DNA of 64,000 nucleotides from Warburgia ugandensis. Lineage: Eukaryota > Streptophyta > Magnoliopsida > Canellales > Canellaceae. Of this stretch, positions 1-64,000 are shown one piece after another (the stretch's first letter is position 1; each line of letters starts with the position of its first letter). A model generated the notes under the pieces. It did no database searches. It was not told the DNA's origin and worked only from the letters and a program-made list of their open reading frames with translations. The position numbers and the translations under genes were made by a program. The stretch lies in NCBI GenBank assembly GCA_035236585.1, contig CP141139.1, positions 16,322,990 to 16,386,989 of the forward strand, in the 5' to 3' direction.

Positions 1-739
1 AATAAATTAAAACTCAATTTGTTGAATCTTGTAGTATAATTTTTGGGTCATGAGATATCCAAAGTTAAGGAGTCAGATGAATGGTGTGGATTAGTAGTCC
101 GTGGGACCACCATACAAAAGTGGAGTTACACAACTAATGGAGTGTTGTGGCACTCCATACCAACATTGCTCATTGTTGCAAATGAGACTAAATCAACATG
201 TAATTAAAAGATTTCAATCATTCCAAATTTAGTGGATATTTACCAAATTAAGCCTATATCATCAAGTCTGCACTACACGCCCACTCATCTTTTTTCACTA
301 GATCCGGTTAAGATGCGTAGGATGATGTAGATGCATATTGTTTTCTTGACACGAGGTAAATTGGATGCATATCCCAACAAATGTTTACTGTAGTTAGTGG
401 CGAACAACTTGGCATCTTCTGTGGAATACATTTGGTTGTAGGTTCAAGTTATTGCTTTCCTCTGTGGGCCTTGATTAGATTGAGAAGATTATATGAGTGA
501 CTTTTTGCTTTGCTTATTCTTCGCTTGTACAAAAAAATATTTTTGAAATGCACACTTGCAATTATCATTTATCTAAATTCACAGTCTAACAATGCTTTTT
601 TAGGGATCTTTTGAGAACTTTTCATATATATGTTCAAATTTTCACAAATATTTGCCTCATCGGATTATCCCCGATTCCTAACTATGCAAATATGGATGTA
701 CGCTTGATCACGGGTTCAAGTTGCCACATTTTCCTTTAC

Positions 740-775
<36 letters not shown>

Positions 776-1390
776 CACATTATAAACTTTCCAATATTTC
801 CTGTATCTTTCCCTACTATATTAAATTCCAAAGGATCACATGGGTTTTTTTGCCAACGGAAATTCTTAATAAATTTCCTAATTTAGAACCAAAATATCTA
901 AAAGCTTTGAAGTATAGCTGGAGAAAAATAAATGCATTATCTGTCCATATTTCTTTTATCGGAAGTAAATAAAGCTGGAGATTAGCAGGACAAAAGCACC
1001 ATTACTGTTTACCCAAAAGATATGCACCAAAACCGTCACTAAGTGTGGAAGTTGGAGAAACAGAAAGGAAGAAGAGAATCGGCGAGGAATTGGACCACAA
1101 CGGAAGGAAAGAGCAGTAACAGAGAGAGACCCGGCCCTTTCTCGATTTCCTCGCCGGTGTAAAAGGACGCGGTAAACGAGGGTCCCTCACCGGAGACTTT
1201 CCCACCTTGTTTTTTAATTTTCCGCATAATCAAACAAGCTCAGAAAACTTTAATCAACAGAAATTAATTAATTTATGCATAGGGCCGCTCAATAACCCAA
1301 CCACTCCTCTGACCCCTCCATTGCGTTTTCTTTGTTTCCTTTCCATTTAAGCATCCCGCAAATCCAACGGTCCAGATTGGTTCTTCGTTT
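1..1390. other. Non-coding stretch, no gene recognised
   Basis: AT-rich sequence in which I recognise no protein or RNA gene. It holds the (TA)n run listed separately. Near 443-450 there is a short tract resembling a pol III B box (GGTTCAAGTT), but I cannot define a complete SINE around it. The last 300 bases become more GC-rich and CT-rich and lead into the possible promoter at 1.4 kb. Confidence 0.5.
743..772. repeat. (TA)n microsatellite
   Basis: An uninterrupted run of alternating T and A about 28 bases long. Open frames across it read as Ile-Tyr repeats and are artefacts of the repeat. Confidence 0.9.
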
Positions 1391-1394
1391 CTGG

Positions 1395-3541
1395 CTGTAG
1401 ATATATAAAGAGACAGAAACAGAGAAGGGTGGGCGTAATGCCTTGAGAGAAAAATAGGGCGTGAGATTATGTTTGGGGGGTTGGAATTGACATTGGCACT
1501 CCATTTGCGTTCGATTCACGTGTGGTGAGAGAAGGAAAAGCAAGGGGCGGGGAGAGAGTAAGTGCATGGGTTCGTGGTCATTTCTGCAACCCAGCTGTAG
1601 GGTCGGCTCTTCTGGTCTCTTTTGTCTTTACGTCGTCTTTCCCTCGCCTTTTCATCCCTCGCTATTTCATTTTCCTCTTCTTATAATCATTCATTTCATC
1701 ATCATAATATCATCCATCCCTTGAGGAAAGGCGAAACTCTTGGGGGGGAAACTAGAAGAAGAAGAAAGGAGATGCAGAAGAAGAAGGAAAGGAAGCTTAA
1801 CTTTTGTGGGGAATGTTGTCTGGCTCGAGGCAACCATCACACACTTTCATGGTTTCTGGTTGCTTCAAAAGTCCTTGCTTATCTCGATCGCTTTTTTGAT
1901 CGATCGATATGGGTTTCCTCGGACCAGGCTTCATTCCCCTCAATTGTAGCTTCCGCTGGTTTAGATCAAGTCTTTTTACTGAATCTGGCCATGGATCTGA
2001 AGGTATGTGTTCCTGTTCACAAATACAGATTTTTTTGGGTTTTATCTTGGGCTTTTGGGGTTGTTGGGTAGAGTCCAAAAACCTGTGGGAGGGTTGCAGA
2101 TTGGTGTAATGATGGGGGGTTTTGACTCTTGTTTTGGTTTTTATTTTGATCTCTCTGGGAGTTTCTGACGGAAAGATGAAAAGGCTTTCATCATTACCTC
2201 TCTCTTTTCTAATCTGGTTATAATGGGATTAGTTTGTCAGTCTAAGGCTTTTGCAGTTTTATCATTGGGCAGATGGTTTTCATGGTGGGTTTCAGGATCT
2301 GCTCTGTCCGTTTCTGCTCCTTTAAGATCTGGGTTTAATGCTCTTAATTTCCTCTCCTTTTCCTCCTATTTTTTCTCCCTTTTTTTCCTCCAGGGTTTCT
2401 TTGTTAAGGTCTGATCTTTTGTATCCAGATCTTTGAGCAACAACTTCTGCAGAAATTAGTGCAGGTAAGTAGGGCTGCGTATAACTGTGTTTCGCATTTC
2501 TTGTAAAAGTCACAGGGATGAAAGGAACGCTCTGTGTTGAAAGTAAATTTTCACGGAATATCATAAATGGGTATTTGATGATTATTCTTTTCATTTCTCA
2601 TGCTGCATCTGTTTCTATTTTAGGCCTCTACAGTCATTATCTGGTGAAACTTCACCCTCTTTGATGGCTTCTTTTCTCTTTTATATATCCTTTCTTAGTT
2701 CATCTGCAGTGATTTTTAATTGTATATTGCTTTCCATCTGGCTTACTCCAAGCCCGTCAGATATTATTATTGTTGTTGTTGTTCTTGCATGGATGGATTT
2801 CAGGATTTGAGTGCTGTCTATACTGTGGGAGTCTTTTCTGATAAGCTAACTGGAATATGTTATCTTCATTTCCTTACAAAGTTCTTTCCTTTTTCTCTAT
2901 TCTCCTGGAATAGCATCTGAGGTTTCAGCTTTGTGAAAAGAGTTGTTGACTATGAAGTCTTTGCCGCCTTACAGTGCTTAAAAGAAAAGTGGGTCAATCA
3001 CGGTCTTCTTAACAGTTCTGGAAGTCATCTCATTTTAATGGCAATGAACACCCATTTCATCTTATTGAAATGCTAAAACTTGTAATGGAGATCACTGTTT
3101 TCTAGCACCGAACAGATCTTTCTCCATGAGAAGAACAAACCCGAAAGAATCTAGAAAGGCTGTATTCATGCTTCTTTTCTGATCATCCTTCATTCTTAAA
3201 GTGATGAAACGAATGTGTTGTAACTAAGGTTTCTATCCTTATTAGTTGTAGTTCCATATCATCATGCTTCACATTACTCTGTTGATGTCGAATCCAACTT
3301 CATTGACAGAGAAAAGCTTGAAACGAGGCTGGTAACCCGAAAAATGAGTCAAAGATTGAGCCATCTCGTCGACACGTGCGATGTTTTTCCTGCCTCTCAT
3401 GACGTGCGAATAGTTGCAGAAGGAGAGAGTTTAAGCTCTACTAATCCATCACTTGTCCTCAAAACACAGCACAAAACGTCAGCAATTACGCCGGGGATTC
3501 CCAGCACATCACTCACTGACTATCATTTAATTCCACATTGA
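1395..3541 (+). other. Possible small multi-exon transcription unit, function unknown
   Basis: A TATA-like box (TATATAAA, 1402-1409) is followed by a CT-rich leader of the kind seen in plant 5' UTRs. An ATG at 1991 opens a four-codon exon (MDLK) ending at a good donor (AAG/GTATGT, 2002). A 36-base exon at 2429-2464, flanked by a pyrimidine-rich AG acceptor and a GTAAGT donor, keeps the frame open (IFEQQLLQKLVQ). Further right, an open frame runs from about 3226 to a stop at 3541. It is hydrophilic and includes DREKLETRLVTRKMSQRLSH, and an AG acceptor lies near 3248. I could not join the middle exons convincingly. An upstream ATG at 1909 would make a short uORF. I do not recognise the product. 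It could be a small protein gene, the 5' part of a decayed gene, or a long non-coding RNA. Confidence 0.3.
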
Positions 3542-3544
3542 TTT

Positions 3545-6500
3545 CCCTATGCATTTGCATGATCCCATGTAAAATGCTGCTGCATTGTCAAAATTTAAAA
3601 TTTCTATTCGTTTGGAATCTAGGAAACAATGTCAGTTTGACTCCTGCAGACCCTGAAAGGTTCTACTCGATGCTATACATCTGTATATAATAGTGGATAC
3701 AAACGTGGAGATTGGAGAGCGGTTTAATCGATGCCATTTGATTTGTTAACTAGCGAGAAAATTGAATACCAGGGCTGGCTGGCTGGCTTTAATGTATCTA
3801 AAACCATTGTTAGGTCTTCGATTTTTTCGATGAATGAAAACACTTCATGCAAGAGATTATATGCTGTCCCATCCGGAAACTGCCTTCTGGAAATTGGATT
3901 CTTTTGACTTTGAAACACCACGAAAAAGTTAGTCCCTGGTTTGGTTTGCTCTCGGTTTTTGGGTACATTAGTCTTGGGTGATGCTTCTAGATAATGGATT
4001 TCATTCGTGAAGGCTTGTTCTTTCTACTTATGATTTGAAATGTCTATAGTTGCAAGGTCAATGTAGTAGTTAGAATCATCTTCTTTCTAATGTAGGTTGA
4101 CAATGTTTGGGTGGACGGTCATGGTAGTTAAAGGTCTATTCTTTGCCTAGCTGAAGTTTGGCATATGTCAAAATCCATGCACTCTTCTAGTATGTTTGGC
4201 TTTGGGCTTTGACATTAGTTTTAATTTTGGTTTCCCTAATCTTTTAATTTTGTCAGACCTATGTTTGAAGTAACAAGAAATAAATAAAATGTTATAGATA
4301 ATAAAACTTGAATAGAAGAAATATACATATAAGGATTGGTACCGGATTTCGCGCAATCATTCATCACATTCCTTGCCAGAGAAGGCGGAAGCAACGGAGA
4401 GGGGTTTCATGTGGCTACAGATAACTGGATTAGATTTTTGCTTGGAAAGGCATCTTATGAAGAATACCCTCAAAAGAACCAAAATTTATGTCTGCCCAAA
4501 CCCATCAATATACAAAAGGCATGCACAAGATGATGATTAATATCCCCTTGATCTAAAATTGATCATGTAAGTGTGGAGTTTTAAGTACTGGAGGAGACCT
4601 TTCAAGTGTGTACCCTCCTGTACGGGCATAGATTTTTTTTTCTGCATAATTTCAGTTTTCAGACCAATAGTGAGTAGTGATGGAAGGAACCTAACCAGAG
4701 TTCTGGCAGGTAAGTCCATTTCGTCCTCCGTTAGGACAGTGACAATACGAAAAAGTTGGTGCTCCTTCAGTCCCTGGGCTTCCAGGAAAATACTAAGGTG
4801 TTGCACTATTGTTGCATAGCAGGAACTCTGACTTCTAGTTTTCTATTTTTAGGTTCCCAACTATGTAACTCCTGCCTACATGACAAAAAATGATAATGTG
4901 GAGCACAAATAATTTGTTTGTTAAGTCTATTCAGTAGGCGACTGAAGGTTTCCCAACAATCCCCCTCTAAATTACAAGGATACACTAGGTGATTGCTTGT
5001 TTTGCTGCACAATTTCAAGGCAATTTATGGTTTCGTGGGGTAAACATCTCTTGAAGCACTCGGTTTGTGAATCAGGAAAGAATGTCCACGCAGGAACTTG
5101 GATTATACCTGCCTGAATTTTTCGAGTGTTTGATATGAGAATTTGCGAAGTGTTCCACAACATATGTTAGCTGCTTAGAAGCCAATATTGGTAAAATACA
5201 CCTTATTTATCAACTTAGGCTGTATATGATTGTGTATATCAGTAACAGATCCAGAGGTTATAAATTAAGGCAGACTTGGTAATAAATAAAATATGGACTG
5301 TCTGATTAACATGGTTTCCATTTTAATTAAAAGAAAAATATGATATTAAAATGCTAACATTAAGAGTTGTAAATATCCACACAGGACAATGGAAAAGAAA
5401 ATGAGTCTACAAACAAACGATCCATAAACAAGTTTATAAGTTAGAGACCAAAGCGCCTAACTTTGGCATGAAGGATCACCTTTGGATGATCCAACCAGTT
5501 GTTTTGATTTCTCTAGCTTTGGATGACTGGTTATTTAAAAAGCAAGCTGATTGAATGAATCTAGCATCTAATACTGTAAGTTTTTCTTCTAGAACCATAG
5601 TGATTATTAAATCGTTTGTCCAACAAGTATCTAATTAGAAATAAATGTTAAATTCCAATATGCGAAATTCATATTTGCCTTGGTACGAAGCAACACCATA
5701 CACAATCTATTATGATGATAAACTGTGCGTTAGATTCACAGCCCTCATCGTCTTTACAGGCTGATTTGCATCGTTTACTATCCATTAATGAATCCTTGCA
5801 GGTTACTATTAATGGATAACAATTTCCATAATTTATGATCCCTGAGCTAAACAGAGTCATCAACTAATTGTAAGTAGGGCACTTTAGCTCGCTCTTAGTC
5901 ATTTACTAAGAACCTAAGGCTCCATTTCCGAGCTCCAAGCTAGTCCAAGACACATGTGACTTATCTGAGACAGTGGCAAACCATAATGAGCTTGTTTATA
6001 CTGTTTGTCATATTTAGATCAGTAAATACATATCAGCTTATGTGCACAGTTAAAAGGAAAAGAACAATCAGGGAGGAGACAGTTGCCATCTAACTGCTCA
6101 TTATCTGCTCCACATCTTAGGTGGACCACGTACCTAAATCTTCTCCCTTGGATGATCCAACGTCTAACACTGAGAAAAAGGATGCAGAGAAAATTGGAAT
6201 TTTCGGTAAGAGTACGCATGCCTCAAAGATGAACATCTTACAAATAATCAAGCCTCTAATCATATGTTACTACTTAAGGGCCTGTTTGGTTGCTAGGAAA
6301 TGGACCTGATTGGCAGATTATTTTTTATCCAATATTTTCAGATGTGAAATGGATGGAGATTAGCAGACTAGAACATGTCAAATGTGCAGCTAAAACAGTT
6401 CCATAAACAATGGTAGATGAACTCTTGATTGACCGGCAGGAGGACTAGAATTTTCTATGCTGAAGGCTTTAGTTACTTTTTCGTTATGCCTAACATTTAT

Positions 6501-7510
6501 TTATTCATCTATACAATATCTAAACTACAATGCTCAGAACATAAATGGTTAGGATCAGCAGGGCAAGGCCATGTGTAAGATAGCTGGTCTGATACCCAAT
6601 CTAGTTCTTGCCTTCCACCAATTTGCCAGGACATGCATATCTTATAAGAAGGTTCCTTACATCTTCGTCGTGTCTTCTTTTTGCTTTCAAAAGGGAAAAT
6701 ATGTGAAGATGTTTCACTTTTGACTACCACTCTTCTTTAGAGATGTAAAGAGGTGCGCGCAAATGCTTGGTGAGGAAGCAAAAGGAAAAAGATAAGTTTG
6801 TACGAAAGAATTAATTGGCAGAAAATCAATATTTCAAAACTTTTCCATCACCATCTTACGATGAAGATTTTCCGTGAATCTTTCCCCAGCAGAAAAGTTT
6901 CAGAAATCCCATAGCAAGTTGGGTGTTGGTGGCAAACAGTGGTCTTGCGCAGTTGGCCGTAGACCACTCGGCATATCTCTTGGAATAGGCTTGGCCCCAG
7001 TTCCAGACGCCACCTTCCCTTTGGGTGAAGATTCGACTTAGTTGTGTGTTTGATTAAAAGTGATGAGTGAAATTCTTTGTAAAAGAAGTTAAGCTTCGTT
7101 GTAGCTCACCTCCTTCCCAAAATGGATGTGAATGTCCAACCCGAAGGTCGACAAATGAGTTGAGGAGGGTGTGAGTGAGAGTGTTGACAAATTATCAATA
7201 TTCAAAAGCTCATTTTCATCCCTTTTTGCCTAATAATGATAGGGATTAGACTATCTCACTTCTCTTAATAATTTATCGAAAGGTTTAAGAACTTGTAAAA
7301 GTCACCTTTTTAACATATACATTAAAAAGCAACAAACCCTCGCCTGATGCCCAACTGCTCGATGTTGAAGGCATAGATGAGGTTATTTTCAAATTTCCCT
7401 CTAAAGCATGGATCATCCTTAGCTACATCTAAAGGGTGAATACCACGGCCTCTTTAGTGTAATTCAAGAATGTTAAGGCGTAGGAAAACATTTTTATGTT
7501 TTAGCGTTGC
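3545..7510. other. Non-coding stretch with faint coding-like relics
   Basis: No gene is recognised. Short minus-strand open frames cluster at 4537-5163 and have non-random composition (for example FLEAQGLKEHQLFRIVTVL near 4800), but they lie in different frames and match no family I know. The phrase CACCTTTGGATGATCCAACC near 5470 recurs in degenerate form elsewhere in the window and probably marks fragments of dispersed non-autonomous repeats. Confidence 0.4.
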
Positions 7511-7517
7511 TCTTTGT

Positions 7518-7640
7518 TGTCTCTCTCTCTCTCTCTAGAATATATATTAAGGTGACTGTTACCAGCTGTACTACACTACATGGGCCCTTGTAAGTAAAAA
7601 ATGTAATGAGAGAGAGAGAGAGGGAGAGAGAGAGATAGGA
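7518..7640. repeat. Facing (CT)n and (GA)n tracts
   Basis: A (CT)9 run at about 7518-7536 is followed some 70 bases later by an imperfect (GA)n/GGA run (7608-7650). The two are complementary and could pair as a stem around the intervening sequence. Open frames across the tract read as Ser-Leu repeats and are not genes. Confidence 0.75.
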
Positions 7641-8164
7641 GGAGGAGGAGGAACAAGGAAGGAGATGGGGATACCCTTCCAATGGCTACAAATCCTTTCA
7701 AGGGGCCAGAAGTTATGGTTTCTAGGGTTACTAATAGGGTAAAGTAGGAAAGAGGGAAAGGAAAATGTGGTTGTACAAGATAAATTCTTCTAGTCTAGAA
7801 GAAGGCATCAAAGAATAGGAATGGACAAGATTTAGATACAATACAAAGAATATATGATCCCTTTTCATCTCTGAATTTCATATTTTCTTTCATTGCCTAT
7901 TTCTTCACTTTCTCTAGTGTATGCAAAAATGTATTTTAAATTGAAGACGTGTTCATTGATAGAGTTTCCATTGCTTTGCTTTGAATTTTCGATGAGTTGT
8001 TGTTCATATTTTAGGCAATTTGCAATAGTATTAGGTGCATTTCACACAAGTTTCATTATATCTGAAAGTTGGTTTTCAATTATGTTAAATGAGTTTTTGG
8101 AGAAACATGTTTGACGAGACCTATTAATGTATTTGACAACCTACTCCAAATCCTCAATGGGTAT

Positions 8165-8523
8165 GGTGAAGGGCCTAGAGGGGCGCAGTAGGTTTGGAAA
8201 GGGTGATTGGATCTTTAGATGATCTTGTACAATGCTCATGTCTAGTTAGTATGGTGGGTGCTAATGAAGTACAAGTACTGCTACTATAGAATATAATAGA
8301 ATATCACAAGATATGTGCACCATTGAAGGCAATTCTTCAAACATTACTTGATGGTAAAGAAATCTAGATAATGTCCCATGGAGATTTTATGGATACTTAC
8401 TATGAAATCTCACAACAACTATCAAATAGAGATACGCATTTCATTCACACTCTTAGATCAGCCAATCATTGGGAAATTAATACAGCAAAGAGAGGAGGAC
8501 AAGCTACAGTGAGATTAGCATAA
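8165..8523 (+). pseudogene. Decayed coding-like stretch, family not recognised
   Basis: One forward frame reads with protein-like composition over nearly 120 codons. It contains VIGSLDDLVQCSCLVSMVGA, then HKICAPLKAILQTLLDGKEI, then TYYEISQQLSNRDTHFIHTL, and ends near 8523. The frame is interrupted and has no convincing start. The surroundings are AT-rich and non-coding, so this looks like an isolated exon-sized relic rather than a working gene. I cannot name the family, and it may be of transposon or host origin. Confidence 0.35.
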
Positions 8524-9170
8524 TATATTTTTACTAGTAGATTCTACTCATTTAGCAAACAGATAATGGTAGTAAAAATTTATTTTTTCAACTGCAATTT
8601 TCAATTGTTGTGTTAGTGAAAATTTTCTTTTCTTGACTACCTTTCCATCTCTTATTATTTATGGATCTTTCAACTATTTCTCATTATTCTTGAAACACAC
8701 TTCTGCCTACTCCCTAAATACTCTTTCGCTTAATTACAAAGTACCCCTGACCCATTTTCTGCTTTAGCATAAATATACTCCCCTTAGTGCTGGTCAGTTC
8801 AATCGATTGGTTGCCTTAGGAAAATTTCTTTATATATAATATATTTTAGACTAGGGTTAGTAATGGAGCAGGTTAAATCCAGGGCTCATCAGATTTTTGA
8901 CCATATTGGTAGGGTTTGGCACCTTACTTTTTGTGTTTGGGTTGCTGGAAGGTAACATGATGTCATAATGATCTAAAATATGATTGGTTCCAACATAGAA
9001 TTTTAGTAGATCAAAACATCTTTATACTTTATATTCAACGTAGATTATTAGAAGGCCAAATTATAAATTTCCTTTCTTTTTTTTTTTTTTTCCAAAGCTA
9101 CTATGATATTTGAATTTGTAATTTCATTTTTGAGTTTTTCTCTTCAGCTCTTTCCCTTTCCAAGAAATTC

Positions 9171-9173
<3 letters not shown>

Positions 9174-9238
<65 letters not shown>
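9174..9238. repeat. (CT)n microsatellite
   Basis: About 32 uninterrupted CT dinucleotides. Confidence 0.95.
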
Positions 9239-9239
<1 letters not shown>

Positions 9240-11305
9240 ATGAATTTTATAACCACTGGTGAACATGTTGAGGCATATTGTAATGAGTTAGTCTTGAACG
9301 AATTTGAAAACCATGATCACCCTTTAATGAAAGAATTTGAAAACCATTAACTTACCATAGTATGAAGCTATTAGGATCAAGATATGCTTCTAATGAGTCC
9401 GGTTCAAGCTGGCCCAAAATTCCTCCATCCCCTATTGCCCTTTTTTATTTAGATACTAATTTGATGAATCCATGGTTCTATGTTTTCTTTAGATTCCTCT
9501 AAAATAGTAAATAATGGCAAAGAGCAATGCAACTTGAAGTACATTTCATCGTCTCTTCATTTTCTATATGAATCCAGTATCAATTTGTATTTTCCATTTT
9601 GCACACAAAAACTTGAATACTTCATATGGTGTTTAGGTTGTGTTAGGTGTCTTATATTCTATAGGAAAGTACTACTAATAAAAGAGGTATTGTTTCAATG
9701 TCCAAATCGAATATAAGGAAGAATGCTAGGCCACAGGCCTCATAAGGTGCTTCCCTAGAAGCGTCTCTTATTTTCTTTATGAAGCACCTCTCAAAAATGT
9801 ATCTTTTTTATCACAAGTAATAAACAGTTAGAAACTTTAAATAAACAATGGTCCAAATGTAAGCCCCAAAAATATGGCATTTAGGATGCTAAGCTTATGC
9901 ATCCATTCTGATTTTGGTTTAGAAGATATCAAGGGCTACAACAATTATATGAGTACTCCTATCATTCAGAGGTGGGCTTGTTTCATAGAGAAAATGAGGG
10001 ACATTTCTAAGAAAACTCCCTATAGGGCCATTAACCTAGCATTATTTGAATATAAAATTATTGGGATCAAAATTTTTATACTTTCAATAGTCAATAAAAT
10101 ATATTTTTGACCCATATTGTATATATGCATGAATATGTAAATGGGTGTCCAAATGGTGCTTAAAGTTATGCTTTAAAATTTTAAAGTGCCTTAAACCAAT
10201 ATCACAATCTCAGAAGAAAACATAGCAATTCAAATGTGCTATCTCGTGATCAAACTTTTCTAAATTATAACATTGCTACTAGCTAACATACTTATTTTCA
10301 TATTACCTAAACATGGAGTTTTCTTATTGAGCTTTTGGTTTTTAACAATGATATATTATTTTAAAATTTTTGAGCATTTAAAATCAAAGAAATATCCTTG
10401 GCATTATAGTTTTAGAAATTTAACCTAAGCTCCATACATCCAATTTTGTACCAGGAGCTAAGGGTTGAATTTTTCTCTTGAAATTGGGTTTTGGGACTAT
10501 TTTTAATGAACTTAAATGGGGGTATTTCTTTGTTTATATTATAATATATTGAGTAAATCAAATTTAAATAAAAACATCCCATAGGGCTCAATCATGTCTA
10601 AGATGACTTCTCTTTTGAAGAGAGATTCCTTTCTATTTGCTTTCTCTATAGATATTTATCTTTAAGAGGATTCTTCAAAGTCTCCACTATCCCTAGGACT
10701 TTCCTTAACAACCTAGAATGAGACTCACTTCATTTAAACCCCCCATCTCTTGCTGAAAATGAGGCGGCCTTATACAGGCAATGGTTGCCCCTGGCGGCTC
10801 AGGAACTGGCTCCAGCCGGGGTGGCTCATACCACTCACCCGCTTCCCTTACTTTTCATAGGGGGGCCAATCCCGAGCAGCCTTGGCGTGACCTCTTAATC
10901 ATAAGCCATGTGTGCCTTTTGTATTTTGAAAACATTATGACTCCCTCGAAGAGAGAGCCCTTTTTGTTTTTCCTAAGTGACCTTTTCATTTAAGACTCTT
11001 AGGATCCATTTCTTCTAGACAAGTGAGACCCATCAATTAAAGAAATAAAAAGGCCACTTAAGAGGCCTACTCATATTTGAAGTCTTCTTCGAGCTCTCTT
11101 GAAGAGTCACTCACACACAACTCCCTCCTAAGAATAACTTGTGAATTAAGACTCTCGGAGTGTTCTAATGTTTTAGAAATTTCTAAACCAAATGTCTTCT
11201 AGAGAGTTAGGATTGTATGGGGTGCCCCATGTAGTCTTTCACTCCCACTAGGACGACTTAAGGATATTAAAAAAGAAGTAAAGCTAGACTACTAGTCGCA
11301 CTTAG
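9240..11305. other. Non-coding stretch
   Basis: AT-rich with scattered small open frames that show no family signature. A short GC-rich island (10760-10900) stands out from its surroundings but reads as no known protein. From about 10990 the spaced word GACTCTTA begins to appear, foreshadowing the repeat field further right. Confidence 0.45.

Positions 11306-11309
<4 letters not shown>

Positions 11310-11398
<89 letters not shown>
11310..11398. repeat. (TC)n microsatellite
   Basis: About 44 TC dinucleotides without interruption, among the longest simple repeats in the window. Confidence 0.95.
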
Positions 11399-11400
<2 letters not shown>

Positions 11401-11699
11401 GGGTAGAGCTCGCCATGCATGAGAGATAGACTCATTTTTCTCTTCTAAATTTTAAGCTAGATTTTGATGAATTATTCCTTTAGTGGCTAGCACTAACAAT
11501 GCCCCATAAATCCATATGTTCTACTTTGGTTACTTCGATGGGGACTTTTTTGTTCTCTTGGGAAAAATGAGGTGGGGCCCGAGTGATAGAAAAATTGGGC
11601 GCTTATCCTTTCCTAAGGAGTCCTTTGAAGGATCTAACTCTGAAAAAAAAATGGCTACATTTGTCACTTGGACTAGACATCCAACTTTTTCTTTTTTTT

Positions 11700-13725
11700 T
11701 TGCTAGAGGTCCAAGATTGCAGGACTCTTAAATACTTTAAATTCCTACAATTACTAAAAGAATATTAAGACTCATAAAAACTTCATACTTTTATGGTTAC
11801 TAAAACTTACAAAAATAAAAAAATCCCTAATTAAATCAGACATCCTAGAGTTTAAACTTTTCCTAAATCCTAAAGTCTTAGGGCCATTTAGATCCAAGTG
11901 GTCCACCCTATCATAATGCTGCACCCCATTATTTTGGTAATAAAATTGCATAGGAAATAAAAGTTCATAGCAACAAGTGCATCTTAAATTGCTCAAAATC
12001 CCATTCAGTTAAGGTCTCTTGGAATTACATTGATTCCTAAAATTATAAGAATTTTGAACCAATTCATAGCATGAAGTTCGAGGACTTCTAAGTTTATTTA
12101 AAATCTTAGTGCCGTCAGACTTCTAAAATTACTAAAGCTCTACACCCATAAATCCTTAATCACTGGGTCCCAAGTGATACTCAAAATTTAGTGCATAGTG
12201 TCTTTTCCTTGTTGGGTTGACTCCTATATATAATCGAAATCCCAAATTGAACCAGAGTCTTACAAATTTAAGATTCCTAAAGTAATTTATAGCCTCACAA
12301 TCATTGGATCTCTTAACCAATCCAAAATCCCCAGACTTCTAAAGCAAGTGAGAATCCAAAATTTCTAAAACCACAAGACTCCTTAGTGGGCCCTAGTTAA
12401 CACATAATTTGGACGTCCAATTCCTTTTTCCTTTTTATTGACTTTTGAGGTATTTAGAGTCCCAAAAACAACTTAATTTTCCATAGCTTAAAGACTTATG
12501 AAATAATTTGAAGTCCCACCTCATAAAGATTCCTAAGATGATTTGAAGGCCTACCACTATTAGATTCCTAAAACAATCATATTCTGAATCAGTTTAGAGT
12601 TCTACTACACCTAAAATATCTTGGACTCCTAAACATACTAAGAATTGTACAACTATTAGACTCCTAAATTAACTTAGAGTCCCATGGTTTGAGACTTTTA
12701 GTTCCAATAGAAGACATATAGCTCAAGATTTCTAACTCCAATAAAAGTCCCATAGCTCGAGACTCCTTACACAAGCTACTCCTACAATCCATGAACATGT
12801 CTTTAACGAGATAGTACCGACTTTCATACAAGTGCTATGTCAACTTGTGTTGTAAGATGAACTTTATCTAAATCAAATGCCTGTGAACTAAGATACTTGA
12901 ATCTATAAGAATTCTTGGAATATGAAAAGGCCAATGACCTAAGTGCTCTAGAAAGACATAATTTAGTAGCATTAGACTTCTTGGTAGACTAAAAAGTCCT
13001 AAGACCTAATAATTCTAGAATAACGGAAATTTTAGAGATTTTAAAGTTTTAGGATGATGAGAAGTCCTAAGATCTAATAGTTCTTGAATGATTAAAATTC
13101 CAGAGATGATTGATGTTCTTGGATGATAAAAATACCAAGATGTAAGAGTCTTCGAACAATTGAAATTCTAAATACTTTGGAACCCTTGGATGATTAAAAA
13201 TTTCAAAACCTAAGAGTCCTCGAATGCTTTAAAGGCCTTAAAAGACCTAAATAGAAGTCTTGAGACTTAAGAGATTTAAATCAACTAAGACTCTGGCTAC
13301 CCCAAAGTCCTAATTGAAATTCTGATGATCGGCTAGCCTAAAAAATTAAGGACTCTAACTGAAATGGCCCTGTAAGTTGAAAAGTCTCTTAAATTAAGGA
13401 CTCTAGCCAAACGAGTCTTACAGCTTAAGGAATCCTGCAAATCAAGGACTTTAAACAAACAAGCCCCTTAGTTCCAAGTCTTACAAATTAAGGACTCTAG
13501 CCAAACTAACTCTTTAGCTTGAAGAGTCTCAAAAATCAAGGACTCTAACAAAAAAAGCATCACAACTTAAAGAGTCCCATAAATCATTTACATTGCACAA
13601 GCATGCCCCACAATTGAATGAGTCTAAAAAATGAAGGACTTTAGTCCAACTAAGCCCTCTATCTTAAAAAGTCTAAAAAATCAAAGATTTTGACCAAAAA
13701 ATCCTCTACAAAGCATGCTCATTGG
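11700..13725. repeat. Decayed minisatellite field (34/35, 68 and 47 bp periods)
   Basis: A 2 kb stretch built from degenerate copies of a word close to GACTCCTAAA joined to AGTCCCA or AGTCCTAA. Three zones have different periods. At 12493-12795 units start at 12493, 12528, 12563, 12624, 12659, 12693, 12727 and 12761, a 34-35 bp step with one gap. At 12936-13240 units start at 12936, 13003, 13071, 13139 and 13207, a 67-68 bp step. At 13345-13725 the word AAGGACTCTA recurs every 44-49 bp. The 68 bp period is twice 34, so the zones probably descend from one short unit by higher-order reorganisation and decay. The left part (11700-12490) shows the same words without clean spacing. No coding potential is seen. 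Confidence 0.75.
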
Positions 13726-15475
13726 AAAGCTTTTGATAGCTCCAAAGCCTTGAACGATGAAAATTCTAGTCATATATGATTTGTCATGTTCAAGGAAGAC
13801 ATGCTACACTCCAATATAGTTTAGCCTTATGCCCTCTTGATTTTGTTTTCCGCTAATATTGAATAGCTAAACAAATGTAAAATCTATGCCCAATGCTAAT
13901 GTGCCTCTCCTATATACACCAAAAAAAGGATATTGCTTTGCATTTGAAGCTATAATAGTGTTACCTATGCCTAAATGATCATAGATAGAAATTGTTTATG
14001 CTACCTAAATACTATAGAAAGAGGCTTCAATGTCACACAATCTTATCAAGTCTAGGCTAAACTTTGGATGACAAACAAACACTAGTTATCGACTAGCTCA
14101 CTTCTTAAAATTGAGTAAATAATCCAATCTCATTGTAAAATAGATCCAACAAACATTCTAAGGCCATCAAAGGCATTGATTATTGTGCTTGTCTATACAT
14201 AGCCGACCTCCAATCAAGGGCATTTTTCATGTGTACTAGTGTAAGTTCAGTCTCCAAATATTGTTTTATGTAATTGTTAGTCGTGAAGGTTGCCTATCTG
14301 TATCCAATTATTAAGGGAATGTAACTAACAACCACACAAAGCTACAAATGTAATTGTAGCACTTGATATAATTGGAGGAATGTATCTCACAATTACTTTA
14401 TATTTATAAAAACCCCTTCCAATAGGAGAAATCGGCCCTCTTATTTTTCTTTGTGTAATCATACATACAAATGCAAAAATGCAAAGCAAACTAATATTAA
14501 GAGGAATGTTAAGGCGATAGCATTATAGATGTAGTCTAGCAACCACATTTTTGGGAGCCCATCTTTGAATTACCTAACTTGTTCATCTCATTGCTCTAGA
14601 TTTAGATGTTTATACATAAAAAAAGCATACAGTTTGAATAATTCTAACATCTAAAAAGTGTCTAAAAAGCTATGTTTACAAATGGATAGTTTAGAACTTT
14701 GATAGGCCACACACAAGTTGGAGGAATAATATAACTTGCTTTGATCATGCAAATGTAGGATTCAAAAGATGTGGTTGCTAGAGTGTACCATTGTGATCAG
14801 TTTAGCACCCATCATTAAATAATGCATATAGAGGTACATAGCAAAAAGAAATAAAAGGTAGAGTCCTGGCAAGCATCCTTCCATGCCCCTTTTATGCACA
14901 CTAAACTTCTTTTGAGATAAAATATTGATCATGTTCACCATACAAAAATAGCTAACCCACAAGAAATTAATGCATTTGAATGATCTAACAACTTGTTTTG
15001 AGCCTTTGGAAAAACTTAATAAAAATGGGTGGTTGTAATTTTAAGTCCAAAAGAAACATAGGACGAAAACATCTAATGGGCACCAAATTTAATATCTTGC
15101 CTATCTAAGCCATTTGGACCATGACTATGGCAATGGCTTAGATCTAGAAAAAAGAGAGTTTAGTGTGCATGCTAAAGTAGGGGCCCGACTCCTTCCTTGT
15201 CTCTTGATCGTAGTCTTTTACTAGTGTCTTGTAGCATTGGATGATTCTAGAAATGATTTTGGAAGGATCTAACTAATTCATCTCATTTGGACTTCCCTAG
15301 ACTACCTTCACACCCAGAATCATTCCTATGGGCTGCTTGTAGCCTATATTCTTTTTGGACTTAATCACGGGCATTGATATTCTAAAATGAAAAAGTATGT
15401 AGTTGTTATCATCCCATTTCAATGATTTTGTAGACAACTTAAACATTTGGGAGCCGAATAAGATGAACGCCTTAT
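13726..15475. other. Non-coding stretch, possible small LTR remnant
   Basis: No gene is seen. The segment at about 14230-14490 has an LTR-like layout: a TATA-like TTTATAAAAACCCC near 14403, followed by a pyrimidine-rich stretch and TTTGTGTAATCATAC. I could not define its ends or a target-site duplication. Around 14555-14600 lies one copy of the dispersed repeat whose other members are near 16730 and 59900. Confidence 0.35.
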
Positions 15476-15482
15476 ATCTAAG

Positions 15483-15682
15483 TTAAGCGTTAAATTTTGG
15501 TCAAAGTACCCCTAATTTAGCATTCAATTAGATCATCTAACCTATCAAATTTGCAAATTGACAATTAGATGATTAATAGGATCTGAAATTAAAATCAAGC
15601 TAAAAATTGTAAATTTAATCGGTTAGGTGATGTAATTGGATGTTAAATTAGGGGTACTTTAACCAAAATTTAACAGTTAACA
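15483..15682. mobile_element. MITE with about 60 bp inverted repeats, hAT-like
   Basis: The left arm (15483-15541) and the reverse complement of the right arm (15620-15682) match over about 60 bases with few differences. Both carry TTAAATTTTGG, AAAGTACCCCTAATTTA and CACCTAACC or a near variant. The flanks carry a direct repeat, ATCTAAG, at 15476-15482 and 15683-15689. It extends to eight bases with one mismatch, the target-duplication length of hAT elements. The element is 200 bp and has no coding capacity, so it would depend on a transposase elsewhere. The arms and flanking repeat are read directly. The hAT assignment is inferred from the duplication length. Confidence 0.8.
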
Positions 15683-15689
15683 ATCTAAG

Positions 15690-18600
15690 AAAAATGAAAA
15701 GCTAGCATGTGTGGTAAGATGCTAGTTTAGCATTTAAAAATATCAAGATTCAGAACTCAACAAAATATGAGTGATTTGTTTTAGGTTAGCATGCTGTACT
15801 CTTTTGAGATTTGCTATCAAGACTAAGCTTCTCATGATTGAGTCTGCAATCCCTTATTCCAAACCATATCTTTGGATCTTTTGACCTGTTCATCTTCTTC
15901 ACCCTCCCTTGATAAGCTACCTATAAAAACTCATGTCCATTGATTGCTTCTAACAATGTTTTCTTTCTCTAGTTTTATAAGTAAAAAAGTTCAATGATCA
16001 TGATTAAAATACTTATTAATGAAAAAAACTATTAGCTAGAAGCACTAAAAAAACATAAGCTTTTGCCACTGGCCTAAATGGGAGAGGACAAAGAAGATGA
16101 ATGGGTCAGATTATCCATAGGTGAGGCCTAGATGGAGGGTTTGCTATATTATTGTGTGTGATCATTTTCTTTTGTTCTTTACTGCATCAATTTTACAACA
16201 GTTTGCCTCTAGAATGTGAAGGCTGACTAGAGCAAAACTTAAAATCTTCTAAAAAGAAATGGTATATAATGGATATAGTTGATTTCACATTTCTAAACAA
16301 AATCTTGTCTCGCTGTGGTCTGTCCAAGATTTTCATGGGCCTAAATATCATCTACGATTTCCCATCATCTCCCTTGGGGTGGTCACCAAGCTACTACTCA
16401 TGACTTTCCAGCCAGATCCATCAATCACTAACACTGTTACTCCAATTGGTAACATGTTCACATGTTACGTTGGACTTTATATCCATATCCATCAATTTGA
16501 CTTTGTTCACAGTGAATGACCCACGTACACGATCGATACAGAAGGGGAATAAAAAAGACATGTCTTGATCCAACAGGGTTCAAACTTCATTAGGAACACC
16601 TAATATCACTTACCATAGATATGAAGACTATGCTAATCAAGTCTCCTCCAATGACAAAAGTTTATGGTGAGGAACATTTTACGTGCAATTAAATTAAGGA
16701 ATCCTAAAACACCGTACCTTTTGTATGAAGGGGTCATCTTTGGATGATCTGACTTGTTTACTAGATTGCACAAGCTTTTGATATCTGATAAACAAATGAC
16801 ATGATGATTGGGTGACTCTAACATAGTAAAATCATGTTTTTGAGAGTTTGTGTAAAGTTTCTAACCACTCATTTCCTAGATAAAAAGTATATTTTTTCAG
16901 ATGCTAGAATAATCACACTCGATATGCTTTTTAAACTACTAAATATCCAACTCCAGATCGGAAAAGAATATCACATCATCCAAAGGTAGGGCTTATTTAT
17001 GCAGGTATTTCCACGGACAAAGACATATATTCTTAATCAAAGAACAGAATACTAGGATCTAAGTAATAGGTGACTGCTCAAGATGGGCAATGACACTTAC
17101 CCTGCTATGCTCAACTGTGTGCTACTCTGTCCCTTGAGTAATGCGCGATTGAATTCGTACTCACATCATGGTGCAAAGTGACCATATTTCATTAACTTAT
17201 GCTATTGATATGAACGTTGCATACGCATAGGATCGGGACGGATCAATGTTGGCAACCGAAGGACTTAGTACTACTTTTTAAGATAATTAAGCAAGCCTCA
17301 TGTCACTGACTTACATTGTTTGACATAGGTGGAATTGCTACCCCATGACACTCACCCCTTGAGTTCGTTTCGAACACTCGACAACACATGTAATTATATC
17401 TATATAATTTTGATCTCACAGATACCTGTTTCCACTTGGTCTCGTAACAGGTAATTCACGAAAAATTCGCTAGAGCTATTTTACTCTACTTGTGTGTCCA
17501 AGAGAGAGGTTATGGAATTAACATTTTGAAATGGGCATTGCTACGGAAAATTGGGTGTTTGATATGATGATTCTGCATTGATTAGGTAACAAAGTTTAAG
17601 TGCATGGGATTCCAAGTTCCATAACTTGAACACTGAGCTACGGTGATACACGTTCCACTGAAGATATCACCAAACGTGATTTTAGCCTAATTAAGGGGCC
17701 ATATGGGCACACGGGATTCCTAGTTGATTGTTTGGCTTTACTTAATGACTTCTGGCCAGCACAGTTATCCCATGCACCTAAGGCCACTAATTTTAAGAGA
17801 TAATCATTATTCGGCTAATTTTCCATGTACCTGGGTCCTTATTTAGGTGCTTCGAATTGGCAAAATGGGAGACTCTGGGGTCTTTCATGCCGGAAGTTCT
17901 TTTGGTTCTTGAATAGGTCTCCTAAAAAGGCAATCACAGGTAAAATAGACGTGATGGAGGTTGGAGTTCAAAGTGAATGTGTGTTGTTATGTCATCTCTG
18001 AAAATCCATTAATCATTCTGACAAGACATGATGTAGAGGATGCAATATTAGAATTTAAATAAAAAATATGAAAAAAGGAAGGCTTAGCAGACCGGCTTAT
18101 TCGTGGTCGTGGGTACTTAACCAGGCGAGCCTTAAAGAAAGAGAAAATGGATAGACTTGAATACTTAGTGGTCCATGCCTTCTAGAGATTTGGTTTTTGT
18201 ACCTTTGTTACCAGGTGCGAAGGAACTTATCAGAGTTGCATCCACCCACCCTGCAAAAACCAGGCCCTACTAATTCTTCATCTTAAGTCAATTGGTAAGT
18301 AACCAAAGTTTTAAGAAGGGAAAAGGGATTCAGTTACTCTAGAGGAAAAATTAACTATGCAACAACTTATTTATGGGAAAACAGTATATATCCTCGCACT
18401 TTGTATGCAAAAGGGAGAAGGCATATATCCATAATGGACAATTACTTTGTACACATCTATAGGCTGCCTGCATGATTTCAAGTGAGGCCAAGGCCCATGG
18501 GACTAGCGGCTTGTCTGAATACTTCCAGCATGGTTAATTGTCACTTTGCAGTGAAAAGATAAAATAAGCAAATACATAAGTGAACATGCTCAGATGTGCT

Positions 18601-19380
18601 GGAGATTGGAATTCACGTATTTTGAGACAAGTACATAGAGGTTGAAATGATTTCAGACTCAGCTTCCAAAGAATGCACAATGCTTGTAGTTACAACTTCA
18701 GTCACGGGGCAGCTACCGCACGCATGACAGGGTATTTGTAAATTCATAGTCGTTCCAGCAGACTAGGATATTGTTTAAGCGTGCTGATCACTTTCACTGA
18801 TTCTCAAGACTCTTAGTAGTTTTCAGAAGGCCTAGATCAGATCATAGCAGAGAGGAAGCACTTTGCAGGCATTTTTATGAGTTTGAAAGCATAACTTCTT
18901 CCTGAGAGGCAAAAACTCGCTCCTTAGTGGCTAGTCTTTACAGGAGCTTAGCATGGTATTGTTTGAGGATCTTCAAGGGAAAAACCATAGCAGTAGAAAG
19001 CTCAAGTGCTACCAAATTTGAAAAGAAGAGTAAGATCATCATAAAGAGAGAGAGAGAGAGGTTTAATACTAGAGGTGAAGAAAAGGCCCCTAAAAAGAGT
19101 ACCGCCTCTTTATATAGATTAAGACAGGGGTCGCATGTACATGGGGGGGCATCTTTTTGTCTAATACAGAAGGATAGGAGTCCCTACTACCAAATTAGGA
19201 TTTGTAGGATGCTCAAGGGCCTGCAAGGGTGATAACATGGCCAACATGAAATGCCTCGCTCTTGTCTCTACCCTTTAGTCACCCCAAGAGATGTTTCTTT
19301 CTTTTTGGTGGTGACATAACTAGGATGACATCGCCATGCAATTATCTCATTTAATGATGAATGTGACTCATTAATGGGTG
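15690..19380. other. Non-coding stretch
   Basis: No gene is recognised. A copy of a dispersed repeat lies at about 16720-16940 (CATCTTTGGATGATCTGACT at its left and GATGCTAGAATAATC near 16898). The segment at 18640-19240 is less AT-rich and holds an open frame of 101 codons (18927-19232). Its Ala, Lys and Arg-rich composition crosses a GA-rich tract and resembles no family I know. Confidence 0.4.
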
Positions 19381-19389
19381 CATCATGTA

Positions 19390-19950
19390 TGTCCTCATAA
19401 AAGTTACTTATGGGACACCTTTAGTGGGTTTAGAGGAAGCAAAGTGTGAGAGGCTGTCATGTACCCTTCTTCTAGGAGAAAAAACGCAGCTGCTTCTATC
19501 TTGATGATCAAGCTGTGAATTCTTGGGATGATTCGAGCATCTGCGAGCATTGGACCACTGTTGCTGTGCTCTAGTTGGACCACTGATTTCTCTGGCTTTG
19601 GTAAATGAGTTAGGGGCAGATTGCAATGTTCTATGATGCTTTCTAGGACAATTTATGTGGCAAAAAGGAGCGTGCACAAAGTTTACAAATTTGAAGCTTT
19701 AGGCCTCTCCAGGAGTATACGACGTCTTCTCTGATTTCAGCTGTCCTACTAATATGCCCAAGATCATGTAACTGGCGTTGCACAAATGATTCAAGGTCTG
19801 GCGAAAGATTACCTCCGGCTAGAGTACTGGAATTTCTGGCGAATGCATATCTTTCTTTGTTTTTCTGCCCTTTAGTGAATGGTGAACAGAAATGAACGCA
19901 AGACCATTCGGTTGCAAAAGGGAGAACTTGAAACCATAATAATACTGAAC
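19390..19950 (-). pseudogene. Coding-like relic on the minus strand, unrecognised
   Basis: Two long overlapping minus-strand open stretches have protein-like composition. The upstream one (about 19940 down to 19640) includes RYAFARNSSTLAGGNLSPDL and QRQLHDLGHISRTAEIREDV. The downstream one (about 19650 down to 19390) includes EHCNLPLTHLPKPEKS and ARIIPRIHSLIIKIEAAAFF and ends at a stop near 19389. They lie in different frames, so this is either two exons or a decayed gene. A second frame is also open across 19408-19677, which weakens the case. The long solo LTR begins only about 90 bp to the right, so any gene here would have been disrupted by that insertion. Product not identified. Confidence 0.28.
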
Positions 19951-20389
19951 GCCCATTTAAACCCCATCAGGACACGGGTATGTGCACTTGTAAAGCCCAA
20001 ATTCATGGTGCGGCTAATAATAAGTGTTGGTCTACATGTGTAATAACTTTAATTTTTATAATATATATTATTTGCATGGAATTGACAATAAAAAGCTAAA
20101 TGCCCTAATGCCTATAAAATGAATAGGCAAAACTCTAGAACTAGAGTTCAAGTCTCTAAAGATAACTTTTTTGGAGAAATTCTTTCCCCAAAGCCAAGAA
20201 GTGTCATGAAGAAACGTAGCTAATTAGAATCAGAGATGGGATAAAATAAAAAGGAGATATGAATAAATCTAGAGAATTAGGAAAAGATGAGGATACTTAA
20301 TAAATTAGAATATGACCTAGGATAGGTAAGAGATATGATAGGAAAGAAGAAAGTCAAATTAAATTGGAATAATAAGGAGGAAGGAATGC

Positions 20390-20493
20390 ATGAAAGAGAA
20401 AGAGAAAGAGAAAGAGAGAAAGGGAGAGAAAGAAAGAAAAAGAAAGAGAAAGAGAAAGAGAGAGGAAGAAGAAGAAGGAGGAGGAGGAGGAGG
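20390..20493. repeat. About 100 bp pure purine tract (GAAA/GAG/GGA)
   Basis: Roughly 100 consecutive purines on the plus strand, grading from AGAGAA units to GAA and then GGA triplets, inside the solo LTR. Long homopurine runs with local mirror symmetry can adopt triplex structure. Open frames here read as Lys-Arg-Glu or Ser-Leu-Phe repeats and are artefacts. Confidence 0.85.
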
Positions 20494-21657
20494 CTGCACC
20501 AAGGATCAGCCATACCACGCATTTCTGGAAAAGAAGACTATAGAAGAATCTTGTCTACGAGGTAGGGGTATAGGAATTTGTCTAATCTGGTTGGATTTTA
20601 AATAAAAATCTTATATTTTGTGATTGATCCCATGATTCTTTATTTTATGAAAATTTTTAAAGATCATTGTTATCAATATAAGCACATGATCCATGTGTAT
20701 GTATGGGTCCTCTATTGTTTAGTTCTTGGTTAATTGATTTGTGCACCGATCATGCAAGCAATAGTTGAGATACGCATATAAGATGTGATCAAGACGTTGG
20801 TTGAATTGGAACACTTTGACGTGTGATTAATCCATATCCTAATAATGCTTTTCTATGCAATCTTAATATACATATTATAAGTATGAGTTCTGCACATAGT
20901 TGTGTTGCTATCTTTGATTAGGATTTTAATATTAATCTTATAGTTGATAGGCATGAGCGCATGCATGGTTTTGAAATATTTTACTCTTATTTATCATCTA
21001 AAAATGAGCGTTAGACAATAATATATTGAAATCGGATTATGGGTTATAGGTCTTATTACGCATGGTGCATTACACATGGTGGAAGATTGTAGATTATGTT
21101 GATAACTTAAGAAGGTTATGATTGATTGATAATGATTTGGATGACTTTCAAACTTTCAATCATCATTCTTAAACAAATGTCAAAAGATATTCATAAATGG
21201 CTTTAAGCCATGCTAAGCCACATGAACATGATGTGGGACAATGGTAACTAATTGGTGGGAGCATGGTTTGGTTCATAAATAAACATGCCTTACAAGTATA
21301 ACAAACGATAGGAAATTGCATCAATTTAAAATGTCATGTTTCCATTATAATATTGGAATTTGAACAATAGTTCTTACATGCTGGATTTCTGTTTTGATTA
21401 TGCTTTATGTTGGTTCCCTAATGATGTTGTAGGATCACAGTTCCTACTATAAATTCAACTGCCGGATTTTTTTGTATTCCATTTTGGATCCAAGTAAAAT
21501 ATGGTTCACCAAATTACATAGTTCTAAGTCAAGCTCAACCATTGCATGGGTATTATGTAAGGCACCTATCGCTTGGGCAGCTCACAAAGCACCCAAACAC
21601 TTGCTCATGGAACACAATACCTAGTGCCTGGGCTACATATGCAACACTTGGTATAAA

Positions 21658-21658
21658 G

Positions 21659-21707
<49 letters not shown>
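21658..21707. repeat. (AAT)n microsatellite
   Basis: About 16 uninterrupted AAT triplets within the solo LTR. Confidence 0.95.
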
Positions 21708-23530
21708 ATCTACAACTTGGACATCACCTTTAACATCTAGCATATGGGCAGCTTGCATCACATGCATTAGTTGGTTGGATAAAGATATTTCATAATAATC
21801 AATCTTAAATTGTCGCATGATTTCCTTGGAAGAGCATGTGTAAGACAGAGGCACTCGTAAGATTTTACATGCTCAGGGTCATGGTATTTGCATGATAAAA
21901 CAATTGTATGGTTTGGATCATTTCATATTGTCGCATGCGTATGGTCAAGTGTTTTCCATGAGTTGGACATATCTTTTCATTGTACATATGATTTTGAAAG
22001 TTTGATCCATGGATAAATGTTTGTGTGCATGTCTAGTCTTTGATTTATAGTAAGTGTGATTTGTAATGGAGATAATTATTAGTTGATGAATATTAAAATA
22101 AAGCAATTGTTATCAGCATGATGTGTAGTATGCATAGTTGATAATTTATGCCAATTGAAATATGACTCGTGAATGGAAAAGTTTATGAATGCTTATTATG
22201 ATATATTGAACAATGTAAAATGATTTGATGAATGAAAATTGGGCGACTCTAGAGAGTTGTACCTAGCATAAAATTAGGCAACTCATGTGAGTTGAGCCTA
22301 CCTGGGGTAAAATGTAAGCCCCACCTGGTTGCTATGCTAGGAAGTCTAGTTGGCCACTGGCTTTTGAAATGAGATATCTGACCTAAGAGACCTATTTACG
22401 AGAGTATTGCATCATGGGGAGACTACTCTCTTGTGATCCAGTGCCCCCATGAGGAGTGGTGTAGCCCGTGTGGTATCCACAACTGAACGTAGTTGGATGT
22501 GAGTCCTCTATGTGCATAGTATACCATACAGTTATTGGACATGGATTAACATATTGGTCATCCTCGAGGATATTGACCATCGCCCAAATGGGTTTGTGGT
22601 AGGACGCTACCATTCAGTGATATAACAAATTGTGATAAGTTATTCTTTGATAAAAGTCCTAATGGGCTTGTATGTATGAGATTTGAAGGATATATTGAAA
22701 ATTATCAGAAACGATAAATTTCTACAAAAGTATAATTGTCTCATAATGTTTATATCATACTTATGATAGAGCATGTAATTATTTGCACTACTTAATTTAT
22801 GCCAATTCTTTTGCCGTAGTTTTCAAACAGCTGGTTTAGACATTTTCCTATTGAGTCGTTGTACTCACCCCTACAAAACATTTCAAGTGAAGCTCAAAAA
22901 GACTAAGTAGACTAGATTAAATAAGGAGAATAAGAAGAGAAGTGTGGATGAGTAGTTAGTTAGACATTTTATTTGTTATCTTCATTTTGAAATAATGAAC
23001 ACTTGAGAATGAATGTAATAAGACAAGTGACATTGATATATTTAATTTAAACCTAAATTTCTTATTGTTTGGGCTGTGACCAGGAGGATCCTATAATGAT
23101 ATGTTTTATTTCTGCTATTATATGTGAAGGTTTTAATGTGATACCGGGTTGAAGGTGAAATTGAGAAAAATAAATACATAATATATATTTAAAAAAAAAG
23201 AATCATGCAGGAAAGTTTTAATTTTCAAATTTTATTTCAAAAATTCTTTTTCCAAAACCAGGGTCGCCACAACATGCTTGGCTATTTAAACCGCCACATG
23301 TTGGACATCATAAATGGGCCATGCTGCAAAAATTTTCCCACTTTTCTAATGCAAAGCACTATGATTCCTTGAGTAAAGTGCACAGTTTCAGGAAGCTTGA
23401 AGTCAAATGAGATAAAGTTTAAAGCAAAGAAAGGGCTAAGATTATCCGGTTCATGAGACTTTGGAGTGTGGCCTACCTAAGAATGGGTCAAAACAAATGA
23501 GTTTTCATCGTGGACTGACCTATGTATAGA

Positions 23531-23697
23531 AAAGGGCAGCCCCGGTGCATGAGTATGCGGGGTCCGGGGAAAGGGCAGACCACAAGGGTCTATTGTATGC
23601 AACCTTACTTTGCCTTTGTGCAAGAGACTGTTTCCATGCCTTGAACATGTGACCTCAATGTCACATGAAGACAACTTTACCTTTGCATAAGGCTCCC
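23531..23697 (-). mobile_element. Au-type SINE, near full length
   Basis: Read on the minus strand it begins GGAGCC, has the tRNA-like head with a B box close to GGTCACATGTTCAAGGC, and continues through GCAAGGTTGCATACAATAGA and GGTCTGCCCTTTCC to GGGCTGCCCTTTT. These are the landmarks of the Au SINE family found across flowering plants, recognised from memory. At about 167 bp it is close to the full length of the family. It is a non-coding pol III-derived retroposon that depends on LINE machinery. It is much better preserved than the second copy at 31.8 kb. Confidence 0.85.
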
Positions 23698-23880
23698 CTT
23701 CTAAATCTCACTGCACACATTGTTATGATGCTAAAATTCGTCATTGCCATGTAACTATACAACAGTTCATTCTAAGTACATATAAAAATTAAAATTCTAA
23801 AAATATTAAATGTGGACAAGTGAGGGCTGTAGACTTTCTTAAACTGAATGGGAAGGTTGAATAAGAAAGAAATATGTTGT

Positions 23881-24115
23881 GGCTGAGATGAACTGAGCTG
23901 ATTTGAGATGACTGAAGCTGGATTGAGATGACTAAAATTTAGCATTAAGCTGAAGAGAGATAATTGAAACTTCAACTTAACAGAGTTAAAATGAGATTAT
24001 TTTCATTTCAACTCATCTCAACCCTCACTAGCATTGAGACAAGGAGATATCACTTCATTTCATCTCAAACCTATCACATCTCTTCACAAGTCAGCTCACT
24101 CCAGCTCAAGTATTG
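23881..24115. mobile_element. Possible foldback element rich in GAGATGA / TCATCTC
   Basis: The left side (23881-23934) is built from GAGATGA and GAGCTGA words. The right side (24001-24115) carries the complementary TCATCTC, CAGCTCA words in reverse order. Arms of this composition occur in common plant MITEs. Arm identity is modest and I found no clear target-site duplication. Confidence 0.4.
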
Positions 24116-24119
24116 CTAA

Positions 24120-26190
24120 CACCTTGGCAGACAGGTACATGGTTATCTTCTTTTGGGACATCCTAGATATTATTAACTACTAAACACTGTAGCCAAAACG
24201 TAAATTGATCTCCAAAGTATAAATGGAAAAGCAGGCGCCTTAAGTAGATTAGGTAATCCGTGGGTCACATGGAACAATGTGAGGTTTGTGAAGAATCCAT
24301 CCGGGTCCCAAATTTTCACTGAATTTGTGGTGAAATTATATCGTGCTTGGGACTTGTAAACATGCATTACGTGGGGCCGGTGTTTATTGATCCAAACCAT
24401 TCTTTTGCTAGATCCCATCTTAGATGCTGGCTCTAAGCTGTTCGATCTCTTTATCAATATTACTTGCCAGTGATAGAATAATAGTGACTAGAATCGAGTT
24501 TTAACAAGTAAAGAAACTGTAATTTCTTGCCTGCTTATTAACCTTGTTATTAGGGAATCAGAAGCATCCAATTTATGGCCCCGTCGATCTCTCGGGGCCT
24601 TTGGTTTTAGTAGGATAGACTCTCCCGCTGCTGTAGAGCCTAACTCTGTTTCAGTGGTGGTGTGGTTTCTGGGTCTCTCATCATACGGTCGTGATTCTTC
24701 TATGGATATTGATCCACTGGTGGGAAATGCGGAAGAGAATGCGATCCGGCAACAATCAGAGGAGTTATCGACGTTTGAGTATATAAAATGTTCATATCCA
24801 GTACCTGGATGGTGGAAGAGATGAAGGGAGCAAAGCTTGTGGAGGAGATGATACAGTCGATTGCCTCATGAAAGAAAAATCTGTTGAATTTCCAGTTCGA
24901 TTTGAGTGGAAATGAGGTATAAAGCAACCTACAGTATGTTAAAATAAATAAGAGTAATAATATAATTTTATCATTAGTGCCAACCATGGACGAAGAGCTG
25001 CTTGCTTTCCACCTTTAAACAGTAATAAAATTTGTTTCAAGAGCAGGAAAAAAAGATGTTTTCCGAGCAATCATGCTGAGGATATTGAGGTCCAAGCCTG
25101 CTACTGGGCCTGCTGGAATAGCTCATATGCCTATGAGACTCTGCGGAAATAATACGGCACCATGGGCTTGGGCGCAGTTTATGTCCATACCAAACCTGAA
25201 ATTCCCATAGCTACATAACCAAACATATCTTTTTAAAAGCACCCACATGATGGATGGTCATATAGACAGACTCACAAGTGGATCTACTTATTCAATGATC
25301 AAATCATTGAATTACTGGACCCATATACCAAAATATACTCTAATTGGAAGATTGTAAGCATTGATTTGGGGAAGCCGTTTTGATGGGTGAGTTTATTGCT
25401 ATTTGTATTTTCCTATGTTTCTGTTCAGAAGTACAAGAGCAACCTTATTCCTGTCAGATGGATTGAACTTCGATACGATTCTCTATAGACCTCATCTGTT
25501 AAGTTAGATCAGCATTTTGGATCAATGAAGATAGACAACTTGTAATTCTACACATATAATATATGACAGCAATTGATCTCAACAGTGCATGTTAGTACGG
25601 GTCAAAATCAACCTACAAAGGGGTTTCTCATTGGTTAGTGACTTTTGATGAACTGTTTAGAACTGGCTAGTACAGTGTGCTGGAGTCTGAGATGAAAAAA
25701 AGAGTGCCACTATCAAATCAAGGGAGTGCAGAAAAGGCTCAATAGGGTTTAACACCCGACTGCCTTAAAGAACCAAAAGGCAGGATCGGAGGTCTCTTAA
25801 TTCGGACAGCGAGAAGAAGCTCTTTTTACCACATTTATTAAAAATAAAAAAAAGAAGAAGGAAAAGAAAGAAGAAAGATGCCAGACGAGCAATTTTCCAT
25901 TTGTTGGACTCGGATACGTTAATTATTTCATAATCTCAGGCCCCACAGGCACATGGTCACTGGGGCTGTTTGGTGGGATAACATATTCACCCGCTGCAAG
26001 AAAAAGTAAGTTTGGAGCCTTTTGCCATTAAAATGTCCATTTTCTAAATTGTCATTTGATGCCGACAGCTGTAATTGTCATTGCAAAATTTATTTTGACA
26101 AGTCAATATACACTAGGTAGATGGTAACTTCAGTGGGCCAATAGAGACTCTTAGACGGTGGTTGGTCATATAATCTAACAACCCGGTATT
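24120..26190. other. Non-coding stretch
   Basis: No gene is recognised. A GC-richer patch at 24560-24900 reads on the plus strand with partly protein-like composition (GNAEENAIRQQSEELSTFEY) but no family signature. A homopurine patch of about 30 bases lies at 25845-25880. Confidence 0.4.
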
Positions 26191-26194
26191 AAAA

Positions 26195-26640
26195 ACAAGA
26201 GAAAAGTATAAATTATTCTTCAAATTATTCCCTTATGACACTTTAATTTTTAAGGTTTTAGAAATACAGTAGTCCTTGAATTGGGTTGTACTCCAGTGCT
26301 TTTGTCAACTTTTGGCTAACTAATAGTTGAGCCACAAAGATAATAGTTTATTATTCTCTCAAAAAAGACAAAAGTACACTTTATTTCCTTCAATTATTGA
26401 CTTATGACACTTTAATCCTATAAACTATTCACTTATGAAAAGCAATTTACTTCTGGGGGTAAACTGCTGCTTGTGTGGCTCAATTGTCTATTCTGCTGAC
26501 GAAAAGTTAACAAAAGAACTAAAGTGCAGCTGAAACCATTAGTTTTGGAGACTAAACTATTTCTCAGGAACTTTAATGACTAAAGTGTCATAAGTGAATA
26601 GTTTTAAAAACTAATGTATACATGTCTCTAGAAATAACAT
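26195..26640. mobile_element. Compound foldback MITE remnants
   Basis: The word TTATGACACTTTA occurs in direct orientation at about 26232 and 26402 and as its reverse complement at about 26580. Each sits in a longer similar context (AAAAGTA before, ACTATTCACTTATGA after). The right copy pairs with either left copy as an inverted repeat of about 50 bases. This looks like two related small foldback elements, one overlapping the other, or one with a duplicated left arm. No coding capacity. Confidence 0.55.
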
Positions 26641-26879
26641 GCATAGAAAATCTTAAGTATCAAGCAATCCTAACCTTGGGATTGTCCACATATAGTTATT
26701 TTTGAAAATTTTGCATCATATATGTTATACTTAAGGCAGGCTAAATGATATAGAGAATTTCTTAAAAAAATTAATTTAGAGAAATGATCTCCATGGGAAC
26801 ACTCCTAGGGCACTGCCCACCATATCCCTTGATTTATTTGGCCCATATGTGAGGAAATACTACCACAAATATGGGCAAA

Positions 26880-28300
26880 TGTAACATGAAATAAAATGAG
26901 AGACCAAGAGAAGAATACCTCTCCTGCCTAAAGAAAATATTTTGAATCTACCAGATGAATAGCCTTGAACCACAATAGTATAGTTAAACGATAAGATTCA
27001 AGATACTCATGTTCAATACAAGGTCCCCTTTTATAAACCCAAATAATAAAAACTGCTAAACCTTGGATGGCCAAACATGGTCCTCCAATGAACCTTGTTA
27101 CTTGTTGTAACTCCGTTTCTGCTAGAGCATTGTTTGATAATAAACGATAGAACTCTTCTCATATTCTCACAACCATATGGCATCATTGCCCACAATTTCA
27201 GTTTTATTGGAATTACACCTGATCATAATCCGATGAAAAAAATGTTCCTCGCACCAACTGTTTCATCTATCAAGTACAAATTGATGCTTTCCAGGTCACG
27301 TAAGAAAGATTTATAACTTCTCCCACGTGTTGAAGCCTCACCTTCAAGCTTATGAATTACAAACTTTTCTTGTATTCTAATATACCGCACATTCAAATAA
27401 TCTCTCAACTTTAAAAAGCTAATGGAAAAAATCTTCAATATTTAGGTATCCATGGAAATAAGCTAGATTGATGTTCATCTTGTGGTCTTGTACATCATAA
27501 CCTTGATAGTTTTGATTGCGTATTGCTCATCATTCCCTCTATGAATAATTACATCGAGTTCTTAAATGCTAAACTCTCCCACGTAAGGTTGAGGTGAACA
27601 TGGTTATCTTAATGGTTAACATGAAAATGTAGATCACGAGTCTCTTCATTGATCAGAAGCGTGTTATTGTCACGAACCTTAAATGCTTATTTGAAAATTG
27701 CATAAATGCTTCTTCTAACTCGTTCATAAATCATTGATTTATATGTTGAAATGCCTCAGATGTCACCCGGTCATGGCTCAATCTCTGTGAACTGTCGCCA
27801 ATGTTGTTCCTTTCTTATAGATTATCGCCCATAAAACTAGAAAAAGGCAAGGCTCTAAATAGTAAATAATATTGTGAAAATATGAAATACAAAAAGAGAT
27901 GAAGAGAAAAAAACTATCATCTATCTTAGAAAATAAACCTTGAATTCACAATGGTACACTTACAATGATATCATTTGAATTGGTAAGAAATATGATATTC
28001 ACATTCAATACAAAGTCTCTTTTTATAAACCCAAATGACAAAAGTTGGTTGCAGATAATAAGGCATGTCTTTCCTTGTTAAGATTGTTGGAAGGTTCTAG
28101 ATAGCACTTTTCCATTTTTAGGGAGATTCTAAGTAGATTGAATTCCAATAATAGGTTCTAGGTAATTTGTTTCGTAATTCTTTATATATATAGAAGAAGT
28201 TGCTAAACCCTAGATTTTTTTAATTCAATTCCTAAATCTACTCAACTACTAAACTTAAAATAAGAAACTAAAACTTAATAGAAAACTAAGTAGTAAAGAA
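26880..28300 (-). mobile_element. Ty3-gypsy fossil, heavily deleted
   Basis: Two similar segments in direct orientation, about 26900-27060 and 27890-28050, share the word TTCAATACAAGGTCC or a close variant followed by TTTTATAAACCCAAAT. They look like parts of the two LTRs. Between them the minus strand carries a piece with gag-like words (NINLAYFHGYLNIEDF, then FVIHKLEGEAST), resembling the capsid region of plant gypsy elements. Almost all of the coding interior is missing and what remains carries many breaks. The LTR pieces are clearly diverged, so it is old. Ends are approximate. Confidence 0.5.
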
Positions 28301-28414
28301 CCAAATTGTGACCAAGCCATCCTATGTGATGTGGTAGTTAACATGGCCAAATCAAAGGAGAGTTTCTTTCAAAAGTATCTTCTTTGTAGCTATTGAGTTT
28401 GTTTCTCTCATACC

Positions 28415-28924
28415 CAGGGATAACAAAGGGTTGGGCCAATTAAGGCATTTGAACTAAGTGACTATAGGATTAGGGCCAAAAAATTTGCTGTTAGGGTTGG
28501 GCTAGAGTGGTAAAAAACTATAAACCTAATTCATTTTAGGGTCAGTTAGTAAAAAGTTAGGGCTAGGCTCAAACATTTTCTATATATTTATATATTAACT
28601 AAAATGTCTTTGCATATATATATAACTCTAAGTACAAAGGCATTTTAGTAATTAAATTACTAATTAAATGTTTTCTTATAAAAGTTACTAAATACAATGT
28701 TATCAATCAAATTTTCAAGTGTTAGAATCAATTAGGAGGCCCAACCTAAATTGACCCTACAAATTAGGCTTAAGACCAGCAATTTTTTTACCTTATAGTG
28801 TTAGGTTTGAAAATATATAACTAATAATTATTTAGCGTCAAGGCTTAGGGCCAAGATAAGAGCATTGAGATTAGGGTTAGGGTCCACCTAAAATCCTGCT
28901 TGACTCGAACAGTTGCCATCCCTA
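28415..28924. mobile_element. hAT-like non-autonomous element
   Basis: The left end reads CAGGGATAACAAA and the right end is TTGCCATCCCTA. These are inverted repeats of the type CAGGGATGGCAA common to plant hAT elements. The flanking octamers CTCATACC and CTCACGAC agree at most positions, as expected of an aged 8 bp target duplication. Subterminal words such as TTAGGGCC and GGTTGGGCC repeat in both orientations. About 510 bp, no coding capacity. Confidence 0.6.
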
Positions 28925-29239
28925 CTCACGACCATGGTTCAAATAGATTTGATAGATGGATCATAGGAAAAGTTTAAGACTCTGAAAAAATACCACTTGC
29001 GCCACATGATAAATATAAGACCCTTAATTCACTGGGCAGGCACTAGATAGATTATCCCATTCATTCACTTTACCTTGGTATAGATATAAGTTCCTATTTC
29101 AACCACTCTAACTCGCTGGTTCTTATTGTCTTTATTGGTAAAGATAAATCATTGTTTTTCTATTTCCTAACAGTCCATCTAGATATAAAAAAATCAGATA
29201 ACATTAAATTTCTTCATTAAGGCTGAATTTTGGTGAATA

Positions 29240-29346
<107 letters not shown>

Positions 29347-29489
29347 CAAATGACTTTAAGTTCACACTTGGATTTTATCATTCGGATAGATCAGACTTGG
29401 GTTAAGATAAATCCAGAAGAGCTAAAAGTGTCTACGACCATAAAAATGAAAAAGAAAGAAACATACAACCTACCCAAATAAAAAAGCCC

Positions 29490-30303
29490 TATTAGTTAAC
29501 GTAAACACATGGGTCCAGAGTGTTAAGGCTTAATGTACACAAGTTCATGGTGTCACAAAACCACACTGACCAAACTAAGTGAAAAAATTCAAAGAACCTG
29601 GACATTGATGAACCCGGGTGTGAGATTGTAGAGAGGGGCCATTCCATGTAGCCAAACAATCCGCTAATGAGTGTTCCTAATGGCTTGCTTAGAACTGATG
29701 TACCCGTGCTCACATGCGAGTATGCTTAAGACAAGACTGTACTTTTTAACATTGTTATTTGATTTATGGCCTAAAAGATTAAGAGCATACCTAAAGAACA
29801 AGGGAAGGCCAAGTTGATGGACCTGTCTGACGTCTAACAACTCCCCTGCCCATGCCTTCCCAGGGTTACCTTGGGAAGCCCCATCAAAGTTCAGATTCAC
29901 ATAAGCAGGATCACTGGTTTTTTTAAGTAATCCAAATATCAGAAGTGAATATGATCCTAAGCCTAGATTGATTCCGCTTAGTAAGCAAAAGGATAGAATT
30001 AGAAGTACAAAAATCAGATGCAGAATCAAGGTTAGCGACCTCACTCACAATAGAAAACAACTTTTTCAGATCTGATAGACATTAAAATTGATTCAGTTCT
30101 ATTATACACCTATTTGAATGGAAAAATAACACCCCTACCAAAGATTCTACAGCCAACACTGGTAAAATAAACCAAGGCAGTTTAATGGCATTTCGAAAAT
30201 TTAGCCCACCGGCATAGCAGCTAGAGCAGTTGCCATTGTGGGGTCCAAATCTCATCTGATGCCTCAAATAACTGCTACACCACACAAAACTTTCCCCATT
30301 CAA
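29490..30303 (-). mobile_element. LINE remnant with RNase H domain fragment
   Basis: On the minus strand an open frame of 126 codons (30044-29664) contains VNLNFDGASQGNPG (around 29895-29859), the first strand and catalytic Asp of the RNase H domain carried by plant LINEs. About 40 residues later comes LGHKSNNNVKKYSLVL, aligning with the LG..TNN.AEY..L motif of the same domain. The Glu expected in the second motif is not at its usual place, so the domain is probably inactive. Flanking minus-strand open frames (30303-30082 and 29713-29492) may be further eroded pieces. There is no reverse transcriptase or poly(A) tail. A host RNase H-like gene fragment is a less likely alternative. Confidence 0.6.
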
Positions 30304-30309
30304 GTTGCA

Positions 30310-31830
30310 TCAAGTCTTATATCCAGAATTGTTTCTATTCTGAAATGCTGCCTCACTGAACATCTTTTCAAATGCTGCATCAAGTCAAGATAAAAAACTA
30401 TATTTATTCACTTAATGATTATGAGGTATACCGGAGGGATATCAGCATTGTCTGGTCCTATCCCTTGCTGCTAAAAAGAATCGCTGACTTGATTTTGGCC
30501 CTTACACTTGGTTCTAAGCATTGGTTTAACCTTGACCATAGTGTCCTAGGGAATAAACATTGGCATGATCTTGGCACTTCATCTTGTGACATGCATTGTC
30601 CTAATCTTGGCATTTGCTTGTAAGCTTAGACTACTTAAGTCCTTATTTACTTTGGGGATGATCATGGATTCTTTTGGTCCTAACCATAGTGCCCTCATCT
30701 CAAGGTCAACTAGCAGGCTTAGGTCACTTAGGTCTTTGCTAGCCATTGGCTTAACACTGGGCTACGGTCGTGTCCACATAATATCCACATGATCAGGCTT
30801 GGGATATAGCCTTACGATTGAGTAGATACTCACAAATCACCTGATTTATGTACATGATAGATCAGAAAGCGTATGGTCTTGCAATTTTGGGAATCTTAGG
30901 ACTTAAGTCAACAGTAACGTATCTTATTATACCTTGCCTATGGTCCCTTTTATCTAGCGTATGGCTCACTATACCTTGGTTAAGGCCTATGACTTGTTAT
31001 TAAGAAAATGTAATAGATAATTAAAGGTTTTATTATCTTTTATTGACATGTAATAAACATAGACAACCTTATGTGTTAGAGATATGTACTCATTTTTATT
31101 TGATTAATAAAAACTTACATTATTTTCTTCTATGCTTTTGCTTCTTACAAATGTATGAAAAAGATTATTTAGCTCGTATAACACCAAATCATTTCTAGCA
31201 ATCCAGAAGTAAATGGTGGGCAAGAATTAATAGACTTTTGGCTCTAGCCAAGGAAGGGCCTACCTTAAATGACTAATCCATAAAGCCCAATATAGAGTCA
31301 TGATTGACCATAAAATAATCAAATTCAATAGCTATGATATTCCACAATTGTTAAACCATGTCACAATGGAGAATGATATACCCAATAGTTCCACCAGCAT
31401 GCATTTAAAGGCCCAACCTTAAAGGCCGAAGAAAAATATCATATCAGGTTGATCTTCTGGCGTGGATTCCCTTTTGCATATGTCTACTTTTTTCTTACTA
31501 ATTTTTTATATTTCTTAATTAAAGTCCCGACTTTTTCCCGAATTATTCAAAATTTCCAATTTTTTGCCTCTCGACCTTTTCCCGTATCCGAACTGTGTAA
31601 CTATGGTTTAGAATTGCGCGTATGAACAAATGTGTGAAGTTCTGGTGGTGAGCCACTAAAGTAGTCAGACCACGTTGCGGTCCCAATTGTTGCTTTCAAC
31701 GTACTACACACAAGGACCGCATGTTATTCTAGCTCTGGGAAAAGGGCAGGGGAAGGTTCCTAAGTCCGCTTCTTTCTAAGTTGGAACTCGTTTATTGAGG
31801 AATAGTAAAGTGTTCACTTAGCACCGAGAC
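30310..31830. other. Non-coding stretch
   Basis: No gene is recognised. Between 30519 and 30630 the word CATTGG or CATTGT with CTTGGC recurs three times at 36-39 bp steps, a small decayed tandem repeat. Several open frames there are by-products of it. Confidence 0.45.
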
Positions 31831-31832
31831 TT

Positions 31833-32003
31833 AGCCCTGGTGTACGAAGCTTCCCTGTGTGAGGGTTCAGGGAAGGGGTGGACTATAAGGGTCAATATTA
31901 TGCGATTTTATTTTATATTTTGCAAGAGATTGATTTCACGCTTTGAACCTGTGACCTTAAGATTACACGAATATAACTCTACTTTTATTACAAGGCTCTC
32001 CTT
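31833..32003 (-). mobile_element. Au-type SINE, older diverged copy
   Basis: Same order of landmarks as the copy at 23.5 kb, on the same strand: AGCCCTGGTG, then GGGAAGGGGTGGAC, TAAGGGTC, GCAAGAGATTGATTTCACGC, TGTGACCTTAAG and AAGGCTCTCCTT. Many more differences from the family pattern are visible, so it inserted much earlier. Confidence 0.75.
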
Positions 32004-35000
32004 CAATTAGCACCGACTACTAGCCTTAAAATCCAGTGTGCATAAGATGTACTTTTGATCATACGAAACAGACCTTTAATTTGTCTTGTATTTTTCGTCT
32101 ACGAGGGACCTAAATTCAGAGAGGTCAGATGAACGGCTCCCATCAACCAACGTGAGACTTTTCATCCACACGGCAACTTACCCCATGTTCGCACCCTGCG
32201 GAAGCCATTCATCTTCTTGCAACATCGCCTGCTCACCCATAGCAATGGAAAGGTCATTGCATTTGTTGAAACAATTCTTGTCAAGAAATGCTTTGCTCCG
32301 TCGGACTGTATACAGCTCGGACCAATACCCTTTTCAGCTTGCTGTGCTTGGGCCACCCAATACTCGGTGGCTTTTCGTGCTGCCGATCCAATTATGCAAA
32401 CAAAGCCAAAGCCATACGATGGCGAGCCGACCCAAATTGTAAAGTTTACAGTGGGTGGCTAAAGCAATAGTAAAGCTCAAATTTGTGGTCAATCCAATCG
32501 CAAATCATTCATCTCACAGACAGACCATGCAGCAAAAGTCTTATTTCTGAATGAATAGGAAAGCAAGTTCAAAGGATCTGACAATTGAAGGGCGACGCTT
32601 CTCTGATTTGTAAGAATTTGAGGGCATAGCCTGCCATGGCAGGTGCCAGAAGATGAGTGATTGCGATCGTGCATTTTTCCGTGGGACCATCATATAAAAA
32701 TGAGGGAAGCTATAACCTCTGGTAAGCATATTTTACATTGGAATGAGGCTCCATACCTTTTAATGATCTGATCCGGGCACTTTATCGGATAAAGTCCAAC
32801 CCTAAGACAAGTTACCAGTTAAATTGTTTGCATTATATTGTTACAGGAGGCCCTGGCCTAATCCAGATGTTGCTAAGGAAGATTCGGAAACAGCCTGGAA
32901 GGAACAAGATTATATTCTAACCAGATCTCTTATTTAGACAACCAGCACATGTTATTCTATTCTATTATTCTAAAGTCCACCATTGTATGTTGACAAGACG
33001 ATGTTGATTTGGTGGGCCAACATTGTACGGTTTTGGCTTGCCCATATGGTCCCATCAGAGGCCCATAAGCTGTCAGTAGAACGGAATTCCTTGGGGCATT
33101 AATTTCCCCATTAAATGGTTTGAGTGCTGACACTCAATGTCCATCGTCGAATTTGTTACATCAATTCATTTTGATAAGTCCATTCTTCACAAACATAGTG
33201 TAACAGTCCCCATAGACCCCTCAGCCTGTCAGCTTGCTCTACCTTGTAAAAGTTGCTGAAAAGCTTATTTTATACCTAGGATTTGGAATGCTAGGATGAT
33301 CCAATGGGGAAGATGTAAAGGGAAGGGACCCAGAAAGGTCTAGATCACCAAAAAGATAGGACCCACGTGTATTCATAACTGAGAGTACTGTTAACCTTTA
33401 ATTCATAGGCCTACAACCTAATCGTAAATCAATATAAAATATTACGTTAAAAATGGGGTAAAAAGTGCAATACGAAGAAACTACCTATATGCAAGTACTA
33501 AAAAATCCGTATCAGTGTAACTTTTACTAGGGTCTAGTGTATGAAATAGGGAAGAGAGAATCCTGCATTTCTATGCAGTGGCATAAGAAGAGGCTTTCAA
33601 TGTGTCATGTCACAGGTTCAAGTCGCTCATTGATTTAGGGTTATCTACAAACCTGCTGGCCCAACTAAAAAAAAGAGGGGACAGAGATGTCTCATTGCCA
33701 AAGATGTTGGGCTTCATTTGGCGACCATGAACACATGCTCCCAATGTACACCAAAGATGCCTCATCCATAAAGATATTGGGTCCATGCCAACGTACTCCC
33801 AATATACACCATAATTACAGAAGTCTCCAATAATCGAAATTTCTTTTAAATCTTTGTGACTTTTCTATGTTACCATTTGATGCTCAATGATGCACAAGGT
33901 TTTATCTTGTTTCCAGCTACAATTCAAATTTACAAAAAAATTAACATGCATTTATCATTTTCTCAAATATTATTGTAGACTTCCAATAAGTGTACACACT
34001 CAATAGGAGAGGAAGGAGTACTCGTCACATTTTTTATGCATTGTGAAACTATTTATGTTAGATCTAATCCACTCATCATATTAGAAATGGCTTGGATAGG
34101 CTAGACATGAAAATTCATGCCCATCGAATGTTTCTAGCCTATGTTTCTATAGTTCAAAATTATGACCATCCATTTTTGTTAGATTTTCAAATATCTAGAA
34201 GAAGTGACTAAGAGTGTCCAAATGATTGATTTCCCTTTCATTACCTATTTTTTGCATTCTAAACATCATGAACATCTTATATTTGCAAAAAACAGTGTAC
34301 CATGTATGGACAATGGAGGGTGCACTTTTTCTCTCCTTTGAGCATGTACTCTTATCGAGATTCTTATTTGTAAACTTAAATATCAACCTTAACCTAATAC
34401 GTCACATCATATTGTAATTTTGCAAATGTTTCTAAATTTTTTGAGCAATTGCTTTGTCGATTGATTCCCAAGTTTTCTTTTGTAAAAGGAAAAAAAAAAA
34501 AAAAACACTCTCCCACTCTCCTAAATCTAATCCCTGGCCAAAGAGAAAACTGGCAACTCAAACCTGCAACCAAGTGTATTCTCAAATTGAACTTTGTAAT
34601 TATGATATAATACACCATATGCGAACTCAACCACAATCACAAACTTATCCAAGTCACTATATTATAAGGTTCACAACCACCATATGGTCAATCACTAACC
34701 TATGAGCTCCTCAAACTAGTCAACTAAGCATAGGATAGGCCCTTTAATGCCTTTACAATAGGTGTTAGCTCAATGATGGAGAATTCTTATGCCAAACTAC
34801 TTTTTTTGAAATAAAAACTAAAAATTTATTGAAATATAAGCTAAAACAAGACTTTGGCATCCACTTATAATTGATATAATGATCTACTATGAACCCTAAG
34901 ACATCTTGCATCATAAGTTTTGAACTGACTTAGATGATTATCCAAACCAGAAGCAATTATCATTCATAAATGCATTGTTTGCATATATGCCACCATATTG

Positions 35001-35080
35001 GCTTCCATATGCACATGATATAGGGTAGTTTTACTAAAAGAATGTGAAACTACACTCCTTTACAATCGCTTTGGTGATTG
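32004..35080. other. Non-coding stretch with dispersed repeats
   Basis: No gene is supported. A GC-richer patch at 32086-32460 is open in several frames on both strands (longest 118 codons) without family signature. At about 33566-33676 a possible SINE has an A-box-like TGGCATAAGAAG, a B-box-like GGTTCAAGTCG some 35 bases on, and an A-rich end. At 34070-34270 lies one copy of a dispersed repeat whose partner is at 60560-60745. A 17-base A run lies at about 34489. Confidence 0.4.
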
Positions 35081-35084
35081 ATGT

Positions 35085-37631
35085 TGCAATTTGGGAGCGA
35101 GAGTGAAAATTGAATTAACAAAATTGGAGTGAAGTACCACTAGAGAGTATATCAAAAAAACTTTCTTTAAAAATATTATTTACCCCACTCTCTCATATGT
35201 GAGGTTGCTTATGGGATCTCTGGCAAACCACTTTACAGATGCTACAAGCCTTCATGTGGGTTGTCATAAGAAACTTCCAAAAACACTAACTGAACATTAA
35301 AATAGATAGGCAGTGATATGATGCGAAGAAAATGAAGTGTTTATGAGAATAAAGCTCAACTAGAGAAGATGATAGTAAAAACTTTAGTTTTTGTATTGTA
35401 AACATTTAGATTCTAGACACATTTTGCTTTAAGAACCTTAGAAAGCCATCAAGAGTTGACTCTTACCAAGGGGTTGACTTTCTTAAAATTCTCTCTTTGA
35501 ACGTCAAATGCCATTCTATTTAAAGAAAGAAAATCATTGAGGTAGTTGACTCCCTTAAATAAGGAGCTGATTACCAGTCATAACACACTTTATGGGAGGA
35601 ATCAACTCCTCCAAGGGAGCCAATGCCTCTTTTACAAAGTCTTAAAAAATTTCTTTTCAAAACCATCTTATTTATGAAAATAATTTAACTAATTATTTTA
35701 TCAAATAATTTAATTAAAAATCCAATAATCCCCACTTAATTAAATATATTTAGTAACATTTTTCACTAAATATAATTAATTAATTTGGTAAGATCACTAT
35801 AGTATTATCATGCATAAATGAAGGTATATTTCAATTTCAAATCTCCACTTAGTGTTAGCATCTCAAAGTTTTATCAAATTTTGGGGTAGACTAAAACCTT
35901 CAAATCATGTAACCCATTTGCTAAAACCGTAGGCACCACGCACATAATAATACAGCCAAATAAGAAGTTTAGAATTTTTCTTAGCATTATAAATAGCCAT
36001 GTGTGAATCCTTGCTTCATGAGCAATCCCAAGAGAACTCTCATTTTCATGAAAGGCCGCCCACCTTGATGCTCATATAGGTAAAGTTTTTACAGTGCACC
36101 TGTTACTTTTATGTGCACTTGTCTAATACAATGGTGCTTCATTAAGATACAAAACCTTCACCTTATTATAGTAACCATCAACATTATTTCTTTTGTAGTG
36201 TAGATGCAACCATTTATCAATGACTCATTTTTACCACATTGAACTTGATTAAGTGTTTGAAATTTTCAAACAATAAGTTGGGTTTCCATCACGAGTGGTT
36301 GAAATAATTCAAGGGAATGTAAGTCGTGTCATTTCTCTTGTGAGAGACATTTAGCAAAAGGATTTGCTAAATTCTTGTAAGATTTGACATATGATATTAC
36401 AATAGTCCCTTGTATTAGACATCTAACATAATAAAATCTTAAACTAATTAATGTGTCTAGACTTGCCATTATACTTGCTTTGATCAGCTTTTCCTAATGT
36501 AGCTTGCCTATCACAATGTACTAATATATGTACGTGGCATTAGTTTACACCATATCAAAATATCCACTAAAAGATTTCTTAACCACTCAGCCTCTTTACC
36601 GGTTGTTGATAAAGTAGTGAACTCCAACTCCATTTGAATCCTAGGAGGCAGCTGTTCTTCGTAGGGTAAACATCCAACAAGTAGTTGATTTATTGTCACC
36701 TAGATTTGATATCTAATTAGTATTAGTAAAGCCTTCTAAGAACAATATTTCTTGGTTAATTTAAGATAACCAAGAACTCTCCTAATAGTCTTTTAGTATT
36801 CCATACTTGAATTGCTAGTAAACCTACCAAGTTTACATGCATTGAAGGCTATGTCAGGTCTCTATACTTGAATTGCTAGTAAACCTACCAAGTTTACATA
36901 CAACGAAGGCTATGTCAGGTCTAGTGTAATGCATTGCATACATCAAAATTCCAATAGCATTGGCATATTTTAGTTGTGCGACTGCTTTACTTCCAATTTC
37001 TCTATTTTAATGCATCGATTGTAGGGGGTGTAAAATTTTCATATTAAGATACTGAAATTTATTCAACACCTTTTCTACATAATGAGTTTGATCCAATAAG
37101 TAACCCCCAATATTTTTTTATGTACTTTGATACCCAATATGGTATCTACCTCCCTAAGATCCTTCATTTTGAAACTAGAAGATGGAAAAGAGTAATTTTT
37201 TAGTATATTGTATGCCATCAATGCTCAAATTAGTAATTAGCATATCATTCATATATAAATATACAATAATAACATAATCATGGTGAATCTTAGAATAAAT
37301 ACATTTATCTATATCATTTTGCTTTAACCATGTGTTAACATTAAGAGAATCAAATTTCTCATGCCATTTCCCAAGTACTTTATTTAAGTCATATGAAAAT
37401 TTAACTAATTTACATACCTTGTTTTCTTATCTAGCAAGGACAAAACCTTGAGGTTATTTTGTATAAACTTCTTCATCAAGATCACCATTTAGAAATGCAG
37501 CTTGTACATCATTTGACAATTATGAATTTAAAAAATTGATGCCAATGTGTGCAAACAATATTTTAATTGATCTAAGTCTAGCTATAGGTACATATGTACC
37601 AAAATAATGTATACCTTCTTTATGTCAAAAC
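35085..37631 (-). mobile_element. Ty1-copia fossil, 3' part (RT, RNase H, LTR)
   Basis: Read on the minus strand from 37631 leftwards, copia pol words appear in order. First come the start of RT (YFGTYVPIARLRSIK near 37600) and AAFLNGDLDEEVY near 37480. Next is the RNase H region with GKEAEWLRNLLVDI near 36590, then a tail resembling ENLADPLTK near 36370. Left of about 35740 the AT-rich, non-coding sequence preceded by AAGTGGGGATTATTGG looks like a polypurine tract followed by the 3' LTR. Its outer end, near 35085, is estimated. The element is broken, with many breaks, and is interrupted at 37631 by a gypsy LTR. Its remaining pol piece resumes at 40201. Confidence 0.75.
37627..37631. repeat. 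Target-site duplication AAAAC, left copy
   Basis: Five bases immediately left of the gypsy LTR. They recur at 40196-40200 immediately after it, and again at 47458-47462 after the second LTR, always at the same point of the copia pol sequence. Confidence 0.9.
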
Positions 37632-38428
37632 TATAACATTTTGATTTTTAAAAAACAAGAAAAATAAATAAATAATATAATGAAATAATATAATATAATA
37701 AAACAAAAAAATGAAATGAAATGAATAAATTATATAAGGTAAGGAGAAGAGAGAGAGTGCTCAAAATGCACTCTCCTCTCTCTCAAAGTCTCTCTGTTTC
37801 ACATGGACCAACACGCACCGTGGAGACGGATTTCTCCACCCTTGAATAGCCGAGAATAAGGTAGGATCACTCCACCCTTCCCTTTTGTGTTAATTTCAAC
37901 ATTTAATTACCTGTAAATGCCGAAAAAGGGCATGAAAACGTAGGTTTTTGCAAAAATCTGTGCGTACTGATTTGCCTAAAAAATTTGGATGAGACAATGT
38001 CAGATTTAGATCTGGACCGTTCATATTGTGTATGATGAGGAGAGGAAAGAACACACAAAATTTCTTGACAATCGGATGGCTAGGGAGGCAGAAAAACACA
38101 AAAAACAGTAATACAGGAGTTTTTGAAAACAAAACAAAAAGTGTGAAAAAATGCTAGATTTAGGAAGGATTCAAGAAAATGGATGGTGAAAATGGAATGT
38201 ACGTGAAAAACCGGACACAGGGGTGTAAAAATCACAAAAATCGGAGCACCTGGGGTCGCCGGGGACAGCGAACCACTCTGGTCGTTGTCTCCAGCGAACC
38301 AGTCCGTAACTGGCGGAAACACTTGGATGAGGGAGCGCCACGTGGCGCGATGAGGGCGTACCATGCGCAAGGGCAAGCCACGTGGAGAGGCTGGAAAGCG
38401 CCACGCGCTGTTCCGTACCCCACACGCA

Positions 38429-38565
38429 GAGCACTTCCACAGAAGCGCCTACTACCCAGAGCGGGTTCTAATGTAGAGCGCTTCCACAGAAGCGCCCATT
38501 GCGTCCATAGAAGCGCCCGCTCTCCTGGAGCAGGTTTTGACGCGAGGCGCTTCTACAGAAGTGCC
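38429..38565. repeat. Hairpin array in LTR1
   Basis: Copies of a perfect or near-perfect inverted repeat, GGCGCTTC-CACA-GAAGCGCC, lie at 38429-38449, 38477-38496 and 38546-38565. A half copy lies at 38502-38517. Spacing is about 50-70 bp within a GC-rich zone. The counterpart in LTR2 has two full copies. Confidence 0.85.
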
Positions 38566-39202
38566 CAGCATGCGCTGCTCATGAGGCGGGCCCCATTTGC
38601 TAGATTTTGGTCTTTTTTTATCCTTTTTGTCTTTAAACCTTGATTTTAGGAGCTATAGAGGTTTAAATCACGATCCGAAAGAGGTGTTGTGATTGTCTCA
38701 ACAAGGCGGACCTAGATTTAGGATAAAATTCTAGTTTGGAGTAACTTTTTAGTAGCGAAACTACGAAATGCTATTAGATGATTCAGATCGAGCTGATCAA
38801 TAGATAATCACGCTTTAGATTTTGGTTATATGTGTTAACCAGGATATGATTTATGGCATGACAGGTACATCAGGGCATACCCCTTGATATTGGATACGTG
38901 TTTGTTTGGGGATATTGCTATACTGAGGTAGGTAATTTCATTCACACTTTTTCTATGATTCTCAAATAGTGATTTGATGATTTGAGTCTTTGAGACATAT
39001 GATTTATGCCTTACCATATGTGTGAGATTGACTTCAGCATGTAGCTTTGCATGTGCGTGCTATCTTTATAGTGGATATTGCATGCACTGTTTTTGATATC
39101 TTTCGTGATATCTACTTGATTTTTGGTCTTCTTGACATGTGGGAGTTGCTCTGGCTTGATATTTGAGATTATTGATCCTGTGATATGATGCGATTTTCAC
39201 CC

Positions 39203-39385
39203 CGTGAGTGCCTGAGTGCCCGTGAGGGTGAAAGGGTGAAAGCGGGTGTGCAACGCGACTTTTCATGAGTGCCTGAAAGGGTGAAAGCGAAAGTGGCGCT
39301 CGTAGTTCTCGTGAGTGTCTGAGTGCTTGAGTACCCGTGAGGGTGCAAGGGTGAAAGGGTAAAAGCGGATGGTATAGAGAGCTGA
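39203..39385. repeat. Degenerate tandem repeat in LTR1 (GTGAGTGCC / GGGTGAAAG)
   Basis: Three units starting near 39203, 39264 and 39311 combine GTGAGTGCCTGA, CCGTGAGGG and repeated GGGTGAAAG words. The matching zone of LTR2 (46463-46613) differs in number and arrangement of sub-units, so it is a fast-changing part of the LTR. Confidence 0.8.
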
Positions 39386-40200
39386 CCCCACATTGCCGTG
39401 AGTGTATGTGAGACACTCATAGGGCTTGACTGTGTATGAGTTTTGATACTTTTGACATGCATTCATATGTTTCTAGATTTTCTTGGATTGTGCATGTCCT
39501 GATATCATGGTTGATGATATCGTATTTATTGCATGGACATGGTATGTCCTTCATCGTGTGATTTAAGACTTTATATATTATTGATCATTTTTTTATCTTT
39601 ATATCTTGCGCCATATACTTTGTTTTATTGAGTTATTTTGAATGTATATCACCTGCACAACCATGGCTTGCTGAGCCATTACTTTGTTTTGCAATGCCTC
39701 AGAATCAGAGCGCGATAGTCAGAAAGGAAAGAAGGTGGACTAGCGTGGAGTTGGACGGGGGCTTGAGGACAGAGTAGTGTACTTTTGGTTGGACTGGTAA
39801 TGACTTTTTGGCATTCTCTTTAGTCATTGTATATATTGATAGATTAGACTCATATCACTGTATAGTGGTTATATGTTTATTCATGGATGATGTGGTGATC
39901 TTGGACAGACCCTGGAGCTTTGGAACTTCACTATTACATGTCTTTACAGTTACAAAATTTCATCGTGGTTTTAATTTATGAGCATGCTCAAAATGGTTAC
40001 TTTTCGTCCTGTTTTTCAGTATGGTTTTGAGGAGAAGTGACCCTCGGGGTTTTCTTAAATGGTATTTGCTTGACGCTGCGACAAATTTTAAATTATGAGT
40101 TTTAAGTTCTGGAATCCCATCTATTTTCTATAAATAAATTATTACTATTTGAGTATAAATATGGGAAACAGGTTAATAAAACCCGGGGTGTCACAAAAAC

Positions 40201-40570
40201 TCTTCGCTATCAATCCAGCCTTAAATGCTTGCAATGAACCACTAGAATAAAATTTCTTTCTAAGAACCTACTTACAATCAATGGCTTGAGAACCAATGGT
40301 AAATCAATATGGACCTAGTTATGTTGGACATAATAGAATCTCATTTATCCTTAATAGCTTCTTCGCAAAATGCTACACTTATAAGACTTAGGATCATCTT
40401 AAGTATACAAAACAAAATGAATTTTTGTGATTACATTATTCCTATTTGTCTCAACTAGGAATGTAATGGATTGAGAGTCAATGAAATCCTGACCTAATTC
40501 CTTTTTTTATTTTCTTTCTAATCCTTATACTTGTAGAGCCATCAAATGAGAGTTTAACAAAATAATCGGA
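40201..40570 (-). mobile_element. Ty1-copia fossil, continuation upstream of the gypsy insertion
   Basis: On the minus strand, words from the segment just before copia RT appear (SQAIDCK then SSGSLQAFKAGLIAKSF, matching the KARLVAKGF region). Farther right come words resembling the linker before RT (FCEEAIKDK). This is the same element as 35085-37631, split by the gypsy insertion. Sequence beyond about 40570 is no longer recognisable as copia. An almost identical copy lies at 47463-47832. Confidence 0.7.
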
Positions 40571-42232
40571 GGGGGTTTCCAACGGATCAGAATTTCTTTC
40601 AGTCTCTATTTAACCAAGAACTAATGTCCGCAACTAGTAAGGATTGAAAATTGGCTATCCTGAAAAAGTGATCAGTCCTTATATGAGTTTCCAGACTCCA
40701 TGCCCTAGATATCCAATTCATTTTGACACGTTATCTGTCCACTGATCCTGCTGAAGGACAAGTCTTTTTCTCGTATTCCAAATTTGCCAAGCAAGAAAAG
40801 CGTGCTACCGGTAAAAGGATAGATATGCAATGTCTATTAGATCCTTTTCATAGCAAGCAATGCAGGGCATCAGCAATGGAATTAAATTGATATTCCTGTA
40901 ACCTGAATGAGTCCGTCATGAGCGACCAACCAAAGAAATATCTTGACCTGAGGGAGGCATTGCATTTTTCCAAATCTGCTTCCATTATTCCTGTTAATCT
41001 CATGTGTATTTTGGAAAGAAGATAGTAACAAGATTTAGTGAACTTCCCCATCTATGAAGGCCCTGGACCATTTCATCCTTGAATCTGCCAGATAATTTTA
41101 CCATTTTAATCTACTTCTGGACTTTATGATCAAACAAAGTAGGGAAGAGCAGATCCTACAGTACAAGGAGCCGCATCAAATGCCATCCTGACCATTGCAT
41201 CTTTATTGAAGCTAGTCGGGAATGATGTCGATTTCAGTTTGTTGATTAGAGAGAGGGCCAGCTCATTGATCTTTCCTAAGCTTTGTCTTTCCTCCATTAA
41301 CAAAGCTGATTCTGTGGGGTTGCTAGAGAGGAAGGAAGGTCGTCCCAATCTAACCAACTCCACCCAATACACTCGGCTCTACGCCTGCGTATCAGCATAG
41401 GATATCACCATCCTGAAATGGATACCCGTGTTCAAGAGATCACGAAAAATGATGCCTTCTTAAGCTAATCCTTAGCCTTATCGCCTTCTGTTGGCCGTCT
41501 TAAAACATAGAATACATTTTCTGAAGATGAACAATCCCATCCATTTACCAAAAGAAGAAAAAAAATCCCATCCCAAATTTCCTTTTAAAGTAAACTATAA
41601 TGATATCCTAATTGCCATTGGAAAGGAAGAAAATCACCTGTTGATACCTAATCTTTCCCAAACATTGCCTGAACTTTGCAAGCATTAGACTCGTCAGATT
41701 ATTCCCTGAACCCCAACTTTGCAACTATGCTCTCAATGGAAAAAAATGAAGATCCTAATGGTTGTCGGTATGAGCTGTATTAAGAAACCGGGCTTACTCT
41801 TTAAGCGAAGCCCATTGATTGCTGAGCAGTGATTGTTACACATCCAGACAAAAAAGGTAGAGGATAAAGCAACCTTTTCTCATTATGCAATATCCCACGT
41901 TCACCAACGAAAAGGCCACTTGTATTTACCCCACCTCGGCTTCGAGGAATATAGCTTTCTTTCTCCTCTATACAGCACACGTGAACATCCTTTTCATGGA
42001 CCAGCCAAGCCTTGTAACCTTTGGAATCCCTCCCTGTTTAATTATAGGTGAAAGTCACAGTAAATATCAAAATCAAGCAGATGACTTTAGCCACAGAACG
42101 TGGCCAATTTGTTCACTCTTTCTTTACGAAGCCGTCTTTAATTTCAACACCAAACGGTTTTCTCTTCCTTCGACGATTTAAAGCAGACAAGCAGCTCTTG
42201 AACATCACAAAGAAAGCAGAAGATAGCTAGCC
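40571..42232. other. Duplicated upstream region of the truncated oxidase copy
   Basis: This segment is about 99.4% identical to 47833-49494. On the minus strand near 40770-40810 it contains AFLAWQIWNTRKRLVL, resembling the W.IW..RN..VF motif near the C-terminus of plant LINE ORF2, so part of it is probably a LINE relic. Other small open frames (41372-41130 and 41051-40848 on the minus strand) are conserved between the copies only because the whole block is duplicated. A G-box, CACGTG, lies at 41978-41983. Confidence 0.6.
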
Positions 42233-42934
42233 ATGAAGTTACTGGTCATCTTTACATTAGCAACCTTCTCCTCTTTGTTAGTAGCCCGCGGTGAACATTA
42301 CAAAGGTGCATGGAAATTGTTGCGGGGAAGTGTAGGCGTCTCTGCCATGCATATGGCTTTGTTGCCAAATGACAAGATCATAGCCTTTGATCGGACCACT
42401 TTCGGCACTTCTAATATCTCTTTACCTGATGGGAAGTGTCTACATAGCTCCCAGAATGGAGTCCCAGCAGTCGATTGCACAGCACATTCGATTGAATTTG
42501 ATCCGGGAAACCGTAATGTGCGTCCGCTTACTGTACTAACCGATACTTGGTGCTCCTCTGGTGCACTATCACCGGAGGGCAACTTACTTCAGAGTGGTGG
42601 GGACAAGGATGGTGAGCGTGTAGTCCGATTCTTCACTCCGTGCCACGGCTGCGATTGGGTTGAAAGTAAGAATGGATTGACTATGAGAAGATGGTATGCT
42701 TCAAATCAGATCTTACCAAATGGCAAAATCATAGTTGTCGGCGGTCGAGATCAGTTCAACTACGAATTCATTCCTAAAACCTCAATAGCAGATGGTCGAG
42801 CTTTTGTGCTCCCATTTCTCAGAGAAACAGGGGATGCTGATGAGAACAATTTGTACCCTTTTCTCCATCTCGCACCCGACGAGAATCTCTTCATTTGGAG
42901 GCAGTTTTGTGTTGGGAGAGGCCTACGACGGTGA
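42233..42934 (+). pseudogene. Truncated glyoxal oxidase-like gene copy fused to gypsy pol
   Basis: The first 221 codons match the intact gene at 49495 with two visible amino-acid differences (Gly for Asp at residue 139, Gly for Arg at residue 200). The homology ends at 42896. From 42897 the sequence is gypsy pol, and the frame continues for only 12 residues before stopping. The fragment keeps the signal peptide (residues 1-20), Cys107 and Tyr155, the pair that forms the thioether cofactor. It lacks the segment with the Tyr-His pair and the last copper-binding His, and the C-terminal DUF1929 domain, so it cannot be a working oxidase. The whole upstream region is duplicated with it, so it may still be transcribed. 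Either a real rearrangement or a join of two haplotypes in the assembly could have made it. Confidence 0.9.
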
Positions 42935-44974
42935 CAGAGGTTCATAGTTTCCTCAGTTTAGCTGGTTACTATCGGCGATTCATTGAGGGGTTCTCGAAGA
43001 TTGCCTTGCCCATGACCACTTGGACTAGGAAGGACACCAGGTTCGTTTGGACTGACGCTTGTGAGGAGAGCTTCAGGAGCTCAAGCGGGGGTTGACTACT
43101 GCACCAATACTTGTCCTACCTTCAGGATCAGGTGGTTATGTGGCGTTTTGTGATGCATCAGGCAGAGGTCTAGGAGCGGTGCTGATGCAGCATGGGAAGG
43201 TCATTGCTTATGCGTCGAGACAGTTGAAGACGCACAAGGTGAATTATCAGAGACAGTTGGCCGCAGTGGTGTTTGCGTTGAAGTCCTGGAGACACTATTT
43301 ATATGGCGAGAGTTTTGAGGTATACACTGACCACAAGAGCCTTAAGTATTTGTTCACTCAGAGCGATCTGAACATGAGGCAGAGGAGATGGATGGAGTAC
43401 ATCAAGGACTCCGACTTTACGATACAGTACCACACGGGGAAAGCTAACGTCGTAACTGATGCCATGAGTAGGAAATCGAGAGTTATGATTGCTATCCTCT
43501 CGACTCGATCCAGGTTTCTTGATAGGATCCTTCAGGCACAAGTGAGCGATGCTGAGACGTAGAACATGGCCAATAAGGTCGACTTTTCTAGAGGGCTTGA
43601 TGGAGGTGTCCGGTATAGGGGCAGATTGGTAGTACCTGCAGATGATCAGTTGAGACATGACTTGCTATAGGAGGCATACCAGTCCCCATATTCTATTCAT
43701 CCAGGAGGTACAAAGATGTACCAGGACCTTAGATGACACTTTTGGTGGAATGGGATGAAGAGGGATATTGGTGAGTGCGTAGCACGATGCTTAACCTGTC
43801 AGCAGGTCAAGGCGGAGCATCAGTGACCAGCTGGGTTATTGCAAACTTTAGATCTTCCAGAGTGGAAGTGGGATCACCTCACTATGGATTTTATAGTGGG
43901 TTTGTCGAGGACGGCCAGTGGGCACGGCGTGATATGGGTTATAGTTGACAGATTGACAAAGTCAGCCCATTTCCTCCCTATTAGGCAAACTTAGACTGTG
44001 GACAACTTGGCGAAGCTGTACGTCAAGGAGATCGTGAGCCTTCATGGAGTACCATTGACGATTATCTTAGATCGAGACATACGATTTACCTCAAAGTACT
44101 GGCAGAGTGTATAGGAGGATTTGGGGTCGAGATTGAGATTCAGTACAGCTTTCTACCCCAGACAGATGGCCAGACTGAGAGGACTATCTAGACCATGGAG
44201 GATATGTTGAGGGCTTGTGTCCTGGATTGGAGAGATAGTTAGGATGAGCATTTGCCACTCGTGGAGTTTGCGTATAATAATAGCTATCATGCGAGCATTG
44301 GCATGCGCCTTATGAGACACTGTATGGCAGACCATATAGGTCTCCTTTGTGCTGGAGTGACGTAGGAAAGAGACGGATCATGAAGTCAGAGTTGATTGAG
44401 GAGTGTGCAGAAAAAGTCCGACTCATTCGAAAACGATTACTTGCAGCTCACAGCCGTCAGAAGAGCTATGCGGATAGGAGACGGAAAGACTTGGAGTTTG
44501 AAGTTGGACAGCATCTATTTTTGAGAGTTTCCCCTATGAAGGGCGTGATGAGATTTGGTGTAAAGGAGAAACTCAGTCCCAGATACATTGGTCCTTTTGA
44601 GATCTTGCGCAAAGTCGGACCAGTCGCATACCAGTTAGCCCTACCCCCACAGCTAGCTGGAGTACATGACATTTTTCATATCTTTATGCTGAGGAAGTAC
44701 ATATCAGACCCATGCCACGTGCTAGAGTAGATACCACCGGAGGTACGACCTGACTTGACATTCGAGGAGCGCCCTATACAGATCTTGGATAGCAAGATCC
44801 AGGAGTTGAGGACTAAGACCATTCCCCTGGTCAAAGTCCTCTGGCAGCATCACTTGACACAGGAGGCTACTTGGGAGTTGGAGGATGAGATGAGGCATAC
44901 CCATCCAGAGCTCTTCTTATGAGGTATGCATATTTTAAATTTCAAGGACGAAATTTTCTATAAGGTGGGTAGGA
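42897..44974 (+). mobile_element. Ty3-gypsy Tekay-type pol fragment (RT end to chromodomain)
   Basis: Parts in order: the last part of RT (WERPTTVTEVHSF and [16 protein letters not shown], 42900-43080), RNase H ([19 protein letters not shown] and [13 protein letters not shown], 43130-43480), the integrase zinc region (CLTCQQVKAEHQ near 43800), the integrase core (43850-44300), and a C-terminal chromodomain-like segment (IPLVKVLWQHHLTQEATWEL, near 44820-44880). A purine-rich tract adjoins the LTR that starts at 44975. The chromodomain and pol order place it in the chromovirus Tekay/Del group. It is broken, with several breaks and no gag, protease or 5' RT. Its left edge is the junction with the truncated oxidase copy. 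Confidence 0.88.
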
Positions 44975-47457
44975 TGTAACATTTTGATTTTTAAAATACA
45001 AGAAAAATAAAGAAATAAAGAAATAATATAATATAATATAATATAATAAAACAAAAAATGAAATGAAATGAATAAATTATATAAGGTAAGGAGAAGAGAG
45101 AGAGTGCTCAAAATGCACTCTCCTCTCTCTCTAAGTCTCTCTGTTTCACATGGACCAACACGCACCGTGAAGACGGATTTCTCCACCCTTGAATAGCCGA
45201 GAATGAGGTAGGATCACTCCACCCTTCCCTTTTGTGTTAATTTCAACGTTTAATTACCTGTAAATGCCGAAAAAGGGCATGAAAACGTAGGTTTTTGCAA
45301 AAATCTGTGCGTACTGATTTGCCAAAAAAATTTGGATGAGACAGTGTCAGATTTAGATCTGGACCGTTCATATTGTGTATGATGAGGAGAGGAAAGAACA
45401 CACAAAATATCGTGACGATCGGACGGCTAGGGAGGCCGAAAAACACAAAAAATAGTAATACAAGAGTTTTTGAAAATGAAACAAAAAGCGTAAAAAAACA
45501 CTAGATTTAGGAAGGATTCGGGAAAATGAATGGTGAAAATGGAATGTACGTGAAAAACTGGACACATGGGTGTAAAAATCACAAAAAACGGAGCACCTGG
45601 GGTCGTCGGCAACGGCGAACTAGTTCAGTCATTATCTCTGGCGACGGCGACCGTAACTGGCGGAAACACTTGGATGAGGGAGCACCACGCGCAGGGGCAC
45701 GTGGTGCGATGAGGGCGGGCCACGTGGAGAGGCTGGAACGCGCCATGCGCTGTTCCGTCCCCTACACGCAGAGCGCTTCCACAGAAGCGCCCGCTCCCCT
45801 GGAGCAGGTTCTGACGCGAGGCGCTTCCACAGAAGCGCCCAGTACGCGCTGCGCGTGCGGCGGGCCCCATTTGCTTGATTTTGGTCTTTTTTTTTACCCT
45901 TTTTGCCTTTAAACCTTGATTTTAGGAGCTACAGAGGTCCAAATCACAATCCGAAAGAGGCATTGTGATCGTCTCGACAAGGCGGACCTAGATTTAGGAT
46001 AAAAATCTAATTTGGAGTAAATTTTTAGTAGCGAAACTACGAAATGCTATTAGATAATTCAGATCAAGCTAATCAATAGATGATTAGGCTTTAGATTTTG
46101 GTTATATGTGTTAACCATGATATGATTTATGGCATGACAGGTACATCAGGGCATACCCCTTGATATTGGATAGGATATTGCTATACTGAGGTTGGTGATT
46201 TCATTCACACTTTTTCTATGATTCTCAAATAGTGATTTGATGATTTGAGTCTTTGAGACATATGATTTATGCCTTACCATATGTGTGAGATTGACTTTAG
46301 CATGTAGCTTCGCATGTGTGTGCTATCTTTATGGTGGATATTGCATGCACTGTTTTTGATATCTTTTGTGATATCCACTTGATTTTTGTTCTTGACATGT
46401 GGGAGTCGCTCTAGCTTGATATTTGAGACTATTGATCTTGTGATATGATGCAATTTTCACCCCGTGAGTGCCTGAGTGCCCGTGAGGGTGAAAGGGTGAA
46501 AGCGGGTGTGCAACGCGACTTTTCGTGAGTGCCTAAAAGGGTGAAAGGGTGAAAGCGAAAGTGGTGCGCGTAGTTCCCGTGAGTGCCTGAGTACCCGTGA
46601 GGGTGAAAGCGGATGGTACAAAGAGCTGACCCCACATTGTTGTGAGTGTATGTGAGACACTCATAGGGCTTGACTGTGTATGAGTTTTGATACTTTTGAC
46701 ATGCATTCATATGTTTCTAGATTTTCTCGGATTGTGCATGTCCTGATATCATGGTTGATGATATCGTATTTATTGCATGGACATGGTATGTCCTTCATCG
46801 TGTGATTTAAGACTTTATATATTATTAATCATCTTTTGATCTTTATGTCTTGTGCCATATGCTTTGTTTTATTGAGTTATTTTGAATGTATATCACCTGC
46901 ACAACCATGGCTTGCTGAGCCATTACTTTGTTTTGCAATGCCTCAGAATCAGAGCATGACAGTCAGAAAGGAAAGAAGGTGGACTAGCGTGGAGTTGGAC
47001 ATGGGCTTGAGGACAGAGTGTCAGATACTGACAGAGTGGTGTACTTTTGGTTGGACTGGTAATGACTTTTAGGCATTCTCCTTAGTCATTGTATATATCG
47101 ATAGATTAGACCCATATCACTGTATAGTGGTTATATGTTTATTCATGGATGATGTGGTGATCTTGGACAGACCCTGGAGCTTTGGAACTTCACTATTACA
47201 TGTCTTTACAGTTACAAAATTTCATCGTGGTTTTAATTTGTGAGCATGCTCAAAATGGTTACTTTTCGTCCTGTTTTTCAGTATGGTTTTGAGGAGAAGT
47301 GACCCTCGGGGTTTTCTTAAATGGTATTTGCTTGACGCTGCGACAAATTTTAAATTATGAGTTTTAAGTTCTGGAATCCCATCTATTTTCTATAAATAAA
47401 TTATTACTATTTGAGTATAAATATGGGAAACAGGTTGATAAAACCCGGGGTGTCACA
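44975..47457 (+). mobile_element. 3' LTR of the Tekay/Del-type element (LTR2)
   Basis: A 2483 bp LTR starting TGTAACATTTTG and ending GGGGTGTCACA, directly after the pol fragment and followed by AAAAC and copia sequence. It is the true 3' LTR of the element whose pol precedes it. Assuming rates used for plants (about 1.3e-8 per site per year for grasses, several-fold lower for trees), the roughly 5% difference from LTR1 over the left 2.2 kb suggests insertion some 2 to 10 million years ago. Its right end lies 2.04 kb upstream of the intact oxidase gene. Confidence 0.9.
45772..45839. repeat. Hairpin array in LTR2
   Basis: Two copies of the GCGCTTCCACAGAAGCGC inverted repeat, at 45772-45791 and 45820-45839, 48 bp apart. 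They correspond to the array in LTR1, which has one extra full and one half copy. Confidence 0.85.
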
Positions 47458-47462
47458 AAAAC

Positions 47463-47832
47463 TCTTCGCTATCAATCCAGCCTTAAATGCTTGCAATGAA
47501 CCACTAGAATAAAATTTCTTTCTAAGAACCTACTTACAATCAATGGCTTGAGAACCAATGGTAAATCAATATGGACCTAGTTATGTTGGACATAATAGAA
47601 TCTCATTTATCCTTAATAGCTTCTTCGCAAAATGCTACACTTATAAGACTTAGGATCATCTTAAGTATACAAAACAAAATGAATTTTTGTGATTACATTA
47701 TTCCTATTTGTCTCAACTAGGAATGTAATGGATTGAGAGTCAATGAAATCCTGACCTAATTCCTTTTTTTATTTTCTTTCTAATCCTTATACTTGTAGAG
47801 CCATCAAATGAGAGTTTAACAAAATAATTGGA
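47463..47832 (-). mobile_element. Second copy of the Ty1-copia fragment
   Basis: Duplicate of 40201-40570, offset by 7262 bp, with almost no differences. It is preceded by the same AAAAC after the gypsy LTR. Confidence 0.75.
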
Positions 47833-49494
47833 GGGGGTTTCCAACGGATCAGAATTTCTTTCAGTCTCTATTTAACCAAGAACTAATGTCCGCAACTAGT
47901 AAGGATTGAAAATTGGATATCCTGAAAAAGTGATCAGTCCTTATATGAGTTTCCAGACTCCATGCCCTAGATATCCAATTCATTTTGACACGTTATCTGT
48001 CCACTGATCCTGCTGAAGGACAAGTCTTTTTCTCGTATTCCAAATTTGCCAAGCAAGAAAAGCGTGCTACCGGTAAAAGGATAGATATGCAATGTCTATT
48101 AGATCCTTTTCATAGCAAGCAATGCAGGGCATCAGCAATGGAATTAAATTGATATTCCTGTAACCTGAATGAGTCCGTCATGAGCGACCAACCAAAGAAA
48201 TATCTTGACCTGAGGGAGGCATTGCATTTTTCCAAATCTGCTTCCATTATTCCTGTTAATCTCATGTGTATTTTGGAAAGAAGATAGTAACAAGATTTAG
48301 TGAACTTCCCCATCTATGAAGGCCCTGGACCATTTCATCCTTGAATCTGCCAGATAATTTTACCATTTTAATCTACTTCTGGACTTTATGATCAAACAAA
48401 GTAGGGAAGAGCAGATCCTACAGTACAAGGAGCCGCATCAAATGCCTTCCTGACCATTGCATCTTTATTGAAGCTAGTCGGGAATGATGTCGATTTCAGT
48501 TTGTTGATTAGAGAGAGGGCCAGCTCATTGATCTTTCCTAAGCTTTGTCTTTCCTCCATTAACAAAGATGATTCTGTGGGGTTGCTAGAGAGGAAGGAAG
48601 GTCGTCCCAATCTAACCAACTCCACCCAATCCACTTGGCTCTACGCCTGCGTATCAGCATAGGATATCACCATCCTGAAATGGATACCCGTGTTCAAGAG
48701 ATCACGAAAAATGATGCCTTATTAAGCTAATCCTGAGCCTTATCGCCTTCTGTTGGCCGTCTTAAAACATAGAATACATTTTCTGAAGATGAACAATCCC
48801 ATCCATTTACCAAAAGAAGAAAAAAAATCCCATCCCAAATTTCCTTTTAAAGTAAACTATAATGATATCCTAATTGCCATTGGAAAGGAAGAAAATCACC
48901 TGTTGATACCTAATCTTTCCCAAACATTGCCTGAACTTTGCAAGCATTAGACTCGTCAGATTATTCCCTGAACCCCAACTTTGCAACTATGCTCTCAATG
49001 GAAAAAAATGAAGATCCTAATGGTTGTCGGTATGAGCTGTATTAAGAAACCGGACTTACTCTTTAAGCGAAGCCCATTGATTGCTGAGCAGTGATTGTTA
49101 CACATCCAGACAAAAAAGGTAAAGGATAAAGCAACCTTTTCTCATTATGCAATATCCCACGTTCACCAACGAAAAGGCCACTTGTATTTACCCCACGTCG
49201 GCTTCGAGGAATATAGCTTTCTTTCTCCTCTATACAGCACACGTGAACATCCTTTTCATGGACCAGCCAAGCCTTGTAACCTTTGGAATCCCTCCCTGTT
49301 TAATTATAGGTGAAAGTCACAGTAAATATCAAAATCAAGCAGATGACTTTAGCCACAGAACGTGGCCAATTTGTTCACTCTTTCTTTACGAAGCCGTCTT
49401 TAATTTCAACACCAAACGGTTTTCTCTTCCTTCGACGATTTAAAGCAGACAAGCAGCTCTTGAACATCACAAAGAAAGCAGAAGATAGTTAGCC
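47833..49494 (+). promoter_or_regulatory. Upstream region and likely promoter of the oxidase gene
   Basis: Within the last 260 bases before the start codon lie a G-box, CACGTG (49240-49245), a second ACGTGG core at about 49360 and a CCAAT box (49366-49370). No strong TATA box is seen at a fixed distance from the start. TTTAATTATAGG (about 49297) is the best candidate. Further left is the same LINE-like relic as at 40.8 kb. The gypsy 3' LTR ends at 47457 in the same orientation as the gene, so it could contribute enhancer or read-through transcription. This is inference only. Confidence 0.45.
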
Positions 49495-51114
49495 ATGAAG
49501 TTACTGGTCATCTTTACATTAGCAACCTTCTCCTCTTTGTTAGTAGCCCGCGGTGAACATTACAAAGGTGCATGGAAATTGTTGCGGGGAAGTGTAGGCG
49601 TCTCTGCCATGCATATGGCTTTGTTGCCAAATGACAAGATCATAGCCTTTGATCGGACCACTTTCGGCACTTCTAATATCTCTTTACCTGATGGGAAGTG
49701 TCTACATAGCTCCCAGAATGGAGTCCCAGCAGTCGATTGCACAGCACATTCGATTGAATTTGATCCGGGAAACCGTAATGTGCGTCCGCTTACTGTACTA
49801 ACCGATACTTGGTGCTCCTCCGGTGCACTATCACCGGAGGGCAACTTACTTCAGAGTGGTGGGGACAAGGATGGTGAGCGTGTAGTCCGATTCTTCACTC
49901 CGTGCCACGACTGCGATTGGGTTGAAAGTAAGAATGGATTGACTATGAGAAGATGGTATGCTTCAAATCAGATCTTACCAAATGGCAAAATCATAGTTGT
50001 CGGCGGTCGAGATCAGTTCAACTACGAATTCATTCCTAAAACCTCAATAGCAGATGGTCGAGCTTTTGTGCTCCCATTTCTCAGAGAAACAAGGGATGCT
50101 GATGAGAACAATTTGTACCCTTTTCTCCATCTCGCACCGGACGAGAATCTCTTCATTTTTGCTAACAATCGAGCAATCTTACTTGACTATGTGAACAATC
50201 GAGTCATGAGGAATTATCCCGTAATGCCAGGCGGGGAATCCCGGAACTATCCTAGCGCCGGTTCATCGGTACTTCTTCCAATTATAGTAGAAAACCAGAA
50301 CGTACAAGCTGAAGTCATGATCTGTGGAGGGGCACCCCCCAATTCGTATGCAATGGCCAACAACGGGACTTTCTTGCCGGCATCGAAAAGCTGTGGACGG
50401 TTAATGATCACTGATGAATCGCCGAATTGGGTGATGGAGGAAATGCCAATGAATCGTGTTATGGGAGATATGATTCTTCTTCCGACCGGTGATGTCCTTA
50501 TTATAAACGGGGCAGCAAAGGGGTCTTGCGGGTGGGACGCAGGAAGAGAACCAGTTATGAACCCGGTTCTTTATCGAACTGGAATTACAGGTGGTATAAG
50601 CCGGCATTTTGAGGTATTGAAACCGTCAACGATTCCACGTATGTATCATTCAACAGCGCATCTCATTCCGGATGGCCGTATTTTGGTTGGAGGTAGCAAT
50701 CCGCACGAGAAATATGAATTCTCAGGCGTACTTTTCCCGACGGATTTGAGTCTGGAGGCCTTTTGGCCTCCTTATTTAAAACCTGGCTCAGATCGTCCAA
50801 CAATTACTTCTATAAAGCCCGATTTAGATATCTTGTACAATCAGCGGTTTTCAGTAGGTTTTAAGACAAAGATGAACATAAGAAAAGGAGTGCACGTAAC
50901 GATGGTGGCACCTTCCTTTACAACGCACTCATTTTCTATGAACCAAAGATTGCTGGTTTTGAAGCTCGGCGGGCTGCGTCAGGTTTCCCGCGGGGCGTAT
51001 GAAGTTGAAGGGTTTGCACCGACAACGGCTGCTTTGGCCCCACCTGGATATTACCTCTTATTCGTGGTGCATGATGGGGTCCCCAGTAGAGGGAAATGGG
51101 TGCATATTAATTAG
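49495..51114 (+). CDS. Aldehyde (glyoxal) oxidase-like copper-radical oxidase
   Basis: Encodes 539 residues in one exon, the usual size for plant glyoxal oxidase-like proteins. These secreted enzymes oxidise aldehydes (or galactose-type alcohols) to acids and release hydrogen peroxide in the apoplast and cell wall. Residues 1-20 form a signal peptide (MKLLVIFTLATFSSLLVARG). The glyoxal oxidase N-terminal beta-propeller domain covers about 40-290 and a DUF1929 C-terminal domain about 430-537. All family active-site positions are visible: Cys107 (TDTWCSSG) and Tyr155 (RRWYAS) for the thioether cofactor, Tyr384-His385 (PRMYHSTAHL) and His478 (TTHSFSMNQR) for copper. Kelch-like GG turns recur (VVGGRDQ, ILVGGSNPH). 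The start is the first ATG of the frame and gives the signal peptide. A stop TAG at 51112-51114 follows VHIN. The substrate cannot be told from sequence. The nearest neighbours are all transposon relics. Confidence 0.95.
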   Translation: MKLLVIFTLATFSSLLVARGEHYKGAWKLLRGSVGVSAMHMALLPNDKIIAFDRTTFGTSNISLPDGKCLHSSQNGVPAVDCTAHSIEFDPGNRNVRPLTVLTDTWCSSGALSPEGNLLQSGGDKDGERVVRFFTPCHDCDWVESKNGLTMRRWYASNQILPNGKIIVVGGRDQFNYEFIPKTSIADGRAFVLPFLRETRDADENNLYPFLHLAPDENLFIFANNRAILLDYVNNRVMRNYPVMPGGESRNYPSAGSSVLLPIIVENQNVQAEVMICGGAPPNSYAMANNGTFLPASKSCGRLMITDESPNWVMEEMPMNRVMGDMILLPTGDVLIINGAAKGSCGWDAGREPVMNPVLYRTGITGGISRHFEVLKPSTIPRMYHSTAHLIPDGRILVGGSNPHEKYEFSGVLFPTDLSLEAFWPPYLKPGSDRPTITSIKPDLDILYNQRFSVGFKTKMNIRKGVHVTMVAPSFTTHSFSMNQRLLVLKLGGLRQVSRGAYEVEGFAPTTAALAPPGYYLLFVVHDGVPSRGKWVHIN

Positions 51115-51420
51115 TGAGGATTGAAGACGGTTTAATGCCGCCTTCTTATCATTTTTCTTAAGGGTAGTGAATTTGCTGTCTTACTGTGTTTTCTGTTTAG
51201 CTTTTTCCTCTTTCTGAACTCATTATGATTCTTGCATGTAAATGCCATTATTAAAGATGGAAGTGTTATACAGATGCATGGTGCTCTGTAATAGTCTATG
51301 GAACACCCAACTAGTATACTTGCCTCGTACGTTGCATGGGATACCTACTTGTTCTTTCATCCAAACCACCAATTCATGTAAAGTCGGCTTATTATTTTGG
51401 AAAAATAAAAATAAGTTGAG
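51115..51420 (+). terminator. 3' UTR and candidate poly(A) signals of the oxidase gene
   Basis: Downstream of the stop, ATTAAA occurs at about 51248-51253 and AATAAA at 51404-51409, following a T-rich stretch at 51150-51220. Either could direct polyadenylation. The exact site cannot be read from the sequence. Confidence 0.4.
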
Positions 51421-51424
51421 CAAA

Positions 51425-54400
51425 TTAAGACTTTCGTAGTTGTTATATATAAAAAGGTGCTTTCATTCCTTAAAGGTAGTATATCTAGAAAATCTAATAG
51501 AGAAAAATCAGGATATGATAGATAGGTACGTAGAGTTTTCTTGATAAGTCTTATTTTAAGCAAATATATACAACAATAAATTGAAAAGTTTAATTTTTAA
51601 AAAAAAACTAATAGTATATAATTATAATATGAGAATAATTAGAATTAGAATAAGATAAATAAAAAGATTAGAGAGAGATACATAAATTTTAGATATTGTA
51701 AGGAGAGAAACTTTAACCCCTTGCCCAAGGGTACAAGATATAAGAAGTGGTTAGATTACTAATTAGGAAGAGATAAACAGCTTAGATAATTAAGATAAGC
51801 TTATATGCAAATGAGGAACCATTTAAAGAGAAAAACTCTAACCCCCTACCTAAGCGTAGTAGATGGAAGGCTTAGATCATTTGATAAGTATTTGTTTGTT
51901 TTGATAGGATTTTAGGATTGCTTATTTGATAAATATTGGTTTCTTAAGAGATTTTACAAAAGGTGCCTAGAAAATAGAAAGAGATAGAGCTCAAAGAAAA
52001 ACATCCTAAGAGATATTAGAAAAGATGACTAATGCCTAAAAAATGGAAAGAGATAGTCTAATAAAGACTGATATGTGTTAAAATATAGAAACAAATCCAC
52101 TAGGAGTCCATTTATTCAACTAATGAGGCAGGGTAGAACAAAAATAAATTCAAAATTAAAAAATACTGACATGGAGGAAAAGTAGTGTTCTAAATACTCA
52201 AAGAAAAATCATGATTAGCTTAAATATAATAAATTTGGTTAATTTGGCTCTCAGACTAATATTTGGACTTGATAAGGACATCCCCTATGAATGCTTCATT
52301 AGGAGTTTAGTTGTATAGGACACAACCTCATGGCACTTTTACATATTGGAATGAAAACTTAGCTAATTTTAACCGTTAATTAATCTTTTGGCTCGCAGAA
52401 TGGTTCTCTAGTTAGATAGGACCCAAAAATGATGCCAATAGGACACAAATCTACTACCAAGTTAGTAAGCTGTTGACAGTAGATGATGAACTTACATATT
52501 TACCAAGTGCCAAAGTCAATAACCAAAAACACATTTTGCCAGATGTTGGAATTCTCTGGCTGGCCAGTTTTTGGGCTAATGGATTTGTATGTACGTGGTA
52601 GATGTCAAATATACTGACAGAATGGCAATTATCCGGCATAATCGCATAAATGGGCTTTACGTAAGCCTAGTCAATAGCTTACTTTTACGGGTTACATTTT
52701 TATGGAGCCTATTGGCAAGGTTCATATAATCCTGTCTTTTGGATTATGCCGAAATATTCCTCATAACATGGTGTTGAATCAACTGCTCAAGGTATTATAA
52801 TGAGTATCACACAGAAGTTCGTAGGATCCTTTGAAGGCTTTCTTGAGGTTTGTATTGAGGAGAAGCATTTCTAGATGGCGCCTTTTCAATTTATAATTGA
52901 AAGTCTTCAGACTAGAATTATGATCAACCATAAGTGTGTGAGTACATGTGCTCCAGAGTTTATTGGGGGCCCACCAGATCGCAGTTGCAAAACGATTGTG
53001 TTTCTCGGGGCCCATCAAATCAAATTAATGTCCCATTCACCTCATCCAAATGCCATGTGTTTGTTGGTGACCCCCAGTTGAGATGTCAGAATCGCATTGT
53101 TGGAGTCAATGAATGATAATGGTCAGAACATTTATGTAGATGTTAATTGTTAGCAAAGGGAAGACAAAAACGGACATTAAAGGATTGTCCTGCAAATTTC
53201 AGCTGCTTACAAACTACTAATCTTCTCCTAGTGTTTTGTGTGTGGCTGGAACTTATCTAACGTTACCGAATGTACAACAAAGTGTACTACGAAATATATC
53301 AATCTCACGTTATCGAAGAAAAAAGAACAAAGAAAATACATCAATATCACGGAGCAGTTGAGTAGAAGTAGTCTACTGGTAGACTCTCAGCATTTCTTAA
53401 TTCGAGGCTATATATTAGGAAGATCTAATCCCTGCAATATGTTCGGCTTCTCTTGTATTATCGACACACAAAAAAATCACTTTGACCGGATCAATTTAGC
53501 CCATGTAATTTATTTATTTTTTGGTTAGAATTACCAGATAAAAATCGTTTCATAGAGAAAGAGTAAACAAGGGAGGGAGTCGAACAAGATGAACCGCTTA
53601 GATCTAAGGAAAAAAGAAGAAGCTAGAGTCGATCTGTAGACTCTTTTGGGCCTTTACATTTGCGAAGGCTCCAATGTCATATCCTTAAGTTATATGAGTT
53701 AACTAGGTCCTTTGTTTTTCGCTACTTTTAGTGAAGAGAACCCAATATAGCATACTTCCTGAAGCAATCCGTTATTTGAAACTGGAGACTATTTACTGAC
53801 TAAATTATCGGGAGTCATGATAAGTATAGACGCTAAAAAGGCATCTTCCTATATATGTCTATATTTTCATGAATTTAAGTAAAAGTTTTAGAAGGTCTAA
53901 CCAATACAACTTGTTTAAACTGTCTTAAATTACCTGAAAACAAAAATACTCTCATTGAATATTTGTAGTGTTTCTTTCTGCTCTAAATTAGGGCCAATTA
54001 TAACTAAAAAAAAGTTAGCAATATCAGATGAGCATAAATTTCTAGATATGGCCTAAATATGAGGGACTGAATAAGATACTTGACTTCGATTCAGAAAAGA
54101 AAGAAAAAAAGGGTAGCTTTTCTAGCGTCTGCATTTATCAGAACTTAATTATTTATTTTTCTACTATTTGTTCTAGCAACTTTTATATGGGGCCATCATT
54201 CCACTGCTTTAATGTTTATACCAGCTGCACGCAAGTTTAGGTAATACAAATTGTTCGTCTGGCAGGCTCCCCCTTGATGTCTATGCTTCTAAATCTAGTG
54301 TATCAATAAGGACTTCTATATGTTGCTTTTCCATTGGAAAATCTTAGCTTTATCGTTCTAAAGTGTGATTAAATATACATATTGCCTTATAAGTTAGAAA

Positions 54401-56040
54401 ATGACGGGTACAAGGGCAAGTAGGCTAGATTCAGATGAACGAAGCTAGGATCATCCAATGAATATGATTTCTTGGCATCGCTTAACTAAAACATGATCGA
54501 AGCACTCTTCAAAGCTACTAACTAAAATTTCTCCTCTCTCTCTCTCTCCCGACTATCTCCTCTCTCAATACATGATAAGACTTTTCTAAATGTGGTTTCC
54601 TGCCGACAAAATCACTGGGGTCAACAACTGATTAACAAAGACCAAAGGGAGAAACAAGTACCAGGATCATGTGATGATAAAGGAGATGCAGTCTAGTTGC
54701 ACTGCACGTTCATGTAACCACCAACATCTGTAGAAAAGAGAAAGTAAAGGATTCCTTCAATGCCTTTTTCTTTTCCACATGCTTATTGTACCTTCTTCAT
54801 CCTCTTCTTCTATGCACTACAGGTCCAGTGGAGATCTGCATCGAGTGGGCGGGGGACGTATGGCTGCAGTAACTGCCATAATAAATCTGCCAACTGTGAA
54901 GCCCAGGGCCAGAGAAGTTCGACCAATGATCCAAATGGTAAAGCAGCATTTATTAGCTTTTGCAGAAGATCATATTATTCTCAAGTGAAGACTTGGGAGT
55001 GGGTTAATAATTTTTGTTAAGTGCTTTGTTTTGTAACTGTAAGTTTCTTCCTTCCCTTTTCCGGTTGAATGGTCTTATGAAACTGTAGGTTGGGGATCAA
55101 GTCCACTCACTATTAAATATTCAAAAAATATAATAAAAAGAATCTAAGATCATTGAAGGGTTAATCAGATGATTTAGAAGATTTTTATGGCTATTGCTTA
55201 TTTAGGATATGGCGCAACAAGTTGGCAAGGGATTATTTAAATTTGATGCACCTTGTAACTTGCCAAGCTTCATACACCTTGAGGAGATACATGACATTGA
55301 ATATGTACGTAGAGAAGCTTCAAGTTTGTAGCTTTCCAACTATATTTTTTTGGTTATGAATATAAAGAATCATCAAGTTTGTAGCTTCCAAACTCTATGT
55401 TATTTAATTAGTACAACTTTGGAAGGTCATGAAGCTTGGCAAGATTCATGACCCTATTTTTAGTGTAAACTTAAAGCATATTTGAAGCATGGCAAGATTC
55501 ATAAAAATACTTATTTTTTGTCAAGCTATACATTTTACAGGTTCACAATTTGCTTAATTATTATTTATCTCTTCTCTCTCTTAATATTATTTATTATCTA
55601 TAGACTAATGATCCAAATGGCTTGAAGAATAAGTAGAGCCAATCTGTCCTTGAAAATCTTGAGCAAAAGGCCATGTGGGGCCAACTTTTTGTCAATTCAA
55701 ACCATTAGTATATTGGCCTTCCTCTTATGTATTGCTCTACTTTAGGATGATTTAGATGCATCTATAATGGGGCATATATGAATGGTTTATAAATAAAAAA
55801 ATAGAAAAATAAAATAAAATAAATCTAATTATTGATTCAAAATACCTAAATCATAAGTTCACTATGAGTGAATGCAAGGTTGTTTGCTCTATAGAATTCA
55901 ATCCTAATTATAACTCCATTTCTCTAAAATTTGATTTCACAAGAATTAATATATTAAATGGTACAATTTTCACTTTTTCATTTGCATGTACATCATATAT
56001 TATAATCATAAGACCACTGCTTAATATCGTTTATCATATA
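51425..56040. other. Non-coding stretch
   Basis: AT-rich sequence with no recognisable gene. Two overlapping open frames at 54760-55020 (for example GGGRMAAVTAIINLPTVKPR) sit in a patch that is less AT-rich. They match no family I know, and neither has gene-like context. A patch at 52900-53100 (GGGGCCCATCAAATC and similar) has the look of a non-autonomous repeat. A CT tract of about 20 bases lies at 54531-54550. Confidence 0.4.
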
Positions 56041-56066
56041 GATTTGTATGCATATATATATATATA

Positions 56067-58689
56067 TGTGACGACCCGGTTTTTCCCATGCATTTTTAAA
56101 TGAAAAATCTAAATTCCTAAGGTGGGATCTCGATTTGAAAAAAATAGTGCAATGCAGCGGAAAAATCTTTTATTTGGAATTCATTTTGAAAACCCCGAGT
56201 GTCATTTGCTTTCACAACAACTAAGGTAGTTTTTGAACAGCTTTAGAAATCACAAATGCTTTTCCCCAGGTCTATCCAATACAAAGACACAAATTTCAAC
56301 CGTAATTAAATACAAATACATGTCCAAAGGGTAGAGAGTTTACTCACATGTATAGTTGTCTCCTTTGTTTATTCACTTGCTCGTAGCACTAATATCTCCT
56401 GAGGCGTCTTCTATTTGTAAGTTGAACTATCCTGAAAAATGTTAAGGATAGGGTGAGTATATACTATACTCAGTAGGAGTCTATCACTACTAGTTTTATA
56501 ATGCATGCGATGTTTAAAATCAAGTGCTCATAAAAACATATGCATGTTGTTCGAATAATCACGTTCAATATCGATATTAAAAGCCACTGTCAAACCAGAA
56601 TACTGACGACTTAAAGAAATATCATAATCCAAGTCGAAAGTATCATATATCATAATCATAAAAATATACATGAGATGCTCAACTGAATCCAACTCATGGA
56701 TATCTATCATGGTATAGTTGACCAACCTTATATCATGCCATATGCAATGCACATAAATCCATGAAACCATAGGGTCCCACTATGCCCATGACCTCACCGC
56801 TGTGTGATCCCCGGGTACTTAGGGACATAGGATCATATACCTCCACGGGGCATATGACACTTCGACCCAGTGCCGTGACACTAGTGGTAGCCCCCTGTAC
56901 CACATGCAGTCGAAGTAGGGACATCCCCTTTTTGCGCGTGGTACCCATCTACCTAATAGTGGTAGAGGTTGGGTGGCCAACCCACACCCCTCGGCATAGC
57001 ACCCACGAGCTTACTAGCCCAAATCATGTACGATCAAATAAGCCAAAAACCTCTGTTCAAAACCGGTCCTCTTTGGGTCCCTCACAACTGCCTGACCCTC
57101 GGCACTTCAGCTTCTTTTGGCAACCCTCAAGGACATGCAATCTTTGCAAGTACTTAAATCATGCAATGTGTGCACTTGTTTGCAAAACATATATGTGCAT
57201 AATGTATATGCAATCGTTTACAAAACATGTCTATGTACAAAACATTTATCACATGCATGCTCAATTAAGTCATGCTAAACAAGTCATATACTTAAAACAT
57301 ATGTTCTCAAAATAATAATAGTTCTTTTAAAAGAATCTAATAGTGATAGAGCACCTACCTGACTAAGTCGCGCTAACCCTTTTGTCCTCGTACGCTCCTG
57401 AACATGGTTTGGGGACTCAAGGTTAGTTTAGCCTATCTTTTATGGGTTTAGAGTAAATGGGTCTTATTACTTAGGCATTAGGGGTCCATCCCTATGCCTA
57501 TGGGTGTCCTAAGGTCCTAATTGGGCCTTGGTATCATTAGTTTTCCAAAGGTCTAGCGGCCACGCACCACCATCCTATTCTAAGGGTCATGCCCACCTTT
57601 TATTGGACCTTGATAAGAGATTTTATAGTTTGGATGTGTCCGCGTCGTCGACACGGACACAACGCCTTTTACAGCGCCTCAATCGGAGCTCTAGATCTCA
57701 AGTTATAAGCGTTTAGTGTTGCACGTACATAGGAGTCTTAAAAATAAAAAGACGGAATGCTAGGGCGCTGCGCGTCTACGTCGTGCGCCCTGGCTTCCTT
57801 AAGGAATGAAAAAACAACGCACTGCTAGCGCGCTGCGGGTCTGCAGCGTGCGCCTCAATGGGCGAGTCTGCAAATGCGTAGAGTTTTTCCGCCGTTTCTC
57901 TCTTTTGTGGGCGAGTCCCTGGACGCGCCTATTTGGTTTTTCAAATGGGAACGACGTGGGACGTTCCAACTGGAACGTCCTGCTTGTTGGGGAACCGGGC
58001 CATCCTCAGGACACCCTGTCGAACCAGTGCGGCCCAGGGGATGTCCCTGGGTCCTTGGTGAGTCTCCAGGGCTCCATTTTGCATGGTTTTTCATGCAAAA
58101 ACTTAGGAAAATTGACCTTGGAACTATGGTGGAGATGGGTTTTGAGGGATCTTGGGCGTACCTGGCTCGTTGCTGGGTTTTTCTCCTTGCTTTCTCCTCT
58201 AGGTCACTGCTCCACGACGGGTTTTCTTCAACGTTTTGGGCTGCCATTAGAGGCGCCCAAGAGCTCTATTTATAGAGCTAAGAGAGGGTTCTGGAGGGGG
58301 CTCTCACCGCCTTTGAATGGCGGTGGAAAAACCTCCAGAATGGCGGTGATTTCCCCTCCAATCACTGCCGTTCTAGAACTCTTTAGGAGGTGGAAGATGA
58401 AGGGTGCCCGTATCAAAACGGGCCCCTGTGTTTTGCAGCTAACCCGTTTTTGTTAAAATTACAGTTTTGCTCTTGAACTTCAAAGGGCCATAACTTGCTC
58501 ATTTTAACTCCGTTTTGGGTGATTTTGGTCTTGTTGGATTCGTTTTTCCGAGATGCATCTAATGGTACTATTTTCAGGACCAAGTTTCTAGGTTCAGTCA
58601 AGGCAACTAGTGAAATGACTAAAATGCCCTTATATTTAAAATTGAACTTTTCATGGGATTTTAATATTACAAAAATTGGGGTCATTACA
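56067..58689 (-). mobile_element. Solo LTR, Ty3-gypsy, Tekay/Del-like, inverted (2.6 kb)
   Basis: On the plus strand it starts TGTGACGACCCGG and ends GGGTCATTACA. Reversed, it starts TGTAATGACCC and ends CCGGGTCGTCACA, so the element points left. It is flanked by ATATA on both sides, a fitting 5 bp duplication but a weak one because the site is an (AT)n run. No internal region is present. The interior is GC-richer than the surroundings (57.5-58.4 kb) and contains open frames of 177, 216, 133 and 130 codons. None shows a domain, and overlapping frames are open on both strands. Confidence 0.82.
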
Positions 58690-58703
58690 ATATATATGTG
58701 TGC

Positions 58704-58780
<77 letters not shown>
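58690..58780. repeat. Compound microsatellite (TA)n-(TG)n-(GA)n
   Basis: The solo LTR is followed at once by a short TA run, a TG/CG run to about 58712 and about 34 GA dinucleotides. Together with the (AT)8 run left of the LTR this was one compound microsatellite before the insertion, with the same unit order as the one at 29240-29342. Confidence 0.9.
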
Positions 58781-58783
<3 letters not shown>

Positions 58784-58784
58784 G

Positions 58785-61700
58785 CCTATAAATAGGTATA
58801 ACTATAAGTTTATGTATACATTGATAGACTCGCACACAGGTATAGTTACAGCATTGTCTATGATGACCCCACAGAAGTATGACGATAGGTTTATGTATGT
58901 ATAAGTTAGATGTAAACATATAATGCCTAATAGAGAGGGGTTTAACTTAATTTTTTTAGGCAGCAGGCTATCAGCATAACTAATCAACTATTGGTGGGAG
59001 TTATTTTTCAACAACTTTTCTTCTGATATTGGCAGATCGTGCATATTGTCACTAGGGAGGAGAATTTCTGAAGTGAATGGGTTGGCGCGCAGTGTCAATA
59101 CAATGGGGTTCCAAAGAACACCTAAGATTGTTAATGGCAGGACATATAATTGAAGCCACGCAAAATTTCTGCTGCTGCTAAGGGTCTTGATGGCTATCAA
59201 TTAATTGGGAGTGCAAGTAGTTGGTTTCAGTTGATAGAAATTTGACAAAACATGAATTGGCTCAAATATTTGTGATGGATTGGTGCCCACAATTTGCTTA
59301 ATATAAAGCAATATGGGCAGCTAGAAGTAGCGAAGAGGATCAATTTAATGATCCAAATTAATGATCCAAACCATTAACTCCGTGGACTTTTGAAAAGTCT
59401 CTGCCTCCAACTTGTACCCTTCTAATTGGGGTAGAAAGTAAAACAGATGTCGTTTACACCCACTTGCAAAGCTTTAATAAGTACAAGGAGAATCGTGCTA
59501 GTGCACTGGCACAATTCTTCTAAACTGAGTTAAGTCTTGTCTCAGCTGGTTCGGGATCAATGTAGTAACCAGATTCGCACCCTGAACTGTTCCATTTTAT
59601 GGGTCTTTTGGCGCCAGATCCAGTTATGCTTAATCATGTTTTGCTTATTAAAAATTATATGCTGCAGTTGGTGTAATACCTAAACGCTGTAGGTTGTTTA
59701 TCTAAACCTTTCAGCTTCTAGGCCACTATATTGTTTCTGAACTCACTGAGCCAAGCCATTGCTTCGCTGCAGAATATTACATGTCAGGATCATCCAGTGG
59801 AGAAGAACTTTGGTACATGGCTATTTAAGATATGGCCCAGTAGATTAGTGTGCTCTGATTTATACGAGAACTGTAATTTTAAAAGCATTGCTTTACACGG
59901 TAATAAGTGGCCCACCTTTGAATGATCTAACTTATTCATCTTGTTGTTCTATGTTTTGCTAACTAGCAGTTTTAATGGCATGTGAGCAGGATAATTCTAG
60001 CATTTGAAAAATTATACTTTTTATCACAAGAAATGAATATTTAGAAATTTTGTCCGATGAAGGTGTAAATTTTACTTTAAAAAACATGATTTATGTGATG
60101 CTAGAATTATCAAATCATCATAAATTTTATTTTACTAGTTAGTCAAAGTCGAAGTAATAAGATAAACATACATGTCAAATAATCAAAAGATGGGCCTCCT
60201 TAATGTCAAATATTAGGCGCTTCTGCCTAAGATTTAGTTAGGGCTTTTGATCTAGCATTCCACTATTGATCTATACACAAAGACCGTATATAGTGCCCCT
60301 TTTTTGTTTCTGAATTCAATGAAGAGGGCCTAAGTTGAAGATATATAATGTCTAGATAGTATTGAAAGTGGCACTTGCAAAATTATAGCCAGGTGCAAAA
60401 GCATGCCTAGTAGGTCATCCAACCTGATACTCCCATTTTCATGGCATGCTCTTTCCCAAATCCCTTAAAAAGTCCTGGTAGGCATTCATGCTCTTGAGCG
60501 TGAAAGAAGTCAACATCCTACTTTTATATTTGGTAGAAATTTGTTCTGTAGATTGAAAATCTCCATCATATTTAAAATGGATTAGATAGAAAAATTAAAT
60601 TTCATGTTCATTGGATGCTTCTGGCCTATGTATTGCTTAGAAAAAACTGGTGACCATTCATTTTTATTAACTTTTTCAAGGCTCAAACAAGTAATCAGGA
60701 TTATTCAAATGCATTGATTTCTAATGGGTTACCAATTTTAGTGTGAAGAACATGATAAACGGTTTAGATCTGAGAAGAAAAAAAAGAAAAAAATTTATAC
60801 TGTATGATAAAAAAAGGGCGTTAACTTATTCTAATGCTAAGATTGTGGGTACGCCCATGGGGACTTAATCTTCTGATCTCTTGGTCCAACTACATCCTCC
60901 CCCTTGTTCTCTTCTGCTGAAGAAATGTATGACCTTTCTTGTGTGAAGGACCCTTACTGCGATAATCCACCTTGTGTAGGCTGAAATTGCCAAAAATAAG
61001 TTCGATGGACTTGCCTACTTTAATCAGACGGTTGGAGTCATCGTAAACTAGAGTCTCCATAGACCTCCAATCGGACGTTTGGAGTCATCCGTTAAATATT
61101 GTCTTTGAGCTGTGAACCGTCCAGCTCCAAGGTCACCAAATTAGAACATGTAGTACTTAAACAGAAGTACTAGAGTATGTTGCAGCGTTTGCGTGTTAGG
61201 ATATTAGGGTTCCCTTGAATTTTTAGTTTCATAAAAAAGATGGGCAATTACATCATGGATATGATACATCAATATAATGGTTGTAGTAGATTAGTTGATG
61301 GCTGGTGATGACAAGTATGGAATGACAAAAGCATTGATTAACGATGCTAACATTTGTTTACCAAATAAACGGCCGTGACATTTGTCCCACTGACCTTCTT
61401 CACTGATCAACCCTACCCTAGGTCACTAACCGCTGTTCAACAACACAGTGAATACTTCGAGAACAGATTGAGCAACCAGGGGTTATAATTGTTAGGCTAG
61501 AATTGTCGAAGAGTCCCGATAGAGTCACGCGCAAGTGAGTGTAAAGAAGTCCGCACCACCACGCTACTTTTTCTGTTCCTCCTTGAGCATATTTTTTTGT
61601 AATTAAGCCATTTATTATGTTCAGGATAGCTTATATAGGTTATGTACTAAAATTTTTGTGTATTTGATAAAAAAAAAAAAATTTGCCTATATTTCTTTGA

Positions 61701-62460
61701 GTTGAAAATTATAATTATTTATTTCTATTTTTTAAATACCTTAAATAAGTAATTAGGATAATTCAAATTCATTGATCTCTCATGAGTTTTATTGCTATAC
61801 GGCAAATATTATAAGCGGCTGCGATCTAAACCATCTATATTCTAGCCATACTATGCTGGTGAATGAGCCTTACACCAAACGAGGAATGCTAAATTAACCG
61901 TAGAGGAATATGTGTCTATTGTCTATAAATTAGAAATCACATTTTCTGGAGCCAACCATTGCATGATCAAACTTGTTCATTTCCTTGATCCAATCTTGGA
62001 TGCCTAATGAATTATCTAAAATCTAATAAATTGTTCTTGAAAACCAACAGTTTAGAAACTTTGTAAACAACGGTCTAAACTTTAGATATAGAGACAACAA
62101 ATTCACATCCAAGGTGGAGCAAGGACATGAACTCATTGAATTATGAAAGTGTGCGCCCTAGAAATTGTTTCCGCTGAAACGCTATCCTTTCCTACTAGTT
62201 CAGCATTCATCAAATTACAATCCGTATGTATGTAATCATCTTATTTGTAGCCTTCAAACTGATGGTTATAAAGGAGAATGGAAATCGTGTACATTCATCA
62301 AGAAAAGTACTGCATATGGTAGCCTTATAATCATCAAATGTAGGACAAAGTTTGTATTCACTCACCTAGTACTCATCCGACCACAGAAATCGTATGGATA
62401 ATTGAAATACTAAGTCCCACTTGGTTTGCTCATCATGATTTTTTAAAATCCATTAAAGGG
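58785..62460. other. Non-coding stretch with dispersed repeats
   Basis: No gene is seen. A repeat copy at about 59895-60140 (CCCACCTTTGAATGATCTAAC at its left and GATGCTAGAATTATC near 60099) shares words with copies near 14560 and 16730. A copy at 60560-60745 (TTGGATGCTTCTGGCCTATG, then GTGACCATTCATTTTTATTA) matches 34070-34270. Part of the same family seems to recur at 61735-61800. Their ends are not defined, but they behave as non-autonomous elements. Confidence 0.45.
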
Positions 62461-62466
62461 TAAAGA

Positions 62467-62822
62467 GTCCCTGCTCAAACTGCGTAGGCGTCCACACCAC
62501 TTGTTTGGACTCATCCTTTGATCTTTTGGGTGATCAGCTCGTTCATTGAATTCAAAACCCTCAAGATAGGTGACTACCAAAAATCTCATGCAATAACTGC
62601 ATCTCTGCGGATTTCTTCTGCTTGAAAGATGGATAGTATTGTGTTTTCTCTTAATATGGTTCATATTTAAGTGGAAGGGGACTACTAGAGAGGTTTTCAA
62701 CAGATGAAATTTTTGGTAACCGTGGGATTGTAAGTCTGATGAATGTGTTGGATCACTCAAAAAATCAAAGGATGGAGCCCAACAAGTGTTGTGGACTTTG
62801 TCAACGCTTTTCAAATGTGGAC
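62467..62822. mobile_element. Foldback MITE with about 70 bp arms
   Basis: The left arm (62467-62535) and the reverse complement of the right arm (62751-62822) align over about 70 bases at roughly 75% identity by eye. Shared words include CATCCTTTGAT, CCACTTGTT or its variant, and GTGATC. The loop of about 215 bp has no coding capacity. No target-site duplication could be fixed, so the superfamily is open. Open frames on either strand here are created by the arms. Confidence 0.65.
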
Positions 62823-62829
62823 TCTAGTT

Positions 62830-63872
62830 GGATTCATTCTTAGACCTATGTTTTCAGCTGGAAGTATTATCTATATCTTTCGATCTTTTTTTATTGATGA
62901 ATTATTTGGGGGGATCATAACCTCAGGTTTGAACAAATGTCCTGCTACATTGGTATCCAAATTTTTATCCCTGACCTAGGGTTTTGGGGTGGAATGGGCC
63001 CAAATAAAAGCCGAGATTGGAATGGGACAAAAAAGTCCTCTCTGGGCAAGTACGAGACTGGATATAGGACAGGGCTAGGGTTATTTATTGCATTTCTAAA
63101 ATCCAATTTATATATTCTTTTAATAAATCATATCTTACTAAAAATCCTTCCTTTTTTACTTTTCTTCTGTCTTATTCTTTTCTTTAATCTTTACTAGCAA
63201 TTGATGCATGCGTATGCATGTGCACGTGTTGGTAGGGAGAGAGACTAGTATTTGATAGAGCTTTTCATTTAAAAAGAAAAAAATCCACTAATATATTCGT
63301 TATAAGAGAGAAAGCAGTTTTCTGCATATTGAATGGCTAAATCAATATATAGCTTCGTCCCTAAGTTGGACAATGGTCAACCCTAGGAGTTTCCTTTATA
63401 TATAGGATAGAAGATAGCTACTTTGATGATTGGTTATTTGTTCCTTATATATATATTAGCAACTAATACTTTATTTTTATGATTGATATTTTATGAATTT
63501 TTGGATATTAGCAATCAAGTTTTTACACAAATAGTGTTTTTCCTTGAATTTTAGATACATTACATGTTTTTTAAATTGCATAATTTTATTTTTTAAGAAA
63601 ATAAAAACATACATGGGATGGTACTTGTGTTGAACCCAGGATGTTAGGGACAAGGACCTTATTTAGGATGAGATAGGATAGAATTTTAATGTTCTAGCCT
63701 TTTTAGGATGGGACAAGATTTTTCCAACATCTATCTTATCCTGTCCCATGCTCACCACTAGATAAACTTAACCAGCCTCAAAGAAAAAATAAGAAAAATA
63801 GCTACACCCCTATTATCTTCTTTCTAGAGAATAATCTTGAAAGAAACAAGATCAAATGTTTAAGTCATTAAT
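62830..63872. other. Non-coding stretch, possible hAT-like remnant
   Basis: No gene is recognised. Words such as GAATGGGCCC and GGACAGGGC near 62990-63080, and ATCCTGTCCCATGCTCACCAC near 63736-63757, resemble the ends of plant hAT elements that begin with GGTGAGCATGGG. I could not match the two ends precisely. Confidence 0.35.
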
Positions 63873-64000
63873 GTGATGACCCGGGTTTTTGTAATACATG
63901 TTGTAATACATTTTTCAAAGACAGGGCTCTTAATTGTATAAAATATATTCTTATTGAATATCAAGAATCATCCAGTAGTTCACTCTTACACAGCCCTTGT
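63873..64000 (-). mobile_element. Edge of another long gypsy-type LTR, inverted, cut by the window
   Basis: The sequence TGTGATGACCCGGGTTTTTG closely resembles the outer end of the inverted solo LTR at 56067 (TGTGACGACCCGGTTTTT). It therefore probably marks the left boundary of another Tekay/Del-type LTR in the same orientation. The rest lies outside the window. Confidence 0.55.

Follow-up and report, generated by a model that had tools for sequence, protein, structure and literature searches.

Partial duplication of an oxidase gene beside the LTRs of a retrotransposon in Warburgia ugandensis, a possible scar of one-sided break repair

A stretch of 64,000 nucleotides of Warburgia ugandensis DNA (hereafter the window; contig C14, 16322990–16386989, of a 1.12 Gb genome of 14 contigs that was searched for related sequences) contains a complete oxidase gene downstream of a retrotransposon and a shortened version of the same gene joined to the pol sequence of that element, which raises the question of how part of a host gene came to stand where the 5' half of a retrotransposon should be. 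Nucleotides 47458–50158 are repeated as 40196–42896 at a constant offset of 7262, with 16 mismatches over 2701 bp and zero indels, and similarity between the two copies stops directly after 42896. The original prediction had recognized this repeat unit and its offset, counting about 17 mismatches, and its intact right-hand arrangement of LTR2, AAAAC, flank and complete oxidase was likewise supported. Chance similarity was ruled out, as the 2.7-kb match stands at 99.4% and further matches to oxidase DNA in the genome reach only 63–67%. Apart from the two window copies, five other matches to the oxidase DNA (63–67% identity) and 15 short matches to the oxidase upstream region (66–79%) were observed and, as all of these are distant, there is no third copy of the left half of the duplicated unit. 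The duplicated flank (40196–42232, forward strand) consists of copia remnant and oxidase upstream region and shows 12 differences over 2037 bp from the original flank of the same composition (47458–49494, forward strand), whilst the coding part of the unit shows four differences over 664 bp. Across 13 informative differences an A/T skew in the right copy (10 versus 3) was not significant (P 0.09). The duplication is a genuine feature of the assembly and is explained well by known repair routes. Among other repeats in the window are simple-repeat tracts at 9174–9237, 11311–11398, 29287–29343 and 58714–58780, which match one another and lie two in each orientation, an inverted repeat of approximately 200 bp at 15482–15681 (self-match 77%), perhaps a small hairpin-like element, and a tandemly duplicated 62-bp unit at 36800–36922 (94% identity).

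The complete glyoxal/galactose-oxidase-like gene (49495–51114, forward strand) is a single exon with an uninterrupted, intron-free frame of 539 aa, and its translation matched both Glyoxal_oxid_N (4.2e-112) and the galactose-oxidase-like E-set domain (2.8e-28), with galactose-oxidase chains as the relatives of known structure. The truncated copy (42233–42934, forward strand) comprises 221 codons plus one base, followed by 12 out-of-frame codons in pol and a stop, and covers positions 1–186 of the 243 in Glyoxal_oxid_N. Residues Tyr384, His385 and His478, aligned with the copper site of galactose oxidase, lie beyond codon 221, and the left copy lacks that part of the site. The earlier statement that this copy loses the catalytic C-terminal half is roughly correct with regard to Tyr384-His385 and His478, but Cys107 and Tyr155 are kept; the catalytic or copper-binding roles of all five residues are presumed here. 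Two of the four coding differences of the left copy change amino acids (D139G and R200G). Arg200 of the right copy is common to the two relatives shown and Asp139 to one, position 139 being variable among relatives, and compared with these genome relatives both changes may be derived. The left copy is truncated and probably dead rather than an active oxidase.

One Gypsy-type insertion accounts for both LTR1 (37632–40195, 2564 bp) and LTR2, the 3' LTR (44975–47457, forward strand, 2483 bp). The pentanucleotide AAAAC, which has a frequency of 0.002 within the window, is present on the forward strand as the left target-site duplication inside an older copia remnant (37627–37631), as a copy of the right target-site duplication (40196–40200) and as the right target-site duplication in its original place (47458–47462), and the sequence left of LTR2 is a purine-rich tract without AAAAC. 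The single insertion with a target duplication flanking LTR1 that had been proposed was supported by the first two of these sites. Flanks joined at AAAAC aligned unbroken in 14 of 14 matches outside the window (72–81% identity), indicating that the insertion site was copia remnant. LTR1 resembles a solo LTR in being a single LTR between identical target duplications with a continuous empty site elsewhere, but internal sequence and a sister LTR follow at 42897–47457. The leftover 3' part of the internal region (42897–44974, forward strand), 2.08 kb up to LTR2, contains an RNase H domain at 43065–43562 (RT_RNaseH, 4.4e-28) and ends with the purine-rich tract directly before LTR2; together with the 5-bp target duplication these features are as expected of a Gypsy-type element, a label that we take over from the original prediction and from general features of the group, RNase H alone having been matched here. 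LTR1 starts with TATAAC and LTR2 with TGTAAC (LTR1 positions 37632–37643), the 5' terminal TG of the element having mutated.

Relationships of the two LTRs were analyzed against the 28 loci (L011–L038) closest to LTR2, a sample that is not random and of which five are 3' LTRs. The left part of LTR1 differed from LTR2 in 134 of 2087 columns, whereas the 28 other loci were at least 7.2% different from LTR2. Two loci that were misaligned (L013, 32% different, and L015, 38%) were excluded from the tree and from mutability scaling, and in the resulting tree of 28 rows the left part of LTR1 was sister to LTR2 with support of 100/100. The 5'/3' pairs of two other elements (L020/L029 and L023/L028) were also sisters, at 100/99 each. 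An independent insertion of LTR1 was rejected, as target site and duplication are the same and LTR1 and LTR2 are sisters. The neighbouring pair L022/L027 (G000:C1:53949541 and 53956819), similarly sisters at 100/99, lie 7278 bp apart with an internal 3' region upstream of both, which suggests an LTR-internal-LTR-internal-LTR array arising from unequal recombination. Solo state was examined in 20 of the 23 non-3' LTRs, the set excluding L013, L015 and L038: 14 were solo LTRs with a matching target duplication (nine at 5/5 and five at 4/5), three were followed by element leader and three were unreadable. The copies nearest LTR2 are very often solo LTRs.

Comparison of LTR1 with LTR2 along its length revealed parts of two ages. 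The left part (37632–39850, forward strand) is the original 5' LTR, with 147 substitutions over 2105 aligned columns and 10 indels relative to LTR2 (K2P 0.0741), and the right end (39851–40195, forward strand) is a recent copy of the end of the 3' LTR, with two differences over 345 bp. The best changepoint was at 39850 (lnL gain 86) with a 2-lnL support interval of 39837–39880 that is uncorrected for local mutability, the true switch possibly lying rightward as far as 40195; its position is placed anywhere within 39837–40195. The young stretch (39851–42896) carries 18 substitutions over 3046 positions (K2P 0.0059) and is alike in its LTR end (0.0058), flank (0.0059) and coding part (0.0061). 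Transversions alone numbered 8 of 3046 in the young part versus 36 of 2105 in the old part, giving a ratio of ages of about 6.5, compared with about 12.6 by K2P. The LTR end is better conserved across the element family than the remaining LTR. When scaled for mutability, the two differences over the final 345 bp of LTR1 compared with 6.8 expected from eight loci chosen for similarity at the LTR end (P 0.034) and with 11.1 expected from ten loci not so chosen (P 0.0012), and this deficit supports a switch ahead of the LTR end. Divergence is uneven within the left part, the ratio of LTR1-LTR2 to family divergence spanning 0.33–0.96 among its bins. The near-identical stretch had been reported to start at 40196; the changepoint and the mutability-scaled comparison place its start inside LTR1, at approximately 39850, and the two-age structure of LTR1 was overlooked in the original prediction. 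LTR1 as a plain copy of LTR2 was rejected, given the old divergence and 10 indels of its left part. At a substitution rate of 1.3e-8 per site and year, which may not fit this plant, the insertion would be approximately 2.8 million years old and the duplication approximately 0.23 million. According to the consulted portion of PMC7251063, 25% of LTR pairs may have undergone gene conversion, which calls for caution in LTR dating and in the two-age argument.

At the other end of the young stretch the oxidase sequence passes into pol at a putative non-homologous junction (42896/42897), known from the assembly alone, that has a 1-bp (T) overlap and zero filler. The pol sequence is uninterrupted across the equivalent point in six of six other element copies. 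In two other elements, the only two in which distances to the LTRs were determined, this point lies approximately 2.09 kb before the 3' LTR, a distance that the 2.08 kb of the pol remnant matches, and 4.9–5.0 kb past the start of the 5' LTR, indicating that the element here has lost approximately 2.45 kb of its internal 5' sequence and that 2.70 kb of flank and gene, close to it in length, is present instead. The start of the young stretch inside LTR1 and the 1-bp-overlap junction indicate that the duplication has one homologous end, in the LTR, for which the two-age LTR1 is the main evidence, and one non-homologous end at 42896/42897. As in one-sided invasion, the copied tract starts on the left within homologous sequence and was joined on the right without homology. 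One insertion site, old and young parts, and homology at the left end but not at the right are established features of the locus, and the old/young pattern points to DNA-break repair or a close equivalent, of which this would be a clear but ordinary scar.

The reading that we favour, with a probability of roughly 0.42, is invasion of the 3' LTR by one broken end followed by end joining, in one event. A Gypsy-type retrotransposon would have inserted into an old copia remnant approximately 2 kb upstream of the oxidase gene and, much later, have suffered a double-strand break in its 5' half, be it in the 5' LTR, the leader, gag or the early part of pol. Of the two broken ends, the left one, lying in the 5' LTR, may then have invaded the matching 3' LTR on the sister chromatid or the homologue. 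Its extension would have run through the end of the LTR, AAAAC and the copia remnant, past the region upstream of the oxidase and 664 bp into the coding sequence, before it let go and was end-joined to the other, chewed-back end in pol. Such an event would account in one stroke for the two ages within LTR1, for the extra copy of flank and half gene and for the missing 5' half of the element, although we infer both the single event and the break as its trigger. One-sided invasion repair of plant double-strand breaks was reportedly described by Puchta in 1998. It is economy, in that one event suffices, that favours one-sided invasion over other routes; the sequence itself appears to fit equally well with this route, with tandem duplication plus LTR recombination and with exchange between solo and full states. 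Counting against one-sided invasion are the imprecise position of the switch and a junction known from the assembly alone, and neither an intermediate state nor another allele was encountered. In a further proposal of about equal probability, the locus may be a natural, dated case of one-sided-invasion repair with the LTRs of the element itself as homology, in which a 5' half with approximately 2.45 kb of internal sequence, as judged from two other elements, was swapped for approximately 2.7 kb of 3' flank that includes half of a host gene. It may then exemplify a general route for partial duplication of LTR-adjacent genes.

Nearly as likely as one-sided invasion is a route in two steps on one chromosome, in which a 7262-bp unit (pol 42897 to oxidase 50158) was tandemly duplicated by end joining and the 5' LTR then recombined with the first 3' LTR copy, removing the 5' half of the element and leaving a solo-like LTR1. 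It reproduces the order exactly, along with the two ages of LTR1 and the target duplications, and its second step is cheap given the abundance of solo LTRs in the family (14 of 20 examined), but it needs two events, both in the last tenth or so of the life of the element (K2P 0.0059 versus 0.074), and no three-LTR intermediate was seen in the one genome searched. The original prediction had named this route as well as an illegitimate exchange in which one chromosome had a solo LTR and the other the full element, and both do yield the observed order. The exchange is possible, both states being plausible with solos common in the family, but is not needed and appears unlikely: a solo allele must already have existed and homologues must have exchanged DNA at non-homologous sites, the sequence makes no demand for two parental alleles, and the derived-looking D139G and R200G would fit a copy that decayed once made rather than a pair of functional alleles, a point weakened by the variability of position 139. 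Nor does the left half have to come from a solo-LTR chromosome, as had been claimed, since one repair event on a full-element chromosome yields the identical product.

A misjoin by the assembler of a solo-LTR haplotype contig to a full-element haplotype contig is less probable again. The divergence of 0.59% is within the range of heterozygosity that outcrossing plants can reach, but neither the window nor 253439 bases of loci contain any N, and the join, having only a 1-bp overlap, provides no homology for an assembler to follow. The order of LTR end, flank, gene, pol and LTR also looks like that of a chimeric element, as would be produced if an RNA reading through the 3' LTR into the oxidase had switched onto element RNA during reverse transcription. 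This was rejected as very improbable: the left end still sits at the original target beside its own AAAAC, hence without a new site of insertion, LTR1 has the old 5' LTR as its left part, and a 9-base motif resembling a primer-binding site was found once on the forward strand of the window, at 18228, and not after LTR1.

The locus illustrates a way in which a break, through the paired LTRs of a single element, can lead to partial copying of the gene next to it. It also illustrates that an old/young switch in divergence inside an LTR can distinguish the boundary set by homology from the one made by end joining. Should the one-event reading be true, LTR elements beside genes would be recurrent sites of partial gene copying, although a single case leaves the general view unchanged. 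A literature search by title and start of abstract, which does not prove absence in print, found no published description of such an arrangement.

Several known systems nevertheless share features with the locus. Like members of the plant glyoxal oxidase/galactose-oxidase-like family, the complete copy has Glyoxal_oxid_N and the E-set domain, whereas the left copy ends after 186 of 243 positions of the N-terminal model. Solo LTRs formed by recombination within an element carry identical target duplications according to the consulted part of PMC2686159, which also describes a chimeric maize gene produced by end joining. LTR1 likewise lies between identical target duplications and joins 5' LTR to 3' LTR sequence, but an ordinary solo LTR, of the kind that PMC2686159 and PMC7251063 describe, is without internal sequence or a second copy of the flank, whereas here pol, LTR2, flank and gene follow. 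In barley, 12.7% of insertions/deletions contain non-homologous stretches that the consulted text of PMC3706897 attributes to synthesis-dependent repair. In repair-mediated proximal duplication, seen in the vertebrate set that the available part of PMC2671141 describes, nearby DNA is similarly copied into a break with a short-overlap or blunt join, but those human tracts reach at most 619 bp, whereas the tract here spans approximately 3.05 kb and has hundreds of bases of homology on one side. By that standard some 3 kb is long for a stretch of repair filler, which counts against the one-sided invasion reading. The closest likeness is with plant double-strand breaks repaired with homology at one end only and end joining at the other, as described in the portions consulted of PMC9369344 and PMC5895730. 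The cases known from those portions are of experimental or engineered breaks, whereas the event at this locus would be natural and old, would have taken place between the LTRs of one element, and is a single event that we infer from its product.
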